The notes beneath the pieces are model-generated. The model saw nothing but the letters and a program-made list of their open reading frames with translations, ran no database searches and had not been told where the DNA came from. From Prevotella sp. (GTDB lineage: Bacteria; Bacteroidota; Bacteroidia; Bacteroidales; Bacteroidaceae), in assembly GCA_017847725.1 (NCBI GenBank), contig JAGAXW010000021.1, forward strand, positions 1-45,869: DNA of 45,869 nt, given 5' to 3'. The translations under genes were made by a program, and so were the position numbers. Positions within the stretch are counted from its first letter, which is position 1. Each line of letters opens with the position of its first letter. Shown piece after piece: positions 1-45,869 of the stretch.

Positions 1-86
1 ACGGAGCATCAAAGTTTGGAACACTATACCAACTGATGATTGAGGACAATCCTGACAGCAGCTTTATCGAAACTATCACTTCTTAG
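1..86 (+). CDS. 3' end of an unidentified plus-strand gene (partial)
   Basis: One plus-strand frame is open from the window edge (first full codon at base 3) to a TAG at 84-86 and would encode 27 residues ending SSFIETITS. The stop lies inside the stem of a strong hairpin, as expected for a real gene end. The protein cannot be identified from this tail. It is convergent with the DUF262 gene that ends at 135, so it probably marks the left border of the accessory block. A chance open frame cannot be excluded at this length. Confidence 0.4.
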   Translation, partial: GASKFGTLYQLMIEDNPDSSFIETITS

Positions 87-113
87 GGGCATGCTTGGTA
101 CCCCCTAAGAAGT
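78..113. terminator. 12-bp perfect stem between convergent genes
   Basis: ACTTCTTAGGGG at 78-89 is the exact reverse complement of CCCCTAAGAAGT at 102-113, with a 12-nt loop. It lies between the stop of the left-hand gene tail and the stop of the convergent DUF262 gene. There is no long T tract on either side, so it may work as a bidirectional terminator or as an RNA-stabilising hairpin. Confidence 0.55.
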
Positions 114-134
114 CATGGGTACATGACTGAGTAG

Positions 135-2171
135 TTACAGTCCATGTTCATCATCTTCTGGCCAACTACATCTGGATGTTCCCATATAATTCCATATACC
201 TACGTGATGTATAAAATGAAGATTATATTTATCATCTACTTCATTCTCTTCCAATTTCTCTTCATAGTCTCTATTTGCATTATCAATAGCCTCATGCATA
301 GATTGAAGAAGAGATTCTGATATATCAGCACAAGAAGAATGCCTTAGTGCTGGCAAACAAGTTTTTATAATCAAAAGTCTTAATGAATTGATTTCTGTAT
401 CTTTATTATTCAGGAATAATCTCCATTCTTCCATATTATCGCAAAAACACCAATAGGCATTCCTATACATTCCGTAGAAATATGGGGGGAATGACATCAA
501 AGCACGACGTAACAATCTGTCATCTGGTTTATCGTAGATACTTTTTACTCCACCATCACGACCATCTCCTGCATAGAAGATTTCCATCAATATGTTAGAG
601 CAGTCGATGAAGTCTTGTAATGTATAGTTTTCTATGCCATCTTCATGCTCCAGCATACGGAAAACGCTACTGATACGCCCAGAAAAGAATCTGCTATTCT
701 CCATCTTTTCCATTTGTGGGAAATACTCTGAGGGCATAGAGGCTTTTTTACATTCTTCCTTGATTTGACTTCCGAATGAATGCAGGAAATCATTCTCTTG
801 CTTATCATATGATTGTAGTATCGTATATACATTGCTATGCTTTGTTTGTTCAGCAAAAGCATTTAAGCAATTTAGAATCTCAGGTAACTTTTCTTTCTGT
901 ATGTCGGTATTGAGTATCAAATTTCTACACTCCCTCATCCATGCTTTAGTATCAATGTCTTCAGTAATCAGCAAAACAGCATAAAGCAAAGGAAGAGAAC
1001 GACCATAAGAACTTTCTGAAAGAGCTAAATCGTAAATGGGCATAACATTTGTGTCAATATTTCCCATAAAAAGATCCAAATCATTCACCGCTCTATAAAT
1101 GCATGACAGTTTGTTCAGCGAATCATGCGCAAATTTCAAAAAGTCTAACGGCAATAGTCCTAATCTTTCAATCCAAACTAAAGAAAGCATATCTCCCTTT
1201 TGCAATTTATCAAAGATATAGCTAACTATTTCTGATGTTCCATCTGTCTCTTTCGATTGAGGGAACAATGTCAACAACTGCTCATATAAATAATGATCAG
1301 TTGTTCTCATTCCTCGGATATTGCTTTCTAATTGTTCCTTGTTCAGCATCCAATACAAGATGATTAGATTACAGAAACAGAACAATTGTTCATCATCAAT
1401 TTCTTCTGGATTTATTTGAGTAAGGTTACGATTGTTCCAAAAGAATTGAGTCCACGAATTATCCATGTTATTTATCCACTCATGCAGCCATAATTCATTA
1501 CTATCCTTCATAGCTTGCATTACCTTCTCGTCCATCCATGATTTAAGGTTTTCAAAAACACTTAGTGGACGACCACGGCCATTCATCTTAATATAAATAT
1601 CATCATCAAGCCCGTTCTCTTCTGACATATCAAGAAAAGAAAAAGTAATACCATCTTCTGACAAAAGGTGTTTCCATAATGTTTCAGCCTCCTGACCTGC
1701 ACACTTTCGATGAATATACTTCAGGGTTAGGAGCATATTTTTCACCGTTGTATTATTTAGCCATGAGGATAAAAACCAATACTCGTCTTGAATAATTGAA
1801 TTTAAGCTATCATTTTCGGTGGCTTTCTGTAAAACTTCAGGCATTTTACACTTTAATCTTTCACAGAAATCCCCAGCGTATTCTCTTGACAAGAAAGTAA
1901 GATTAACGGTAAAATCTGACATCATCCCAGCTTTGGCAGCTGCATAAAGATATAAAAGCCATAACGTTGTTAAACGTTGTTGACCATCCACAGGAATAAA
2001 ACTCCCATGTTCCGTATAGCCATAAATATAGTTCAAGTCTGATGGATTTGTTTCATCGAGCAATGAATCTATAAAGGGCGAAATAACAGATTCCTTTCCA
2101 CCTTGAACATAATCTCTCTGCAAAAGGGGAATGCAAATAACCTTGTTTTTGAATATATTCAGAAAGTTCAT
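135..2171 (-). CDS. DUF262 (GmrS-like) protein without a visible HNH domain
   Basis: This 678-aa protein starts with a DUF262 (ParB/Srx-fold) domain. The IPLLQRDY motif is at residues 14-21 and the signature DGQQRLTTL at 62-70. DUF262 proteins include GmrS of the GmrSD type IV restriction enzyme, SspE and BrxU, where this domain binds or hydrolyses nucleotides and gates a nuclease. The remaining 500 or so residues are probably helical. I see no DUF1524 HNH signature (IEH... or GNLxLL) at the C-terminus, unlike the neighbouring DUF262 protein. It is the last gene of a minus-strand run and starts 12 bases after the stop of the preceding gene. A role as sensor or partner subunit of the adjacent DUF262-DUF1524 protein is inference. 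The coding sequence is AT-rich compared with the uvrB region, suggesting transfer. Confidence 0.85.
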   Translation of the reverse strand: MNFLNIFKNKVICIPLLQRDYVQGGKESVISPFIDSLLDETNPSDLNYIYGYTEHGSFIPVDGQQRLTTLWLLYLYAAAKAGMMSDFTVNLTFLSREYAGDFCERLKCKMPEVLQKATENDSLNSIIQDEYWFLSSWLNNTTVKNMLLTLKYIHRKCAGQEAETLWKHLLSEDGITFSFLDMSEENGLDDDIYIKMNGRGRPLSVFENLKSWMDEKVMQAMKDSNELWLHEWINNMDNSWTQFFWNNRNLTQINPEEIDDEQLFCFCNLIILYWMLNKEQLESNIRGMRTTDHYLYEQLLTLFPQSKETDGTSEIVSYIFDKLQKGDMLSLVWIERLGLLPLDFLKFAHDSLNKLSCIYRAVNDLDLFMGNIDTNVMPIYDLALSESSYGRSLPLLYAVLLITEDIDTKAWMRECRNLILNTDIQKEKLPEILNCLNAFAEQTKHSNVYTILQSYDKQENDFLHSFGSQIKEECKKASMPSEYFPQMEKMENSRFFSGRISSVFRMLEHEDGIENYTLQDFIDCSNILMEIFYAGDGRDGGVKSIYDKPDDRLLRRALMSFPPYFYGMYRNAYWCFCDNMEEWRLFLNNKDTEINSLRLLIIKTCLPALRHSSCADISESLLQSMHEAIDNANRDYEEKLEENEVDDKYNLHFIHHVGIWNYMGTSRCSWPEDDEHGL

Positions 2172-2183
2172 AACGAATACACT

Positions 2184-4037
2184 TTAATTCTTGAAATATC
2201 TTATTGTGTTACTCTCTGGCTTATCACACAGCTTTTGCTTGATGTCTTCCCTGTATGCATCGGCATCTGGTTGAAGCCAAGAATTAAGCTTTGTGCTACT
2301 CTTCTTACTGTACGCTTTGGTAAAACATTGCATTGTACATGGAGGTATATAAACCTGAGTAACATTTGTTTCCTCATCATCTTCTGATTTCAAGCCATTT
2401 GCTATAACTACAATCCTTCTTTTTCTGGGAAACAGAGAATTGTGGAAGCTTCTATTGGTATGGCTATCCAATAAAACAAGATTACCGACCTGATTCTTAT
2501 CGTCTTCAGGAATATGGTCTCCATCTTGTGCATCATTATACATAATGACGGCCTTATAGAGTTCGTCAAAATTTTCTTTACTCTTTTTCAAGCCATATTT
2601 GGTTAATCTATCCTTAATCTCTGTGACTTCGAAATAAGAAGGATAGTCATTCCTCACACTGCTCAACCAATCTTTTCTATCTTGTTCATTGTCAAATTTT
2701 GAATCAGTTTGAGATGTAATATGCTCAATATCCCAACTTTGTTTATGCAGAAGTTCAAAGGGGAATTGTTCATATTCATGTTGCAAATTCAGCTCCTTAC
2801 TACTTTTTAAGGTTTCATATTTCTGCAATATGGTTTCAATATTATGCAATAGGAAGAAACGACGCAACATCATAGTCGATATCTGACCATATTCAAAATC
2901 AGAAATTGATAACTTATCGTTAGGATTGATCGTTCGTCTAATACGCTCGCGGAGTCTGTTAACAAAAACAGTTTTTGAATATTCCCGACTACTTTTCAGG
3001 AGAGAAGAAAGAAATATATATCTGTTATCTTGATTGCAATAGGTGAGATAACCAATGTAATGATAGGTGTAGATATTCTTATACATATCATAAAGACGTA
3101 AGAACGTGTGTCTTATCTTCTGCCACCTTGCTTCAAGATTGTCATTTGCCTCATTTGCAAACCACCTAAATGAGCTGCGGAAGTCTTTATCAGCTTCAGA
3201 GTCATCCACCTTGGCAATGAGGTTAAATAATAAATCCATTCGAGTATGGGGGAAAATCGGTTCCTCGCTTGATAGCATCGCCCAAAAATGGTCATTATTT
3301 ATTATCTGCTCCATTTCCTCAAACTGTCGAGCAGCATCATCACGCAACCCTTCGTTTAGTCCAGAAGCACGGTTTAGGAAAAGGGCTTTTATTAGTTCCG
3401 TATTTGTTAATGATATTTTTCCACTATTCAGATTGCGGAACGTTTCATGTGCTTTATTCTCTGGAACTTCATACCATATGACCTGAATTGACTTAGCACT
3501 TTGTCCATTCAGTAGTTCAAGATACTTGCTTTTAATCTCTTCTGTAGTTAGTTCCTTATCTGCTGAAAAAACCTCATCATGATTAGTCTCAAAACAATCA
3601 GAAATGGTCTGGTATGCACGATGTATATAATACAAATCTATCTGGCTATCTGCCAATTCTATACTCTCTTTGCTTGATATATTTGTTAAGAAACTCCATC
3701 GATTTACAATATTGTCATCGTCCTCATTATCTCTTACAAATTCTAAAGTGTAGGCATTTTGATTGGTAAGATATTTATACAGCAGAAATAGAGTTGTCAA
3801 TCTTTGTTGACCATCAAGTACACTATATTTTCCACTTAATGGAACCACAGCTAATGGCTGAAGGCAATAGACACGTTTATTCTCAGGAGCATTCATGAAC
3901 TCCCATAAATCACGAAGCAGCTCTTTTATGTTAGCAGGAGTCCATTTATACCCACGTTGCTGACTCGGAATTTCGTAGATTTCACCTTTTAGTTTTGGGA
4001 AATCCTTCATTGGTATTTGTTCTGATAAAGAAGACAT
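2184..4037 (-). CDS. GmrSD-like DUF262-DUF1524 protein (probable type IV restriction-type nuclease)
   Basis: This is a 617-aa two-domain protein. The N-terminal DUF262 domain shows PSQQRGYKW at 24-32 and LDGQQRLTTL at 74-83. The C-terminal DUF1524 domain shows the HNH-like WDIEHITSQ at 435-443 and QVGNLVLLDSHTNRSF near 516-531, followed by a basic FPRKRR stretch. This arrangement is that of the single-chain GmrSD family, whose members cleave modified (for example glucosyl-hydroxymethylated) phage DNA in a nucleotide-dependent way. The substrate here is unknown. The gene begins 13 bases after the DnaQ-like exonuclease gene and is followed 12 bases later by the second DUF262 gene, so these three are almost certainly co-transcribed. 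Both signature motifs look intact, so the gene is probably functional. Confidence 0.9.
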   Translation of the reverse strand: MSSLSEQIPMKDFPKLKGEIYEIPSQQRGYKWTPANIKELLRDLWEFMNAPENKRVYCLQPLAVVPLSGKYSVLDGQQRLTTLFLLYKYLTNQNAYTLEFVRDNEDDDNIVNRWSFLTNISSKESIELADSQIDLYYIHRAYQTISDCFETNHDEVFSADKELTTEEIKSKYLELLNGQSAKSIQVIWYEVPENKAHETFRNLNSGKISLTNTELIKALFLNRASGLNEGLRDDAARQFEEMEQIINNDHFWAMLSSEEPIFPHTRMDLLFNLIAKVDDSEADKDFRSSFRWFANEANDNLEARWQKIRHTFLRLYDMYKNIYTYHYIGYLTYCNQDNRYIFLSSLLKSSREYSKTVFVNRLRERIRRTINPNDKLSISDFEYGQISTMMLRRFFLLHNIETILQKYETLKSSKELNLQHEYEQFPFELLHKQSWDIEHITSQTDSKFDNEQDRKDWLSSVRNDYPSYFEVTEIKDRLTKYGLKKSKENFDELYKAVIMYNDAQDGDHIPEDDKNQVGNLVLLDSHTNRSFHNSLFPRKRRIVVIANGLKSEDDEETNVTQVYIPPCTMQCFTKAYSKKSSTKLNSWLQPDADAYREDIKQKLCDKPESNTIRYFKN

Positions 4038-4050
4038 AATATGTTGTATC

Positions 4051-4542
4051 TTATAAAATTTCTCTTGCTATCCATGCACATGCCTCTGCATCGGCAAGAG
4101 CATGGTGATGGTTTTCTAACAGATAACCGCACTCTGCCGCTACGGTATGCAATTGATGGTTGGCGAGATAGCGGAAGGCTCGGCGGGAAGCAGCAAGCGT
4201 GTCGTAGAACTCGTAGTCGGGATAGTCCATCTGATACACACGGAACACGGCTTTCAGACAGCCTTCGTCAAAAGGCTTGTTGTGGGCCACAAGAGGCAAT
4301 CCTTGGATTAATGGTTCTATCTGCGCCCACACTTCGGGGAATACTGGGGCATCGTTGGTGTCTTCATAACATAGACCATGAACCTGAGAGCACCAGTAAT
4401 TATAATAGTTTGGCTCTGGTTGGATGAGAGAGTAGAACGAATCTACTATCTCACCATTTCGCACAATGACGATTCCTACAGAGCATACGCTGCTGCGCTC
4501 ATTGTTGGCCGTTTCAAAATCTATAGCTGCAAAATCTTTCAT
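4051..4542 (-). CDS. DnaQ-like DEDDh 3'-5' exonuclease
   Basis: This 163-aa single-domain protein of the RNase T/DnaQ superfamily has all Exo motifs. Exo I is IDFETA with D8 and E10, Exo II is VAHNKPFDEGCLK, and Exo III is HHALADAEA carrying the catalytic His and Asp. It therefore should degrade single-stranded DNA or RNA from the 3' end using two metal ions. It is shorter than a replicative epsilon subunit and lacks a polymerase-binding tail, which fits a stand-alone nuclease. It lies 6 bases after the GIY-YIG gene and 13 bases before the DUF262-DUF1524 gene. That context suggests it trims nucleic acid ends made by the neighbouring nucleases, which is inference. An ordinary repair exonuclease is the alternative. 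Confidence 0.88.
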   Translation of the reverse strand: MKDFAAIDFETANNERSSVCSVGIVIVRNGEIVDSFYSLIQPEPNYYNYWCSQVHGLCYEDTNDAPVFPEVWAQIEPLIQGLPLVAHNKPFDEGCLKAVFRVYQMDYPDYEFYDTLAASRRAFRYLANHQLHTVAAECGYLLENHHHALADAEACAWIAREIL

Positions 4543-4548
4543 ACATTT

Positions 4549-5445
4549 TCAGTTCTCATTATAACCGTGTTCACGTGTCCCAAATTTCTTTTTATAGAGT
4601 GATTCCCTATCTATGGCAACTTTGGGCGTAACGTTAAGAGGAAGCGTTTCAAGGATTGTCCATTGGAAATTTTGGTCAGCATAGCTTATTCCTTTTTCTG
4701 CAAGCAAAGCTACAAGAAGCTTATTGTTTCCATGTCCAGTCTTTGCATATTCAGTCCATCGACCAAGAATACCGTTCTTAATACCTGGCTTCATGTCTTT
4801 ATATGTGACACCAACGTACTGTTTACCCGTTTCCTTGTCAAGAATCATATATACACAATTCAGACTCTCAAGTTTTGACTTCCATTCTTTATCCTCAACG
4901 ACTTTTTGAAGTTGTGAGAACGATAAAATTACATCTTCATAACGTATAAAATACGGAATATCATCACCTGTGTTTACCTGATCAATGCGTCTAACATTTT
5001 TTGTCGACTGCCAGTTCTGCATCCACGACAAAGTACCCTTTCCCCAATCTATTACAACTTTATCTTTTAGACCTTCAAAGCCCTCGACTTCCTCAATGGC
5101 GTATTCTGAAACTCCGTTGCCTGTAGCCCTCTTTGGCCCATAATTTCTATATACACCAATGAAGCGGCATTCGCATCCCTCTTCAGCCAGAAAAACAACC
5201 AAATAATCAACATTCTTCATCTTACTATCAGATTGTTCACTTTGCCATTCCTTAAACAGAGCATAATCTGTGCGATAGAGTTTATATACAGAGCCATTAT
5301 ATTTTTTATAAATGAAACTGTCTGGCTTCACCTCACTACTGTGACGTACAAGTTTTATTCTTGATTCATTCGCATTGTCAAATTCGGAATTTCTGTTCCA
5401 ACCTTTCAGCAAATCTTGAATGCTGATAATATAATCCTTGTCCAT
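4549..5445 (-). CDS. GIY-YIG nuclease-domain protein with a novel N-terminal half
   Basis: This 298-aa protein ends in a GIY-YIG-type nuclease fold. CVYMI at 197-201 corresponds to the GIY strand and KQYVGV at 208-213 to the YIG strand. An Arg at about 229 (ILGRW), a Glu at about 281 (IDRES) and an Asn at about 296 complete the usual catalytic set. The GIY and YIG signatures are both degenerate (VYM and YVG), but the key Tyr, Arg and Glu positions are filled. Residues 1-190 match no family I can name and may provide target recognition. The gene lies 25 bases after the unrecognised gene upstream and 6 bases before the exonuclease gene. GIY-YIG domains occur in restriction enzymes, homing endonucleases and repair proteins; the surroundings favour a defence role. 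Confidence 0.75.
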   Translation of the reverse strand: MDKDYIISIQDLLKGWNRNSEFDNANESRIKLVRHSSEVKPDSFIYKKYNGSVYKLYRTDYALFKEWQSEQSDSKMKNVDYLVVFLAEEGCECRFIGVYRNYGPKRATGNGVSEYAIEEVEGFEGLKDKVVIDWGKGTLSWMQNWQSTKNVRRIDQVNTGDDIPYFIRYEDVILSFSQLQKVVEDKEWKSKLESLNCVYMILDKETGKQYVGVTYKDMKPGIKNGILGRWTEYAKTGHGNNKLLVALLAEKGISYADQNFQWTILETLPLNVTPKVAIDRESLYKKKFGTREHGYNEN

Positions 5446-5470
5446 ATTAATCGATGTTTTAAGTTATTAT

Positions 5471-6523
5471 TCAGTCTCTTCCAATCATATCCCATCCTGC
5501 AATATTGTTTAGAATCCAGAAAGGCATGATGACATTAGGTATTTTGTATTCATACCACTCCCAAAATTGCAGTGCAGTCTTTTGTTCCTCGTATTTGTTA
5601 ATCTCCAGAGCCTCTTTGAAATCGCACAAGACAAAAGTCTTCTCTGGATTATTATGTGCATATTGCAGGAATTCATGAAAGGCAGTTTTAATTGAATTAT
5701 AAAAGTCATCAGCTGTCGCTAATTCAATGGAGTGCTCTTCGCCAGTATAATCATCTGGGATATTATCAGCGCACTGAATAATGCCAAGATGTTCCTCGCC
5801 TTCTATCATTTCTTTCGCTAAATAGCATAGAATATCGTTTTCTCGAAGAACTTCAGACATTTGTTGATATATGAGTTGACGACCTCTTCTTTGTGGCTTA
5901 AAATCATCTGTAAAAAGTGGCTTGCTCTTCGCTTTTGATGCTCTCTCAATCACCTCGTCACGACTAATTCCATAGGGTATATATTGGTTTGTCGGCCAGT
6001 ATAAATTTTCTATTGTAAACAATTTGAATAGCGTAGGCTTAATATTCGAAAAAACTGTGCCTTCCTTGTGCATATCACCGTTTCTTTCAAATTGTACGTC
6101 ACAGTTATCTCCAGCAAGACTAGGTACCAAGGAATCGCTGAAATAGCGCACGAATGATGTATATCCTTTATACGACACAACATCACCAGTGAAAATTTCT
6201 TGAAACTGATCGTCCTTAAATCTTGTATCTACACCAGCAAAGATTACAGGCACCATCGACCATAAGGTAGAAAGATGTAAGGGCTTGTGAAATTTCGTGT
6301 ATTTGTGGTCTTTCGTCAATAGTATTATGACATCACCATCAAAAGTGAACTCACCAAAATAGGCATAGTCAAATTCACCTAAAGGATTGATGAATCTAAC
6401 ACGCCTGCCGTCAAGTACGGACTTTAAGTTGTTCTTGTCTGGAGACGCAACAATTTGCCTGTGATATTTTCGACATAAATCCTGTATGCCACGAAAACTG
6501 TATTTGCTGAAATTAAATACCAT
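5471..6523 (-). CDS. Unrecognised protein of the WYL / GIY-YIG / DUF262 operon
   Basis: I do not recognise this 350-aa protein. The start chosen is the ATG at 6523 (MVFNFSKYSF), because AAGGAGGA sits just upstream at the end of the preceding gene; an upstream start would overlap that gene. The N-terminal half looks beta-rich, with a stretch EIFTGDVVSYKGY that resembles a small beta-barrel binding fold of the YopX/SH3 type, but this is only an impression. A basic segment, PQRRGRQ, lies in the middle. The C-terminal part is helical and aromatic, ending in WILNNIAGWDMIGRD. No signal peptide or membrane segment is visible. It starts two bases after the WYL regulator stop, so the two are translationally coupled and probably act together. 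Confidence 0.7.
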   Translation of the reverse strand: MVFNFSKYSFRGIQDLCRKYHRQIVASPDKNNLKSVLDGRRVRFINPLGEFDYAYFGEFTFDGDVIILLTKDHKYTKFHKPLHLSTLWSMVPVIFAGVDTRFKDDQFQEIFTGDVVSYKGYTSFVRYFSDSLVPSLAGDNCDVQFERNGDMHKEGTVFSNIKPTLFKLFTIENLYWPTNQYIPYGISRDEVIERASKAKSKPLFTDDFKPQRRGRQLIYQQMSEVLRENDILCYLAKEMIEGEEHLGIIQCADNIPDDYTGEEHSIELATADDFYNSIKTAFHEFLQYAHNNPEKTFVLCDFKEALEINKYEEQKTALQFWEWYEYKIPNVIMPFWILNNIAGWDMIGRD

Positions 6524-6525
6524 AG

Positions 6526-7458
6526 TTAATCCTCCTTGTATTTGTTCCACATTCTTTTAATCTTTCCTGCAATTTCTTTGCGGAGCCAGTAGGGTTCAAG
6601 TACCTCCATGTCTTCACCATTCCAAAGCAGTTCCTGCTGGAAATCGAACTCTGGACGGAGATTGAAGGTAAAGATGCTGTACTCTTCGTTGCGCTCTATC
6701 TCTTCCTGGGATTCATGCATCTTCAGGTCACGGATATAGTTTGCCTGTCCTGCAGAAATTTTTAGTTTAACGGGCTGAATCTTGACAGACTGTTCTGCAA
6801 TGATGCCAAAACAGCCTTCAAAGAAATCCTCTGCCGACCAATCCTTTGGCATTTCAAAAGTCTCGTCTGTTGCATGAAGATATTTAATTCGGTCAAGAGA
6901 ATAGATGAACGGTCCATTTTTATAATAATATGGATCTGTGCTTCGTGCCACCATATACCAACGCTGACGGAAAAGCTTCACACAATACGGCTGCACATCA
7001 AAGTTGTTCTCCTCGTCTTTCCAATAACTGTGATAGGTCATGTTCAGCACATGGTTTTCCTTCATTGCCTCAATGATGGGTTGCAAGTAGTTTTGCCCTG
7101 AAGGAACATATTCAAGAATGATACGGTCTTTTATACTCTGACTATTCGCCAAAGCATTGCTGACACAGAAAGTATTATATAACCATGAACGGAGTCCGTT
7201 CTTACTGATGTCCTCCTCGTTCTCAATGTAGTAACGATACTCGCCACGTCCTTCATTAGCGATGTTGATGCCGAACATATCCCAGATGACATAACGCCAG
7301 TTGTCGAAGGTGCGCTTGGGAATATCGACACCTCTACTGATGTCATCACGAAGCCAGAGTTCATTCAGTTCTTTGAATGAAATCTTCCGTCTGCGATAGA
7401 TGGTCTCTATCACCCAGACGTATTTAGTTATCAAACTTTGTCCTCTATCGTTGTCCAT
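6526..7458 (-). CDS. WYL-domain transcriptional regulator, first gene of the putative defence operon
   Basis: The 310-aa protein has an N-terminal winged-helix-like region (about 15-60, with SFKELNELWLRDDI), then a WYL domain in which the signature appears as RQRWYMVARS. A C-terminal WCX-like extension follows. WYL regulators bind nucleic acid or nucleotide ligands and control many defence loci, including BREX (BrxR/CapW-type) and CBASS. The ATG at 7458 is chosen because a TACTTTTG -7 box lies at 7477-7484 and overlaps the only longer (TTG) start. The gene heads a six-gene run with tiny spacers, so it probably senses infection or DNA damage and controls the following nucleases. Confidence 0.85.
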   Translation of the reverse strand: MDNDRGQSLITKYVWVIETIYRRRKISFKELNELWLRDDISRGVDIPKRTFDNWRYVIWDMFGINIANEGRGEYRYYIENEEDISKNGLRSWLYNTFCVSNALANSQSIKDRIILEYVPSGQNYLQPIIEAMKENHVLNMTYHSYWKDEENNFDVQPYCVKLFRQRWYMVARSTDPYYYKNGPFIYSLDRIKYLHATDETFEMPKDWSAEDFFEGCFGIIAEQSVKIQPVKLKISAGQANYIRDLKMHESQEEIERNEEYSIFTFNLRPEFDFQQELLWNGEDMEVLEPYWLRKEIAGKIKRMWNKYKED

Positions 7459-7476
7459 ATTTCTATGATTTATCTG

Positions 7477-7484
7477 CAAAAGTA
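7477..7484 (-). promoter_or_regulatory. -7 box of the WYL operon promoter
   Basis: Reading on the minus strand, TACTTTTG matches the Bacteroidota -7 consensus TAnnTTTG and ends 18 bases before the WYL start codon. No good TTTG -33 box is seen at the normal 19-21 bp spacing, which would suit a regulated promoter. Confidence 0.55.
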
Positions 7485-7554
7485 AAACAAGGGTGCGCCA
7501 AACTGTGGCAGAGGTTGGAGAAAAAAGTAGATTTTGTTAAAAATTCATCTACAT

Positions 7555-7890
7555 TCAACCTCTAGGGACATCTAAAGTTCGGAATTGTTCTTGAAGGTTC
7601 GTTATCTTTTCCATCAACCCGCCGAAAGTCAGAGGTTGCCCATAAATGAAGATCTCCTTCATTTCGTTATAGTCAGCTTCGTAAGAGGACATCAGTTCGT
7701 CACTTGGTACAATCTGAATAGTGGCAGGTAGCTCTTTATCGTAATCCACATAACCAACATGATAGAACTTGCGACGATGTTCCACAATCTCATGATAGAG
7801 CACCAAATCATTAAGAGCCATTTCTGCGTATGGGGTTTGCATCAGTTTCTCCAAGTCGTAGAAGTGACGTGTCATTACGTGCCTTGACAT
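7555..7890 (-). pseudogene. AbiEii-type nucleotidyltransferase toxin, C-terminal remnant
   Basis: Translation gives about 110 residues beginning TRHFYDLEKLMQTPYAEMAL and ending in a coiled segment. The RHFYDL motif, the aromatic stretch YHVGYVDYDKELP and the DYNEMKEIFIYG motif are typical of the last third of AbiEii/AbiGii toxins. The whole N-terminal nucleotidyltransferase core (GGT/S and D-x-D motifs) is missing. Upstream the DNA runs straight into the start of the AbiEi antitoxin gene in another frame, so an internal deletion removed the end of AbiEi and most of AbiEii. The remnant cannot be an active toxin. The assignment rests on remembered family motifs. Confidence 0.7.
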
Positions 7891-8056
7891 ACACACCTTT
7901 GGCTATTCGTGTAATCAATCCTTCTTTCTCAAAGATGGCGAGCAGTTTTGTGACGTACTCGACATCATATTGGGGAAAAGAAGAAACAAAGAATATCTCG
8001 CCAAACTTACTGCGAGTAATCCTTTTTCTAATCTGTTGTACTACTGCATTCTCCAT
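7867..8056 (-). pseudogene. AbiEi / DUF6088-type antitoxin, N-terminal remnant
   Basis: From ATG at 8056 about 60 residues read as an AbiEi-like winged helix: VVQQIRKRITRSKFGEIFF, then EGLITRIAKGVYVKAR. In intact homologues KGVYVK is followed by a long C-terminal domain. Here the frame enters DNA that, one frame over, encodes RHFYDLEKLM of AbiEii, and ends at 7811 in out-of-frame sequence. The deletion junction lies about 7867-7880. The 81-aa product could still be made and would keep a DNA-binding wing, so a residual repressor is conceivable. A promoter box and an operator-like repeat are preserved upstream. Confidence 0.7.
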
Positions 8057-8076
8057 CGATTTTGTATATAAATTAT

Positions 8077-8114
8077 GGTCGGAATAATAATAAATATTTC
8101 CGACCTCAAAGATA
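8077..8114 (-). promoter_or_regulatory. Promoter and operator-like inverted repeat of the AbiE remnant
   Basis: GGTCGGAA at 8077-8084 and TTCCGACC at 8098-8105 form a perfect 8-bp inverted repeat around an AT-rich 13-bp centre. On the minus strand a TATCTTTG -7 box (8107-8114) lies directly before it, so the repeat covers the expected transcription start and leader. AbiEi antitoxins are known to repress their own promoter by binding inverted repeats, which fits this site. The operator role is inference. Confidence 0.55.
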
Positions 8115-8542
8115 CAAAATTTCTTTTATACAACAATACTTTAAGTGTTGATATTAAGTTTCATTGGCAAATTATAGCGTTTTTCTTGCTGTATAGATGG
8201 CATTCCTATATAAATAATATTATACCACGTAATCACCCAAAGGCTGAGAAAGCACTTGCTGCTTTCGAAGCAGAAACCGCCATGTTTAATTCTATGAAAC
8301 CTTAAGGTGACGTGAGTTCGACGAATTCGCGTAGTTCCACATAAAGTATATTGATGTAAACGCCGAACTCTATAAAGAAAACAGGATTCACGATAACTCG
8401 TATCCATCTGTATGACTGCGCTTTATGCGTGAAACTAAGTTTTTGTGAACACAGGCATGCAGTTCAGGTGGGCGCTATCTATTAAAATAGGCCGAACCAT
8501 CATCTAAATCAGGTTTATCACCGCCTGGAGAGCCTTAGTTCA

Positions 8543-8590
8543 TATCGTACGACGGCCGTGGTAGATATGTGTGACGGCCGTCGCACGATA
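8543..8590. repeat. 17-bp inverted repeat containing GACGGCCGTC palindromes
   Basis: TATCGTACGACGGCCGT at 8543-8559 pairs with ACGGCCGTCGCACGATA at 8574-8590 with one mismatch around a 14-nt loop. The right arm contains the perfect palindrome GACGGCCGTC and the left arm a near copy, so the element could form either one long hairpin or two short cruciforms. It is GC-rich in an AT-rich surrounding. There is no T tract, so a simple terminator is less likely than a REP-like element or a protein-binding site. Confidence 0.55.
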
Positions 8591-8654
8591 CAATGCAACC
8601 GTTACAAAATATGAAATAGACTATTATGGGAGATTAAATAAACGTGGCGAGCCG

Positions 8655-8721
8655 AAAATATAGTTTCACACGTATCTTGTTAAACATCAACAACATATAT
8701 CCATGCATGAAACTATATTTT
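8655..8721. repeat. 14-bp perfect inverted repeat with a 39-nt spacer
   Basis: AAAATATAGTTTCA at 8655-8668 is the exact reverse complement of TGAAACTATATTTT at 8708-8721. The right arm runs into a T-rich tract on the plus strand. The 39-nt gap makes it a weak terminator; a bipartite operator or the ends of a small decayed element are alternatives. Confidence 0.45.
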
Positions 8722-8865
8722 TTTCATTGAACTCACATTAGTATTAGGATACAAGTCATGCCCGCACAGTACAGTTTTCATCGACTTTGGCACAGAAAAT
8801 GGCAGAAATATGTTACAAAACTCAACAAATTGCACTAAACTCTACGTTTTTTCCTATAAAAGATG

Positions 8866-8873
8866 TAACTTTG
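8866..8873 (+). promoter_or_regulatory. -7 box of uvrB (near-leaderless start)
   Basis: TAACTTTG fits TAnnTTTG and lies only 7 bases before the uvrB ATG. If transcription begins about 5-7 bases after the box, the mRNA starts at or next to the start codon. Confidence 0.6.
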
Positions 8874-8880
8874 CACAATT

Positions 8881-10911
8881 ATGAATTACAAGCTTATCTC
8901 CAAATACAAGCCAACAGGCGATCAGCCTGAAGCTATCCGCCAGTTAACCGAGGGTGTAAAACGAGGTGACCATGCGCAGGTTCTTTTAGGCGTAACAGGA
9001 TCCGGAAAGACCTTTACCATTGCAAACGTCATAGCGAACATCAACCGCCCTACCCTCATCTTGTCGCACAACAAGACCCTGGCCGCCCAGCTTTATGAAG
9101 AGATGAAGGGCTTCTTCCCTGAAAACGCAGTTGAATATTATGTCAGCTATTATGACTACTATCAACCAGAGGCCTACCTGCCAACCACCGATACTTATAT
9201 CGAGAAGGACCTGGCCATCAACGAGGAGATAGACAAGCTGCGACTGCGTGCGGTAAGCGCCTTGATGTCAGGAAGAAAGGACGTCATCGTTGTATCTTCA
9301 GTTTCATGCATCTACGGTATGGGAAGTCCCATGGCGCTGCATGAGAACATCATTGAGATACACCGTGGCCAAATACTTGACCGCAATGCCTTGTTAAGGA
9401 AATTAGTAGCAGCCCTATACGTCAGGAACGACATCGAACTGAAGCGTGGTTCCTTCCGAGTGAAAGGAGACACCATCGACATCGCCATGGCTTACAGCGA
9501 GGTAGTGCTGCGCATCACCTTCTGGGACGACGAGATAGACTCCATCGAAGAACTGGACAGCGTCACCATGGACCGGCTTGCCACTTTTGACGAGTACAAG
9601 CTGTATCCGGCCAATCTGTTCATGACGACGCAGGAGCAAACCAACATAGCCATTCGACAAATACAAGACGACCTGGTCAAGCAAGTAGCCTTCTTTGAAG
9701 AACTTGGCGACCAGATTAAGGCACAACGCATAAAAGAGCGTGTGGAGTACGACATGGAGATGATCAAGGAACTTGGGCACTGTTCGGGTATAGAGAACTA
9801 TTCGCGCTATTTCGACGGGCGACAGGCCGGCGAGCGCCCCTACTGCCTGCTTGACTTCTTCCCCGACGACTACCTGCTGGTGATTGACGAGAGCCATGTG
9901 TCGGTGCCACAGATCGGGGCGATGTATGGTGGCGACAGAGCACGCAAGACAAACCTTGTAGAATATGGCTTCAGACTGCCGGCCGCTTTCGACAACCGGC
10001 CGCTGACATTCGAGGAATTCCAGCAGATGACCCATCAGGTCATTTACGTTTCGGCCACGCCTGCCGACTACGAATTGCAAGAGTCCGAAGGTGTCGTCGT
10101 CGACCAGGTGATACGGCCGACAGGACTGCTCGACCCCATCATCGAGATACGACCGACAGAAAACCAGATTGACGACCTGATGGAGGAGATACAGCAGCGC
10201 ATAGAGCACCAGGAGCGCGTCTTGGTGACGACACTGACCAAGCGCATGGCCGAGGAACTGTCGGAGTATCTGCTGAACCACGACATTCAAACGGCATACA
10301 TCCACAGCGAGGTGACCACGTTAGACCGTGTAAAGATACTGGAGAAGCTGCGCAACGGCACCTACGATGTTCTGGTGGGAGTAAACCTGCTGCGCGAAGG
10401 CCTCGACCTCCCCGAGGTGTCACTCGTAGCCATTCTCGACGCTGACAAAGAAGGTTTCCTGCGCTCTCACCGCTCGCTGACACAGACAGCAGGACGCGCA
10501 GCGCGCAACGTAAACGGAAAAGTCATCATGTATGCGGACACCATCACCGCCTCCATGCAACTGACAATCGACGAGACACAACGCCGACGTAACAAGCAGC
10601 TGAAATACAATGCTGAGCACGGTATTACCCCCACCCAAATCAAGAAAGCACTGACGACCTCGCTAGTGGCTGCCGACTCCAGCGACACCAAGGAACTGCA
10701 GCGCACCAGCATTGGTGCTGCGACTGCCGGCGGCGCAGCTTTTGCTGCCGATCCCATCGTCGAACGAATGACACGCCAGCAACTGGAGAAGAGCATCACG
10801 GAAACCACAAGACTGATGAAGGAAGCCGCCAAGAAACTGGAGTTTCTACAGGCTGCACAATACCGCGACGAAATCATACGGCTTCAGAAAGTACTGGAGT
10901 TGAAGGGATGA
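8881..10911 (+). CDS. uvrB: UvrABC excinuclease subunit B
   Basis: This 676-aa protein is the DNA-damage-loading helicase of nucleotide excision repair, acting with UvrA and UvrC in the cytoplasm. Walker A is GVTGSGKT at residues 37-44. The YYDYYQPEAYLPTTDTYIEKD region near 91-111 is the beta-hairpin that clamps damaged DNA. The DESH Walker B box is at 336-339, and helicase motifs V and VI follow (GVNLLREGLDLPEVSLV; QTAGRAARN). A C-terminal UVR motif (LEFLQAAQYRDEIIRLQ) that contacts UvrC closes the protein. Length and motifs are normal and complete. It stands alone after an accessory region and is followed by a gene with its own promoter box. Confidence 0.98.
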   Translation: MNYKLISKYKPTGDQPEAIRQLTEGVKRGDHAQVLLGVTGSGKTFTIANVIANINRPTLILSHNKTLAAQLYEEMKGFFPENAVEYYVSYYDYYQPEAYLPTTDTYIEKDLAINEEIDKLRLRAVSALMSGRKDVIVVSSVSCIYGMGSPMALHENIIEIHRGQILDRNALLRKLVAALYVRNDIELKRGSFRVKGDTIDIAMAYSEVVLRITFWDDEIDSIEELDSVTMDRLATFDEYKLYPANLFMTTQEQTNIAIRQIQDDLVKQVAFFEELGDQIKAQRIKERVEYDMEMIKELGHCSGIENYSRYFDGRQAGERPYCLLDFFPDDYLLVIDESHVSVPQIGAMYGGDRARKTNLVEYGFRLPAAFDNRPLTFEEFQQMTHQVIYVSATPADYELQESEGVVVDQVIRPTGLLDPIIEIRPTENQIDDLMEEIQQRIEHQERVLVTTLTKRMAEELSEYLLNHDIQTAYIHSEVTTLDRVKILEKLRNGTYDVLVGVNLLREGLDLPEVSLVAILDADKEGFLRSHRSLTQTAGRAARNVNGKVIMYADTITASMQLTIDETQRRRNKQLKYNAEHGITPTQIKKALTTSLVAADSSDTKELQRTSIGAATAGGAAFAADPIVERMTRQQLEKSITETTRLMKEAAKKLEFLQAAQYRDEIIRLQKVLELKG

Positions 10912-10957
10912 ACATTTAAAAAAAACAAAAAAATAGAGGTTATTGGAATATTATTCG

Positions 10958-10965
10958 TAATTTTG
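10958..10965 (+). promoter_or_regulatory. -7 box upstream of the DUF4468 operon
   Basis: TAATTTTG matches TAnnTTTG, 27 bases before the start codon at 10993. It probably drives the five-gene run through menA. Confidence 0.5.
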
Positions 10966-10992
10966 CACCAAATGTACTAAAATAAAAGAAAA

Positions 10993-11613
10993 ATGAAAAA
11001 TATCTTATTAGCACTATTTTTATTGTCCACCATCATAGCCAGTGCACAGGACAACACATGGGAGCAGCCCGAGGAAGAACAGCAAAAAGAGGTAGTACAG
11101 AAAGTCAATCCTGACCAGAAATATCTGGCGGGGGCTGTTCCGCTGGTAAATGGCAAGGTGGTGTTTACCAAACACATTGACGCACCAGGCAAGCGTGCAG
11201 ACGACATATATGCGGCGTTATTGAAATACATCGTCAAGATGACCAAGGAGTCCAACCAATTAGGCGCTACGCAGGTGCTGACGCAAGACTCTGTGGGCCA
11301 CGCCATCACAGCCTGCTTTGAGGAATGGCTCGTTTTCAAGAAGAATGCCATCTCGCTGGACCGCACACGTCTCTACTATGCGTTGGAAATAAAATGCCAG
11401 GACGGCAGCGCCGACATCCAGATGAGCCACATCCGCTATCTCTACGACGAAGCACGCCAGCCACAGCGCTACAAGGCCGAAGAGTGGATTACCGACAAAG
11501 AGGCCGTCAACAAAAAGAACACCAAGCTGCTGCCCCTTTCGGGCAAATTCCGCCGCAAGACCATAGACCGCAAGAACTTCCTCTTCGGTAAATTCGAGAC
11601 CCTGCTGAAATGA
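10993..11613 (+). CDS. DUF4468 domain-containing exported protein
   Basis: This 206-aa protein has a cleavable signal peptide (MKNILLALFLLSTIIASA followed by QD). The remainder matches the DUF4468 (TBP-like fold) proteins common in Bacteroidales, with the typical GKVVFTKHIDAPGKRADDIY segment. An FEEWLVFKKNAISLDRTRLYY strand pair follows, with a basic C-terminus. The function of the family is not established; it is presumed periplasmic or envelope-associated. It is the first gene of an operon and overlaps the next gene by four bases (ATGA). Confidence 0.75.
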   Translation: MKNILLALFLLSTIIASAQDNTWEQPEEEQQKEVVQKVNPDQKYLAGAVPLVNGKVVFTKHIDAPGKRADDIYAALLKYIVKMTKESNQLGATQVLTQDSVGHAITACFEEWLVFKKNAISLDRTRLYYALEIKCQDGSADIQMSHIRYLYDEARQPQRYKAEEWITDKEAVNKKNTKLLPLSGKFRRKTIDRKNFLFGKFETLLK

Positions 11614-11777
11614 ACATCAAGAAAATACGCAACGGCCTCAACCTGCTGTTTATCATCGGCGCAGTGGTAGGAATGACTCTTTTCTACGCATACAACCGTG
11701 AGACAGGGACCTATGTCATATTGGCATCAATGGTCATAAAGTTTATTGAATCAGCACTGAGAATGACAGTTAAATGA
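11610..11777 (+). CDS. Small two-segment membrane protein (55 aa)
   Basis: The ATG at 11610 overlaps the stop of the DUF4468 gene and its own TGA at 11775-11777 overlaps the ATG of the porin gene. Both junctions are ATGA, so it is translationally coupled on both sides. The protein has two hydrophobic stretches, LNLLFIIGAVVGMTLFYAY and TYVILASMVIKFIESAL, joined by a short NRETG turn. The fold suggests a small inner-membrane hairpin. No function can be assigned. Confidence 0.75.
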   Translation: MNIKKIRNGLNLLFIIGAVVGMTLFYAYNRETGTYVILASMVIKFIESALRMTVK

Positions 11778-14140
11778 GAAGACTGCTACCCACCCTACTG
11801 TTCACCTTAGCCTGTGCTATGACTGCACAGGCTCAGGTATATAATGAGATTGACGAGAGTGGCAACATCACACAACGTAACGAGAACGAACATCAGAACC
11901 AGAACTTCAACCCCAACAGGCGAGACTCTGTGGGTGGCAACAAAGTAGTGCCAAAGGGAGTCTGGGCATGGACGGTGGACCGCCGTTTTGGCGACATCAC
12001 CCACGTACCTCTCGACACGATGCCACACCTTTTTCAGAACAGCGTCTATGCCACAGGCCGCTACGGAGAATACAATACCATCGGCACCAACTTTTCGGCA
12101 CGACAGCACCGAATCTTCATCGACCGTCCTGCTGCCAGCGAATTCTTCTTTGTCGATGCCTATAGCTTCATGACGAAAGAACCAGACCAGTTCCACTTTC
12201 TGAACACACTGTCGCCCTATACTAATATCAGCTACGACGACTGCGGTGACAAACAACACGGCGAAGACCATGTCTCAGGCAAGTTTGCAGTGAACGCCAA
12301 CAAGCAGCTGGGCTTCGGATTTGATTTGGACTACCATTACGCCCGCGGATACTACCAGAATCAAGCCAATTCGAACTTTAGAGCCACGCTCTTCAGCTCG
12401 TATCGCGGAGATCGTTACCAAATGCATTTCATGGGTTCGGCCTACCACCGCAAGACCAACGAGAACGGCGGTATCACCAACGACAACTATATCACCCACC
12501 CCGAGATGGAAGCCACACAATACAGCGAGGAAGAGATTCCCACTGTACTGTCCAAGAACTGGAACCGCAACGACTCGCAGCACCTCTTCTTCACCCACCG
12601 CTACAACGTAGGATTCTACCGCAAGGTGAAGATGACAGAAGAAGAAATCAAAGCCCGCGAATTTGCCAGCAAATCTGCCAAGCAGAAAAAGGAGCGCGAG
12701 GACAAGGAAAAAGGCGAGAAGAAAGACGAGTCGTTAGGTCGCAAGAACGCAAAGGTTGTCGGAGACGCACCGACCGGGCGCCCCGCAAATGCCAAAATCA
12801 TGGGCGACGAACCTGTCAAAGGAAGCAACAAGGTGGCCAAAGACAGCACACGCATTCACGTCGATTCTGAGGCAACGCGCGACAGTCTTCTTGCCGAGCA
12901 GGCACGCCAGGACTCTATTGATGCCACCATGAAAAAGGAATATGTTCCCGTCACCAGCTTCATCCACACGCTTGACATCAACAACTACGACCGCATCTAC
13001 CAGGCGTCAGCCACGCCAAAAGATTATTATGCAAACACCTATTATGATAATGACCCAGAGGGAAAATCGGGTGGCGAAAGCATCTTCGACAACTACAAAT
13101 ACACGAATATCAAGAACACCTTCGGAATAGCCCTGCTTGAAGGCTTCAACAAGTATATGAAAGCTGGTCTGAAGGGATTTGTCTCCTTCGACTATCGCAA
13201 ATACCAGATGCCCAATTTAGCAGAAAACGCTACGACTTATTTCCTCGAAAAGCACTCCGAGCACTGTCTCAATGTTGGTGGACAGCTATCAAAGACACAG
13301 GGCAAGGCTTTCCACTTCAATCTCGGAGCAGAGATAGGCATAACAGGACTGGAGTCAGGCATGCTGAAACTGGACTTTTCAACCGACGTGAACTTCAAAC
13401 TGCTGGGCGACACCGTCCGACTGGCAGCGAAATCCTACTTCCATCGCACCAAGCCACGTTACTTCATGAACAGCTATCACTCCAAACATCTTTGGTGGGA
13501 TCAAAGTCTTTCGTCAGAGACACGCACACACGTGGAAGGCATATTTACATACGACAAGACCAACACCCGCCTGCGCGTGGCAATCGACGAAATACAAAAC
13601 TACACCTACTTTGGCATGAGCTACGAGTATTCCACCACAGGGCGCAAAGCGCTGACCGGCGGTGTCTATCAGGAAAGTGGGAACATCAACGTGCTAACGG
13701 CCCAACTTGAACAGAGCATGCACCTTGGCGTGCTCAACTGGGAGAACATCATCACCTATCAGAACTCAAGCAAAAAAGAGGTGCTGCCGCTGCCGACATT
13801 GAACCTTTTCACCAATCTCTACCTGAAGTTCAAGATTGCACGCGTACTGAGTGTCGAACTGGGTAGTTGCCTGACTTGGTTCAGCAAGTATGAGGCACCT
13901 GACTATCTGCCTCAAATCAGCCAGTTTGCCATTCAGAAGAACAGTGAGAGCCGCATAAAAATAGGCGGATATCCCTTCATCGACGTATATGCCAACATGC
14001 ACCTCAAGCGTGCACGCTTCTTCGTGGCCATGAGCCATGTCAATGCAGGATCGGGCTCCAAGGAGTATTTCTTAGCTCCTCACTATCCCACCAACCTGCG
14101 TATACTACGTTTCGGAATATCGTGGAACTTCTACAATTAA
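11774..14140 (+). CDS. Putative outer-membrane porin (Porin_10-like family)
   Basis: This 788-aa protein has a signal peptide (LLPTLLFTLACAMTAQAQ). Its long, aromatic, beta-strand-rich body resembles the Bacteroidota putative porin family (Porin_10): strands alternate polar and aromatic residues and it ends in FGISWNFYN, with a terminal aromatic patch as in outer-membrane barrels. A charged, low-complexity insertion of about 90 residues (about 285-375, rich in Lys, Glu and Asp) interrupts the barrel region and probably forms a loop or disordered segment. It is coupled to the preceding small membrane protein gene and is followed 4 bases later by an HD-domain gene. The transported solute is unknown. 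Confidence 0.75.
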   Translation: MRRLLPTLLFTLACAMTAQAQVYNEIDESGNITQRNENEHQNQNFNPNRRDSVGGNKVVPKGVWAWTVDRRFGDITHVPLDTMPHLFQNSVYATGRYGEYNTIGTNFSARQHRIFIDRPAASEFFFVDAYSFMTKEPDQFHFLNTLSPYTNISYDDCGDKQHGEDHVSGKFAVNANKQLGFGFDLDYHYARGYYQNQANSNFRATLFSSYRGDRYQMHFMGSAYHRKTNENGGITNDNYITHPEMEATQYSEEEIPTVLSKNWNRNDSQHLFFTHRYNVGFYRKVKMTEEEIKAREFASKSAKQKKEREDKEKGEKKDESLGRKNAKVVGDAPTGRPANAKIMGDEPVKGSNKVAKDSTRIHVDSEATRDSLLAEQARQDSIDATMKKEYVPVTSFIHTLDINNYDRIYQASATPKDYYANTYYDNDPEGKSGGESIFDNYKYTNIKNTFGIALLEGFNKYMKAGLKGFVSFDYRKYQMPNLAENATTYFLEKHSEHCLNVGGQLSKTQGKAFHFNLGAEIGITGLESGMLKLDFSTDVNFKLLGDTVRLAAKSYFHRTKPRYFMNSYHSKHLWWDQSLSSETRTHVEGIFTYDKTNTRLRVAIDEIQNYTYFGMSYEYSTTGRKALTGGVYQESGNINVLTAQLEQSMHLGVLNWENIITYQNSSKKEVLPLPTLNLFTNLYLKFKIARVLSVELGSCLTWFSKYEAPDYLPQISQFAIQKNSESRIKIGGYPFIDVYANMHLKRARFFVAMSHVNAGSGSKEYFLAPHYPTNLRILRFGISWNFYN

Positions 14141-14144
14141 ACAC

Positions 14145-14783
14145 ATGATGAGCCAAACTCCCAGTCTTGACCTGATAGAATTTGTCGAAACTCAGATTCT
14201 GCCACAATATGCCATGTTCGACAAGGCACACAATCTGACACACGTCCAGCGCGTAATACGCAGTTCCTTAGAACTGGCACGCCAGACTGGCGCCGACATC
14301 AACATGGTTTACGTTGTGGCGGCCTATCACGATTTGGGACTTTCCGGACCACGCGCGGTGCACCACATTACCAGCGGAAAAATACTAACACAGGACGCCC
14401 GGCTGAAGCGATGGTTTTCTGCCGAGCAAATAAAGATTATGAAAGAGGCGGTAGAGGACCACAGGGCATCAGCATCGCGTGCGCCACGTAGCCTCTACGG
14501 AAAAATTGTAGCTGAGGCAGACCGCGACATCGATCCGCCGACCGTCATACGACGAACCATACTGTTTGGACTGGCCAACTACCCCGAATTGGACGACGAA
14601 CAGCAATGGAAACGGTTCATGAAACACATGAACGAGAAATATTCTGTCAACGGATACATCAAACTCTGGATACAAGGTTCCGAGAACGAACGTCGCCTGG
14701 CCAAACTACGTGAACTAATAGCCCAGCCGGACAAGATGCGTATAGAATTCAACCGTATCCTGGCAGAAGAAAGACAAGAATAA
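14145..14783 (+). CDS. HD-domain phosphohydrolase
   Basis: The 212-aa protein is a small HD-superfamily metal-dependent phosphohydrolase. The first His is in NLTHVQRV, the HD pair in VVAAYHDLG, and later acidic and His positions in EDHRAS and AEADRDID. The HDc core spans about residues 20-130. Substrates of this subfamily are not defined; nucleotides or small phosphorylated molecules are likely. A second in-frame ATG immediately follows the first and could equally be the start. It lies in the porin-menA operon, 4 bases after the porin gene. Confidence 0.8.
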   Translation: MMSQTPSLDLIEFVETQILPQYAMFDKAHNLTHVQRVIRSSLELARQTGADINMVYVVAAYHDLGLSGPRAVHHITSGKILTQDARLKRWFSAEQIKIMKEAVEDHRASASRAPRSLYGKIVAEADRDIDPPTVIRRTILFGLANYPELDDEQQWKRFMKHMNEKYSVNGYIKLWIQGSENERRLAKLRELIAQPDKMRIEFNRILAEERQE

Positions 14784-14799
14784 TTCCCATTAACAATTA

Positions 14800-15711
14800 A
14801 TGAAAGAAGATGAAATAAGACAAAATTCGCCCAAGGCATGGCTGCTGGCAGCCCGTCCTAAGACATTGTCAGGTGCCGCCGTACCTGTCATGATTGGCTT
14901 GGCACTGGCCTGGAGCGATGCGTCCTCTTACGAAGGAAGCGTATTCAGCTGGCCCGCTGCCGTGCTGTGTATGCTATTTGCGTTCATCATGCAGATTGAT
15001 GCCAATTTTATCAATGATTTTTTCGACTTCATAAAGGGCAACGACAATAGTGAGACACGATTGGGTCCCCTGCGCGCCTGCACGCAGGGATGGGTCAGTA
15101 TCGACGCCATGAAACGTGCCATCGCAATAACGACATGCAGTGCATGCCTCGTCGGACTTCCACTGGTTTGGTATGGTGGTCTGGAGATGATAGTCGTCGG
15201 CATCCTTTGTGTCGCTTTTTGCTTTCTCTACACCACCCACCTTTCTTACATCGGGATGGGCGACCTCCTGGTATTCGTGTTCTTTGGATTGGTACCCGTT
15301 TGCATCACCTACTATATACAGCTACACACGGTGACATGGCAGGTATTTACGGCATCGATAGCATGCGGTGCCGTTATCGACGGATTACTCATCGTCAACA
15401 ACTACCGCGACCTCGACAACGATCTCAGAGACGGGAAAAGGACACTGGTGGTAAAAATCGGTGCAAAAGCTTCGGAACGGCTATACCTGTCACTCGGACT
15501 GCTTGCCACATTGGCAGGAGGAGTCTTTTGGGCTTACGGTCACCCGCTGGCATTTGTATTACCATTTGTATATTTTCTGCTCCACGTGTTCACATGGCTC
15601 AAGATGCGGCGCATCAACAAGGGACGCCAACTGAACGAATGTTTGGGCGAAACCGCCCGCAACATCCTTGTTTATGGCATCTGCGTAACGCTGGGACTAT
15701 TGCTTACCTAA
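14800..15711 (+). CDS. menA: 1,4-dihydroxy-2-naphthoate polyprenyltransferase
   Basis: This 303-aa UbiA-family integral membrane enzyme attaches the polyprenyl chain to dihydroxynaphthoate in menaquinone synthesis. The N-terminal ARPKTLSGAAVPV is typical of MenA. The first Asp-rich motif, NDFFDFIKGND, and the second, NNYRDLDNDLRDGKRT, bind Mg-prenyl diphosphate. Eight or nine hydrophobic helices are visible. The methyltransferase of the same pathway (menG) lies 3 kb downstream in a different operon. The end of the gene overlaps by 8 bases a small gene on the other strand. Confidence 0.93.
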   Translation: MKEDEIRQNSPKAWLLAARPKTLSGAAVPVMIGLALAWSDASSYEGSVFSWPAAVLCMLFAFIMQIDANFINDFFDFIKGNDNSETRLGPLRACTQGWVSIDAMKRAIAITTCSACLVGLPLVWYGGLEMIVVGILCVAFCFLYTTHLSYIGMGDLLVFVFFGLVPVCITYYIQLHTVTWQVFTASIACGAVIDGLLIVNNYRDLDNDLRDGKRTLVVKIGAKASERLYLSLGLLATLAGGVFWAYGHPLAFVLPFVYFLLHVFTWLKMRRINKGRQLNECLGETARNILVYGICVTLGLLLT

Positions 15712-15856
15712 GATACAGCAAATAAATGGCTGCCATCGCTGCCAACAAGATGATGGTAACAATGCTCTTAATGAGGCATGAAGCCACCTTCTTCACCACT
15801 ATGAAACCGAGGATGAAAAGCAGTAGGATAGCTATATAGTAGGTAATACTCTCCAT
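15704..15856 (-). CDS. Small hydrophobic protein (50 aa)
   Basis: From ATG at 15856 to TAA at 15704-15706 the minus strand encodes 50 residues with two membrane segments (TYYIAILLLFILGFIVV and IVTIILLAAMAAIYLLY) separated by KKVASCLIKS. It starts 11 bases after the end of the pseudouridine synthase gene, on the same strand, and its 3' end overlaps that of menA. The clean double-helix hydrophobicity and operon-like spacing support a real gene, but no homologue is known to me. Confidence 0.6.
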   Translation of the reverse strand: MESITYYIAILLLFILGFIVVKKVASCLIKSIVTIILLAAMAAIYLLYLR

Positions 15857-15867
15857 AGGTAGACTTT

Positions 15868-16761
15868 TTACTTGAACAAATGACGGAAGGCCGGTGGAAT
15901 GACGGTCTCAAACTCCATGGGCTGGTGGGTGACAGGATGATAGAAGCATAGAAGCCAGGCGTGCAAGCAGAGCCGGCCGATGGGATTGTCGCCATTGCCA
16001 TATTTAACATCACCACAGACAGGATGCCCCATATCTGCTGCATGCACACGAATCTGGTTTTTCCTGCCCGTCTCCAGTTTAAACTCCACGAGCGAGTGGT
16101 CTGTCGTCCGATCAAGGACATGAAAATGGGTAATAGCCAGTTTGCCGCCATTATCGACAGGTGACGAATAGGTAATATACGCCTTGTTGTCCTTCAGCCA
16201 ATTTTCTATTGTTCCCTCGTCCTGTTCCATCTCGCCCGACAACACGGCGACATAACGGCGATCGTATACCGTCTGATGCCAAGTGTGCTCCAGCATCTGC
16301 TCAACATCCATATCCTTGGCATAGACCATAAGTCCGCTGGTATCTCTGTCCAAACGGTGCACGACGTGAGCTGTACAGTGCTGACGCGACTTCTTAAAAT
16401 AGTCGTCCAGAATGCTCTTCACATTCAGGGCGGAATGGCCTGCAGCCATGGACAGGATGCCGACCTGTTTTTCGACAACAATCAGCCAACGGTCTTCATA
16501 GACAATCTTTACGTATCGGCTCTTAAAAGGTTGCTGGTTACGCTTGGTCTTCGACACCGCCACCTTCATGCCAGGACGCAACAGATAGTCAAACTGGGTC
16601 ATCGTCTTACCGTCGACCTTGATGCCCTGTCCTTGTAGAGTTGCCTTTATCTTCGACCTCGACTGCTCCAAGTGGGTCAGCAAAAAGTCAAGCAGCGGCT
16701 GCTCTGCCTCTACGGTCAGATGCTCATAGTCACCCTGTGTATTGCTTCCATATCTTCTCAT
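15868..16761 (-). CDS. RluA-family 23S rRNA/tRNA pseudouridine synthase
   Basis: This 297-aa protein converts specific uridines in rRNA or tRNA to pseudouridine. An S4-like RNA-binding domain covers about residues 15-75. The catalytic motif is HRLDRDTSGLMVYAKD, in which the Asp of RLDRDTSG is the nucleophile. The conserved RKNQIRVH and GDVKYG motifs lie towards the C-terminus. The ATG at 16761 is chosen because a consensus -7 box (TAACTTTG, minus strand 16770-16777) excludes the longer start at 16782. Which RNA position is modified cannot be told from sequence. Confidence 0.92.
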   Translation of the reverse strand: MRRYGSNTQGDYEHLTVEAEQPLLDFLLTHLEQSRSKIKATLQGQGIKVDGKTMTQFDYLLRPGMKVAVSKTKRNQQPFKSRYVKIVYEDRWLIVVEKQVGILSMAAGHSALNVKSILDDYFKKSRQHCTAHVVHRLDRDTSGLMVYAKDMDVEQMLEHTWHQTVYDRRYVAVLSGEMEQDEGTIENWLKDNKAYITYSSPVDNGGKLAITHFHVLDRTTDHSLVEFKLETGRKNQIRVHAADMGHPVCGDVKYGNGDNPIGRLCLHAWLLCFYHPVTHQPMEFETVIPPAFRHLFK

Positions 16762-16769
16762 AGTGGCCG

Positions 16770-16801
16770 CAAAGTTACACATTTTCCGTCAGCCGTGCAA
16801 G
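16770..16801 (-). promoter_or_regulatory. Promoter of the pseudouridine synthase gene (near-leaderless)
   Basis: On the minus strand, TAACTTTG (16770-16777) is preceded 20 bases upstream by CTTG (16798-16801), one base from the TTTG -33 consensus. The box ends 8 bases before the ATG, so the transcript probably begins at or within a few bases of the start codon. Confidence 0.6.
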
Positions 16802-16836
16802 TGTTTGGAAGAATTAGACCATTAAAGAGGGTAAAA

Positions 16837-16868
16837 TTTGGAGAAATGCAATTTATTTCGTACCTTTG
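16837..16868 (+). promoter_or_regulatory. Consensus promoter of the phoH-pyrF operon
   Basis: TTTG at 16837-16840 and TACCTTTG at 16861-16868 are separated by exactly 20 bases, matching the Bacteroidota sigma-ABfr consensus at both boxes. The predicted start is near 16875, giving a leader of about 30 bases. Confidence 0.75.
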
Positions 16869-16906
16869 CACATCAAATAATTTAGTTTTAACTAAAAGGT
16901 AGTATT

Positions 16907-17875
16907 TTGATAGAAAAGCATATCGTCTTAGAGGATATTGACCCCGTCGTATTCTATGGCATTGGCAACCAACACTTGCAAATGCTACGGGCTCTCTACC
17001 CCAAACTGCGCATTGTTGCACGCGACAACGTCATCCGCGTCATCGGTGACGAGGAACAGATGAGCGCTTTCGAAGAAAGTTCAGAACGCATGAGGCAGCA
17101 CATACTACGCTTCAACGCCTTACGAGAAGAAGACATTCTGGACATCGTCAAGGGGCGACGCACCTCCGACGACATACCCGACGGGGTGGTATGCTACACC
17201 ATGTCAGGAAGAGCCATCAAAGCACGTTCTGAAAATCAGCAGCACCTTATCGACGCCTACAACGACTGCGACATGGTATTTGCCGTAGGACCGGCCGGAA
17301 CAGGAAAGACTTACCTGTCAATAGCGCTGGCCGTCAAAGCCCTGAAGGAAAAAACCGCCAAGAAGATTATCCTCTCACGCCCGGCTGTCGAAGCTGGTGA
17401 AAAACTCGGATTCCTGCCTGGCGACATGAAAGACAAGATAGACCCCTATCTGCAACCGCTCTACGACGCATTGGAAGACATGCTCCCTCAGGTAAAGTTG
17501 CAGGACATGATGGAGAAGCACCAGATACAGATAGCTCCCCTGGCCTTTATGCGCGGTCGTACGCTGAGCGACGCCGTCGTCATTCTTGACGAGGCTCAGA
17601 ATACGACCCCCCAGCAGATACGTATGTTCCTCACACGTATGGGCTGGAACACAAAGATGATCATCACGGGAGACACTTCACAGATAGACCTTCCCCGTTC
17701 CCAGAAATCAGGATTAATAGAAGCACTCCAGATTCTGAAGGGTATCGAGGGCATCGGCATCGTAGAACTCAATCGTAAAGACATCGTGCGCCACAAACTG
17801 GTGACCCGCATCGTCAACGCATACGAGAAATTTGACAAACAATACAATAACGATGAAAGCATTAACAAGGACTGA
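16907..17875 (+). CDS. PhoH-family ATPase
   Basis: The 322-aa protein has an N-terminal RNA-binding-like domain (about 1-110) and a P-loop ATPase domain of the PhoH type. Walker A is GPAGTGKT at 128-135 and Walker [15 protein letters not shown]. The start is a TTG at 16907: family members begin with the sequence encoded here ([17 protein letters not shown]), and no ATG occurs nearby in frame. PhoH proteins are linked to RNA metabolism and stress, without a settled reaction. It is first in a ten-gene run and its 3' end overlaps purC by 23 bases. Confidence 0.9.
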
Positions 17876-18800
17876 CTTCAACTTTGAAGGACAAAAGAGT
17901 GTGTACCACGGTAAGGTACGCGACGTGTACAACATCAACGACGACCTGATGGTCATGGTAGCGACCGACCGTATATCGGCTTTTGACGTCATCCTGCCTA
18001 AGGGCATTCCTTACAAAGGACAGGTGCTAAACCAAATTGCCGCAAAATTTCTCGATGCCACTAACGACATCTGCCCCAACTGGAAATTAGCAACTCCAGA
18101 CCCCATGGTTACCGTCGGACTGAAATGCGAAGGATTCCGTGTCGAGATGATTATCCGCGGCATACTGACCGGATCGGCATGGCGCGACTATAAGAATGGC
18201 GTCCGTGAGATTTGTGGCGTAAGACTGCCCGACGGCATGCGCGAGAACGAGCGTTTCCCCGAGCCCATCATCACGCCGACCACCAAAGCTGACGAAGGCC
18301 ATGACCTGAACATCTCAAAAGAAGAAATCATCGCTCAGGGCATCGTGTCAAAAGAGGACTACGAGGTAATGGAAGACTACACGCGCAAACTCTTCGCCCG
18401 CGGACAGATGATAGCCCAGAAACAAGGACTGATTCTCGTCGACACCAAGTATGAGTTTGGCAAACGCGACGGCAAGGTATACCTTATCGACGAGATTCAC
18501 ACTCCCGACAGCAGCCGCTACTTCTACGCCGACGGCTACGAAGAGAAATTCGCCAAGGGAGAACCGCAGCGCCAGCTCTCCAAGGAGTTTGTACGCCAGT
18601 GGCTCATTGAGCATAACTTCATGAATGAACCCGGACAGCAGATGCCCGAAATTACCGACACATACGCAGAAAGTGTCAGCGAACGATACATAGAGCTCTA
18701 CGAGCACATCATCGGCGAGCACTTTGAGAAAGCTACCGACAATGACGACATCGCCAAGCGTATCGAGCGCAACGTGGCAAACTATCTGAAGACAAGATAA
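17853..18800 (+). CDS. purC: SAICAR synthetase (phosphoribosylaminoimidazole-succinocarboxamide synthase)
   Basis: This 315-aa enzyme ligates aspartate to CAIR using ATP in purine synthesis. [11 protein letters not shown] and [20 protein letters not shown] are signature PurC sequences near the N-terminus, and [11 protein letters not shown] lies further on. The ATG at 17853 (MKALTRTDF) fits the family start; an upstream start would lengthen the overlap with phoH. The form is the longer type found in Bacteroidales and eukaryote-like branches. The overlap with phoH points to translational coupling. purM lies 4 kb downstream in the same run. Confidence 0.95.
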
Positions 18801-18836
18801 GACAGTAATGTACCTATGTACCGACAGGAGACGATA

Positions 18837-19547
18837 ATGCCATACGAAAAAGGCACTAAGACAGAGCAGGTGGAGCAGATGTTCAACAACATTGCTCCCA
18901 CCTACGATGCGCTTAACCATCGACTCTCATGGGACATCGACCGTAGTTGGCGTCGCAAGGCCATTCTGCAGCTGGCGCCTTACCAGCCACAACGTATACT
19001 CGACATTGCTACGGGAACTGGCGACTTTGCCATTCTGGCAGCCGAGATGCTGCATCCGCAGCAACTCATTGGTGCTGACATCTCTGAGGGGATGATGCAG
19101 ATAGCCCGCAGAAAGGCTGCCAGCAAGCAACTTGACGAAATCGTCAGTTTTCAGCGCGAAGACTGCATGCGCCTGTCCTATCCAGAAGGAACTTTCGACG
19201 CCGTAACAGCGGCTTTCGGCATACGCAACTTTGCCGATCTCGATGCGGGACTGCGTGAGATGTGCCGCGTATTGCGGCCCGGCGGTCACCTGAGTATCGT
19301 GGAGCTCACACAACCCATAGCCTTCCCGATGCGTCAGCTGTTCAGCATCTACAGTCACACCATACTGCCAGTCTATGGTCGCCTCATTTCCAAAGACACC
19401 AGCGCATACTCTTATCTCACACAAACCATCGAAGCCTTTCCACAGGGTGAACAAATGGTAACCATTCTCCAACAGGCAGGATTCTCTGAGGCACGCTTCC
19501 GACGTCTCACCTTCGGCATCTGCACCATGTACTTTGCAACTAAATAG
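18837..19547 (+). CDS. menG: Demethylmenaquinone methyltransferase (UbiE/MenG family)
   Basis: This 236-aa class I SAM-dependent methyltransferase carries out the last step of menaquinone synthesis. Family signatures are [19 protein letters not shown] at the N-terminus, the SAM-binding [32 protein letters not shown], and the end motif [12 protein letters not shown]. The ATG at 18837 is preferred because AGGAG lies 7 bases before it; an in-frame ATG at 18816 is possible. The organism has no sign of ubiquinone synthesis, so menG rather than ubiE is used. It is embedded between purC and aroE. Confidence 0.93.
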
Positions 19548-19555
19548 GTATTATT

Positions 19556-20302
19556 ATGGATAAATATGGACTTATCGGCTACCCACTCGGCCACTCTTTC
19601 TCCATCAGCTACTTCAATCAGAAGTTTCACGACGAGAACATCGACGCAGTTTATGAGAACTACGAAATTCCGACGATTGATGCAATATCAGAAGTAATCA
19701 ATTCAAATCCGGAACTCAAGGGACTAAACGTCACCAGCCCTTATAAAGAGAAGGTGATGCCCTTCCTTGACAACATTTCTCCCGAGGCTCGTGCCATTGG
19801 GGCTGTCAACGTAATACGCATCACCCATGACGGGTCATCGGTCAAGCTGAAAGGATACAATAGTGACGTCATTGGATTTGCCAAGAGCATCGAGCCCATG
19901 CTTGACAAGAAGTGGCACAAGAAAGCACTCATCCTGGGCACCGGCGGAGCCTCGAAGGCTGTTGACTACGGACTGCGCAACTTGGGATTAGAGACCGTCT
20001 TTGTAAGCCGTTATGAGCGCCCCGGAACCATTCAATATAAGAGCATTACCGCAGAGGTCATCCGCGAATATAACGTCATTGTCAACAGCACTCCCGTAGG
20101 CATGTACCCCAAAACGGAGCAATGTCCTGACCTGCCATATGAGGCCATGGATAGTCATACCATACTATACGACCTGATATACAACCCCGACGAGACTCTC
20201 TTTATGAAGCGCGGCGCGAAGTATGGCGCACAGACCAAGAATGGCCTGGAGATGCTGCTCCTGCAGGCATTTTCCTCTTGGGAGTTTTGGCATGAGAAAT
20301 AG
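19556..20302 (+). CDS. aroE: Shikimate dehydrogenase
   Basis: This 248-aa protein reduces 3-dehydroshikimate to shikimate with NADPH. YGLIGYPLGHSFS is the substrate-binding start of AroE. The catalytic Lys lies in NVTSPYKEKVMP. The nucleotide-binding glycine loop is ILGTGGASKAV, and NSTPVGMYP and NGLEMLLLQA are late signatures. It is somewhat shorter than the E. coli enzyme (about 270 aa), as usual in Bacteroidales. It sits 8 bases after menG and 3 bases before the next gene. Confidence 0.95.
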   Translation: MDKYGLIGYPLGHSFSISYFNQKFHDENIDAVYENYEIPTIDAISEVINSNPELKGLNVTSPYKEKVMPFLDNISPEARAIGAVNVIRITHDGSSVKLKGYNSDVIGFAKSIEPMLDKKWHKKALILGTGGASKAVDYGLRNLGLETVFVSRYERPGTIQYKSITAEVIREYNVIVNSTPVGMYPKTEQCPDLPYEAMDSHTILYDLIYNPDETLFMKRGAKYGAQTKNGLEMLLLQAFSSWEFWHEK

Positions 20303-20305
20303 AAT

Positions 20306-21406
20306 ATGACTTACGTAGAGCTTGTCGACCAGTTGACGCGCCAGTATAACGAGTTGATTCGTAATCTGGAGTTGTCTTACGACCGTGAGAATAGCCAGCT
20401 TGGCTGGAGTCTTATGGGCAATGATTTACGCGATATGTACTCCAAGCGCTACGAAGCCATCTACCGGGAATACCACTATAAAAAGCAGCAGCTCCTCAAC
20501 AACTATAAAGCCACCCACACCGACTGGGCTAAGAAACGCCAGCTATGGGGCTGGCTGTTTGTCTTTGTCATCCTGGCTGGCATGGGCAGTTGCATCAGTC
20601 AGATGCCAGTCCAGGAAGAGCAGCAGACAGTCAGCACGTTGGTTGCTGACGGTCAGCAAACCTACTGGAATGCCGACAACATCCCCATACCTTTCTTAAA
20701 AGACTCTACACAATACGTTTCTAACCCAGACCACATTCTTTCTGTCTCGAGTGTCGACCGCATGAACGGTACCCTACAGCGACTTCGTCAGTCGCTGGGC
20801 GTCGAATCAGTAGTCATCATCGTCAACCATATTGAGCATGATGATCCCTTCCGTATGGCACAGGATGTAGGCAACAAATATGGTATCGGACGGCAAGACC
20901 GTGGCTTGGTCGTGGTGGTGGGATACGGAGACTACAGCATCAACATATCACCAGGGCGCGCACTCGAAGCAGACCTGACAGATGCAGAATGTTACCGGCT
21001 GCAGCAGCAGTATGTCATACCGGCCATGCGCAAAGAGATGCCTGACAGTGCCATGATATACCTCACTGAGGCCATCTATTCTACACTCCAAAAGAAACAG
21101 ATGCCGCAGATGTCGCTCTATAGTGCCAGTGATGCTGCCGACGATGAGATGGCAACGCTCATGGGCATTTACCTGCTTCTCTTCATTGCCTGGGGCATTT
21201 TCTATCTCCATCTCAACCGCCAATACCAGTGGTTATCTATTCTCGGCGCCACGACACTACTCGCCAACCCATTCTACCAAAGCAGTCACACAGGATTCTT
21301 CATCGGTGGAGGCGGAGGTGGAGGCTCATTTGGCGGAGGCGGCTTTAGTGGCGGCAGTTTCGGAGGAGGTTCGTTTGGGGGTGGCGGTGCCACATCGCGT
21401 TGGTAA
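20306..21406 (+). CDS. TPM-domain membrane protein with Gly-rich tail
   Basis: The 366-aa protein has a cytoplasmic coiled-coil-like N-terminus (about 1-85) and a membrane segment (WGWLFVFVILAGMGSCI). A TPM (YgcG) domain follows, with LGVESVVIIVNHIEHDD and DRGLVVVVGYGDYSINISPG. One or two more membrane helices precede a terminal run of GGGSFGGGSFGGGG type ending in RW. TPM proteins occur in photosystem repair and in bacterial envelope maintenance. Here it is paired with lemA directly downstream, a common conserved pairing. Unlike typical YgcG proteins it has a long N-terminal extension before the first membrane helix. Confidence 0.85.
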   Translation: MTYVELVDQLTRQYNELIRNLELSYDRENSQLGWSLMGNDLRDMYSKRYEAIYREYHYKKQQLLNNYKATHTDWAKKRQLWGWLFVFVILAGMGSCISQMPVQEEQQTVSTLVADGQQTYWNADNIPIPFLKDSTQYVSNPDHILSVSSVDRMNGTLQRLRQSLGVESVVIIVNHIEHDDPFRMAQDVGNKYGIGRQDRGLVVVVGYGDYSINISPGRALEADLTDAECYRLQQQYVIPAMRKEMPDSAMIYLTEAIYSTLQKKQMPQMSLYSASDAADDEMATLMGIYLLLFIAWGIFYLHLNRQYQWLSILGATTLLANPFYQSSHTGFFIGGGGGGGSFGGGGFSGGSFGGGSFGGGGATSRW

Positions 21407-21451
21407 GCACAGCAAATTAATAAAACAATAACAGTTATAAAATAAACCATT

Positions 21452-22039
21452 ATGAAACAGAACAGGACTCTCATCATCGTCATCGTAGCCCTTGTCGTCA
21501 TCGGCATCTGGGCATCGAGTTCCTACAACTCCATGGTACAGGTGCAGGAAACGACCACTACTGCACTGGCCAATGTCCAGTCAACCTATCAGCGCCGTGC
21601 CGACCTCATTCCCAATCTGGTAGAGACTGTTAAAGGCTATGCAGCCCATGAGAAACAGACTTTGGAGGATGTTGTCGCCGCACGCACAAAGGCCACATCC
21701 ATCAATCTCGACCCATCCAACCTCACTCCTGAAAAACTCAAAGAATTTCAGCAGGCTCAAGGTGAGCTGGGTAGTGCTCTGGGCCGCCTCATCGCTATCC
21801 AAGAGAACTATCCCGACCTGAAAGCCAACGAAAACTTCCGCGACTTGCAGATACAGCTTGAAGGCACCGAGAATCGCATCAACGAAGCACGCAACAAATA
21901 CAACGAGGCTGTTCTGCAGTACAACGTCGTCATCCGCTCCTTCCCCAAGAACATCCTCGCCGGCATATTTGGTTTTGCAAAAATGGACAAGTTTGAAGCT
22001 GAAGCTGGAGCAGAGAAAGCTCCCCAAGTAAAATTCTAA
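21452..22039 (+). CDS. lemA: LemA family protein
   Basis: The 195-aa protein has one N-terminal membrane helix (TLIIVIVALVVIGIWAS) followed by a helical bundle with the family signatures YQRRADLIPNLVETVKGYA and RDLQIQLEGTENRI. The C-terminal part RSFPKNILAGIFGF is also typical. LemA proteins are membrane-anchored with an exposed helical domain; their biochemical role is unsettled. The preceding TPM-domain gene is its usual partner. It ends two bases before purM. Confidence 0.93.
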   Translation: MKQNRTLIIVIVALVVIGIWASSSYNSMVQVQETTTTALANVQSTYQRRADLIPNLVETVKGYAAHEKQTLEDVVAARTKATSINLDPSNLTPEKLKEFQQAQGELGSALGRLIAIQENYPDLKANENFRDLQIQLEGTENRINEARNKYNEAVLQYNVVIRSFPKNILAGIFGFAKMDKFEAEAGAEKAPQVKF

Positions 22040-22041
22040 TC

Positions 22042-23205
22042 ATGGACAATCGTTATATGCAACGCGGCGTCAGTGCCGCCAAAGAAGACGTACATAAAGC
22101 TATCAAGAATATCGACAAGGGCATTTTCCCACAGGCTTTCTGTAAGATTATTCCCGACATTCTGGGTGGTGACCCCGAGTATTGTAATATCATGCATGCT
22201 GACGGTGCAGGCACCAAGTCGTCGTTAGCCTACTTGTATTGGAAAGAAACCGGCGACCTAAGCGTTTGGAAGGGTATCGCTCAAGATGCCATCGTGATGA
22301 ACACCGACGACCTGCTGTGCGTAGGGGCTGTCGACAACATCCTCGTCAGTTCAACCATCGGACGCAACAAGATGCTTGTACCTGGTGAGGTCATCAGCGT
22401 CATCATCAATGGTACCGACGAGTTGCTGGCCGAACTGCGCGAGATGGGCATCGGCATCTATCCCACAGGAGGCGAGACTGCCGACGTAGGCGACCTCGTA
22501 CGCACCATCATCGTCGACAGTACCGTCACCTGCCGTATGCGCCGCAGCGACGTCATCGACAATGCCAACATCCGTCCGGGTGATGTCATCGTAGGACTTT
22601 CTTCTACTGGCCAGGCAACTTACGAAAAGCATTACAATGGCGGCATGGGCAGCAACGGACTGACATCGGCACGCCACGATGTCTTTGCCAAATACCTCGC
22701 ACAAAAATATCCAGAGAGCTACGACCATGCCGTACCCGACGACCTCGTATATAGTGGAAAGTATCAACTCACTGATGCTGTCGACGGTTCTCCTGTTGAC
22801 GCCGGTCACCTTGTACTCTCTCCCACCCGCACCTATGCCCCCGTCATCAAACGCCTGCTTGACGAGCTGCGCCCTGAGATTCACGGCATGGTACACTGTA
22901 CGGGAGGTGCCCAGACCAAGGTACTGCACTTTGTCAGTGACAACTGCCGCGTCGTCAAGGACAACATGTTCCCTGTACCCCCGCTGTTCCGCACCATCCA
23001 CGACTGCTCCGGCACCGACTGGAAGGAGATGTATCAGGTTTTCAACATGGGTCATCGCATGGAAATCTACGTCCGCCCCGAAGTGGCCGACAAGGTCATC
23101 GCCATCTCTAAGTCGTTCAACATTGATGCCCAGGTTATCGGACACATCGAGGAAGGAGCAAAGAGTCTAACTATCAAATCTGAGTTTGGAGAATTTATTT
23201 ATTAA
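22042..23205 (+). CDS. purM: Phosphoribosylformylglycinamidine cyclo-ligase (AIR synthase)
   Basis: This 387-aa protein closes the imidazole ring of AIR using ATP. It shows the AIRS-family N-terminus MQRGVSAAKEDVHKAI, the substrate loop HADGAGTKSSLAYLYW, NTDDLLCVGA, and PTGGETADVGDLV. The C-terminal AIRS domain has GLSSTGQATYEKHYNGGMGSNG-like features and MVHCTGGAQTK. It is about 40 residues longer than the E. coli enzyme, as in other Bacteroidales. The stop codon directly abuts the prfA ATG. Confidence 0.93.
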   Translation: MDNRYMQRGVSAAKEDVHKAIKNIDKGIFPQAFCKIIPDILGGDPEYCNIMHADGAGTKSSLAYLYWKETGDLSVWKGIAQDAIVMNTDDLLCVGAVDNILVSSTIGRNKMLVPGEVISVIINGTDELLAELREMGIGIYPTGGETADVGDLVRTIIVDSTVTCRMRRSDVIDNANIRPGDVIVGLSSTGQATYEKHYNGGMGSNGLTSARHDVFAKYLAQKYPESYDHAVPDDLVYSGKYQLTDAVDGSPVDAGHLVLSPTRTYAPVIKRLLDELRPEIHGMVHCTGGAQTKVLHFVSDNCRVVKDNMFPVPPLFRTIHDCSGTDWKEMYQVFNMGHRMEIYVRPEVADKVIAISKSFNIDAQVIGHIEEGAKSLTIKSEFGEFIY

Positions 23206-24315
23206 ATGGAGAATAATAGCATACTACAGAAGCTCGACGGTCTGGAGGCGCGCTTTGAGGAGGTGTCGACACTGATTACCGACCCGGCAGTCATTGCCGA
23301 CCAAAATCGTTTTGTAAAACTGACCAAGGAATACAAAGACCTGGGCGATATCATGGATGCCCGCAAACGCTACATCGCCTGTCTGAACGGCATACGTGAG
23401 GCAAAGGATATTCTGGCCAACGAGACAGATGCCGAGATGAAAGAGATGGCACGCGAGGAACTGGCCGAGAACGAGGCTTTGCAGCCCAAGCTGGAAGAAG
23501 AAATCAAAATAGCTTTGATTCCGAAAGACCCCGAAGATGCCAAAAACGTGCAGATGGAGATACGTGCCGGAACAGGAGGCGACGAGGCGTGCCTCTTTGC
23601 CGGCGACCTGTTCAAGATGTACAAGAGTTTCTGCGACTCCAAGGGTTGGCAACTGTCCATCACCAGTGTCAGCGAAGGAGCTGTCGGCGGGTTTAAGGAG
23701 ATTGACTTTGCCGTCAGCGGTGCCGACGTGTATGGCACCTTGAAATATGAGTCAGGCGTTCACCGTGTACAGCGTGTCCCTGCCACCGAGACACAGGGCC
23801 GCATGCACACCTCTGCCGCCACCGTTGCCGTACTGCCCGAGGCCGACAAGTTTGAGGTGCACGTCAACGAGGGTGAAATCAAGTGGGACACCTTCCGTTC
23901 CTCGGGTGCCGGCGGTCAGAACGTCAACAAGGTAGAATCGGGCGTCCGTCTGCGTTACATGTGGAAGAACCCCAATACGGGCGAGACTGAGGAAATCCTG
24001 ATTGAGTGTACCGAGACGCGCGACCAGCCCAAGAACAAGGAGCGCGCCCTCTCGCGCCTCTATACCTTTATCTATGACAAGGAGCATCAGAAGTATATGG
24101 ACGACATCGCCTCGCGCCGCAAGAGCCTTGTCTCCACAGGCGACCGCTCAGCAAAAATACGTACCTACAACTTCCCTCAGGGCCGCGTAACCGACCACCG
24201 TATCGGCTACACCACCCACGACCTGCAGGGTTTCCTTGGTGGCGACATCCAGCCCATGATTGACGCACTGACCGTTGCCGAGAATGCAGAACGCATGAAA
24301 GAGTCAGAGCTATAA
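23206..24315 (+). CDS. prfA: Peptide chain release factor 1
   Basis: This 369-aa protein terminates translation at UAA and UAG. The GGQ motif that enters the peptidyl-transferase centre is in GAGGQNVNKVESGVR. The stop-codon recognition tripeptide is PAT (RVQRVPATETQGRMH), the RF1 form, not the SPF of RF2. Domain I is a helical, acidic N-terminal part of about 100 residues. No programmed frameshift is present, as expected for RF1. It shares the run with purM and pyrF. Confidence 0.97.
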   Translation: MENNSILQKLDGLEARFEEVSTLITDPAVIADQNRFVKLTKEYKDLGDIMDARKRYIACLNGIREAKDILANETDAEMKEMAREELAENEALQPKLEEEIKIALIPKDPEDAKNVQMEIRAGTGGDEACLFAGDLFKMYKSFCDSKGWQLSITSVSEGAVGGFKEIDFAVSGADVYGTLKYESGVHRVQRVPATETQGRMHTSAATVAVLPEADKFEVHVNEGEIKWDTFRSSGAGGQNVNKVESGVRLRYMWKNPNTGETEEILIECTETRDQPKNKERALSRLYTFIYDKEHQKYMDDIASRRKSLVSTGDRSAKIRTYNFPQGRVTDHRIGYTTHDLQGFLGGDIQPMIDALTVAENAERMKESEL

Positions 24316-24324
24316 ATTCATATT

Positions 24325-24528
24325 ATGGGATTTTGGAAAGACGCAAAGAGAGAATGGTCGTGGAAAAGCATTATCAGCAATTGGCCTGACATTGTGTCTG
24401 TATTTATTGCTGGCAGTATAGCCTACCAATACTACAGACCTTTCTGGAAGTATTTGCTTGTTTGGCTAATAGCCTTTTGTGTTTCAAGATTCGTCATTCT
24501 AACGATTAAAAAGTTATTAAGTAAATGA
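24325..24528 (+). CDS. Small membrane protein (67 aa) between prfA and pyrF
   Basis: The protein starts with a charged, Trp-rich segment ([17 protein letters not shown]) and has two hydrophobic helices ([16 protein letters not shown] and [17 protein letters not shown]), ending in KKLLSK. It is 9 bases from prfA and overlaps the pyrF start by four bases (ATGA), so it is co-translated. I do not know its function. Confidence 0.75.
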
Positions 24529-25394
24529 ACCGACAACAACTAATAGAACAGATTAAGGAGAAGCGGACGTTTCTCTGTGTGGGCCTAGACCCCGACATCA
24601 AGAAGATTCCACAGTGTATCATTGACGACTGCAAGGCTGAACTGGAAGACGGAGACGAATACGACGACTCTCTGGCCATCATGGCCTTCAATCAGGCCAT
24701 CATCGACGCCACGGCTCCCTACTGCGTAGCCTACAAGCCTAACCTGGCGTTCTACGAGTCGCTGGGTTCGATGGGCGTGGCGGCTTACGAGGAGACAGTA
24801 GCCTATCTGCGCGAGAACTATCCCAATCACTTCATCATTGCCGATGCCAAACGAGGCGACATCGGCAACACCAGTGCTATGTATGCCCGCAGTTTCTTCG
24901 AGGGCGACACGCAGGTCGACGCGCTGACCGTAGCCCCCTATATGGGTGAAGACAGCGTCAAGCCTTTCCTCGGCTACGACGGCAAGTGGGTCATTCTCTT
25001 GGCGCTGACCAGCAACAAAGGCAGCTACGACTTCCAGCTGACGGAAGACAAAGACGGAGAGCGTCTCTTTGAAAAGGTGCTCAAGACATCCCAACAGTGG
25101 GGAACTAAAGACAATATGATGTATGTTGTAGGTGCCACCCAAGGACGCATGTTCGAAGACATCCGCAAACTGGTGCCCCACCACTTCCTGCTGGTTCCTG
25201 GCGTCGGTGCCCAAGGTGGCTCTTTGGAAGAAGTATGCAAGTACGGCATGAATAAGGATTGCGGCCTGCTGGTCAACTCCTCACGCGGTATCATCTTCGC
25301 TTCTAACGGTGAAGACTTTGCCGAGGTTGCCGGACAAAAAGCCTGCGAGCTGCGCGACCAGATGGACGAAGAACTTACCAAGGCCGGTCTTTAA
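24525..25394 (+). CDS. pyrF: Orotidine 5'-phosphate decarboxylase (type 2)
   Basis: This 289-aa protein makes UMP from [17 protein letters not shown] binds the nucleotide ribose, and the catalytic Lys and Asp are in [16 protein letters not shown]. The phosphate-binding end is VPGVGAQGG, followed by VNSSRGI. The length and the [19 protein letters not shown] region identify the long, type 2 (mycobacterial/Bacteroidetes) form. It is the last gene of the phoH run and is followed by a strong terminator. Confidence 0.95.
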
Positions 25395-25406
25395 AAAACA
25401 GCATAA

Positions 25407-25446
25407 AAACAATAAGGGCACTCACTTGGGAGTGCCCTTATTGTTT
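25407..25446. terminator. Strong bidirectional terminator between pyrF and the phosphohexomutase gene
   Basis: AAACAATAAGGGCACTC at 25407-25423 and GAGTGCCCTTATTGTTT at 25430-25446 form a perfect 17-bp stem with a 6-nt loop. The A- and T-rich stem base gives U-rich ends in both directions. It lies between two convergent genes. Confidence 0.88.
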
Positions 25447-25459
25447 GGGGAATCAATCA

Positions 25460-27208
25460 CTATTGCAGCTTCAGACTCTTCTTGATAGCCTCTATCTTCT
25501 CAAGGGCTGCTTTCGTGCAGCGCTCGTAGCAGTCGGCACACTTAAAGGTCGGGTCCTTGATTTCACAATAGAACTTAATCTTCGGTTCCGTACCTGAAGG
25601 ACGTACGCTGACCTTAGTACCATCCTCGCAGAACCACTGCAGCACGTTGCTAGTTGCAGGCATGTCAATCTTCTCGACCTTGCCGTCTGCATACTTAGCT
25701 TCCAGCGTCTGGTAGTCTTTCCACAGACAAATCTTCGAACCGCCAAGTTCTGTAGGAGCGTTGTTACGGAAGTCCACCATCATCTGCTTAATCTCATCGG
25801 CGCCACTCTTACCAGGCTTCACCACATTGATGGTGACCTCCTTCGAGAAGCCATACTCCTTATAGATATTCATCAGCAGGTCATACAGCGTCATACCATT
25901 GTCCTTGGCCCATGCTGCAATCTCGCAAATCAGACAGATAGATGCAGGGGAGTCCTTATCCCTAACCTTATCAAACGGCAGGAATCCGAACGACTCCTCG
26001 CCACCGCCGATATACTTCTTCTTACCCTCGTTGATACGAATCTCGTTGGCAATCCACTTGAAGCCCGTGTAGCAGTCCTTATACTCCACTCCATTCTTCT
26101 TGGCAATTTCGGCGATAACCTCAGTTGTAACAATGGTCTTCACGAGGAACTCGTTACCCTTCAACTGGCCAAGCTTTTTCTTATTAGCGATGATATACCA
26201 TGAGAACATCATGCAGGTCTGGTTGCCATTCAGGATCTCCCACTCACCTTTCGAGTTGCGGCAGACAATAGCCAGACGGTCGGCATCAGGGTCGCTGGCG
26301 ATAACAAGATCGGCATTCAGACGTGTACCAAGCTTCATTCCCAGCGTCATCGCCTCCGCATTCTCCGGATTCGGGCTGACGACAGTCGGGAAGTTGCCGT
26401 CAATGACCATCTGTTCTGGAACCACGTGGATATTCTGGAAGCCCCAAGAGCGCAGAGCCTCGGGAATAATGACACGACCCGTTCCGTGCATCGGCGAATA
26501 AACGATGTTCAGGTCTTTGTGGCGCAAGATGACATCCTGGTCTACCATAGCTTCCTTGACGGCCTGCAGGTAGTCCCAGTCCATCTCACCGCCAATAATA
26601 TCGATGAGTTCCTTGTTGCCATTGAACTTCACGTCCTGTATCTTTACCTTGTTTACCTCGTCGATAATGCCCTTGTCGTGAGGAGCAAGCACCTGTGCAC
26701 CGTCGTCCCAATAAGCCTTGTAGCCATTATACTCGCGGGGATTGTGCGAAGCAGTCACATTGACACCAGCCTGACAACCCAACTGACGGATGGCGAACGA
26801 AATCTCAGGAGTCGGACGCAGGCTCTCAAACAGGTAAACCTTGATGCCATTGGCTGAAAAGATGTCGGCAACACTCTCGGCGAACATACGACCGTTGTTA
26901 CGGCAGTCATGACCGACCACCACAGAGCACTGCTTGCCGGGGAAAGCTTTCAGAATGTAGTTGGCAAAGCCCTGTGTAGCCATACCGACAATATACTTGT
27001 TCATGCGGTTTGTACCAGCACCCATGATGCCACGCAGGCCACCTGTACCAAACTCCAAATCCTGATAGAATGCGTCGATGAGCGCTGTCTTGTCAGGATT
27101 GTCAAGCATAGCCTGTACCTCCTTACGTGTCTCCTCGTCAAAGGCCGGAGAAAGCCATTCTTTCGCACGTGCTTCACACTGTGCAATCAACTGTGCATTG
27201 TTTTCCAT
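25460..27208 (-). CDS. Phosphoglucomutase/phosphomannomutase
   Basis: The 582-aa protein is an alpha-D-phosphohexomutase that moves phosphate between C1 and C6 of glucose or mannose. The active-site Ser is in NVTASHNPREYNGYK, the metal loop is DPDADRLA, the sugar-binding loop GGGEESFGF, and the phosphate-binding end SVRPSGTEPKIKFY. The length matches the PGM2-like (phosphopentomutase-related) group. The start MENNAQ at 27208 is used because longer starts overlap the promoter. Sugar specificity cannot be settled from sequence. Confidence 0.93.
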   Translation of the reverse strand: MENNAQLIAQCEARAKEWLSPAFDEETRKEVQAMLDNPDKTALIDAFYQDLEFGTGGLRGIMGAGTNRMNKYIVGMATQGFANYILKAFPGKQCSVVVGHDCRNNGRMFAESVADIFSANGIKVYLFESLRPTPEISFAIRQLGCQAGVNVTASHNPREYNGYKAYWDDGAQVLAPHDKGIIDEVNKVKIQDVKFNGNKELIDIIGGEMDWDYLQAVKEAMVDQDVILRHKDLNIVYSPMHGTGRVIIPEALRSWGFQNIHVVPEQMVIDGNFPTVVSPNPENAEAMTLGMKLGTRLNADLVIASDPDADRLAIVCRNSKGEWEILNGNQTCMMFSWYIIANKKKLGQLKGNEFLVKTIVTTEVIAEIAKKNGVEYKDCYTGFKWIANEIRINEGKKKYIGGGEESFGFLPFDKVRDKDSPASICLICEIAAWAKDNGMTLYDLLMNIYKEYGFSKEVTINVVKPGKSGADEIKQMMVDFRNNAPTELGGSKICLWKDYQTLEAKYADGKVEKIDMPATSNVLQWFCEDGTKVSVRPSGTEPKIKFYCEIKDPTFKCADCYERCTKAALEKIEAIKKSLKLQ

Positions 27209-27247
27209 AAATTTCCGAGTTTTAGATTTTCTAATATTTCTATTACG

Positions 27248-27282
27248 CAAAGATACTGATTTATCTTTCAAAATCAGTATCT
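27248..27282 (-). promoter_or_regulatory. Phosphohexomutase promoter overlapped by a 12-bp inverted repeat
   Basis: On the minus strand TATCTTTG (27248-27255) is a consensus -7 box, 39 bases before the start codon. AGATACTGATTT at 27251-27262 and AAATCAGTATCT at 27271-27282 form a perfect 12-bp inverted repeat with an 8-bp spacer that covers the box. It may be an operator, or the terminator of the gene upstream, or both. A long A/T homopolymer tract lies next to it (about 27288-27307). Confidence 0.6.
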
Positions 27283-27304
27283 CCACCTTTTTTTTTTTAT
27301 TTTT

Positions 27305-28513
27305 TTAATGATTGCGCAGCAACTTGTCTATTTCCTCAAACTGTCTTCCTAAATTCAAATTGAAATAAATGCGGTACAACGCCGGTCCCCAGCGCTGCTT
27401 ATCGTCTGGAACCATACGGCGGTAGTCTTCCATATATGGTCGCGCCTCCTTATACAATTGCTGCAGCTTGCTTCGATACTTTCGGGGCTCATTGATTTTC
27501 TCCAGTCTCAGCGCCTGATTCAGTTTGCAGGTCGCAATATGGTAGTATGGTTCAGGCAATGTGTCGCAGATCTCAATCATATGACTGCTTACGTCGATAC
27601 ACTCATCATAGCGTTCTGTGTTCAGTAACACGATAGATTTTGCTAACAGGAATAACGTATTATCCGGATTCACGCCCAGTCCATAGTCTGCTACTACCAT
27701 CACAGAGTCGTTCTCGCCAAGCTTTGTATAGTAGTCGGCCAGTCTTGGGAAGAAATAGCTGTATTCAGGACAGCGATAGAAGCCCTCTCGCAAGGTGTTT
27801 ACATAGGCGACCGTATCGTTTTTCCACAGATGAGCTTCACACAGATACTGCAAGGCAAAATGTACCTTGTCAACGTTCCTTTTTGCCAGTTCTCCATATT
27901 TTAGCACCCTTTGGGCATCATGCATCCGTTGGCCGCAATAAATGGCCCAATAGGCTGCTTGTGGCATTACCGAATCATTCTCCAAATAGTGGTAGCTGCT
28001 AAACAGTGGTTGTCGGCCGGTATCCAGATAGGTGTCATAGAAGTCATAAGCCGTTTGGAAGTCTGCCTTTCGGATATAATATGAACCTCCATAATACAGG
28101 TTTGGCCGTAAGGGTGCAAGCCTTTCGGCATGTCTTTTCCTGTATTCAGGTTTGACACGCCCCTTTTTGTCGGGCTTCATATCCAGCGAATCGAGCGTCT
28201 CAGCAATCATAAACATACGACGCGTCAGCCCAAAAAAGGCTGACGTGTCGTATTTCTGTTTCAGATAGAGCTTCTCGTTGGCAGCTGCATACTGTCCGCC
28301 AACTGCCTCAAGCCACATCTGGTAGATTTTCTTGTTCTCCCTGTTTTTCTGATTCTTCAACAGGTCGGTCATCAGCTTCTCAGCCTTGTCATAGTCTTTT
28401 CCGCTCTTGATATAGGTCTCTGCCTGATCCAACTCATTTCTCTGAGCCGCCAACGGCAAGACAGTCATACAAAATACGGCCACCAGACAGGCAGCGACAT
28501 GCTGATACCACAT
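27305..28513 (-). CDS. Exported tetratricopeptide-like protein
   Basis: The 402-aa protein begins MWYQHVAACLVAVFCMTVL, a signal peptide ending at about ALAA-type LPLAAQ, followed by helical repeats. Recognisable TPR-like units include LDQAETYIKSGKDYDKAEKL near the start and a run from about residue 250 (PDNTLFLLAKSIVLLNTERYDE). It is probably periplasmic or outer-membrane linked and may scaffold other proteins. An in-frame ATG at 28549 (MSGYIDKED) lies 9 bases after a TAATTTTG -7 box (28559-28566), so it is an alternative start. It is upstream of the phosphohexomutase gene on the same strand. Confidence 0.7.
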   Translation of the reverse strand: MWYQHVAACLVAVFCMTVLPLAAQRNELDQAETYIKSGKDYDKAEKLMTDLLKNQKNRENKKIYQMWLEAVGGQYAAANEKLYLKQKYDTSAFFGLTRRMFMIAETLDSLDMKPDKKGRVKPEYRKRHAERLAPLRPNLYYGGSYYIRKADFQTAYDFYDTYLDTGRQPLFSSYHYLENDSVMPQAAYWAIYCGQRMHDAQRVLKYGELAKRNVDKVHFALQYLCEAHLWKNDTVAYVNTLREGFYRCPEYSYFFPRLADYYTKLGENDSVMVVADYGLGVNPDNTLFLLAKSIVLLNTERYDECIDVSSHMIEICDTLPEPYYHIATCKLNQALRLEKINEPRKYRSKLQQLYKEARPYMEDYRRMVPDDKQRWGPALYRIYFNLNLGRQFEEIDKLLRNH

Positions 28514-28558
28514 TACTGAATTATCTTCTTTATCTATGTATCCACTCATTAATCTCGG

Positions 28559-28566
28559 CAAAATTA
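28559..28566 (-). promoter_or_regulatory. -7 box upstream of the TPR-like gene
   Basis: TAATTTTG on the minus strand fits TAnnTTTG and lies 9 bases from the ATG at 28549 and 45 bases from the ATG at 28513. It rules out the longest possible start at 28570. Confidence 0.5.
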
Positions 28567-28671
28567 CCACTTCATTTTTACATACGAGCAGAGAAACAGG
28601 CTACTTTAACATAAATTAAACTCCTCGTCTATTTTAAACAGCCCACGCCTAATATATATTTAAGGTGAAAA

Positions 28672-28703
28672 TTTGGCTGTTTACCCACTTCTTAGTACCT
28701 TTG
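28672..28703 (+). promoter_or_regulatory. Consensus promoter of the HD hydrolase gene (near-leaderless)
   Basis: TTTG at 28672-28675 and TACCTTTG at 28696-28703 are 20 bases apart, a full match to the Bacteroidota consensus. Only 9 bases separate the -7 box from the ATG at 28713, so the mRNA should have almost no leader. Confidence 0.75.
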
Positions 28704-28712
28704 CATCCAACT

Positions 28713-29933
28713 ATGAATGACCATAAAATCATCAACGATCCGGTATTCGGATTCATCAAGATTCCACGCGGACTGCTCTATGACATCGTACAGCATTCCC
28801 TGTTCCAGCGCCTCAACCGCATTACCCAACTGGGGCTGACCTCTGTGGTCTACCCCGGTGCACGCCATACGCGCTTCCAACACTCACTGGGTGCCTTCCA
28901 CCTGATGTCCGAAGCTGTACGCTCCCTCACAGAGAAAGGTGTCTATATTTTCGACTCTGAAGCCGAGGCCGTCTGTGCAGCCATTCTTATGCACGACATC
29001 GGGCACGGACCATTCTCACACGTATTAGAGAATACGCTCATCCACGGTATCTCCCATGAAGACATATCCCTACGCATGATGGAGCAGATGGACTGCGACC
29101 TCCATGGACGCCTCCGACTTGCCATATCCATTTTCAAGGACGAATACCCCAATCAGATATTCCACCAGCTCATCTCTTCGCAGCTCGACATGGACCGTCT
29201 GGACTACCTGCGTCGCGACTCATTCTACACTGGCGTTACCGAAGGGAACATCGGGTCTGCACGCATCATCAAGATGCTCAATGTTAAAGACCAGCGACTG
29301 GTGGTCGAAGCCAAAGGCATCTACTCCATCGAAAACTATCTCACCACCCGCCGGCTTATGTACTGGCAGGTATACCTCCATAAGACGACAGTGGGCTATG
29401 AGAAGATACTGGTCAATGCTCTGAAGCGTGCCAAGGAACTCACCCGCCAAGGCCGCACGCTTTTCGCCTCTCCGTCTCTCGCCTACTTCCTTCAGAACGA
29501 CGTCGACCGTGCGTGGTTCGACACCCACGAAGAGGCACTTCAGCACTATGCCGAGCTCGACGACTCTGACATCTGGAGTGCCCTCAAGGTATGGCGCCAT
29601 GCCGACGACAGCATACTGGCGACGCTTGCCGCCGACCTGGTTGACCGCCATCTCTTCAAGGTAGAAGTTAGCGACCAGCCCCCCACCGACGACTACGTTG
29701 CTTCCATTCGGCAGCACATTGCCGACAGCATGGGTATCAGCATCGACGACACACGCTACCTGACGAGCCTTACTGAAATTGGCAAGGATATGTACAACCC
29801 CGACGACGACAGCATTGGTATTCTCTATAAAGACGGCACCGTCAAAGATATCGCCGAAGCATCAGAAATCCTGAATGTACAACTCCTTTCTAAAAAAATA
29901 CGTAAATATTATCTCTGTTATCAACGCATTTAG
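28713..29933 (+). CDS. SAMHD1-like HD-domain phosphohydrolase (putative dNTPase)
   Basis: This 406-aa protein has the HD-superfamily motifs of dGTPase/SAMHD1-type triphosphohydrolases. The first His is in HTRFQHSLGAFHLM, the HD pair in AAILMHDIGHGPFSH, and the last Asp in SSQLDMDRLDYLRRDSFYTG. The N-terminal PVFGFIKIPRGLLYDIV is typical of the YdhJ-like group. It likely hydrolyses dNTPs or related nucleotides; the exact substrate is unknown. The start at 28713 is fixed by the promoter position. It commonly precedes lpxD in Bacteroidales, as here. Confidence 0.85.
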   Translation: MNDHKIINDPVFGFIKIPRGLLYDIVQHSLFQRLNRITQLGLTSVVYPGARHTRFQHSLGAFHLMSEAVRSLTEKGVYIFDSEAEAVCAAILMHDIGHGPFSHVLENTLIHGISHEDISLRMMEQMDCDLHGRLRLAISIFKDEYPNQIFHQLISSQLDMDRLDYLRRDSFYTGVTEGNIGSARIIKMLNVKDQRLVVEAKGIYSIENYLTTRRLMYWQVYLHKTTVGYEKILVNALKRAKELTRQGRTLFASPSLAYFLQNDVDRAWFDTHEEALQHYAELDDSDIWSALKVWRHADDSILATLAADLVDRHLFKVEVSDQPPTDDYVASIRQHIADSMGISIDDTRYLTSLTEIGKDMYNPDDDSIGILYKDGTVKDIAEASEILNVQLLSKKIRKYYLCYQRI

Positions 29934-29944
29934 GATTTTTTTTG

Positions 29945-29952
29945 TATATTTG
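29945..29952 (+). promoter_or_regulatory. -7 box upstream of lpxD
   Basis: TATATTTG matches TAnnTTTG, 28 bases before the lpxD ATG, just after the end of the HD gene. The -33 region is weak. Confidence 0.55.
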
Positions 29953-29980
29953 CAGCGTTTATTAAAACATAAATATTAAT

Positions 29981-30967
29981 ATGGAATTTACAGCCAAGCA
30001 AGTTGCCGACCTGATAGGCGGCCGTGTTGAAGGCAATGAACAAGCTGTGATCAACACCTTTGCGAAAATAGAAGAGGGAAAAGAAGGAGCCATTTCATTT
30101 CTCTCTAACCTCAAATACACACCTTATATTTACACGACAAAATCCAGTGTCGTTCTCGTGAATAACGATTTGGAACTGGAGCACCCCGTCAGTTGCACGC
30201 TCATCCGCGTGGAGAACGCCTATGAGTGCGTTGCCAAACTAATGCAGATGTACGCTCAGATGCTGCCAAAGAAGACTGGCATCGACTCACTGGCATTCAT
30301 TGCCAAGTCGGCAAAGATAGGCAAGGACGTCTACATAGGTCCCTTCGCATGCATCGGCGAGAATGTCACCATTGGCGACGGTTCGTCAATCTATCCGCAT
30401 GTCACCATCTACGACGGTTGCAAGATTGGCAATAACGTCACCATCCACGCCGGCAGTGTCATTGGTGCCGACGGATTCGGCTTCGCTCCCAACACGGAAG
30501 GTTACGAGAAGATTCCCCAGTTGGGCATTGTTGTTATCGAGGACAACGTCGAGATTGGTGCCAACACATGCGTCGACCGCTCTACAATGGGGCAGACCAT
30601 TATCCACAAGGGCGTCAAGCTCGACAACCTTATTCAGGTGGCTCACAACTGTGAGATTGGTGAGAACACCGTCATGTCGGCTCAGGTTGGCATGGCCGGC
30701 TCCACAAAGATTGGAGCATGGTGCATGGTTGGCGGACAGGCTGGTTTCTCAGGCCATATCCATATTGCCGACAGAACCATGATTGGTGCCCAGAGCGGTG
30801 TCATGAGCAATACCAAGGGAAATGGCGAGAGCATTATCGGCTCTCCAGCCATGGACCCCAAACTCTTCTTTAAGTCTTCTGCAGTCATCAGGAAATTGCC
30901 AGAGATGTACAAGGAGTTGGCTGCGCTACGTAAAGAACTGAATGAGCTCAAGAACGAAAAAAAATAA
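29981..30967 (+). CDS. lpxD: UDP-3-O-acylglucosamine N-acyltransferase
   Basis: This 328-aa protein adds the N-linked hydroxyacyl chain in lipid A synthesis. The N-terminal uridine-binding domain (about 1-100, with [11 protein letters not shown]) is followed by a left-handed beta-helix of hexapeptide repeats ([20 protein letters not shown] and similar). The catalytic His is likely the one in QVAHNCEIG, and GADGFGFAP is a family signature. Length is close to other LpxD proteins. It is 6 bases upstream of lpxC/fabZ. Confidence 0.95.
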
Positions 30968-30973
30968 GATTAT

Positions 30974-32356
30974 ATGAAGCAGAAAACACTGAAAGGCAGC
31001 TTTTCGCTGTTTGGCAAAGGACTGCACACCGGATTGAATCTGACTGTCACCTTCAATCCTGCACACGAAAATACGGGATATAAGATACAACGCATAGACC
31101 TTGAGGGCGAACCCGTCATCGACGCCATTGCAGAAAATGTTGTTGACACCCAGCGCGGCACGGTGCTTGGCAAGGGCGACGTCCGCGTATCTACCGTCGA
31201 ACATGGTCTATCGGCACTCTATGCCCTTGGTATTGACAACTGCCTCATTCAGGTCAACGGTCCCGAGTTCCCTATACTCGACGGCTCCGCCATCCAGTAT
31301 GTGGAGAAGATCAAAGAGGTCGGCATCGAAGAACTCAATGCTCCCAAAGACTGGTATATCATCCGCAAGAAGATTGAAGTCAAGGACGAGAATACGGGCT
31401 CATGCATCACCATCCTGCCCGACGAGGACTTCTCGCTGACAGCCATGTGCTCTTTCGAGTCAAAATTCATTAATTCCCAATTTGCATCCCTTGAGAAAGC
31501 CGAGCAGTATGCCACAGAAATAGCCGCAGCACGTACATTTGTATTCGTACGCGACATCGAGCCACTGCTACAGGCTAACCTCATCAAAGGAGGCGACCTC
31601 GACAATGCCATCGTCATCTACGAGCGGCAGACCACCCAAGAACGACTCGACCAATTGGCAGATATGCTCCACGTTGAGCATCGCGACGCCAACGAACTGG
31701 GCTACATCCAGCACAAGCCGCTGGTATGGGAAAACGAGTGTACACGCCACAAACTGCTCGACGTCATCGGCGACATGGCCCTGATTGGCAAACCCATCAA
31801 GGGTCGTATCATTGCGACACGTCCTGGGCATACCATCAACAACAAGTTTGCCCGTCAGATGCGTAAGGAAATCCGCAAACACGAGATTCAAGCCCCCATC
31901 TACGACCCCAACGACGAGCCGGTAATGGATGTCAACCGCATCCGTGAACTGTTGCCCCACCGCTACCCCATGCAACTGGTCGACAAAGTCATCTCGTTAG
32001 GTGCCAACACCATCGTAGGCATTAAGAACGTTACTGCCAACGAGCCCTTCTTCCAGGGACACTTCCCCGAAGAGCCTGTCATGCCCGGTGTGCTCCAGAT
32101 AGAAGCGATGGCCCAATGCGGTGGACTGCTGGTTCTCAACACATTGGAGGAACCAGAGCGCTGGTCCACCTATTTTATGAAGATTGACGATGTCAAGTTC
32201 CGCCAGAAGGTGGTACCCGGCGACACGCTACTCTTCAAGGTCGACCTGCTGGCCCCCGTCCGTCACGGTATCTCGTCGATGAAAGGCTACATCTTCGTGG
32301 GCGACCATGTTGTAGCCGAAGCAACCTTCACTGCCCAAATTGTCAAAAACAAGTAA
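30974..32356 (+). CDS. lpxC/fabZ: Bifunctional LpxC deacetylase / FabZ dehydratase
   Basis: This 460-aa fusion is typical of Bacteroidota. Residues 1 to about 305 are LpxC, the zinc deacetylase committing UDP-3-O-acyl-GlcNAc to lipid A: the zinc His is in VSTVEHGLSALYALG, with further ligands in HKLLDVIGDMALIG. Residues about 315-460 are FabZ, the hydroxyacyl-ACP dehydratase: LLPHRYPMQLVDKV, and the catalytic His and Glu in FFQGHFPEEPVMPGVLQIEA. The fusion couples lipid A and fatty acid synthesis. In many Bacteroidales lpxA follows directly; here a GH51 gene follows after 7 bases. Confidence 0.96.
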   Translation: MKQKTLKGSFSLFGKGLHTGLNLTVTFNPAHENTGYKIQRIDLEGEPVIDAIAENVVDTQRGTVLGKGDVRVSTVEHGLSALYALGIDNCLIQVNGPEFPILDGSAIQYVEKIKEVGIEELNAPKDWYIIRKKIEVKDENTGSCITILPDEDFSLTAMCSFESKFINSQFASLEKAEQYATEIAAARTFVFVRDIEPLLQANLIKGGDLDNAIVIYERQTTQERLDQLADMLHVEHRDANELGYIQHKPLVWENECTRHKLLDVIGDMALIGKPIKGRIIATRPGHTINNKFARQMRKEIRKHEIQAPIYDPNDEPVMDVNRIRELLPHRYPMQLVDKVISLGANTIVGIKNVTANEPFFQGHFPEEPVMPGVLQIEAMAQCGGLLVLNTLEEPERWSTYFMKIDDVKFRQKVVPGDTLLFKVDLLAPVRHGISSMKGYIFVGDHVVAEATFTAQIVKNK

Positions 32357-32363
32357 GTAAAGT

Positions 32364-34355
32364 ATGAAAAAGAGAAATCTATTGGTCTCCATACTGATGC
32401 TAACCGCTGCGACAGCATGGAGTCAGAATGTTTTGGATCTCAACACCAAGAAAATCGGTTCACCTATTCAGCCTACCATGTATGGCATTTTCTTCGAAGA
32501 CATCAACTACGCTGCCGATGGCGGCTTGTATGGTGAGCTTGTCAAAAACCGTTCTTTCGAGTTTCCCCAACACCTGATGGGCTGGCAGGCTTTCGGACAG
32601 GTTAGCCTGCACAACGACGGTCCTTTTGAGCGCTGTCCGCACTATGTCGTGCTCGCCGCCCCCAACCATCAGGAGCGCCGCACGGGACTGGTCAATGAGG
32701 GCTACTTCGGCATCGGACTGAAGAAGAACGAGCCCTACCGCTTCTCCGTATGGGCCAAGGCGCCCAAGGGTGATGCAAAAATCCGCATCCAGTTTATCGA
32801 CGAGAACTCGATGGACGAAAAACAGGAGTTTGTAGAGGACTCACTGACCATCACCTCACGAGACTGGAAGAAATACACCGTCACAATGACTTCGCCGAAA
32901 GACGACAAGCAGGCTAAGCTACGCATCTTCCTCAAGGGTCATAACGAGGTCGCACTGGAGCATATCTCCCTATTCCCCGTCAATACGTATAAGAACCGTG
33001 AGAACGGTATGCGCCGCGACCTTGCACAGGCACTGGCTGACCTGCATCCCGGCATCTTCCGCTTCCCCGGCGGCTGCATTGTAGAGGGCACCGACCTCCA
33101 GACGCGCTACCAGTGGAAGAACACCATCGGACCGGTAGAAAACCGTCCACTCAACCAGAACCGCTGGGAACATACCTTCGACTACCGTTACTATCCTGAC
33201 TACTATCAGTCATACGGACTCGGATTCTTCGAGTTCTTCCAGTTGTCAGAGGACATCGGTGCCGAACCGCTGCCCATCCTCAGCGTCGGCCTGTCCTGTC
33301 AGTACCAAAACTGGAACAAAGAGAGCGCCCATGTGCCTCTCGACAGTCTGCAGCCCTATATTGACGACTGTCTCGACCTCATCGAGTTTGCCAATGGTCC
33401 CGCCACCTCCAAGTGGGGTAAGATACGTGCCGACATGGGACATCCTGCACCATTCAATATGAAATATATCGGAGTAGGCAACGAGCAGTGGGGCGAATTC
33501 TATTACGAGCGTCTTAAGCCCTTTGTCGCAGCCATCCGCGCCAAATATCCCGACATTAAGATTGTTGGCACCAGCGGTCCCGTACCCGAGGACAAGCCCG
33601 ACAACACCTATCGTTTCAGCGATGGTTGGAAAGCCATGAAGGCCCAGAAGGCTGACCTCGTCGACGAGCATTACTACCGCGACGAACAATGGTTCCTCAC
33701 CCACGGTCTGCGCTACGACAGCTACGACCGCAAGGGTCCGAAGGTCTTTGCCGGTGAGTATGCCTGCCATGGCAAGGGTAAGAAGTGGAACCACTATGAG
33801 GCTGCCATCCTCGAAGCCGCCTTCATGACAGGCTTTGAGCGCAATGCCGACGTGGTACACATGACCACCCCTGCCCCACTCTTCGCTCACGTCGATGGAT
33901 GGCAGTGGCGTCCTGACCAGATATGGTATGACCAGACACAGATGTTCAAGACCGTCAGCTACTACGTACAGCAGATGTACGCCACCAATGCCGGCACCCA
34001 TGTGCTGTCGCTCACCATGGACAAGAAGCCATTGGCCAACCAGCAGGGACAGAACGGTCTCTTCGCCTCAGCAGCCCTTGACCAGAAGTCTGGCGAAATC
34101 ATCGTCAAGGTGGCCAATACCTCCAAGCTTACACAGGCTGTCAACATCAACCTACTGGGCATGAAGGGAGAGCGCACCGCTCAGACGCTGACACTCACCC
34201 ATCAGGGAATGGACGACGAGAACAGCATCGGCAATCCCGAGCTCATTACTCCTAAGGCAGGCACCGTAAAGTGCGTCGCCGGTATCAAGCAGACGGTACT
34301 TACCGACCCGGCACTGCCGCCCATGTCATTCCGCATCTATCGCATCAAGAGATAG
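32364..34355 (+). CDS. GH51 alpha-L-arabinofuranosidase
   Basis: This 663-aa exported enzyme (signal peptide LLVSILMLTAATAWSQ) removes terminal arabinofuranose from arabinan or arabinoxylan. GH51 hallmarks are MYGIFFEDINYAADGGLY near residue 40, FRFPGGCIVEG near 235, the acid/base Glu374 in VGNEQW, and the nucleophile Glu465 in FAGEYA. A carbohydrate-binding beta-sandwich inserted after the first motif (about 80-200) and a C-terminal beta domain are present. It starts 7 bases after lpxC/fabZ without a promoter box of its own, so it may be read from the lipid A promoter. Its 3' end overlaps the convergent GH43 gene by 30 bases. Confidence 0.93.
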   Translation: MKKRNLLVSILMLTAATAWSQNVLDLNTKKIGSPIQPTMYGIFFEDINYAADGGLYGELVKNRSFEFPQHLMGWQAFGQVSLHNDGPFERCPHYVVLAAPNHQERRTGLVNEGYFGIGLKKNEPYRFSVWAKAPKGDAKIRIQFIDENSMDEKQEFVEDSLTITSRDWKKYTVTMTSPKDDKQAKLRIFLKGHNEVALEHISLFPVNTYKNRENGMRRDLAQALADLHPGIFRFPGGCIVEGTDLQTRYQWKNTIGPVENRPLNQNRWEHTFDYRYYPDYYQSYGLGFFEFFQLSEDIGAEPLPILSVGLSCQYQNWNKESAHVPLDSLQPYIDDCLDLIEFANGPATSKWGKIRADMGHPAPFNMKYIGVGNEQWGEFYYERLKPFVAAIRAKYPDIKIVGTSGPVPEDKPDNTYRFSDGWKAMKAQKADLVDEHYYRDEQWFLTHGLRYDSYDRKGPKVFAGEYACHGKGKKWNHYEAAILEAAFMTGFERNADVVHMTTPAPLFAHVDGWQWRPDQIWYDQTQMFKTVSYYVQQMYATNAGTHVLSLTMDKKPLANQQGQNGLFASAALDQKSGEIIVKVANTSKLTQAVNINLLGMKGERTAQTLTLTHQGMDDENSIGNPELITPKAGTVKCVAGIKQTVLTDPALPPMSFRIYRIKR

Positions 34356-35354
34356 CCATCCATCATCTGTCCAGCGAATGGCGCGCTGTATGAGTACCGC
34401 CTCGCCTTTGCCGCCGGTACGATAGCCATGACAGATAAAGATATCCTCACCTTTGAGGCTGTAGGCAGCACAATGCCCTGCAGCCTCAAAGTGTTTTTTG
34501 TCTCCTTCCAACACCAGCGTGCCACCGCCCAACAGCATGTCGCGCCCTTCGCGATCGACATAGGGTCCTTCCACGCTCTTCGACCGCCCTACAGCAACCC
34601 GGTAGGTGCTTTTTGGTCCCATGCAGCAATAGTCCCACGATACAAACAGATAATAGTAGTCACCATGCTTCATGATAAACGGAGCCTCTATGGCATTCCC
34701 CCCAGCATACTTAGAGGTAGGATTTGGTGCAGCATACCGGTAGCCGGGAGCATAGCGACGGGCGATGGTGCGGGGGCGCTCACCGGCGGCGGCATGCATC
34801 GTACTGTCCAGCCGTACCAATTGGATTCCATCCCAAAATGATCCCCATACCAGCCAGGGCCGGTCCTGACCGTCGATGACGAAGCACGGGTCAATAGCAT
34901 TCCAGTCATCGCGCTTCTCACGAGAGGCTACCACACACCCCTCGTCTTCCCAGATGGCATTCGCCAGTTTCTTGGTGCTTAACAGTCCGATGGCCGATGT
35001 GTTACGTCCGAAGGTAGAGCAGCTATACGCCATCCACCAGCGCCCATGCCACTGGATGACATCCGGTGCCCATACATGGTGGCGGAAGCCAGGCACGGAG
35101 TCACGTGTCCACACCGGCATCACGGTCATCAGCGGAGTGGGATGCACTGTCCATTCCTTACGGTCTTTAGATGTCAGTTGCCAGAGCCCCATGCCTGTCG
35201 AATACAGATAGTACAGTCCGTCTTCATAGGCCATCACAGGGTCGTGTACCATCGGGGATTTGGTGACAAACGGCGTAGCGGGATAATTTTTCCCCTGTGC
35301 CAGCATTGTGACACAGGGGATAATCATTAGTATTGTTATCAGTTGTCTTTTCAT
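34326..35354 (-). CDS. GH43 arabinanase/arabinofuranosidase-type enzyme
   Basis: The 342-aa exported protein (signal peptide LITILMIIPCVTMLAQ) is a single-domain five-bladed propeller of family GH43. The catalytic base Asp is in MVHDPVMAYEDGLYYLYS, the transition-state Asp in HVWAPDVIQWHGRWWMAYS, and the acid Glu in NAIEAPFIMKHGDYYYLF. The arrangement and the CCMG segment fit endo-1,5-alpha-L-arabinanase or exo-arabinanase subfamilies. Its ATG overlaps the stop of the upstream GH51 gene (ATGA at 35351-35354), so both enzymes are made together. Confidence 0.92.
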   Translation of the reverse strand: MKRQLITILMIIPCVTMLAQGKNYPATPFVTKSPMVHDPVMAYEDGLYYLYSTGMGLWQLTSKDRKEWTVHPTPLMTVMPVWTRDSVPGFRHHVWAPDVIQWHGRWWMAYSCSTFGRNTSAIGLLSTKKLANAIWEDEGCVVASREKRDDWNAIDPCFVIDGQDRPWLVWGSFWDGIQLVRLDSTMHAAAGERPRTIARRYAPGYRYAAPNPTSKYAGGNAIEAPFIMKHGDYYYLFVSWDYCCMGPKSTYRVAVGRSKSVEGPYVDREGRDMLLGGGTLVLEGDKKHFEAAGHCAAYSLKGEDIFICHGYRTGGKGEAVLIQRAIRWTDDGWLSLDAIDAE

Positions 35355-37819
35355 CGTTTTGGTGCTATACGGATAATATTCAGCGAATAGGCAGGCAGGT
35401 CTACCGCCACCTTGTTGCCGTCGGGCGACAGTTCGTGGTGTGTCGGATAGATATTGGTGGGCTGCTGCAGCGTGTTCTCATCCATGCCGTCGTTAGCAGC
35501 AAGGCGTGTCAGCTGCGCACTCTTTACGTTGAAGTTGCTGACATTCACAACGGCAGCACTGTGGTCCTCGCTTGTGTTGACCACCTTCACAATCAGTTCA
35601 CCGCTATTCTCGTCGATGGTAGCCGACGAGAAGATGCCGGCTTTCGTGTCGCCGCGCAGCACGGTGTCGAACACCAGTTCCTTGTCGAGCCAGCACTTCA
35701 GTGAGTCGCCGTGCACCTGCAGAGTTACGTCATACCAGCGTCCGGTCTCTATTTTGCCTTCCACCAGTTCCACCTGCGACTTGCCGCCGCCACTGACGTG
35801 CTCCAGTCCATGCTGAGTATTGTCCCAACCACCAAAATTCACCCACCAGAAGTTCTCCTCGTCCACATAGTTGAAGACTATCATAAAGCCCTCGTTGCCC
35901 TCGTCCTTGCGGCAGCGGAACTTAGCTGTATAGTGGTCGCCTACGGTCTGCGGATTAATGGCGATGCAGCGCTTCTCATTGGTCGTCAACTGATGCAGCA
36001 CACCGTCGGCATCGCGTTTCCACTGGCCTCTGATGACCACCGGCTGACCATTATTACCCTCCTGACTCACAAACGAAGCCTTCGTATGCCAAGTGGCATA
36101 GCCGATGCTGCTCTGTTCCGGAGTGATGGCCGTACGCTTCAGCATACGCTGTTCGTAGGGATTCTGCTGCTTCACCTTGACCACCTGCGTTCCGATATGC
36201 TGGGGCATCAGCTGCTGCACATAATACGATGGTGTACCCATTACGCGGCTACTGTTGAAACGTATCATGTCCGGACGCCACTTGGCATCATTCTCGTTGA
36301 CAAAGATAGGAGCATACGAGTTCAGGGGCACGATGTCACTATTGTTCTCGATACCCATCATATACACCGCCTCGCCCAGTGCTGCATTCATATTGCCAAG
36401 ATTTCCGAAGCCGCTGGTCACGGCATACTCGCCGACATAGATGCGTGGTGCCGGACTTCCGTCGGCCAACTGGCGTGGATAGCTGTCGTACTTATTATAA
36501 GTGTCGGCAAACCATGCTGGATTGCGATAGTAGTGCTCGTCGAGCAGGTCTACGGGCAGCGTACTGTTCCACTTGGGATTATCGTCGCCCCATGCCACCA
36601 CATTACCTATCAGTTTGATGTTGGGATATTTCTCGCGGATAGCCTTGCGGAACTTGTCGTAGCGCTCATAGTAGCGGTCGCTCTGATGCTCCACGATAGG
36701 CTGGTTGTTCTCGTTGCCGATCTCCAGATACTCAATGTTGAAAGGTGCCGGATGACCGTTCTTGGCACGCATGGCGCCATACTTTGTCGTCACATCGCCG
36801 TTGGCATACTCCAGCGCAGCCAGACACTCGTCAATCCACGGCTGAATACTGTCTACGGGAGTCAGACCGCCATGCCACAGACCAATGTTCACCACGTAGA
36901 GCGGCTTGGCTCCCAGGTCCTCAGCCATCTGCAGGTATTCATGGAATCCGATGCCGTCGGTGGTGCGATAGCCCCAGTTGACGTTCCAATGGCCCGGGCG
37001 CTCCTCTATCGGACCGATGGTGCGCTCCCAGTGGAAAGCATTCTCGGGCGATACCTGTCCCTCTACGAAGCAACCGCCGGGAAAACGCATGAACTTAGGA
37101 TGCATCTCGTAGAGCATCTGTGCCAAGTCGGGACGCAGACCGTTCTCACGGTTCTTGAACGTCGGCGGAAACAGCGACACCATATCCAGATTGATGACGC
37201 CCTTACCGTCGAACACCAGCGCGAAACGCCCTTTCGCATCGTTGGCCGTAGCCGTCAGCGTAGCAGTGTATTTCTTCCACTGCTTCGACTTTTTGTCAGC
37301 AGCGAAGTTACTAATCACGGTCTCGGCATAGACAGTCTTGCCCAACGAGTCACAGAGCACAGCCTTCACCTGACCATTATATGTACCCTTGGCATAGAAC
37401 GACAGTTTATAGCTGCGTCCCATCACGGTATTGATACCCCAGAAGCCCTCGTTCACCAGGCAGGCAGGACTGGCGGCCGTAGCATTGAGGGTCAGTTCCA
37501 GCGCATTACCCTGTACGCTGTTCAGCAGTTTCACCTTTTTGCTGGGCTGGATGAGTTTGGCCTTTGCGCCGCCCTTTACGCTCCACGCCTCCATCGTGGC
37601 AGGCTTTCCATAGTCGTCGCCATCCTCAAACGAGCGGTTGCGAATCAGCTCGGCATACAGTCCGCCGTCGGCAGCGTGGTTGATGTCTTCAAAGAAGATG
37701 CCATAGTGTGTCGGACTGATTTTCGGTCCACGCTGCGCAGCATCCACGTCAATCATTACTTGTGCACTGGCCGTCATGGTTGCCAATGCACACATGGTAC
37801 TAAAGAGTGTTTTTTTCAT
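35351..37819 (-). CDS. GH51 alpha-L-arabinofuranosidase with LamG-like insertion
   Basis: This 822-aa exported enzyme begins with a signal peptide (MKKTLFSTMCALATMTASAQ). GH51 motifs are YGIFFEDINHAADGGLYAE, FMRFPGGCFVEGQ, acid/base Glu370 in IGNENN, and nucleophile Glu464 in YVGEYAV. Unlike the other GH51 protein of the window it carries an extra concanavalin-like domain of about 180 residues (about 590-770, with FMIVFNYVDEENFWWVNFGG) near the C-terminus, probably a carbohydrate-binding module. It heads a two-gene operon with GH43 behind a full consensus promoter. Confidence 0.93.
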   Translation of the reverse strand: MKKTLFSTMCALATMTASAQVMIDVDAAQRGPKISPTHYGIFFEDINHAADGGLYAELIRNRSFEDGDDYGKPATMEAWSVKGGAKAKLIQPSKKVKLLNSVQGNALELTLNATAASPACLVNEGFWGINTVMGRSYKLSFYAKGTYNGQVKAVLCDSLGKTVYAETVISNFAADKKSKQWKKYTATLTATANDAKGRFALVFDGKGVINLDMVSLFPPTFKNRENGLRPDLAQMLYEMHPKFMRFPGGCFVEGQVSPENAFHWERTIGPIEERPGHWNVNWGYRTTDGIGFHEYLQMAEDLGAKPLYVVNIGLWHGGLTPVDSIQPWIDECLAALEYANGDVTTKYGAMRAKNGHPAPFNIEYLEIGNENNQPIVEHQSDRYYERYDKFRKAIREKYPNIKLIGNVVAWGDDNPKWNSTLPVDLLDEHYYRNPAWFADTYNKYDSYPRQLADGSPAPRIYVGEYAVTSGFGNLGNMNAALGEAVYMMGIENNSDIVPLNSYAPIFVNENDAKWRPDMIRFNSSRVMGTPSYYVQQLMPQHIGTQVVKVKQQNPYEQRMLKRTAITPEQSSIGYATWHTKASFVSQEGNNGQPVVIRGQWKRDADGVLHQLTTNEKRCIAINPQTVGDHYTAKFRCRKDEGNEGFMIVFNYVDEENFWWVNFGGWDNTQHGLEHVSGGGKSQVELVEGKIETGRWYDVTLQVHGDSLKCWLDKELVFDTVLRGDTKAGIFSSATIDENSGELIVKVVNTSEDHSAAVVNVSNFNVKSAQLTRLAANDGMDENTLQQPTNIYPTHHELSPDGNKVAVDLPAYSLNIIRIAPKR

Positions 37820-37848
37820 GTCTGTTGATAATGTTTTTAGCTATGCAA

Positions 37849-37880
37849 CAAAGATAGACATTTTTCTTTAAATAGCCAAA
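37849..37880 (-). promoter_or_regulatory. Consensus promoter of the GH51-GH43 operon
   Basis: On the minus strand TTTG (37877-37880) and TATCTTTG (37849-37856) are separated by 20 bases. The box ends 29 bases before the GH51 start codon. It is divergent from the GH97 promoter box 85 bases away. Confidence 0.75.
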
Positions 37881-37940
37881 TAATACGTGTTCTTTTTACA
37901 CATATTTAGTCTTTTCATATTTTATTCGCAAAAAATTGAT

Positions 37941-37948
37941 TACTTTTG
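37941..37948 (+). promoter_or_regulatory. -7 box of the GH97 gene
   Basis: TACTTTTG fits TAnnTTTG, 31 bases before the GH97 ATG. No good -33 box is seen, so an activator may be needed. Confidence 0.55.
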
Positions 37949-37979
37949 CAACGAGAGTCTATATTAAAAGTCTACGGAT

Positions 37980-39941
37980 ATGAAAAAAATACTATTACTA
38001 TTAGCCATTCTCCCGTTCACCGCAACAGCCCGCGAGGCAGTCGTCACATCACCCGACCGACAGCTCGTCGTCACCGTCAGCGACGAAGGGCCACAGGCCA
38101 CCTATTCCATCAGTCTCAACGACCGCCAAATGGTACTTCCCTCCGCACTGGGCTTCAAGGCCGACTTCGGCGACTTCACCCGCCAGCTGACCATCACACA
38201 TGAAAAGAAAAGCCACCAGTCGTCCACCTACGAGATGCGCCAGACCAAACAGACGGTTGTCCGCTACGAGGCCGCCACGCTGACAGTCGACTTTGAGAAC
38301 CACCAGCATCAGCACATGAGCGTCGAGTTCTTCGTCAAGAACAATGACGTCGCCTTCCGCTATCTCATCCCCCGTCAGCATGACGACAACCCCAAGTGTG
38401 CCGTCATCGAGCATGAGGCCACCGCCTTCCGACTGCCAGAACAAACCGCCACATTCCTCTGTCCGCAAATCAATCCGCTGACAGGCTGGCAGCGCACCAA
38501 GCCCAGCTACGAGGAAGAATATACCCCCGACGCCCCCATGGCTGTTCCGTCTCGCTATGGCCAGGGCTACACCTTCCCCTGCCTGTTTCGTATTCCACAG
38601 CAAGATGCAGCCGATGCATGGGTACTTATCAGCGAGACGGGCGTCGACAGTCAGTATTGCGGTTCACACCTGAGCGACTACCATGCCGCCAGCGGCTATA
38701 CCGTTGCCTTTCCGCAGCAGGGCGAGAACAACGGCATCGGGTCCACTGCCGCCGCCATCCCACTGCCGGGTCAGACACCTTGGCGCACCATTACCCTCGC
38801 CCACTCACTGCGCCCCATCGTCGAGACCACCATCCCCTACGACGTGGTGGAGCAGCGCTACGAGCCTTCCTGCGACTACAAGGCAGGACGCTACACATGG
38901 TCGTGGCTCATCTGGCAAGACAACTCCGTATGCTGGGACGACCAGCTACAGTTTATCGACCTCGCCGCAGCCATGGGCTACGAATACTATCTCGTAGACG
39001 GCTGTTGGGACACGCAGATAGGCCGCGACCGCATGCCTGCCCTGTCGCGCTACGCCCAGTCGAAGGGAGTGTCGCTCCTACTCTGGTACAACAGCAACGG
39101 CGCGTGGAATGATGCCCCGCAGACGCCCCGCCACTGCATGAATACCGCCCTCGCCCGTCAGCAAGAGATGGCATGGCTCCAGCAGATTGGCGTCAAAGGC
39201 ATCAAGGTCGACTTCTTCGGTGGCGACAAGCAACAGACCATGCAACTCTACGAAGACATCCTTGCCGATGCCAACCGCTACGGCTTGCAGGTCATCTTCC
39301 ACGGTTGCACGCTGCCTCGCGGCTGGGAGCGCATGTATCCCAACTTTGTATCAGCAGAGGCCGTGCTCGCCAGCGAGAACGTCTACTTCTCTGACTATCA
39401 TGCTGCCCAAGAGCCCTTCCAGCTCACCATGCACCCCTTCTGCCGAAATACCGTAGCCAGCATGGACTGGGGCGGGGTCATCATGAATCGCTATATGAGC
39501 CGCGACAACCGCAGCCGCCACCAGCGCCAGACCTCCAATGTCTTTGAACTGGCCACCGCCATCACCAACCAGGCAGCCATCCAGTGTGTTGCCATGCAGC
39601 CCAACAACCTGAGTGAACTGTCGCAGACCGAGCTCGATTTTCTACGGCAGCTGCCCACCACTTGGGATGAGACACGCCTTGTCGACGGCTATCCAGGCCG
39701 TTATGTCGTGTTGGCCCGTCGTCATGGCTCGCAGTGGTATATCGCCGCCCTCAACGCCCAGAAGACGCCCCTCCGCCTGACGGTCGACCTGTCTGCCTTC
39801 AGCGGTCTTACCCATCTTCTTATCGATGCTGTCGACAAGAAGACGAAGACGACAAGCACGGCCCTGCTCCCGCTGAAAAAGAACAAGAAAGGGCTGCAAC
39901 CATTAGAATTGCAGCCCAATAGCGGAATAGTGGTGTATTAG
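37980..39941 (+). CDS. GH97 glycoside hydrolase, probably retaining type
   Basis: This 653-aa exported protein (signal peptide ILLLLAILPFTATA) has the GH97 layout. The N-terminal beta-super-sandwich (about 20-270) opens with VTSPDRQLVVTVSDEG, then comes a (beta/alpha)8 barrel and a C-terminal beta domain. In the barrel, GVKGIKVDFFGGD places an Asp at 411, and SAEAV places a Glu at 460. Retaining GH97 alpha-galactosidases use an Asp at this position, while inverting SusB-type alpha-glucosidases lack it. So alpha-galactosidase or beta-L-arabinopyranosidase activity is more likely than alpha-glucosidase. The stop codon lies inside a 20-bp direct repeat. Confidence 0.88.
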   Translation: MKKILLLLAILPFTATAREAVVTSPDRQLVVTVSDEGPQATYSISLNDRQMVLPSALGFKADFGDFTRQLTITHEKKSHQSSTYEMRQTKQTVVRYEAATLTVDFENHQHQHMSVEFFVKNNDVAFRYLIPRQHDDNPKCAVIEHEATAFRLPEQTATFLCPQINPLTGWQRTKPSYEEEYTPDAPMAVPSRYGQGYTFPCLFRIPQQDAADAWVLISETGVDSQYCGSHLSDYHAASGYTVAFPQQGENNGIGSTAAAIPLPGQTPWRTITLAHSLRPIVETTIPYDVVEQRYEPSCDYKAGRYTWSWLIWQDNSVCWDDQLQFIDLAAAMGYEYYLVDGCWDTQIGRDRMPALSRYAQSKGVSLLLWYNSNGAWNDAPQTPRHCMNTALARQQEMAWLQQIGVKGIKVDFFGGDKQQTMQLYEDILADANRYGLQVIFHGCTLPRGWERMYPNFVSAEAVLASENVYFSDYHAAQEPFQLTMHPFCRNTVASMDWGGVIMNRYMSRDNRSRHQRQTSNVFELATAITNQAAIQCVAMQPNNLSELSQTELDFLRQLPTTWDETRLVDGYPGRYVVLARRHGSQWYIAALNAQKTPLRLTVDLSAFSGLTHLLIDAVDKKTKTTSTALLPLKKNKKGLQPLELQPNSGIVVY

Positions 39942-39955
39942 CGGAACTATCCGGA
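39936..39955. repeat. Direct repeat copy 1 (20 bp) left of the PIN toxin-antitoxin pair
   Basis: TATTAGCGGAACTATCCGGA here is identical to 40798-40817. This copy includes the GH97 stop codon. The two copies frame an AT-rich 842-bp segment holding only the toxin-antitoxin pair and a terminator. Confidence 0.8.
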
Positions 39956-39974
39956 CATTCATTGAAACACGACT

Positions 39975-40397
39975 TCAGCAAAAAAAGTCGTTGAGGAACT
40001 CTTCCGGGGATAGAATGGGCACTTTACCATCTTGGGGAAAGTGGCGTTTTGAGTCTCTCGTCACAATTACATCACACTCTGAAGCTATTGCAGCCTGATA
40101 TTGAAGCATATCTTCAAAGTCCGGCATTCCAGAACTGAGTGCGGCATTGACTTGATTATCATCCATAGTTGCAGCTATGATATAGTTTTTCAAAGATTTC
40201 AATCCTCTAATGGCAGGTTCATATCCTACATTTTTACGCGCCGTATATAGACAATTTGCAAAAGACAATGGTGTTGCATATAATTGTACGAGGTTTCTTA
40301 TACCTAAGTCAAATACATTTGATGAGGCCAAAAGAAACCTTTGCCTTCCCTCTATTATATCAAGCAAAATATTTGTATCGAGGAAAACACGCATCAT
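39975..40397 (-). CDS. PIN-domain toxin (VapC-like ribonuclease)
   Basis: The 140-aa protein has the PIN-domain acidic residues: an Asp in FLDTNILLDIIEG, an Asp/Glu pair in PDFEDMLQYQAA, and the last Asp in IVTRDSKRHF. PIN toxins cleave tRNA or mRNA with Mg. Its start overlaps the stop of the antitoxin gene (ATGATG at the junction), the usual antitoxin-first order. The DNA is visibly AT-richer than the surrounding glycosidase genes. Confidence 0.88.
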   Translation of the reverse strand: MMRVFLDTNILLDIIEGRQRFLLASSNVFDLGIRNLVQLYATPLSFANCLYTARKNVGYEPAIRGLKSLKNYIIAATMDDNQVNAALSSGMPDFEDMLQYQAAIASECDVIVTRDSKRHFPQDGKVPILSPEEFLNDFFC

Positions 40398-40663
40398 AAC
40401 GAATACCTATTTGTCAAAAACTCCATTCTTGCTTTGTCACCATTGATATCATCATCATCTGCAACCGTTTCAGACTTCGCAAAGCCTATCAAGGCTTGAA
40501 GTTCTGGTGAAAGCTCTTTCAGAGACTTCATCTTATATTTTTTCTTCTCCGGGACATAGCGAATTATGAGTTTTGCCACCCATTCCTCTACACTCATGTC
40601 ATCTGCTTTGGCATATAGCTGAGCTTGTTCGTATAGATTCGAATTTAAACTTATAGTTGCCAT
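40394..40663 (-). CDS. Antitoxin partner of the PIN toxin
   Basis: The 89-aa protein starts at the ATG at 40663 (MATISLNSNLYEQAQLYAK). This N-terminal strand-helix pattern, followed by MSVEEWVAKLI, fits a ribbon-helix-helix DNA-binding domain. A basic linker (PEKKKYKMKS) leads to an acidic C-terminus (ETVADDDD) that may bind the toxin. It lies directly upstream of, and overlaps, the PIN gene. A consensus promoter precedes it, so autoregulation is likely. Confidence 0.82.
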   Translation of the reverse strand: MATISLNSNLYEQAQLYAKADDMSVEEWVAKLIIRYVPEKKKYKMKSLKELSPELQALIGFAKSETVADDDDINGDKARMEFLTNRYSL

Positions 40664-40693
40664 ATCTTTAATATCATATAAACTTAATCGCTG

Positions 40694-40724
40694 CAAATTT
40701 AATTTTTTTTTTTGATACTACAAA
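40694..40724 (-). promoter_or_regulatory. Promoter of the PIN toxin-antitoxin operon
   Basis: On the minus strand TTTG (40721-40724) and TAAATTTG (40694-40701) are separated by 19 bases. The box ends 30 bases before the antitoxin start. Confidence 0.65.
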
Positions 40725-40732
40725 AAAAATTA

Positions 40733-40773
40733 AAAAGAAATCCTACGACCGACATAGCCGCAGGATTTCTTTT
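40733..40773 (-). terminator. Terminator copy A, shared with 43307-43347
   Basis: AAAAGAAATCCTACGAC at 40733-40749 pairs with GCCGCAGGATTTCTTTT at 40757-40773 around a 7-nt loop. Two mismatches are A-C on the plus strand but G-U wobbles on the minus strand. On the minus strand it is followed by a long T tract, so it is built to stop minus-strand transcription, although no intact minus-strand gene lies upstream. Left arm, loop and right arm closely match copy B. Confidence 0.75.
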
Positions 40774-40797
40774 ACTTGTTTTTATAAGATAGTGATC

Positions 40798-40817
40798 TAT
40801 TAGCGGAACTATCCGGA
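40798..40817. repeat. Direct repeat copy 2 (20 bp) right of the PIN toxin-antitoxin pair
   Basis: Identical to 39936-39955. It lies between the remnant gene tail at 40828 and terminator copy A. Confidence 0.8.
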
Positions 40818-40827
40818 ACCGCCACTA

Positions 40828-40865
40828 TTACTTCACCAAGAACTTCTTGCCATTCTCGATGACAC
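40828..40865 (-). pseudogene. Last codons of a lost gene (C-terminal tail VIENGKKFLVK)
   Basis: On the minus strand VIENGKKFLVK and a TAA stop are encoded here, matching the ends of neighbouring proteins (IIENGRKRIVR; VIENGRKYLSK; IVNGKKVVIK). Upstream sequence has no matching frame, so only the last 11-12 codons remain of a secreted protein. Terminator copy A lies downstream as its natural end. From 40866 to 41030 I see only this gene's lost upstream region and the GH43 promoter. Confidence 0.65.
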
Positions 40866-40979
40866 AAGAAAAATTTCACCATAGCTATTCTCCAACGCTC
40901 AAGGGGGGATTATCAGCTATTAAAGTGTATTTTTAACATTTTTTCGCGCAATTTAGTAGTATAATATAAAAGTTTTCAC

Positions 40980-40987
40980 TATATTTG
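40980..40987 (+). promoter_or_regulatory. -7 box of the large GH43 gene
   Basis: TATATTTG matches TAnnTTTG, 43 bases before the ATG at 41031. The -33 region is AT-rich without a clear TTTG. Confidence 0.55.
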
Positions 40988-41030
40988 CATCATAAATATA
41001 CTAACTAAAACTTATTAACACAAAGGACAA

Positions 41031-43265
41031 ATGAAGAAGACACTACTACACATCCTGGCTATTCTGACTCTTCCTCAGGTTTCTGCCGCCTACAACCATG
41101 TATCGATTCACGACCCCAGTATTGTCGTAGCCAATGGGACATACTATATTTTCGGCACACACCATAGTGCAGCAAGTTCTACCGATCTCATGAACTGGAC
41201 GGACATATCGTCCAGTTGGCGGTGGGCCACCGACAACAGCAACTATGCTTCCAACGAGCAGGCTTTCACCAATCAACAAGTGAAGACAGTCAACATCGGT
41301 GGCGTTCAGAAGACCTTTAACAATTTCAACGCCCGTGCTTGGTCAGCTTACGGCGACAGCGGCTATAGCATTGAAAACAACATGTGGGCCCCTGACGTCA
41401 TCTGGAACAAAGCCTTGAAAAAGTGGTGCATGTATCTCAGCATCAACGGTTCAGGCACCAACTGCAGCATCATACTACTTACCTCCGACAACATTGCCGG
41501 CCCTTACCGCTATCAGGCTCCCGTCGTTGTCTCCGGCTTCTACATGTCGGGCATTAACTACCATAACACCGACCTGGAACTGGCCATCGGCACACAGTCC
41601 ACTCTTCCTTCCCGCTATCAGACAGGCAATCAAGATGGCTGGCGCCAGCGCTGGCCCAACGCCATCGACCCTTGTGTCTTCTACGACGAACAAGGCAAAC
41701 TCTGGATGACCTATGGCTCGTGGCACGGCGGTATCTGGATTCTGGAACTTGACGAACAGACTGGACTGCGCGACTATAATATAAAATATGCCTACACCCT
41801 CAACAACAACAATGCTAACGATGTCCGCACAGACCCTTACTACGGCAAAAAGATTGCCGGCGGCTTCTGGGTCACTGGTGAAGGGCCTTACATCCGCCAC
41901 ATTGGCAACAACTATTATCTCTTTATCACCTACGGTGAACTTTGGGCCAACGGCGGTTACCAGATGCGAGTCTTCCGCTCTAACAATCCCGATGGTCCTT
42001 ACTACGACTCTTTCAACACCACCCCATCAGCTATCTACGATGGTGACCGCAACAACTATGGCCCAGACGGCTTTCGTAACACCAATCGAGGCGAGAACAT
42101 CTTCGGTGCCTATGGCGATTGGGGATATCAGACCGTCGGCGACTGGGCAGAACGGGCGCAGGGCCACAACTCCGTACTGGTAAACAACGGGCAGAACTTC
42201 ATGTTCTACCACACCCGTTTCCAGAACCGCGGCGAAGACTTCCAGATGCGTGTCCACCAGTTCTTTCTGAATCAGGACGGGTGGCTCTGCGCCGCACCTT
42301 TTGAATACTCTGGCGAGACGGTGACCGACCAGCAGATAGCCTCCAGCCAGACGTTCAACGACCAGCAGGTGGCAGGCGGCTACAAGTTGCTTATCCATAC
42401 CTTCAACATGAACCATTTCAATAAGCAACTAACGCTTCCCATCAACATTACGCTGAACACTAATGGCACCATCACCGGTGGAGCCACTGGCTCATGGCAC
42501 ACACAGAGCGGCACGTCATACATCACCCTCACCGTCAACGGCATCGAATACAAAGGTGTCATCGTGGAACAGACGCTGGAGCCTACCGCAGAGAAAACCA
42601 TCTGCTTTACCGCCTATGCCAAATCAAAGGGCTATACCGTCTGGGGGTATCACCTGCCCGCCTACCAAGAGACTGTCGGCTCCACGGACAACACGTCGGG
42701 TTATCTTGATGCAGTGTCCAGCCCGCTGTTGCTGAACGACGGACAGACCGCAGTATTCGAATTCATCAATCATACGTCAAAAGTCGAGCTATACCACAAC
42801 TGGGTAGCCTGTTTCTCACCCGGCACCGTCATTGACAAGAACAACATCCTCGTTGCGCTACGTGCCGATAACTGGGAGAACATTCTATGGTCTGATGCCG
42901 GCATCACCAACAACTATAACTGGTTCACCTTCAAAGACGACATGGAGGGTTCGTATGTTGTACTGACTATGACATATAAGGGAGGTAGCATCACCATTCA
43001 TGCAGACATCACTACTGCTAGTGGTGTCAAATACTACGAGGAGTACACCAAGTCGGGTGTCACAGGATCCGTCACCGCTTTCCTGACAGTAGAGAAAGGC
43101 CACCTTCTTGTATCAAAGTCTTATGTCATCAGTCCCACCGGCATCCGCGTCGACAAGGCCGACAGCCGTCACGCCGCCATCCGTTACAACCTCTCAGGTC
43201 AGCAAGTAGGTGTCGGCTACAAAGGCATCATCATCGAGAACGGTCGCAAGCGCATCGTCCGATAA
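41031..43265 (+). CDS. GH43 endo-arabinanase with GH43_C-like domain, novel module and C-terminal tail
   Basis: This 744-aa exported protein (signal peptide LLHILAILTLPQVSAAY) has a GH43 propeller at about 25-420. The base Asp is in SIHDPSIVVANGTYYIFG, the second Asp in NMWAPDVIWN, and the acid Glu in VTGEGPYIRHIGNNYYLF. A beta domain like the GH43 C-terminal family covers about 420-545. Then comes a module of about 150 residues (about 550-700) with WVACF and LRADNW, shared with two neighbouring genes. The end, YNLSGQQVGVGYKGIII, resembles a type IX secretion or cell-surface sorting tail. Its substrate is probably alpha-1,5-arabinan. A hairpin terminator follows. Confidence 0.9.
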   Translation: MKKTLLHILAILTLPQVSAAYNHVSIHDPSIVVANGTYYIFGTHHSAASSTDLMNWTDISSSWRWATDNSNYASNEQAFTNQQVKTVNIGGVQKTFNNFNARAWSAYGDSGYSIENNMWAPDVIWNKALKKWCMYLSINGSGTNCSIILLTSDNIAGPYRYQAPVVVSGFYMSGINYHNTDLELAIGTQSTLPSRYQTGNQDGWRQRWPNAIDPCVFYDEQGKLWMTYGSWHGGIWILELDEQTGLRDYNIKYAYTLNNNNANDVRTDPYYGKKIAGGFWVTGEGPYIRHIGNNYYLFITYGELWANGGYQMRVFRSNNPDGPYYDSFNTTPSAIYDGDRNNYGPDGFRNTNRGENIFGAYGDWGYQTVGDWAERAQGHNSVLVNNGQNFMFYHTRFQNRGEDFQMRVHQFFLNQDGWLCAAPFEYSGETVTDQQIASSQTFNDQQVAGGYKLLIHTFNMNHFNKQLTLPINITLNTNGTITGGATGSWHTQSGTSYITLTVNGIEYKGVIVEQTLEPTAEKTICFTAYAKSKGYTVWGYHLPAYQETVGSTDNTSGYLDAVSSPLLLNDGQTAVFEFINHTSKVELYHNWVACFSPGTVIDKNNILVALRADNWENILWSDAGITNNYNWFTFKDDMEGSYVVLTMTYKGGSITIHADITTASGVKYYEEYTKSGVTGSVTAFLTVEKGHLLVSKSYVISPTGIRVDKADSRHAAIRYNLSGQQVGVGYKGIIIENGRKRIVR

Positions 43266-43306
43266 TAGGCAAAAGCAATCTACCTCACAGAGGAATGTCA
43301 AGTATA

Positions 43307-43347
43307 AAAAGGAATCCTGCGGCCGACATAGCCGCAGGATTTCTTTT
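43307..43347. terminator. Terminator copy B, shared with 40733-40773
   Basis: AAAAGGAATCCTGCGGC at 43307-43323 pairs with GCCGCAGGATTTCTTTT at 43331-43347 with one mismatch and the same 7-nt loop (CGACATA) as copy A. It lies between the GH43 stop and the convergent small peptide gene and can serve both strands. Confidence 0.85.
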
Positions 43348-43373
43348 ACTTATTTATGAATTAACGCCTTAGC

Positions 43374-43526
43374 TTATTCTTCATCTTCTTCGTCGAAGAT
43401 ATAGCCGCGAGCACCTACTCCTTGTGAACCATTATACTCATCTCCTACTTCAACAGAGGCAGCAAGCATGCCCTGCATCTGAATCTTATATACCGATAAA
43501 ACGGGTTGTTGATATGTCTTTTTCAT
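43374..43526 (-). CDS. Small Bacteroidales-type peptide (50 aa, MKKTYQQP...)
   Basis: The minus strand from ATG 43526 to TAA 43374-43376 encodes 50 residues. It starts MKKTYQQPVLSVYKIQMQGM, continues LAASVEV and GSQGVGARG, and ends in an acidic run (FDEEDEE). Many Prevotella and Bacteroides genomes carry such short peptides with an MKKxYxxP start, a middle L-x-x-S and an acidic or Gly-rich end. Their role is not known to me. It starts 18 bases after the LamG gene stop, on the same strand, and is followed by terminator copy B. A precursor peptide is one possibility; a small regulatory or structural protein is another. Confidence 0.7.
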   Translation of the reverse strand: MKKTYQQPVLSVYKIQMQGMLAASVEVGDEYNGSQGVGARGYIFDEEDEE

Positions 43527-43544
43527 TTCTAGTTCTCCTAATTT

Positions 43545-45479
43545 TTACTTAATAACGACCTTCTTACCATTCACGATGTATAGTCCTTTTCGAGGCTGAG
43601 CCACACGGCGTCCCTGCAGGTCGAAGTATGCATTGTCCTTTACTTCAACATTCTTAGTCATAGCACTGATACCCGTTGGCTCGTCGCCAAAGTCAAGAGC
43701 CAATTGGCGAGAAGCAGAACCACTATAGCGCAAGAATGCCTTGCCAGCCGGAATTGCCAATGTGTTAGTTCCAACATAAGTTGCCACATTGTGTAGTTGA
43801 CCGTCAGTAGCACCGAGTACGTAGATATTATCGTAGTTAATTATTCGATTGTCAATAGTAGATGCCACAGGGCTTCCTTTAAGCATATTACCAGAGATTG
43901 CAGTACCTGATGCAGCCAAAGGAATGGTTACCTCAGTATTAGGTTCTCCCTTTAAGAATAGACCCTCACCAGCAGCGACGGTTCCAGTTGCTTCGGTCAA
44001 AGTTGCGCTTGAAGCACTAGCCTCAGAAACATAGTAAGCAGTTGCACCTTTGATCTTAGCAAGATCCAGATGATAAGAACTTGAGAATGTAGTGATGCCA
44101 TTAGCACCTGTATTGGCAACGGCAGAAACAGTTACATCAGTAAGGTAGGCTAATTCGTGACCCAGAGTAACAGTAAGGTCACCAGTGAGACCAGTAGTTT
44201 TAAATGTCCCACTAATGGGATAGTCTGTACCGCTTTTAGTCTTCATCATTCCTGAAACAACAAATTGACCAGAAGATGTATATTGTAAATTCAGGTCGAC
44301 ATCTGCTTCAACCATGTTACTTTTAAATTCGTCCCAGTTAGGAGGGGTTGTGGTGAAATCAAACATTTGCACTAACGGATTATCGCCGCCTCTAAATGCG
44401 AAATTATCAGCGCGCACAAAAAAGTCATAATTACCATAATGAAATTTAACAACCCAATTGAACCATGCCTGTGTATTTGTACCTTGATTTTTAAACGTTA
44501 GCTTGTAGGTCTGCCCCTTTTTTATTATAAAACTATTTCCTGGATTGTAAAAGAAACTGCCAGACTTGTCAGATTGTCCAATCTCTTCCTTTTGAGTGTA
44601 GGGGCCTTCTATACCATTTACGACATATTCCTTATCTCCATTTTTCTCTTCAATAATTTCATTAATCTCATCAGCACTAAGAGCTTTGTTCGTCACCATG
44701 AAATCATCAAATGCGAAGGCGGGGTCTTGGTCAGCAGCCTGATTCCAATCCCATGTTTGGTTACCTCCAAGGCATGCATATGCAAGTTTATCCGGACTTG
44801 AACTGGTAAGATTTAAAAATCCCTTGATATTTTGACCGTCTACCGTAGAATCCAATGTCCAAGAATTCTTCAGCTCGCCATCTATATACACTTTAACCCA
44901 TTGAACATTTACATTCATTGGATTGGTTGCAATAGTTACGGCATAAAAGTGCCATTTGTTATCATCTATCCAAGTAATAGACGTATTATTTGAACCACTA
45001 TCATTTTGATCGCCTGAAAGATTTGACCAGCCAGCACAGTTCACTTGCAATGTACCACCTAATCTGCAAGCAAACATCGGCCAAGAAGTGCTTGATTCCG
45101 AGCTATATACCGTAAATAAAGGAGTGGCCTCACTATACGTACCTGTAGCATTCTTTTTATTAACCCAAAAACAGATTGTTAGTTGTTGGCTAATCGAAGC
45201 ATGAGTAAAGAGTGTATTACTGGTGCCGAAATCCTGATTGATAATCAAATAATTGGTACGGAGTGCTCCTCCTTCGTTCTGGAAAACATATCCAAAATTA
45301 CCTCCTTCATCGATGAATGAGCCGGAACCTTTTATTGTTGTCTTGCTCTGTTCGGTAGCATCATCGAAAGTGTTCAAATACTTAAAAGCACCTGCGGCCT
45401 CATAGTCGGCCCATACAGAATTTACCCCCCCCAGCAATGCTGAGAGCAGCAAAAGCTTAGATAAAAAATGTCTTTTCAT
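43545..45479 (-). CDS. Secreted LamG-domain protein with shared RADN module
   Basis: The 644-aa protein has a signal peptide (LSKLLLLSALLGGVNSVWA). A concanavalin/LamG-like domain spans about 30-270, with ISQQLTICFWVNKKN, KWHFYAVTI and FAFDDFMVTNKALSADEI. At about 290-455 lies a module like the one in the GH43 neighbour, with WFNWVVKFHYGNYDFFVRADNF. A beta-rich stretch and a C-terminal tail (AYFDLQGRRVAQPRKGLYIV) follow. No catalytic motif is seen, so it is probably a surface glycan-binding protein. It has no promoter box of its own and probably follows the gene at the window edge. Confidence 0.8.
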   Translation of the reverse strand: MKRHFLSKLLLLSALLGGVNSVWADYEAAGAFKYLNTFDDATEQSKTTIKGSGSFIDEGGNFGYVFQNEGGALRTNYLIINQDFGTSNTLFTHASISQQLTICFWVNKKNATGTYSEATPLFTVYSSESSTSWPMFACRLGGTLQVNCAGWSNLSGDQNDSGSNNTSITWIDDNKWHFYAVTIATNPMNVNVQWVKVYIDGELKNSWTLDSTVDGQNIKGFLNLTSSSPDKLAYACLGGNQTWDWNQAADQDPAFAFDDFMVTNKALSADEINEIIEEKNGDKEYVVNGIEGPYTQKEEIGQSDKSGSFFYNPGNSFIIKKGQTYKLTFKNQGTNTQAWFNWVVKFHYGNYDFFVRADNFAFRGGDNPLVQMFDFTTTPPNWDEFKSNMVEADVDLNLQYTSSGQFVVSGMMKTKSGTDYPISGTFKTTGLTGDLTVTLGHELAYLTDVTVSAVANTGANGITTFSSSYHLDLAKIKGATAYYVSEASASSATLTEATGTVAAGEGLFLKGEPNTEVTIPLAASGTAISGNMLKGSPVASTIDNRIINYDNIYVLGATDGQLHNVATYVGTNTLAIPAGKAFLRYSGSASRQLALDFGDEPTGISAMTKNVEVKDNAYFDLQGRRVAQPRKGLYIVNGKKVVIK

Positions 45480-45526
45480 TTTTGTATTTTTTTAAGTTAA
45501 CTGATTGAGTGTTTTCTTTTCAGTAG

Positions 45527-45557
45527 CCTCTCCGATACGTTTGACGTATCAGAGAGG
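45527..45557 (-). terminator. Hairpin between the edge gene and the LamG gene
   Basis: CCTCTCCGATACGT at 45527-45540 and ACGTATCAGAGAGG at 45544-45557 form a 14-bp stem with one mismatch (a G-U wobble on the minus strand) and a 3-nt loop. On the minus strand an A-rich stretch rather than a T tract follows, so it may limit but not fully stop transcription into the LamG gene. Confidence 0.6.
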
Positions 45558-45577
45558 TTATATGGATTGTACTTCGT

Positions 45578-45869
45578 TTACTTACTCAGATACTTACGTC
45601 CGTTCTCGATAACCAAGCCCTTGAAGCCATTGGCTACCTGCTGGCCTGCCATGTTGTAGCGCACAGCCTTGGCAGCGTCGACTGTCTTAACGGCATTGAT
45701 GGCTGTGGGAGTAATGTCACTAACCTCGGCCTTGGTGACATACATATGCGAATTCTCAATGGACATGCAGACGGTAATGTTACCCGTCACGGATTTTGTG
45801 AATTCCTCGTAATAGGTTGCTCCATTGGCTGCCGTCATATCGGCATGAATGGTAACAGCACCATTGACA
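45578..45869 (-). CDS. 3' end of a further secreted protein with the RADN-type module (partial)
   Basis: The minus-strand frame is open from the window edge to the stop at 45578 and gives 96 residues. The part VTIHADMTAANGATYYEEFT is nearly the same as ITIHADITTASGVKYYEEYT of the GH43 protein. It ends in YNMAGQQVANGFKGLVI and VIENGRKYLSK, the same tail type. This is therefore a third copy of the module in adjacent genes. The N-terminal part, probably catalytic or binding, is outside the window. Confidence 0.8.
   Translation of the reverse strand, partial: VNGAVTIHADMTAANGATYYEEFTKSVTGNITVCMSIENSHMYVTKAEVSDITPTAINAVKTVDAAKAVRYNMAGQQVANGFKGLVIENGRKYLSK

Follow-up and report, generated by a model that had tools for sequence, protein, structure and literature searches.

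A WYL-headed six-gene operon in Prevotella sp. that probably encodes inducible restriction of phage DNA with modified bases

Six genes lie on the minus strand at the start of the window, the 45,869-nucleotide stretch of Prevotella sp. DNA analyzed here. The regulator gene F comes first, behind an inverted repeat common to its close relatives, and E, D, C, B, and A follow with spacers of 2–25 bases (12, 13, 6, 25, and 2 bases, counted from the A end). All six open reading frames are intact. We used the ATG start of E, a GTG-started version of which extends to 6550, and the ATG of F at 7458, a TTG-started version of which extends to 7479 with that TTG inside the promoter-like box. Coding is not a chance feature, as each of the ten pairs that we compared had a pN far lower than its pS. 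The GC content of the region is 36–40%, against about 45–56% across most of the contig, and the adjoining AbiE scar is real, with the N-terminus of AbiEi and the C-terminus of AbiEii encoded in frames that overlap. The gene arrangement, the AT-rich DNA, and the scar thus all bear out a preliminary description made from the sequence alone. Because the window begins at contig base 1, the sequence after A is mostly unseen.

Genes B and A encode a pair of DUF262 proteins. B (2184–4037, minus strand) matches Pfam GmrSD_N and GmrSD_C (5.4e-6), the DUF262 plus DUF1524/HNH nuclease layout of GmrSD and TgvB, and A (135–2171, minus strand) matches GmrSD_N/DUF262 with no GmrSD_C match, a TgvA layout with HNH undetected; both proteins are therefore as originally described. 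DGQQR, H439, N519, N528, and N533 of B are invariant in 8 proteins. The translations of both A and B contain QR and DGQQR motifs, while the FxxxN position reads FRNLN in B and YIKMN in A. A profile of B and its relatives matches SspE and the DUF262 protein 7p9k, which we take to be BrxU. GmrSD, BrxU, and SspE are single-protein DUF262-DUF1524 enzymes with the same two domains as B, whereas B is encoded next to a partner gene for a second DUF262 protein: A lies directly after B in 34 of the 34 A copies listed among 301 genomes of the source's family, Bacteroidaceae. This pairing resembles TgvAB, a two-protein GmrSD-family type IV restriction system of the V. cholerae island VPI-2, in which two adjacent genes each encode an N-terminal DUF262 domain with DGQQR and one carries DUF1524 (PMC11411939); the likeness is one of domain layout and motifs rather than of alignment to VC1766/VC1767. 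The tgvA-tgvB order is the reverse of the one here, where the nuclease gene is first and the helper second; furthermore, type I R-M genes are absent among B-A here, and WYL, DEDDh, and E genes lie upstream. The TgvAB report counts 1,341 operon homologues, Bacteroides fragilis among them, and calls it unclear why TgvB alone is insufficient (PMC11411939).

F (6526–7458, minus strand) is a WYL-WCX transcription regulator, matching Pfam WYL (9.1e-13), as first proposed, and WCX (1.3e-10); the N-terminal winged HTH that we looked for gave no match in the Pfam scan. By profile, its nearest solved relatives are other WYL proteins and PafBC, and a search of viral contigs with F returned 4 matches. The box TACTTTTG is found upstream of F at 7484–7477 (minus strand). 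We judged it against the Bacteroides promoter consensus, and the single promoter box reported earlier is indeed present, but a full Bacteroides-type promoter is uncertain because TTTG sits only 14 bases upstream of the box. Seven bases upstream of the box is a putative operator (7492–7514, minus strand), an imperfect inverted repeat CCTCTGCCA-N5-TGGCGCACC. Its strict core is present at 11 of the 18 loci with close F proteins, compared with 75 of 2940 random windows, for which the binomial value of 8e-14 is descriptive only, as the loci used for the count are those in which we first spotted the repeat. L111, with a partial F (87%) and no strict core, stands outside the 18; including it gives 11/19. 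Overall, 15 of 69 WYL rows have the strict core, which is absent from the more distant F genes heading B-A pairs at L043, L049, L054, L062, L073, and L074. F resembles BrxR and CapW as a WYL regulator with a C-terminal WCX domain whose gene stands first in a putative defence operon, where the promoter has an inverted repeat. It differs in being nearer to other WYL proteins and PafBC and in having a repeat sequence of its own. Type IV restriction accounts for 37 of the 210 BrxR-associated defence systems in the survey of these regulators (PMC9122601).

Gene C (4051–4542, minus strand) encodes a DEDDh 3'-5' exonuclease, with matches to Pfam RNase_T (7e-20) and PADLOC DEDDh (1.2e-24); it keeps the catalytic DxE and HxxxxD motifs and is intact, in agreement with the original call. 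We compared C loci with and without a linked F gene. A type IV enzyme lies downstream of C at 11 of the 22 F-linked loci but at 2 of the 52 loci without the link, and a small PLD nuclease is found at 10/22 and 2/52, respectively, with the comparison set being non-random (L086–L099, the best-scoring, plus 38 taken down the list), some of its contigs short, and the loci drawn from related species and hence not independent. All 22 F-linked loci were read, and we retained as negatives L152 (C upstream of F), L064 (DUF262 pair upstream), and L024, L028, and L100, where no more than about 1.3 kb of contig remains beyond C. Loci with F only, chosen for high similarity (L029, L032–L036, and 17 of 20 further loci), hold a type IV enzyme in 2 of 23 by hand count; L163, L170, and L171 were removed from this group because C was found there, and L040 because its contig ends. 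We found no PLD gene in the source genome, which is about 81% complete and whose contig ends after A. As a marker of defence, C was ruled out, with 128 of the 150 listed C places having no listed same-strand F within 10 kb; some F-C links may be missed, because the F and C counts cover the best 150 places each. F-linked C copies are unclustered on the tree (20 changes versus a shuffled mean of 22.4), and since C is also common alone, it may be captured repeatedly and act alone.

D (4549–5445, minus strand) matches PADLOC UzuA at 6.3e-71 over residues 22–298 of 298 (PADLOC-DB 2.0.0), a name that the preliminary description lacked. Its C-terminal GIY-YIG nuclease match falls below the Pfam cut-off; in an alignment, Y199, Y210, R229, E281, and N296, presumably the catalytic residues, are invariant across 6 relatives, and the kept residues noted before are confirmed. 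Uzume is a single-gene system. D shares with it the UzuA match and the GIY-YIG domain, whereas an E-type (YopX-like) gene adjoins D at all 6 loci of the source's family; for the plasmid relatives of D outside Bacteroidota, the count is 0 of 6 within the 4–5 kb read. A phage origin of D was ruled out: 3 of 50,697 phage records match, none covering more than 80% of D. The viral contigs searched yielded zero D relatives.

E (5471–6523, minus strand; 350 aa) matches no Pfam family at an E-value limit of 0.1 and gives a weak NF049995 match (E 0.023). The protein was described previously as unrecognized, but of the 6 relatives scanned, 4 show YopX (5.2e-5 to 0.13, with two of the scores above the Pfam cut-off), and we rejected the idea that E is wholly novel; the same scan did not detect YopX in L026, L027, or E itself. 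We describe E as a YopX-like region with a C-terminal segment, which profile comparison relates to the A1S_2505/phrog_2072 domain. Relatives of E, or of the longer L075 E-type protein, numbered zero in the viral contigs searched, and a plasmid search with E also gave zero matches. AlphaFold modelling of E, run on two sequences, gave pLDDT 33, and the model was not used.

Phages can shield their DNA by modifying its bases, and type IV enzymes target such phages; the six genes look like an inducible anti-phage operon that probably cuts DNA of this kind. With a probability that we put at roughly 0.6, the locus is a composite type IV (modification-dependent) restriction operon that is inducible, combines accessory nucleases with effectors that can be exchanged, and also carries a Uzume gene. 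The strict B-A pairing and TgvAB domain layout support this reading, as do the enrichment of type IV enzymes after F-linked C and the shared repeat at close F promoters, around which most of the DNA differs. All six close-E loci seen hold a WYL gene and a DEDDh gene together with a type IV enzyme, which is a DUF262 pair in four of them and McrBC in two. At 9 of 35 B-A loci, both F and C are found on the same strand no more than 5 kb upstream of the pair. F, E, and C are under purifying selection (dN/dS 0.04–0.06 versus L109). Counting against the composite operon, D joins this gene set in the window only, C may have been captured repeatedly, E changes place, F is frameshifted in L027, and the strict operator core is absent in 7 of the 18 close loci. 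In the proposed mechanism, F would repress the operon via the inverted repeat, and a nucleotide or nucleic-acid ligand that arises in infection would release it, as has been suggested for other WYL regulators. The NTP-binding DUF262 domains of B and A may jointly recognize hypermodified phage DNA, which the HNH domain of B would cut, and C could trim the cut 3' ends or single-stranded DNA and thereby prevent repair of the cut. E would serve as an accessory adaptor or sensor for such loci, D would be a separate Uzume-type nuclease brought in, and the effectors behind the same head would be exchangeable for McrBC or another DUF262 pair.

The genes might instead be a defence island fragment, in which B-A, UzuA, DEDDh, and E are independent and share a regulator and promoter, coupled by co-expression only. 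We consider this possible but improbable. The B-A pair is found apart from the other genes, as are C and the E-type genes accompanied by D, F-C loci also carry a RhuM-Fic protein or a PD-(D/E)XK nuclease, and BrxR-type WYL regulators are known to head varied systems (PMC9122601). However, neither the enrichment of type IV enzymes at F-linked C loci nor the consistent content of the close-E loci fits independent genes well, and a distant DEDDh subfamily (about 40% amino acid identity) is also situated between F and B-A at L043, L049, and L054. That subfamily is likewise too diverged for the homologous recombination invoked by a further explanation, rather unlikely in our estimate, that conserved DEDDh and WYL sequences are anchors for swapping cargo and that DEDDh has no defence role; the intact DEDDh under purifying selection also argues against it. 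Recombination would nonetheless account for DNA matches to the window that cover only F with its promoter, and C, at L023, L024, and L028 (the match extends to part of E at L026 and takes in 8058–8218 at L027), for a decayed DEDDh 3' fragment beside a 92% identical B at L021, which has another F-C set upstream, and for loci that keep C with a cut-down F (L087, L089) or, by eye, only the last codons of F (L097, perhaps L098). These readings are not fully exclusive of the composite operon, so the likelihoods given to them do not have to add up to one.

The close packing of the genes behind one promoter region would suit a single obligate six-component system, which we regard as highly improbable: among the loci seen, the full set occurs in the window only, and most of the 35 B-A loci lack upstream WYL and DEDDh genes. 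The preliminary description had proposed one undescribed six-part defence system. The refuting observation named there is borne out in part, because the two DUF262 genes do form a unit of their own. A defence operon of the GmrSD kind is well supported, but the six-part system is not, as D is the named UzuA and is missing from all five other loci with close E relatives. The six genes in this order were seen nowhere else, yet WYL, YopX-like E, DEDDh, and B-A recur together, with D absent, in three other genomes, which indicates that the remaining genes are not free variation around a lone DUF262 pair. The suggestion of a GmrSD enzyme with picked-up accessory genes came close, except that these accessory genes recur as a set.

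We infer that the parts work together. They are of known kinds; their recurrence and swapping behind a shared regulator, with the same head carrying McrBC or another DUF262 pair in related loci, look new. These loci illustrate a way in which effectors may be traded at a defence locus that retains its control region. Three kinds of type IV enzyme, under one regulator type, are accompanied by a recurring exonuclease and a YopX-like partner, which offers a route to what such enzymes need beyond the cutting subunit, and a first functional lead for YopX-like proteins. More speculatively, Bacteroidaceae may possess a standing platform in which WYL with its operator, DEDDh, and the small PLD nuclease frame exchangeable type IV enzymes, and in which the YopX-like E, built from domains that otherwise occur in phages, serves all of these enzymes as an adaptor that couples them to their trigger or target. 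E could also be neutral cargo, given its changing position; it comes after C in L173. L110, whose E ends after 27 aa, was excluded from the E comparison, and L109 and L110 look like near-copies.

The window is an entire contig, C27, with a length of 45,869 bases; the assembly it belongs to comprises 56 contigs totalling 2.39 Mb and is ~81% complete. Family scans confirmed the domains named in the preliminary description of the six minus-strand genes, which run from 7458 to 135 and are transcribed in the order F (WYL), E (YopX-like, 350 aa), D (GIY-YIG), C (DEDDh), B (DUF262 with HNH), and A (DUF262), with spacers of 2, 25, 6, 13, and 12 bases. C retains the DxE and HxxxxD motifs of an intact DEDDh exonuclease, as described, and the QR, DGQQR, and HNH residues of B are invariant in an alignment of eight proteins. 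The GIY-YIG fold assigned to D holds, with its Tyr, Arg, Glu, and Asn unchanged in six aligned proteins, and two PADLOC models (6.3e-71 and 6.1e-45) further give it the family name UzuA (Uzume). The reported AbiE scar was found upstream at 7555–8056 as an internally deleted remnant, in which the AbiEi N-terminus and AbiEii C-terminus occupy overlapping frames; beyond it, GC content climbs to ~53% at a gene that we read from its translation as uvrB. At the other end, window positions 1–113 contain a hairpin (arms 78–89 and 102–113) within which a plus-strand reading frame terminates, at 84–86; lying between two convergent genes, it is perhaps a shared terminator.

Each gene was searched for in 301 genomes of the same family, sampled evenly from a larger group. 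E matched in 16 genomes (E-value 1e-3), while at 1e-10 F matched in 174, C in 194, D in 6, B in 39, and A in 33. In all 34 listed places (33 genomes), A lies immediately 3′ of a B on the same strand. Among 35 fetched B-A loci (these 34 places and L074), 11 have a same-strand WYL gene within 5 kb upstream, 11 have a DEDDh gene there, and nine have both (the window, L025, L026, L043, L049, L054, L062, L073, and L074). The DEDDh proteins of L043, L049, and L054 belong to a distant subfamily (~40% identity), and thus two DEDDh subfamilies have joined the same arrangement. Outside the B-A pair, association is modular.

A listed F lies within 10 kb of C on the same strand in 22 of 150 listed C places, compared with ~0.3 links expected from random placement in 3-Mb genomes; conversely, C is present at 13 of the 21 places topping the F list. 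Downstream of C, a type IV restriction enzyme occurs at a distance of up to 8 kb in 11/22 F-linked loci versus 2/52 loci lacking the link (Fisher 9e-6), or in 10/21 with the window excluded (3e-5). The two exceptions among the 52 are L089, which carries an internally deleted F, and L121, which has a WYL gene on the opposite strand. F without C has a type IV enzyme in 2/23 loci. A 170-aa PLD nuclease follows the same trend (10/22 F-linked C loci versus 2/52). A DEDDh lineage dedicated to such loci is disfavoured: F-linked copies (26/86 rows) are unclustered on the C tree, requiring 20 changes against a shuffled mean of 22.4 (71/500 shuffles were as low as 20), and C is often found alone. Three kinds of type IV enzyme lie close to F or C: the B-A pair, McrBC, and a second pair, GmrSD_N-DUF7834 with GmrSD_N-GmrSD_C, in L023, L155, and L029, the second gene of the pair in L029 being placed by clustering. 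Other cargo includes RhuM-Fic (L024, L027, L030, and L038) and PD-(D/E)XK nucleases (L031 and L041).

F and C of the window share 82–93% protein identity with those of L023–L028, whereas E in these loci is 45–66% identical, of another branch (L024), or absent; the DNA of L023, L024, and L028 aligns with the window at F plus its promoter and at C, and nowhere else. In L021, a decayed DEDDh 3′ fragment (L021:8864–8995) lies immediately 5′ of a B sharing 92% identity with the window's B across 343 aa, and a separate F-C-cargo set lies upstream on the same contig. C is preceded by a shortened F in L087 and L089, and by eye only the last F codons remain in L097 and perhaps L098. Together, the conserved F and C, the divergent or missing E, the L021 remnant, and the shortened F genes suggest cargo swapping and loss of F. 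At L087:380–525, the WYL gene is reduced to its last 31 codons, with the promoter repeat and DEDDh gene remaining. In L027, DNA resembling window 8058–8218 (93%) abuts the F promoter, with nothing matching the AbiE remnant.

F's nearest solved relatives by profile are the WYL proteins 7u02, 7tzv, 9cu3, 9pfq, and 8tp8, followed by PafBC; some of these are DriD. According to a published abstract, DriD binds ssDNA. The DNA upstream of close F genes is largely dissimilar, apart from a recurrent imperfect repeat, CCTCTGCCAC-N4-TGGCG(T/C)A, just before a TAnnTTTG box; in the window this repeat, a putative operator, occupies 7514–7492 on the minus strand. Its strict core occurs in 11/18 close loci (11/19 counting L111) versus 75/2940 random 330-base windows, and in 15 of all 69 WYL rows; it is absent from the distant F genes heading B-A pairs. 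BrxR is reported to bind imperfect repeats of 11 bp, separated by a 5-bp spacer and situated close to its own promoter (PMC9122601).

In its anatomy, the locus agrees with a type IV restriction operon that is inducible, within which we infer roles for C, E, and D. The B-A pair of the window has the same parts as TgvAB in reversed gene order, a likeness of domain layout; at the place of the TgvAB FxxxN motif, A reads YIKMN. TgvAB reportedly depends on both of its proteins, on both DUF262 motifs, and on the TgvB nuclease residues; it protects against T-even-type phages and is interpreted by its authors as a sensor of hypermodified cytosine (PMC11411939). Among the matches listed from the open-licence literature, no title or abstract opening joined WYL, DEDDh, and type IV restriction. 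Two features raise the locus above an ordinary defence island: the recurrent association of WYL, DEDDh, and type IV enzymes, in which the effectors are exchangeable, and a YopX-like gene that accompanies them in 6/6 of the E loci found. The suggestion of an undescribed defence operon is partly supported.

Six loci were found to contain a full-length close relative of E: the window, L025, L026, L027, L109 (an IMG/VR contig), and L173. A check of two genera found E in 2/71 genomes (G222 and G311) and 1/45 (G197). All six loci have F upstream, C near E, and a type IV restriction gene: L109 and L027 carry McrBC-family genes, and the remaining four carry a DUF262 pair. D is absent from the five loci other than the window. 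In L027, F has a frameshift around residue 35, and an Nmad3 (nucleotide-modification) protein sits between E and C. The position of E is variable, since it follows C in L173. L173:4965–16640 consecutively encodes WYL, a YopX-type gene and its 200-aa partner, DEDDh, E, the DUF262 pair, PLD, an AAA ATPase, and RhuM-Fic. L109:3121–16922, on a contig binned as viral, carries a type III methylase and helicase, WYL-E-DEDDh, a 272-aa gene, an AAA gene, an McrC-family gene, and a DNA polymerase III alpha gene.

E itself matched no Pfam family and is tied to the wider E-type set by sequence matches (16 genomes). YopX was detected in four of six E-type relatives scanned (5.2e-5, 6.2e-5, 0.0063, and 0.13, of which only the first two clear Pfam's cut-off), with no match in the L026 and L027 proteins, the nearest to E of the six. 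The C-terminal segment of E resembles the N-terminal domain of longer E-type proteins (hhalign 79.5%, E-value 1.5e-5, a single comparison); that domain is phrog_2072, matched in 391 phage records, a few of them annotated ADP-ribosylglycohydrolase. From its YopX relatives and the phrog_2072 match, E appears to be a product of reshuffling, assembled from domains that are otherwise found in phages. Its AlphaFold model was unusable (pLDDT 33). A family of 177–203 aa follows YopX-type genes in four loci (L024:894–1505, L042:3672–4259, L078:8416–8949, and L079:8029–8601), in the slot held elsewhere by D; three of the four members were scanned, with no confident Pfam match.

An E-type gene adjoins D in all six family loci with D, upstream in five and downstream in L084; in the five loci besides the window it belongs to a different E branch, and no DUF262 or DEDDh genes were found in the stretches read around D. 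D also matched in 342 plasmid records, and six plasmid relatives from other phyla had no E-type, WYL, DEDDh, or DUF262 neighbours within the 4–5 kb read on each side. Because the E-type neighbour is present in 6/6 family loci and 0/6 plasmid loci, D reads as an Uzume gene with a family-specific partner, joined to C, B, and A in the window alone. No partner of UzuA appeared in open-licence titles or abstract openings among the matches listed, which do not include the original Uzume paper. WYL genes also occur beside D in L075, where WYL, E-type gene, and D are consecutive, and in L084, where the WYL gene adjoins the E-type gene and D on the opposite strand; these WYL proteins are 36–38% identical to F. 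L075:7100–10477, ordered WYL gene, A1S_2505-YopX gene, UzuA, and PD-(D/E)XK nuclease, is possibly a stand-alone WYL-headed Uzume operon.
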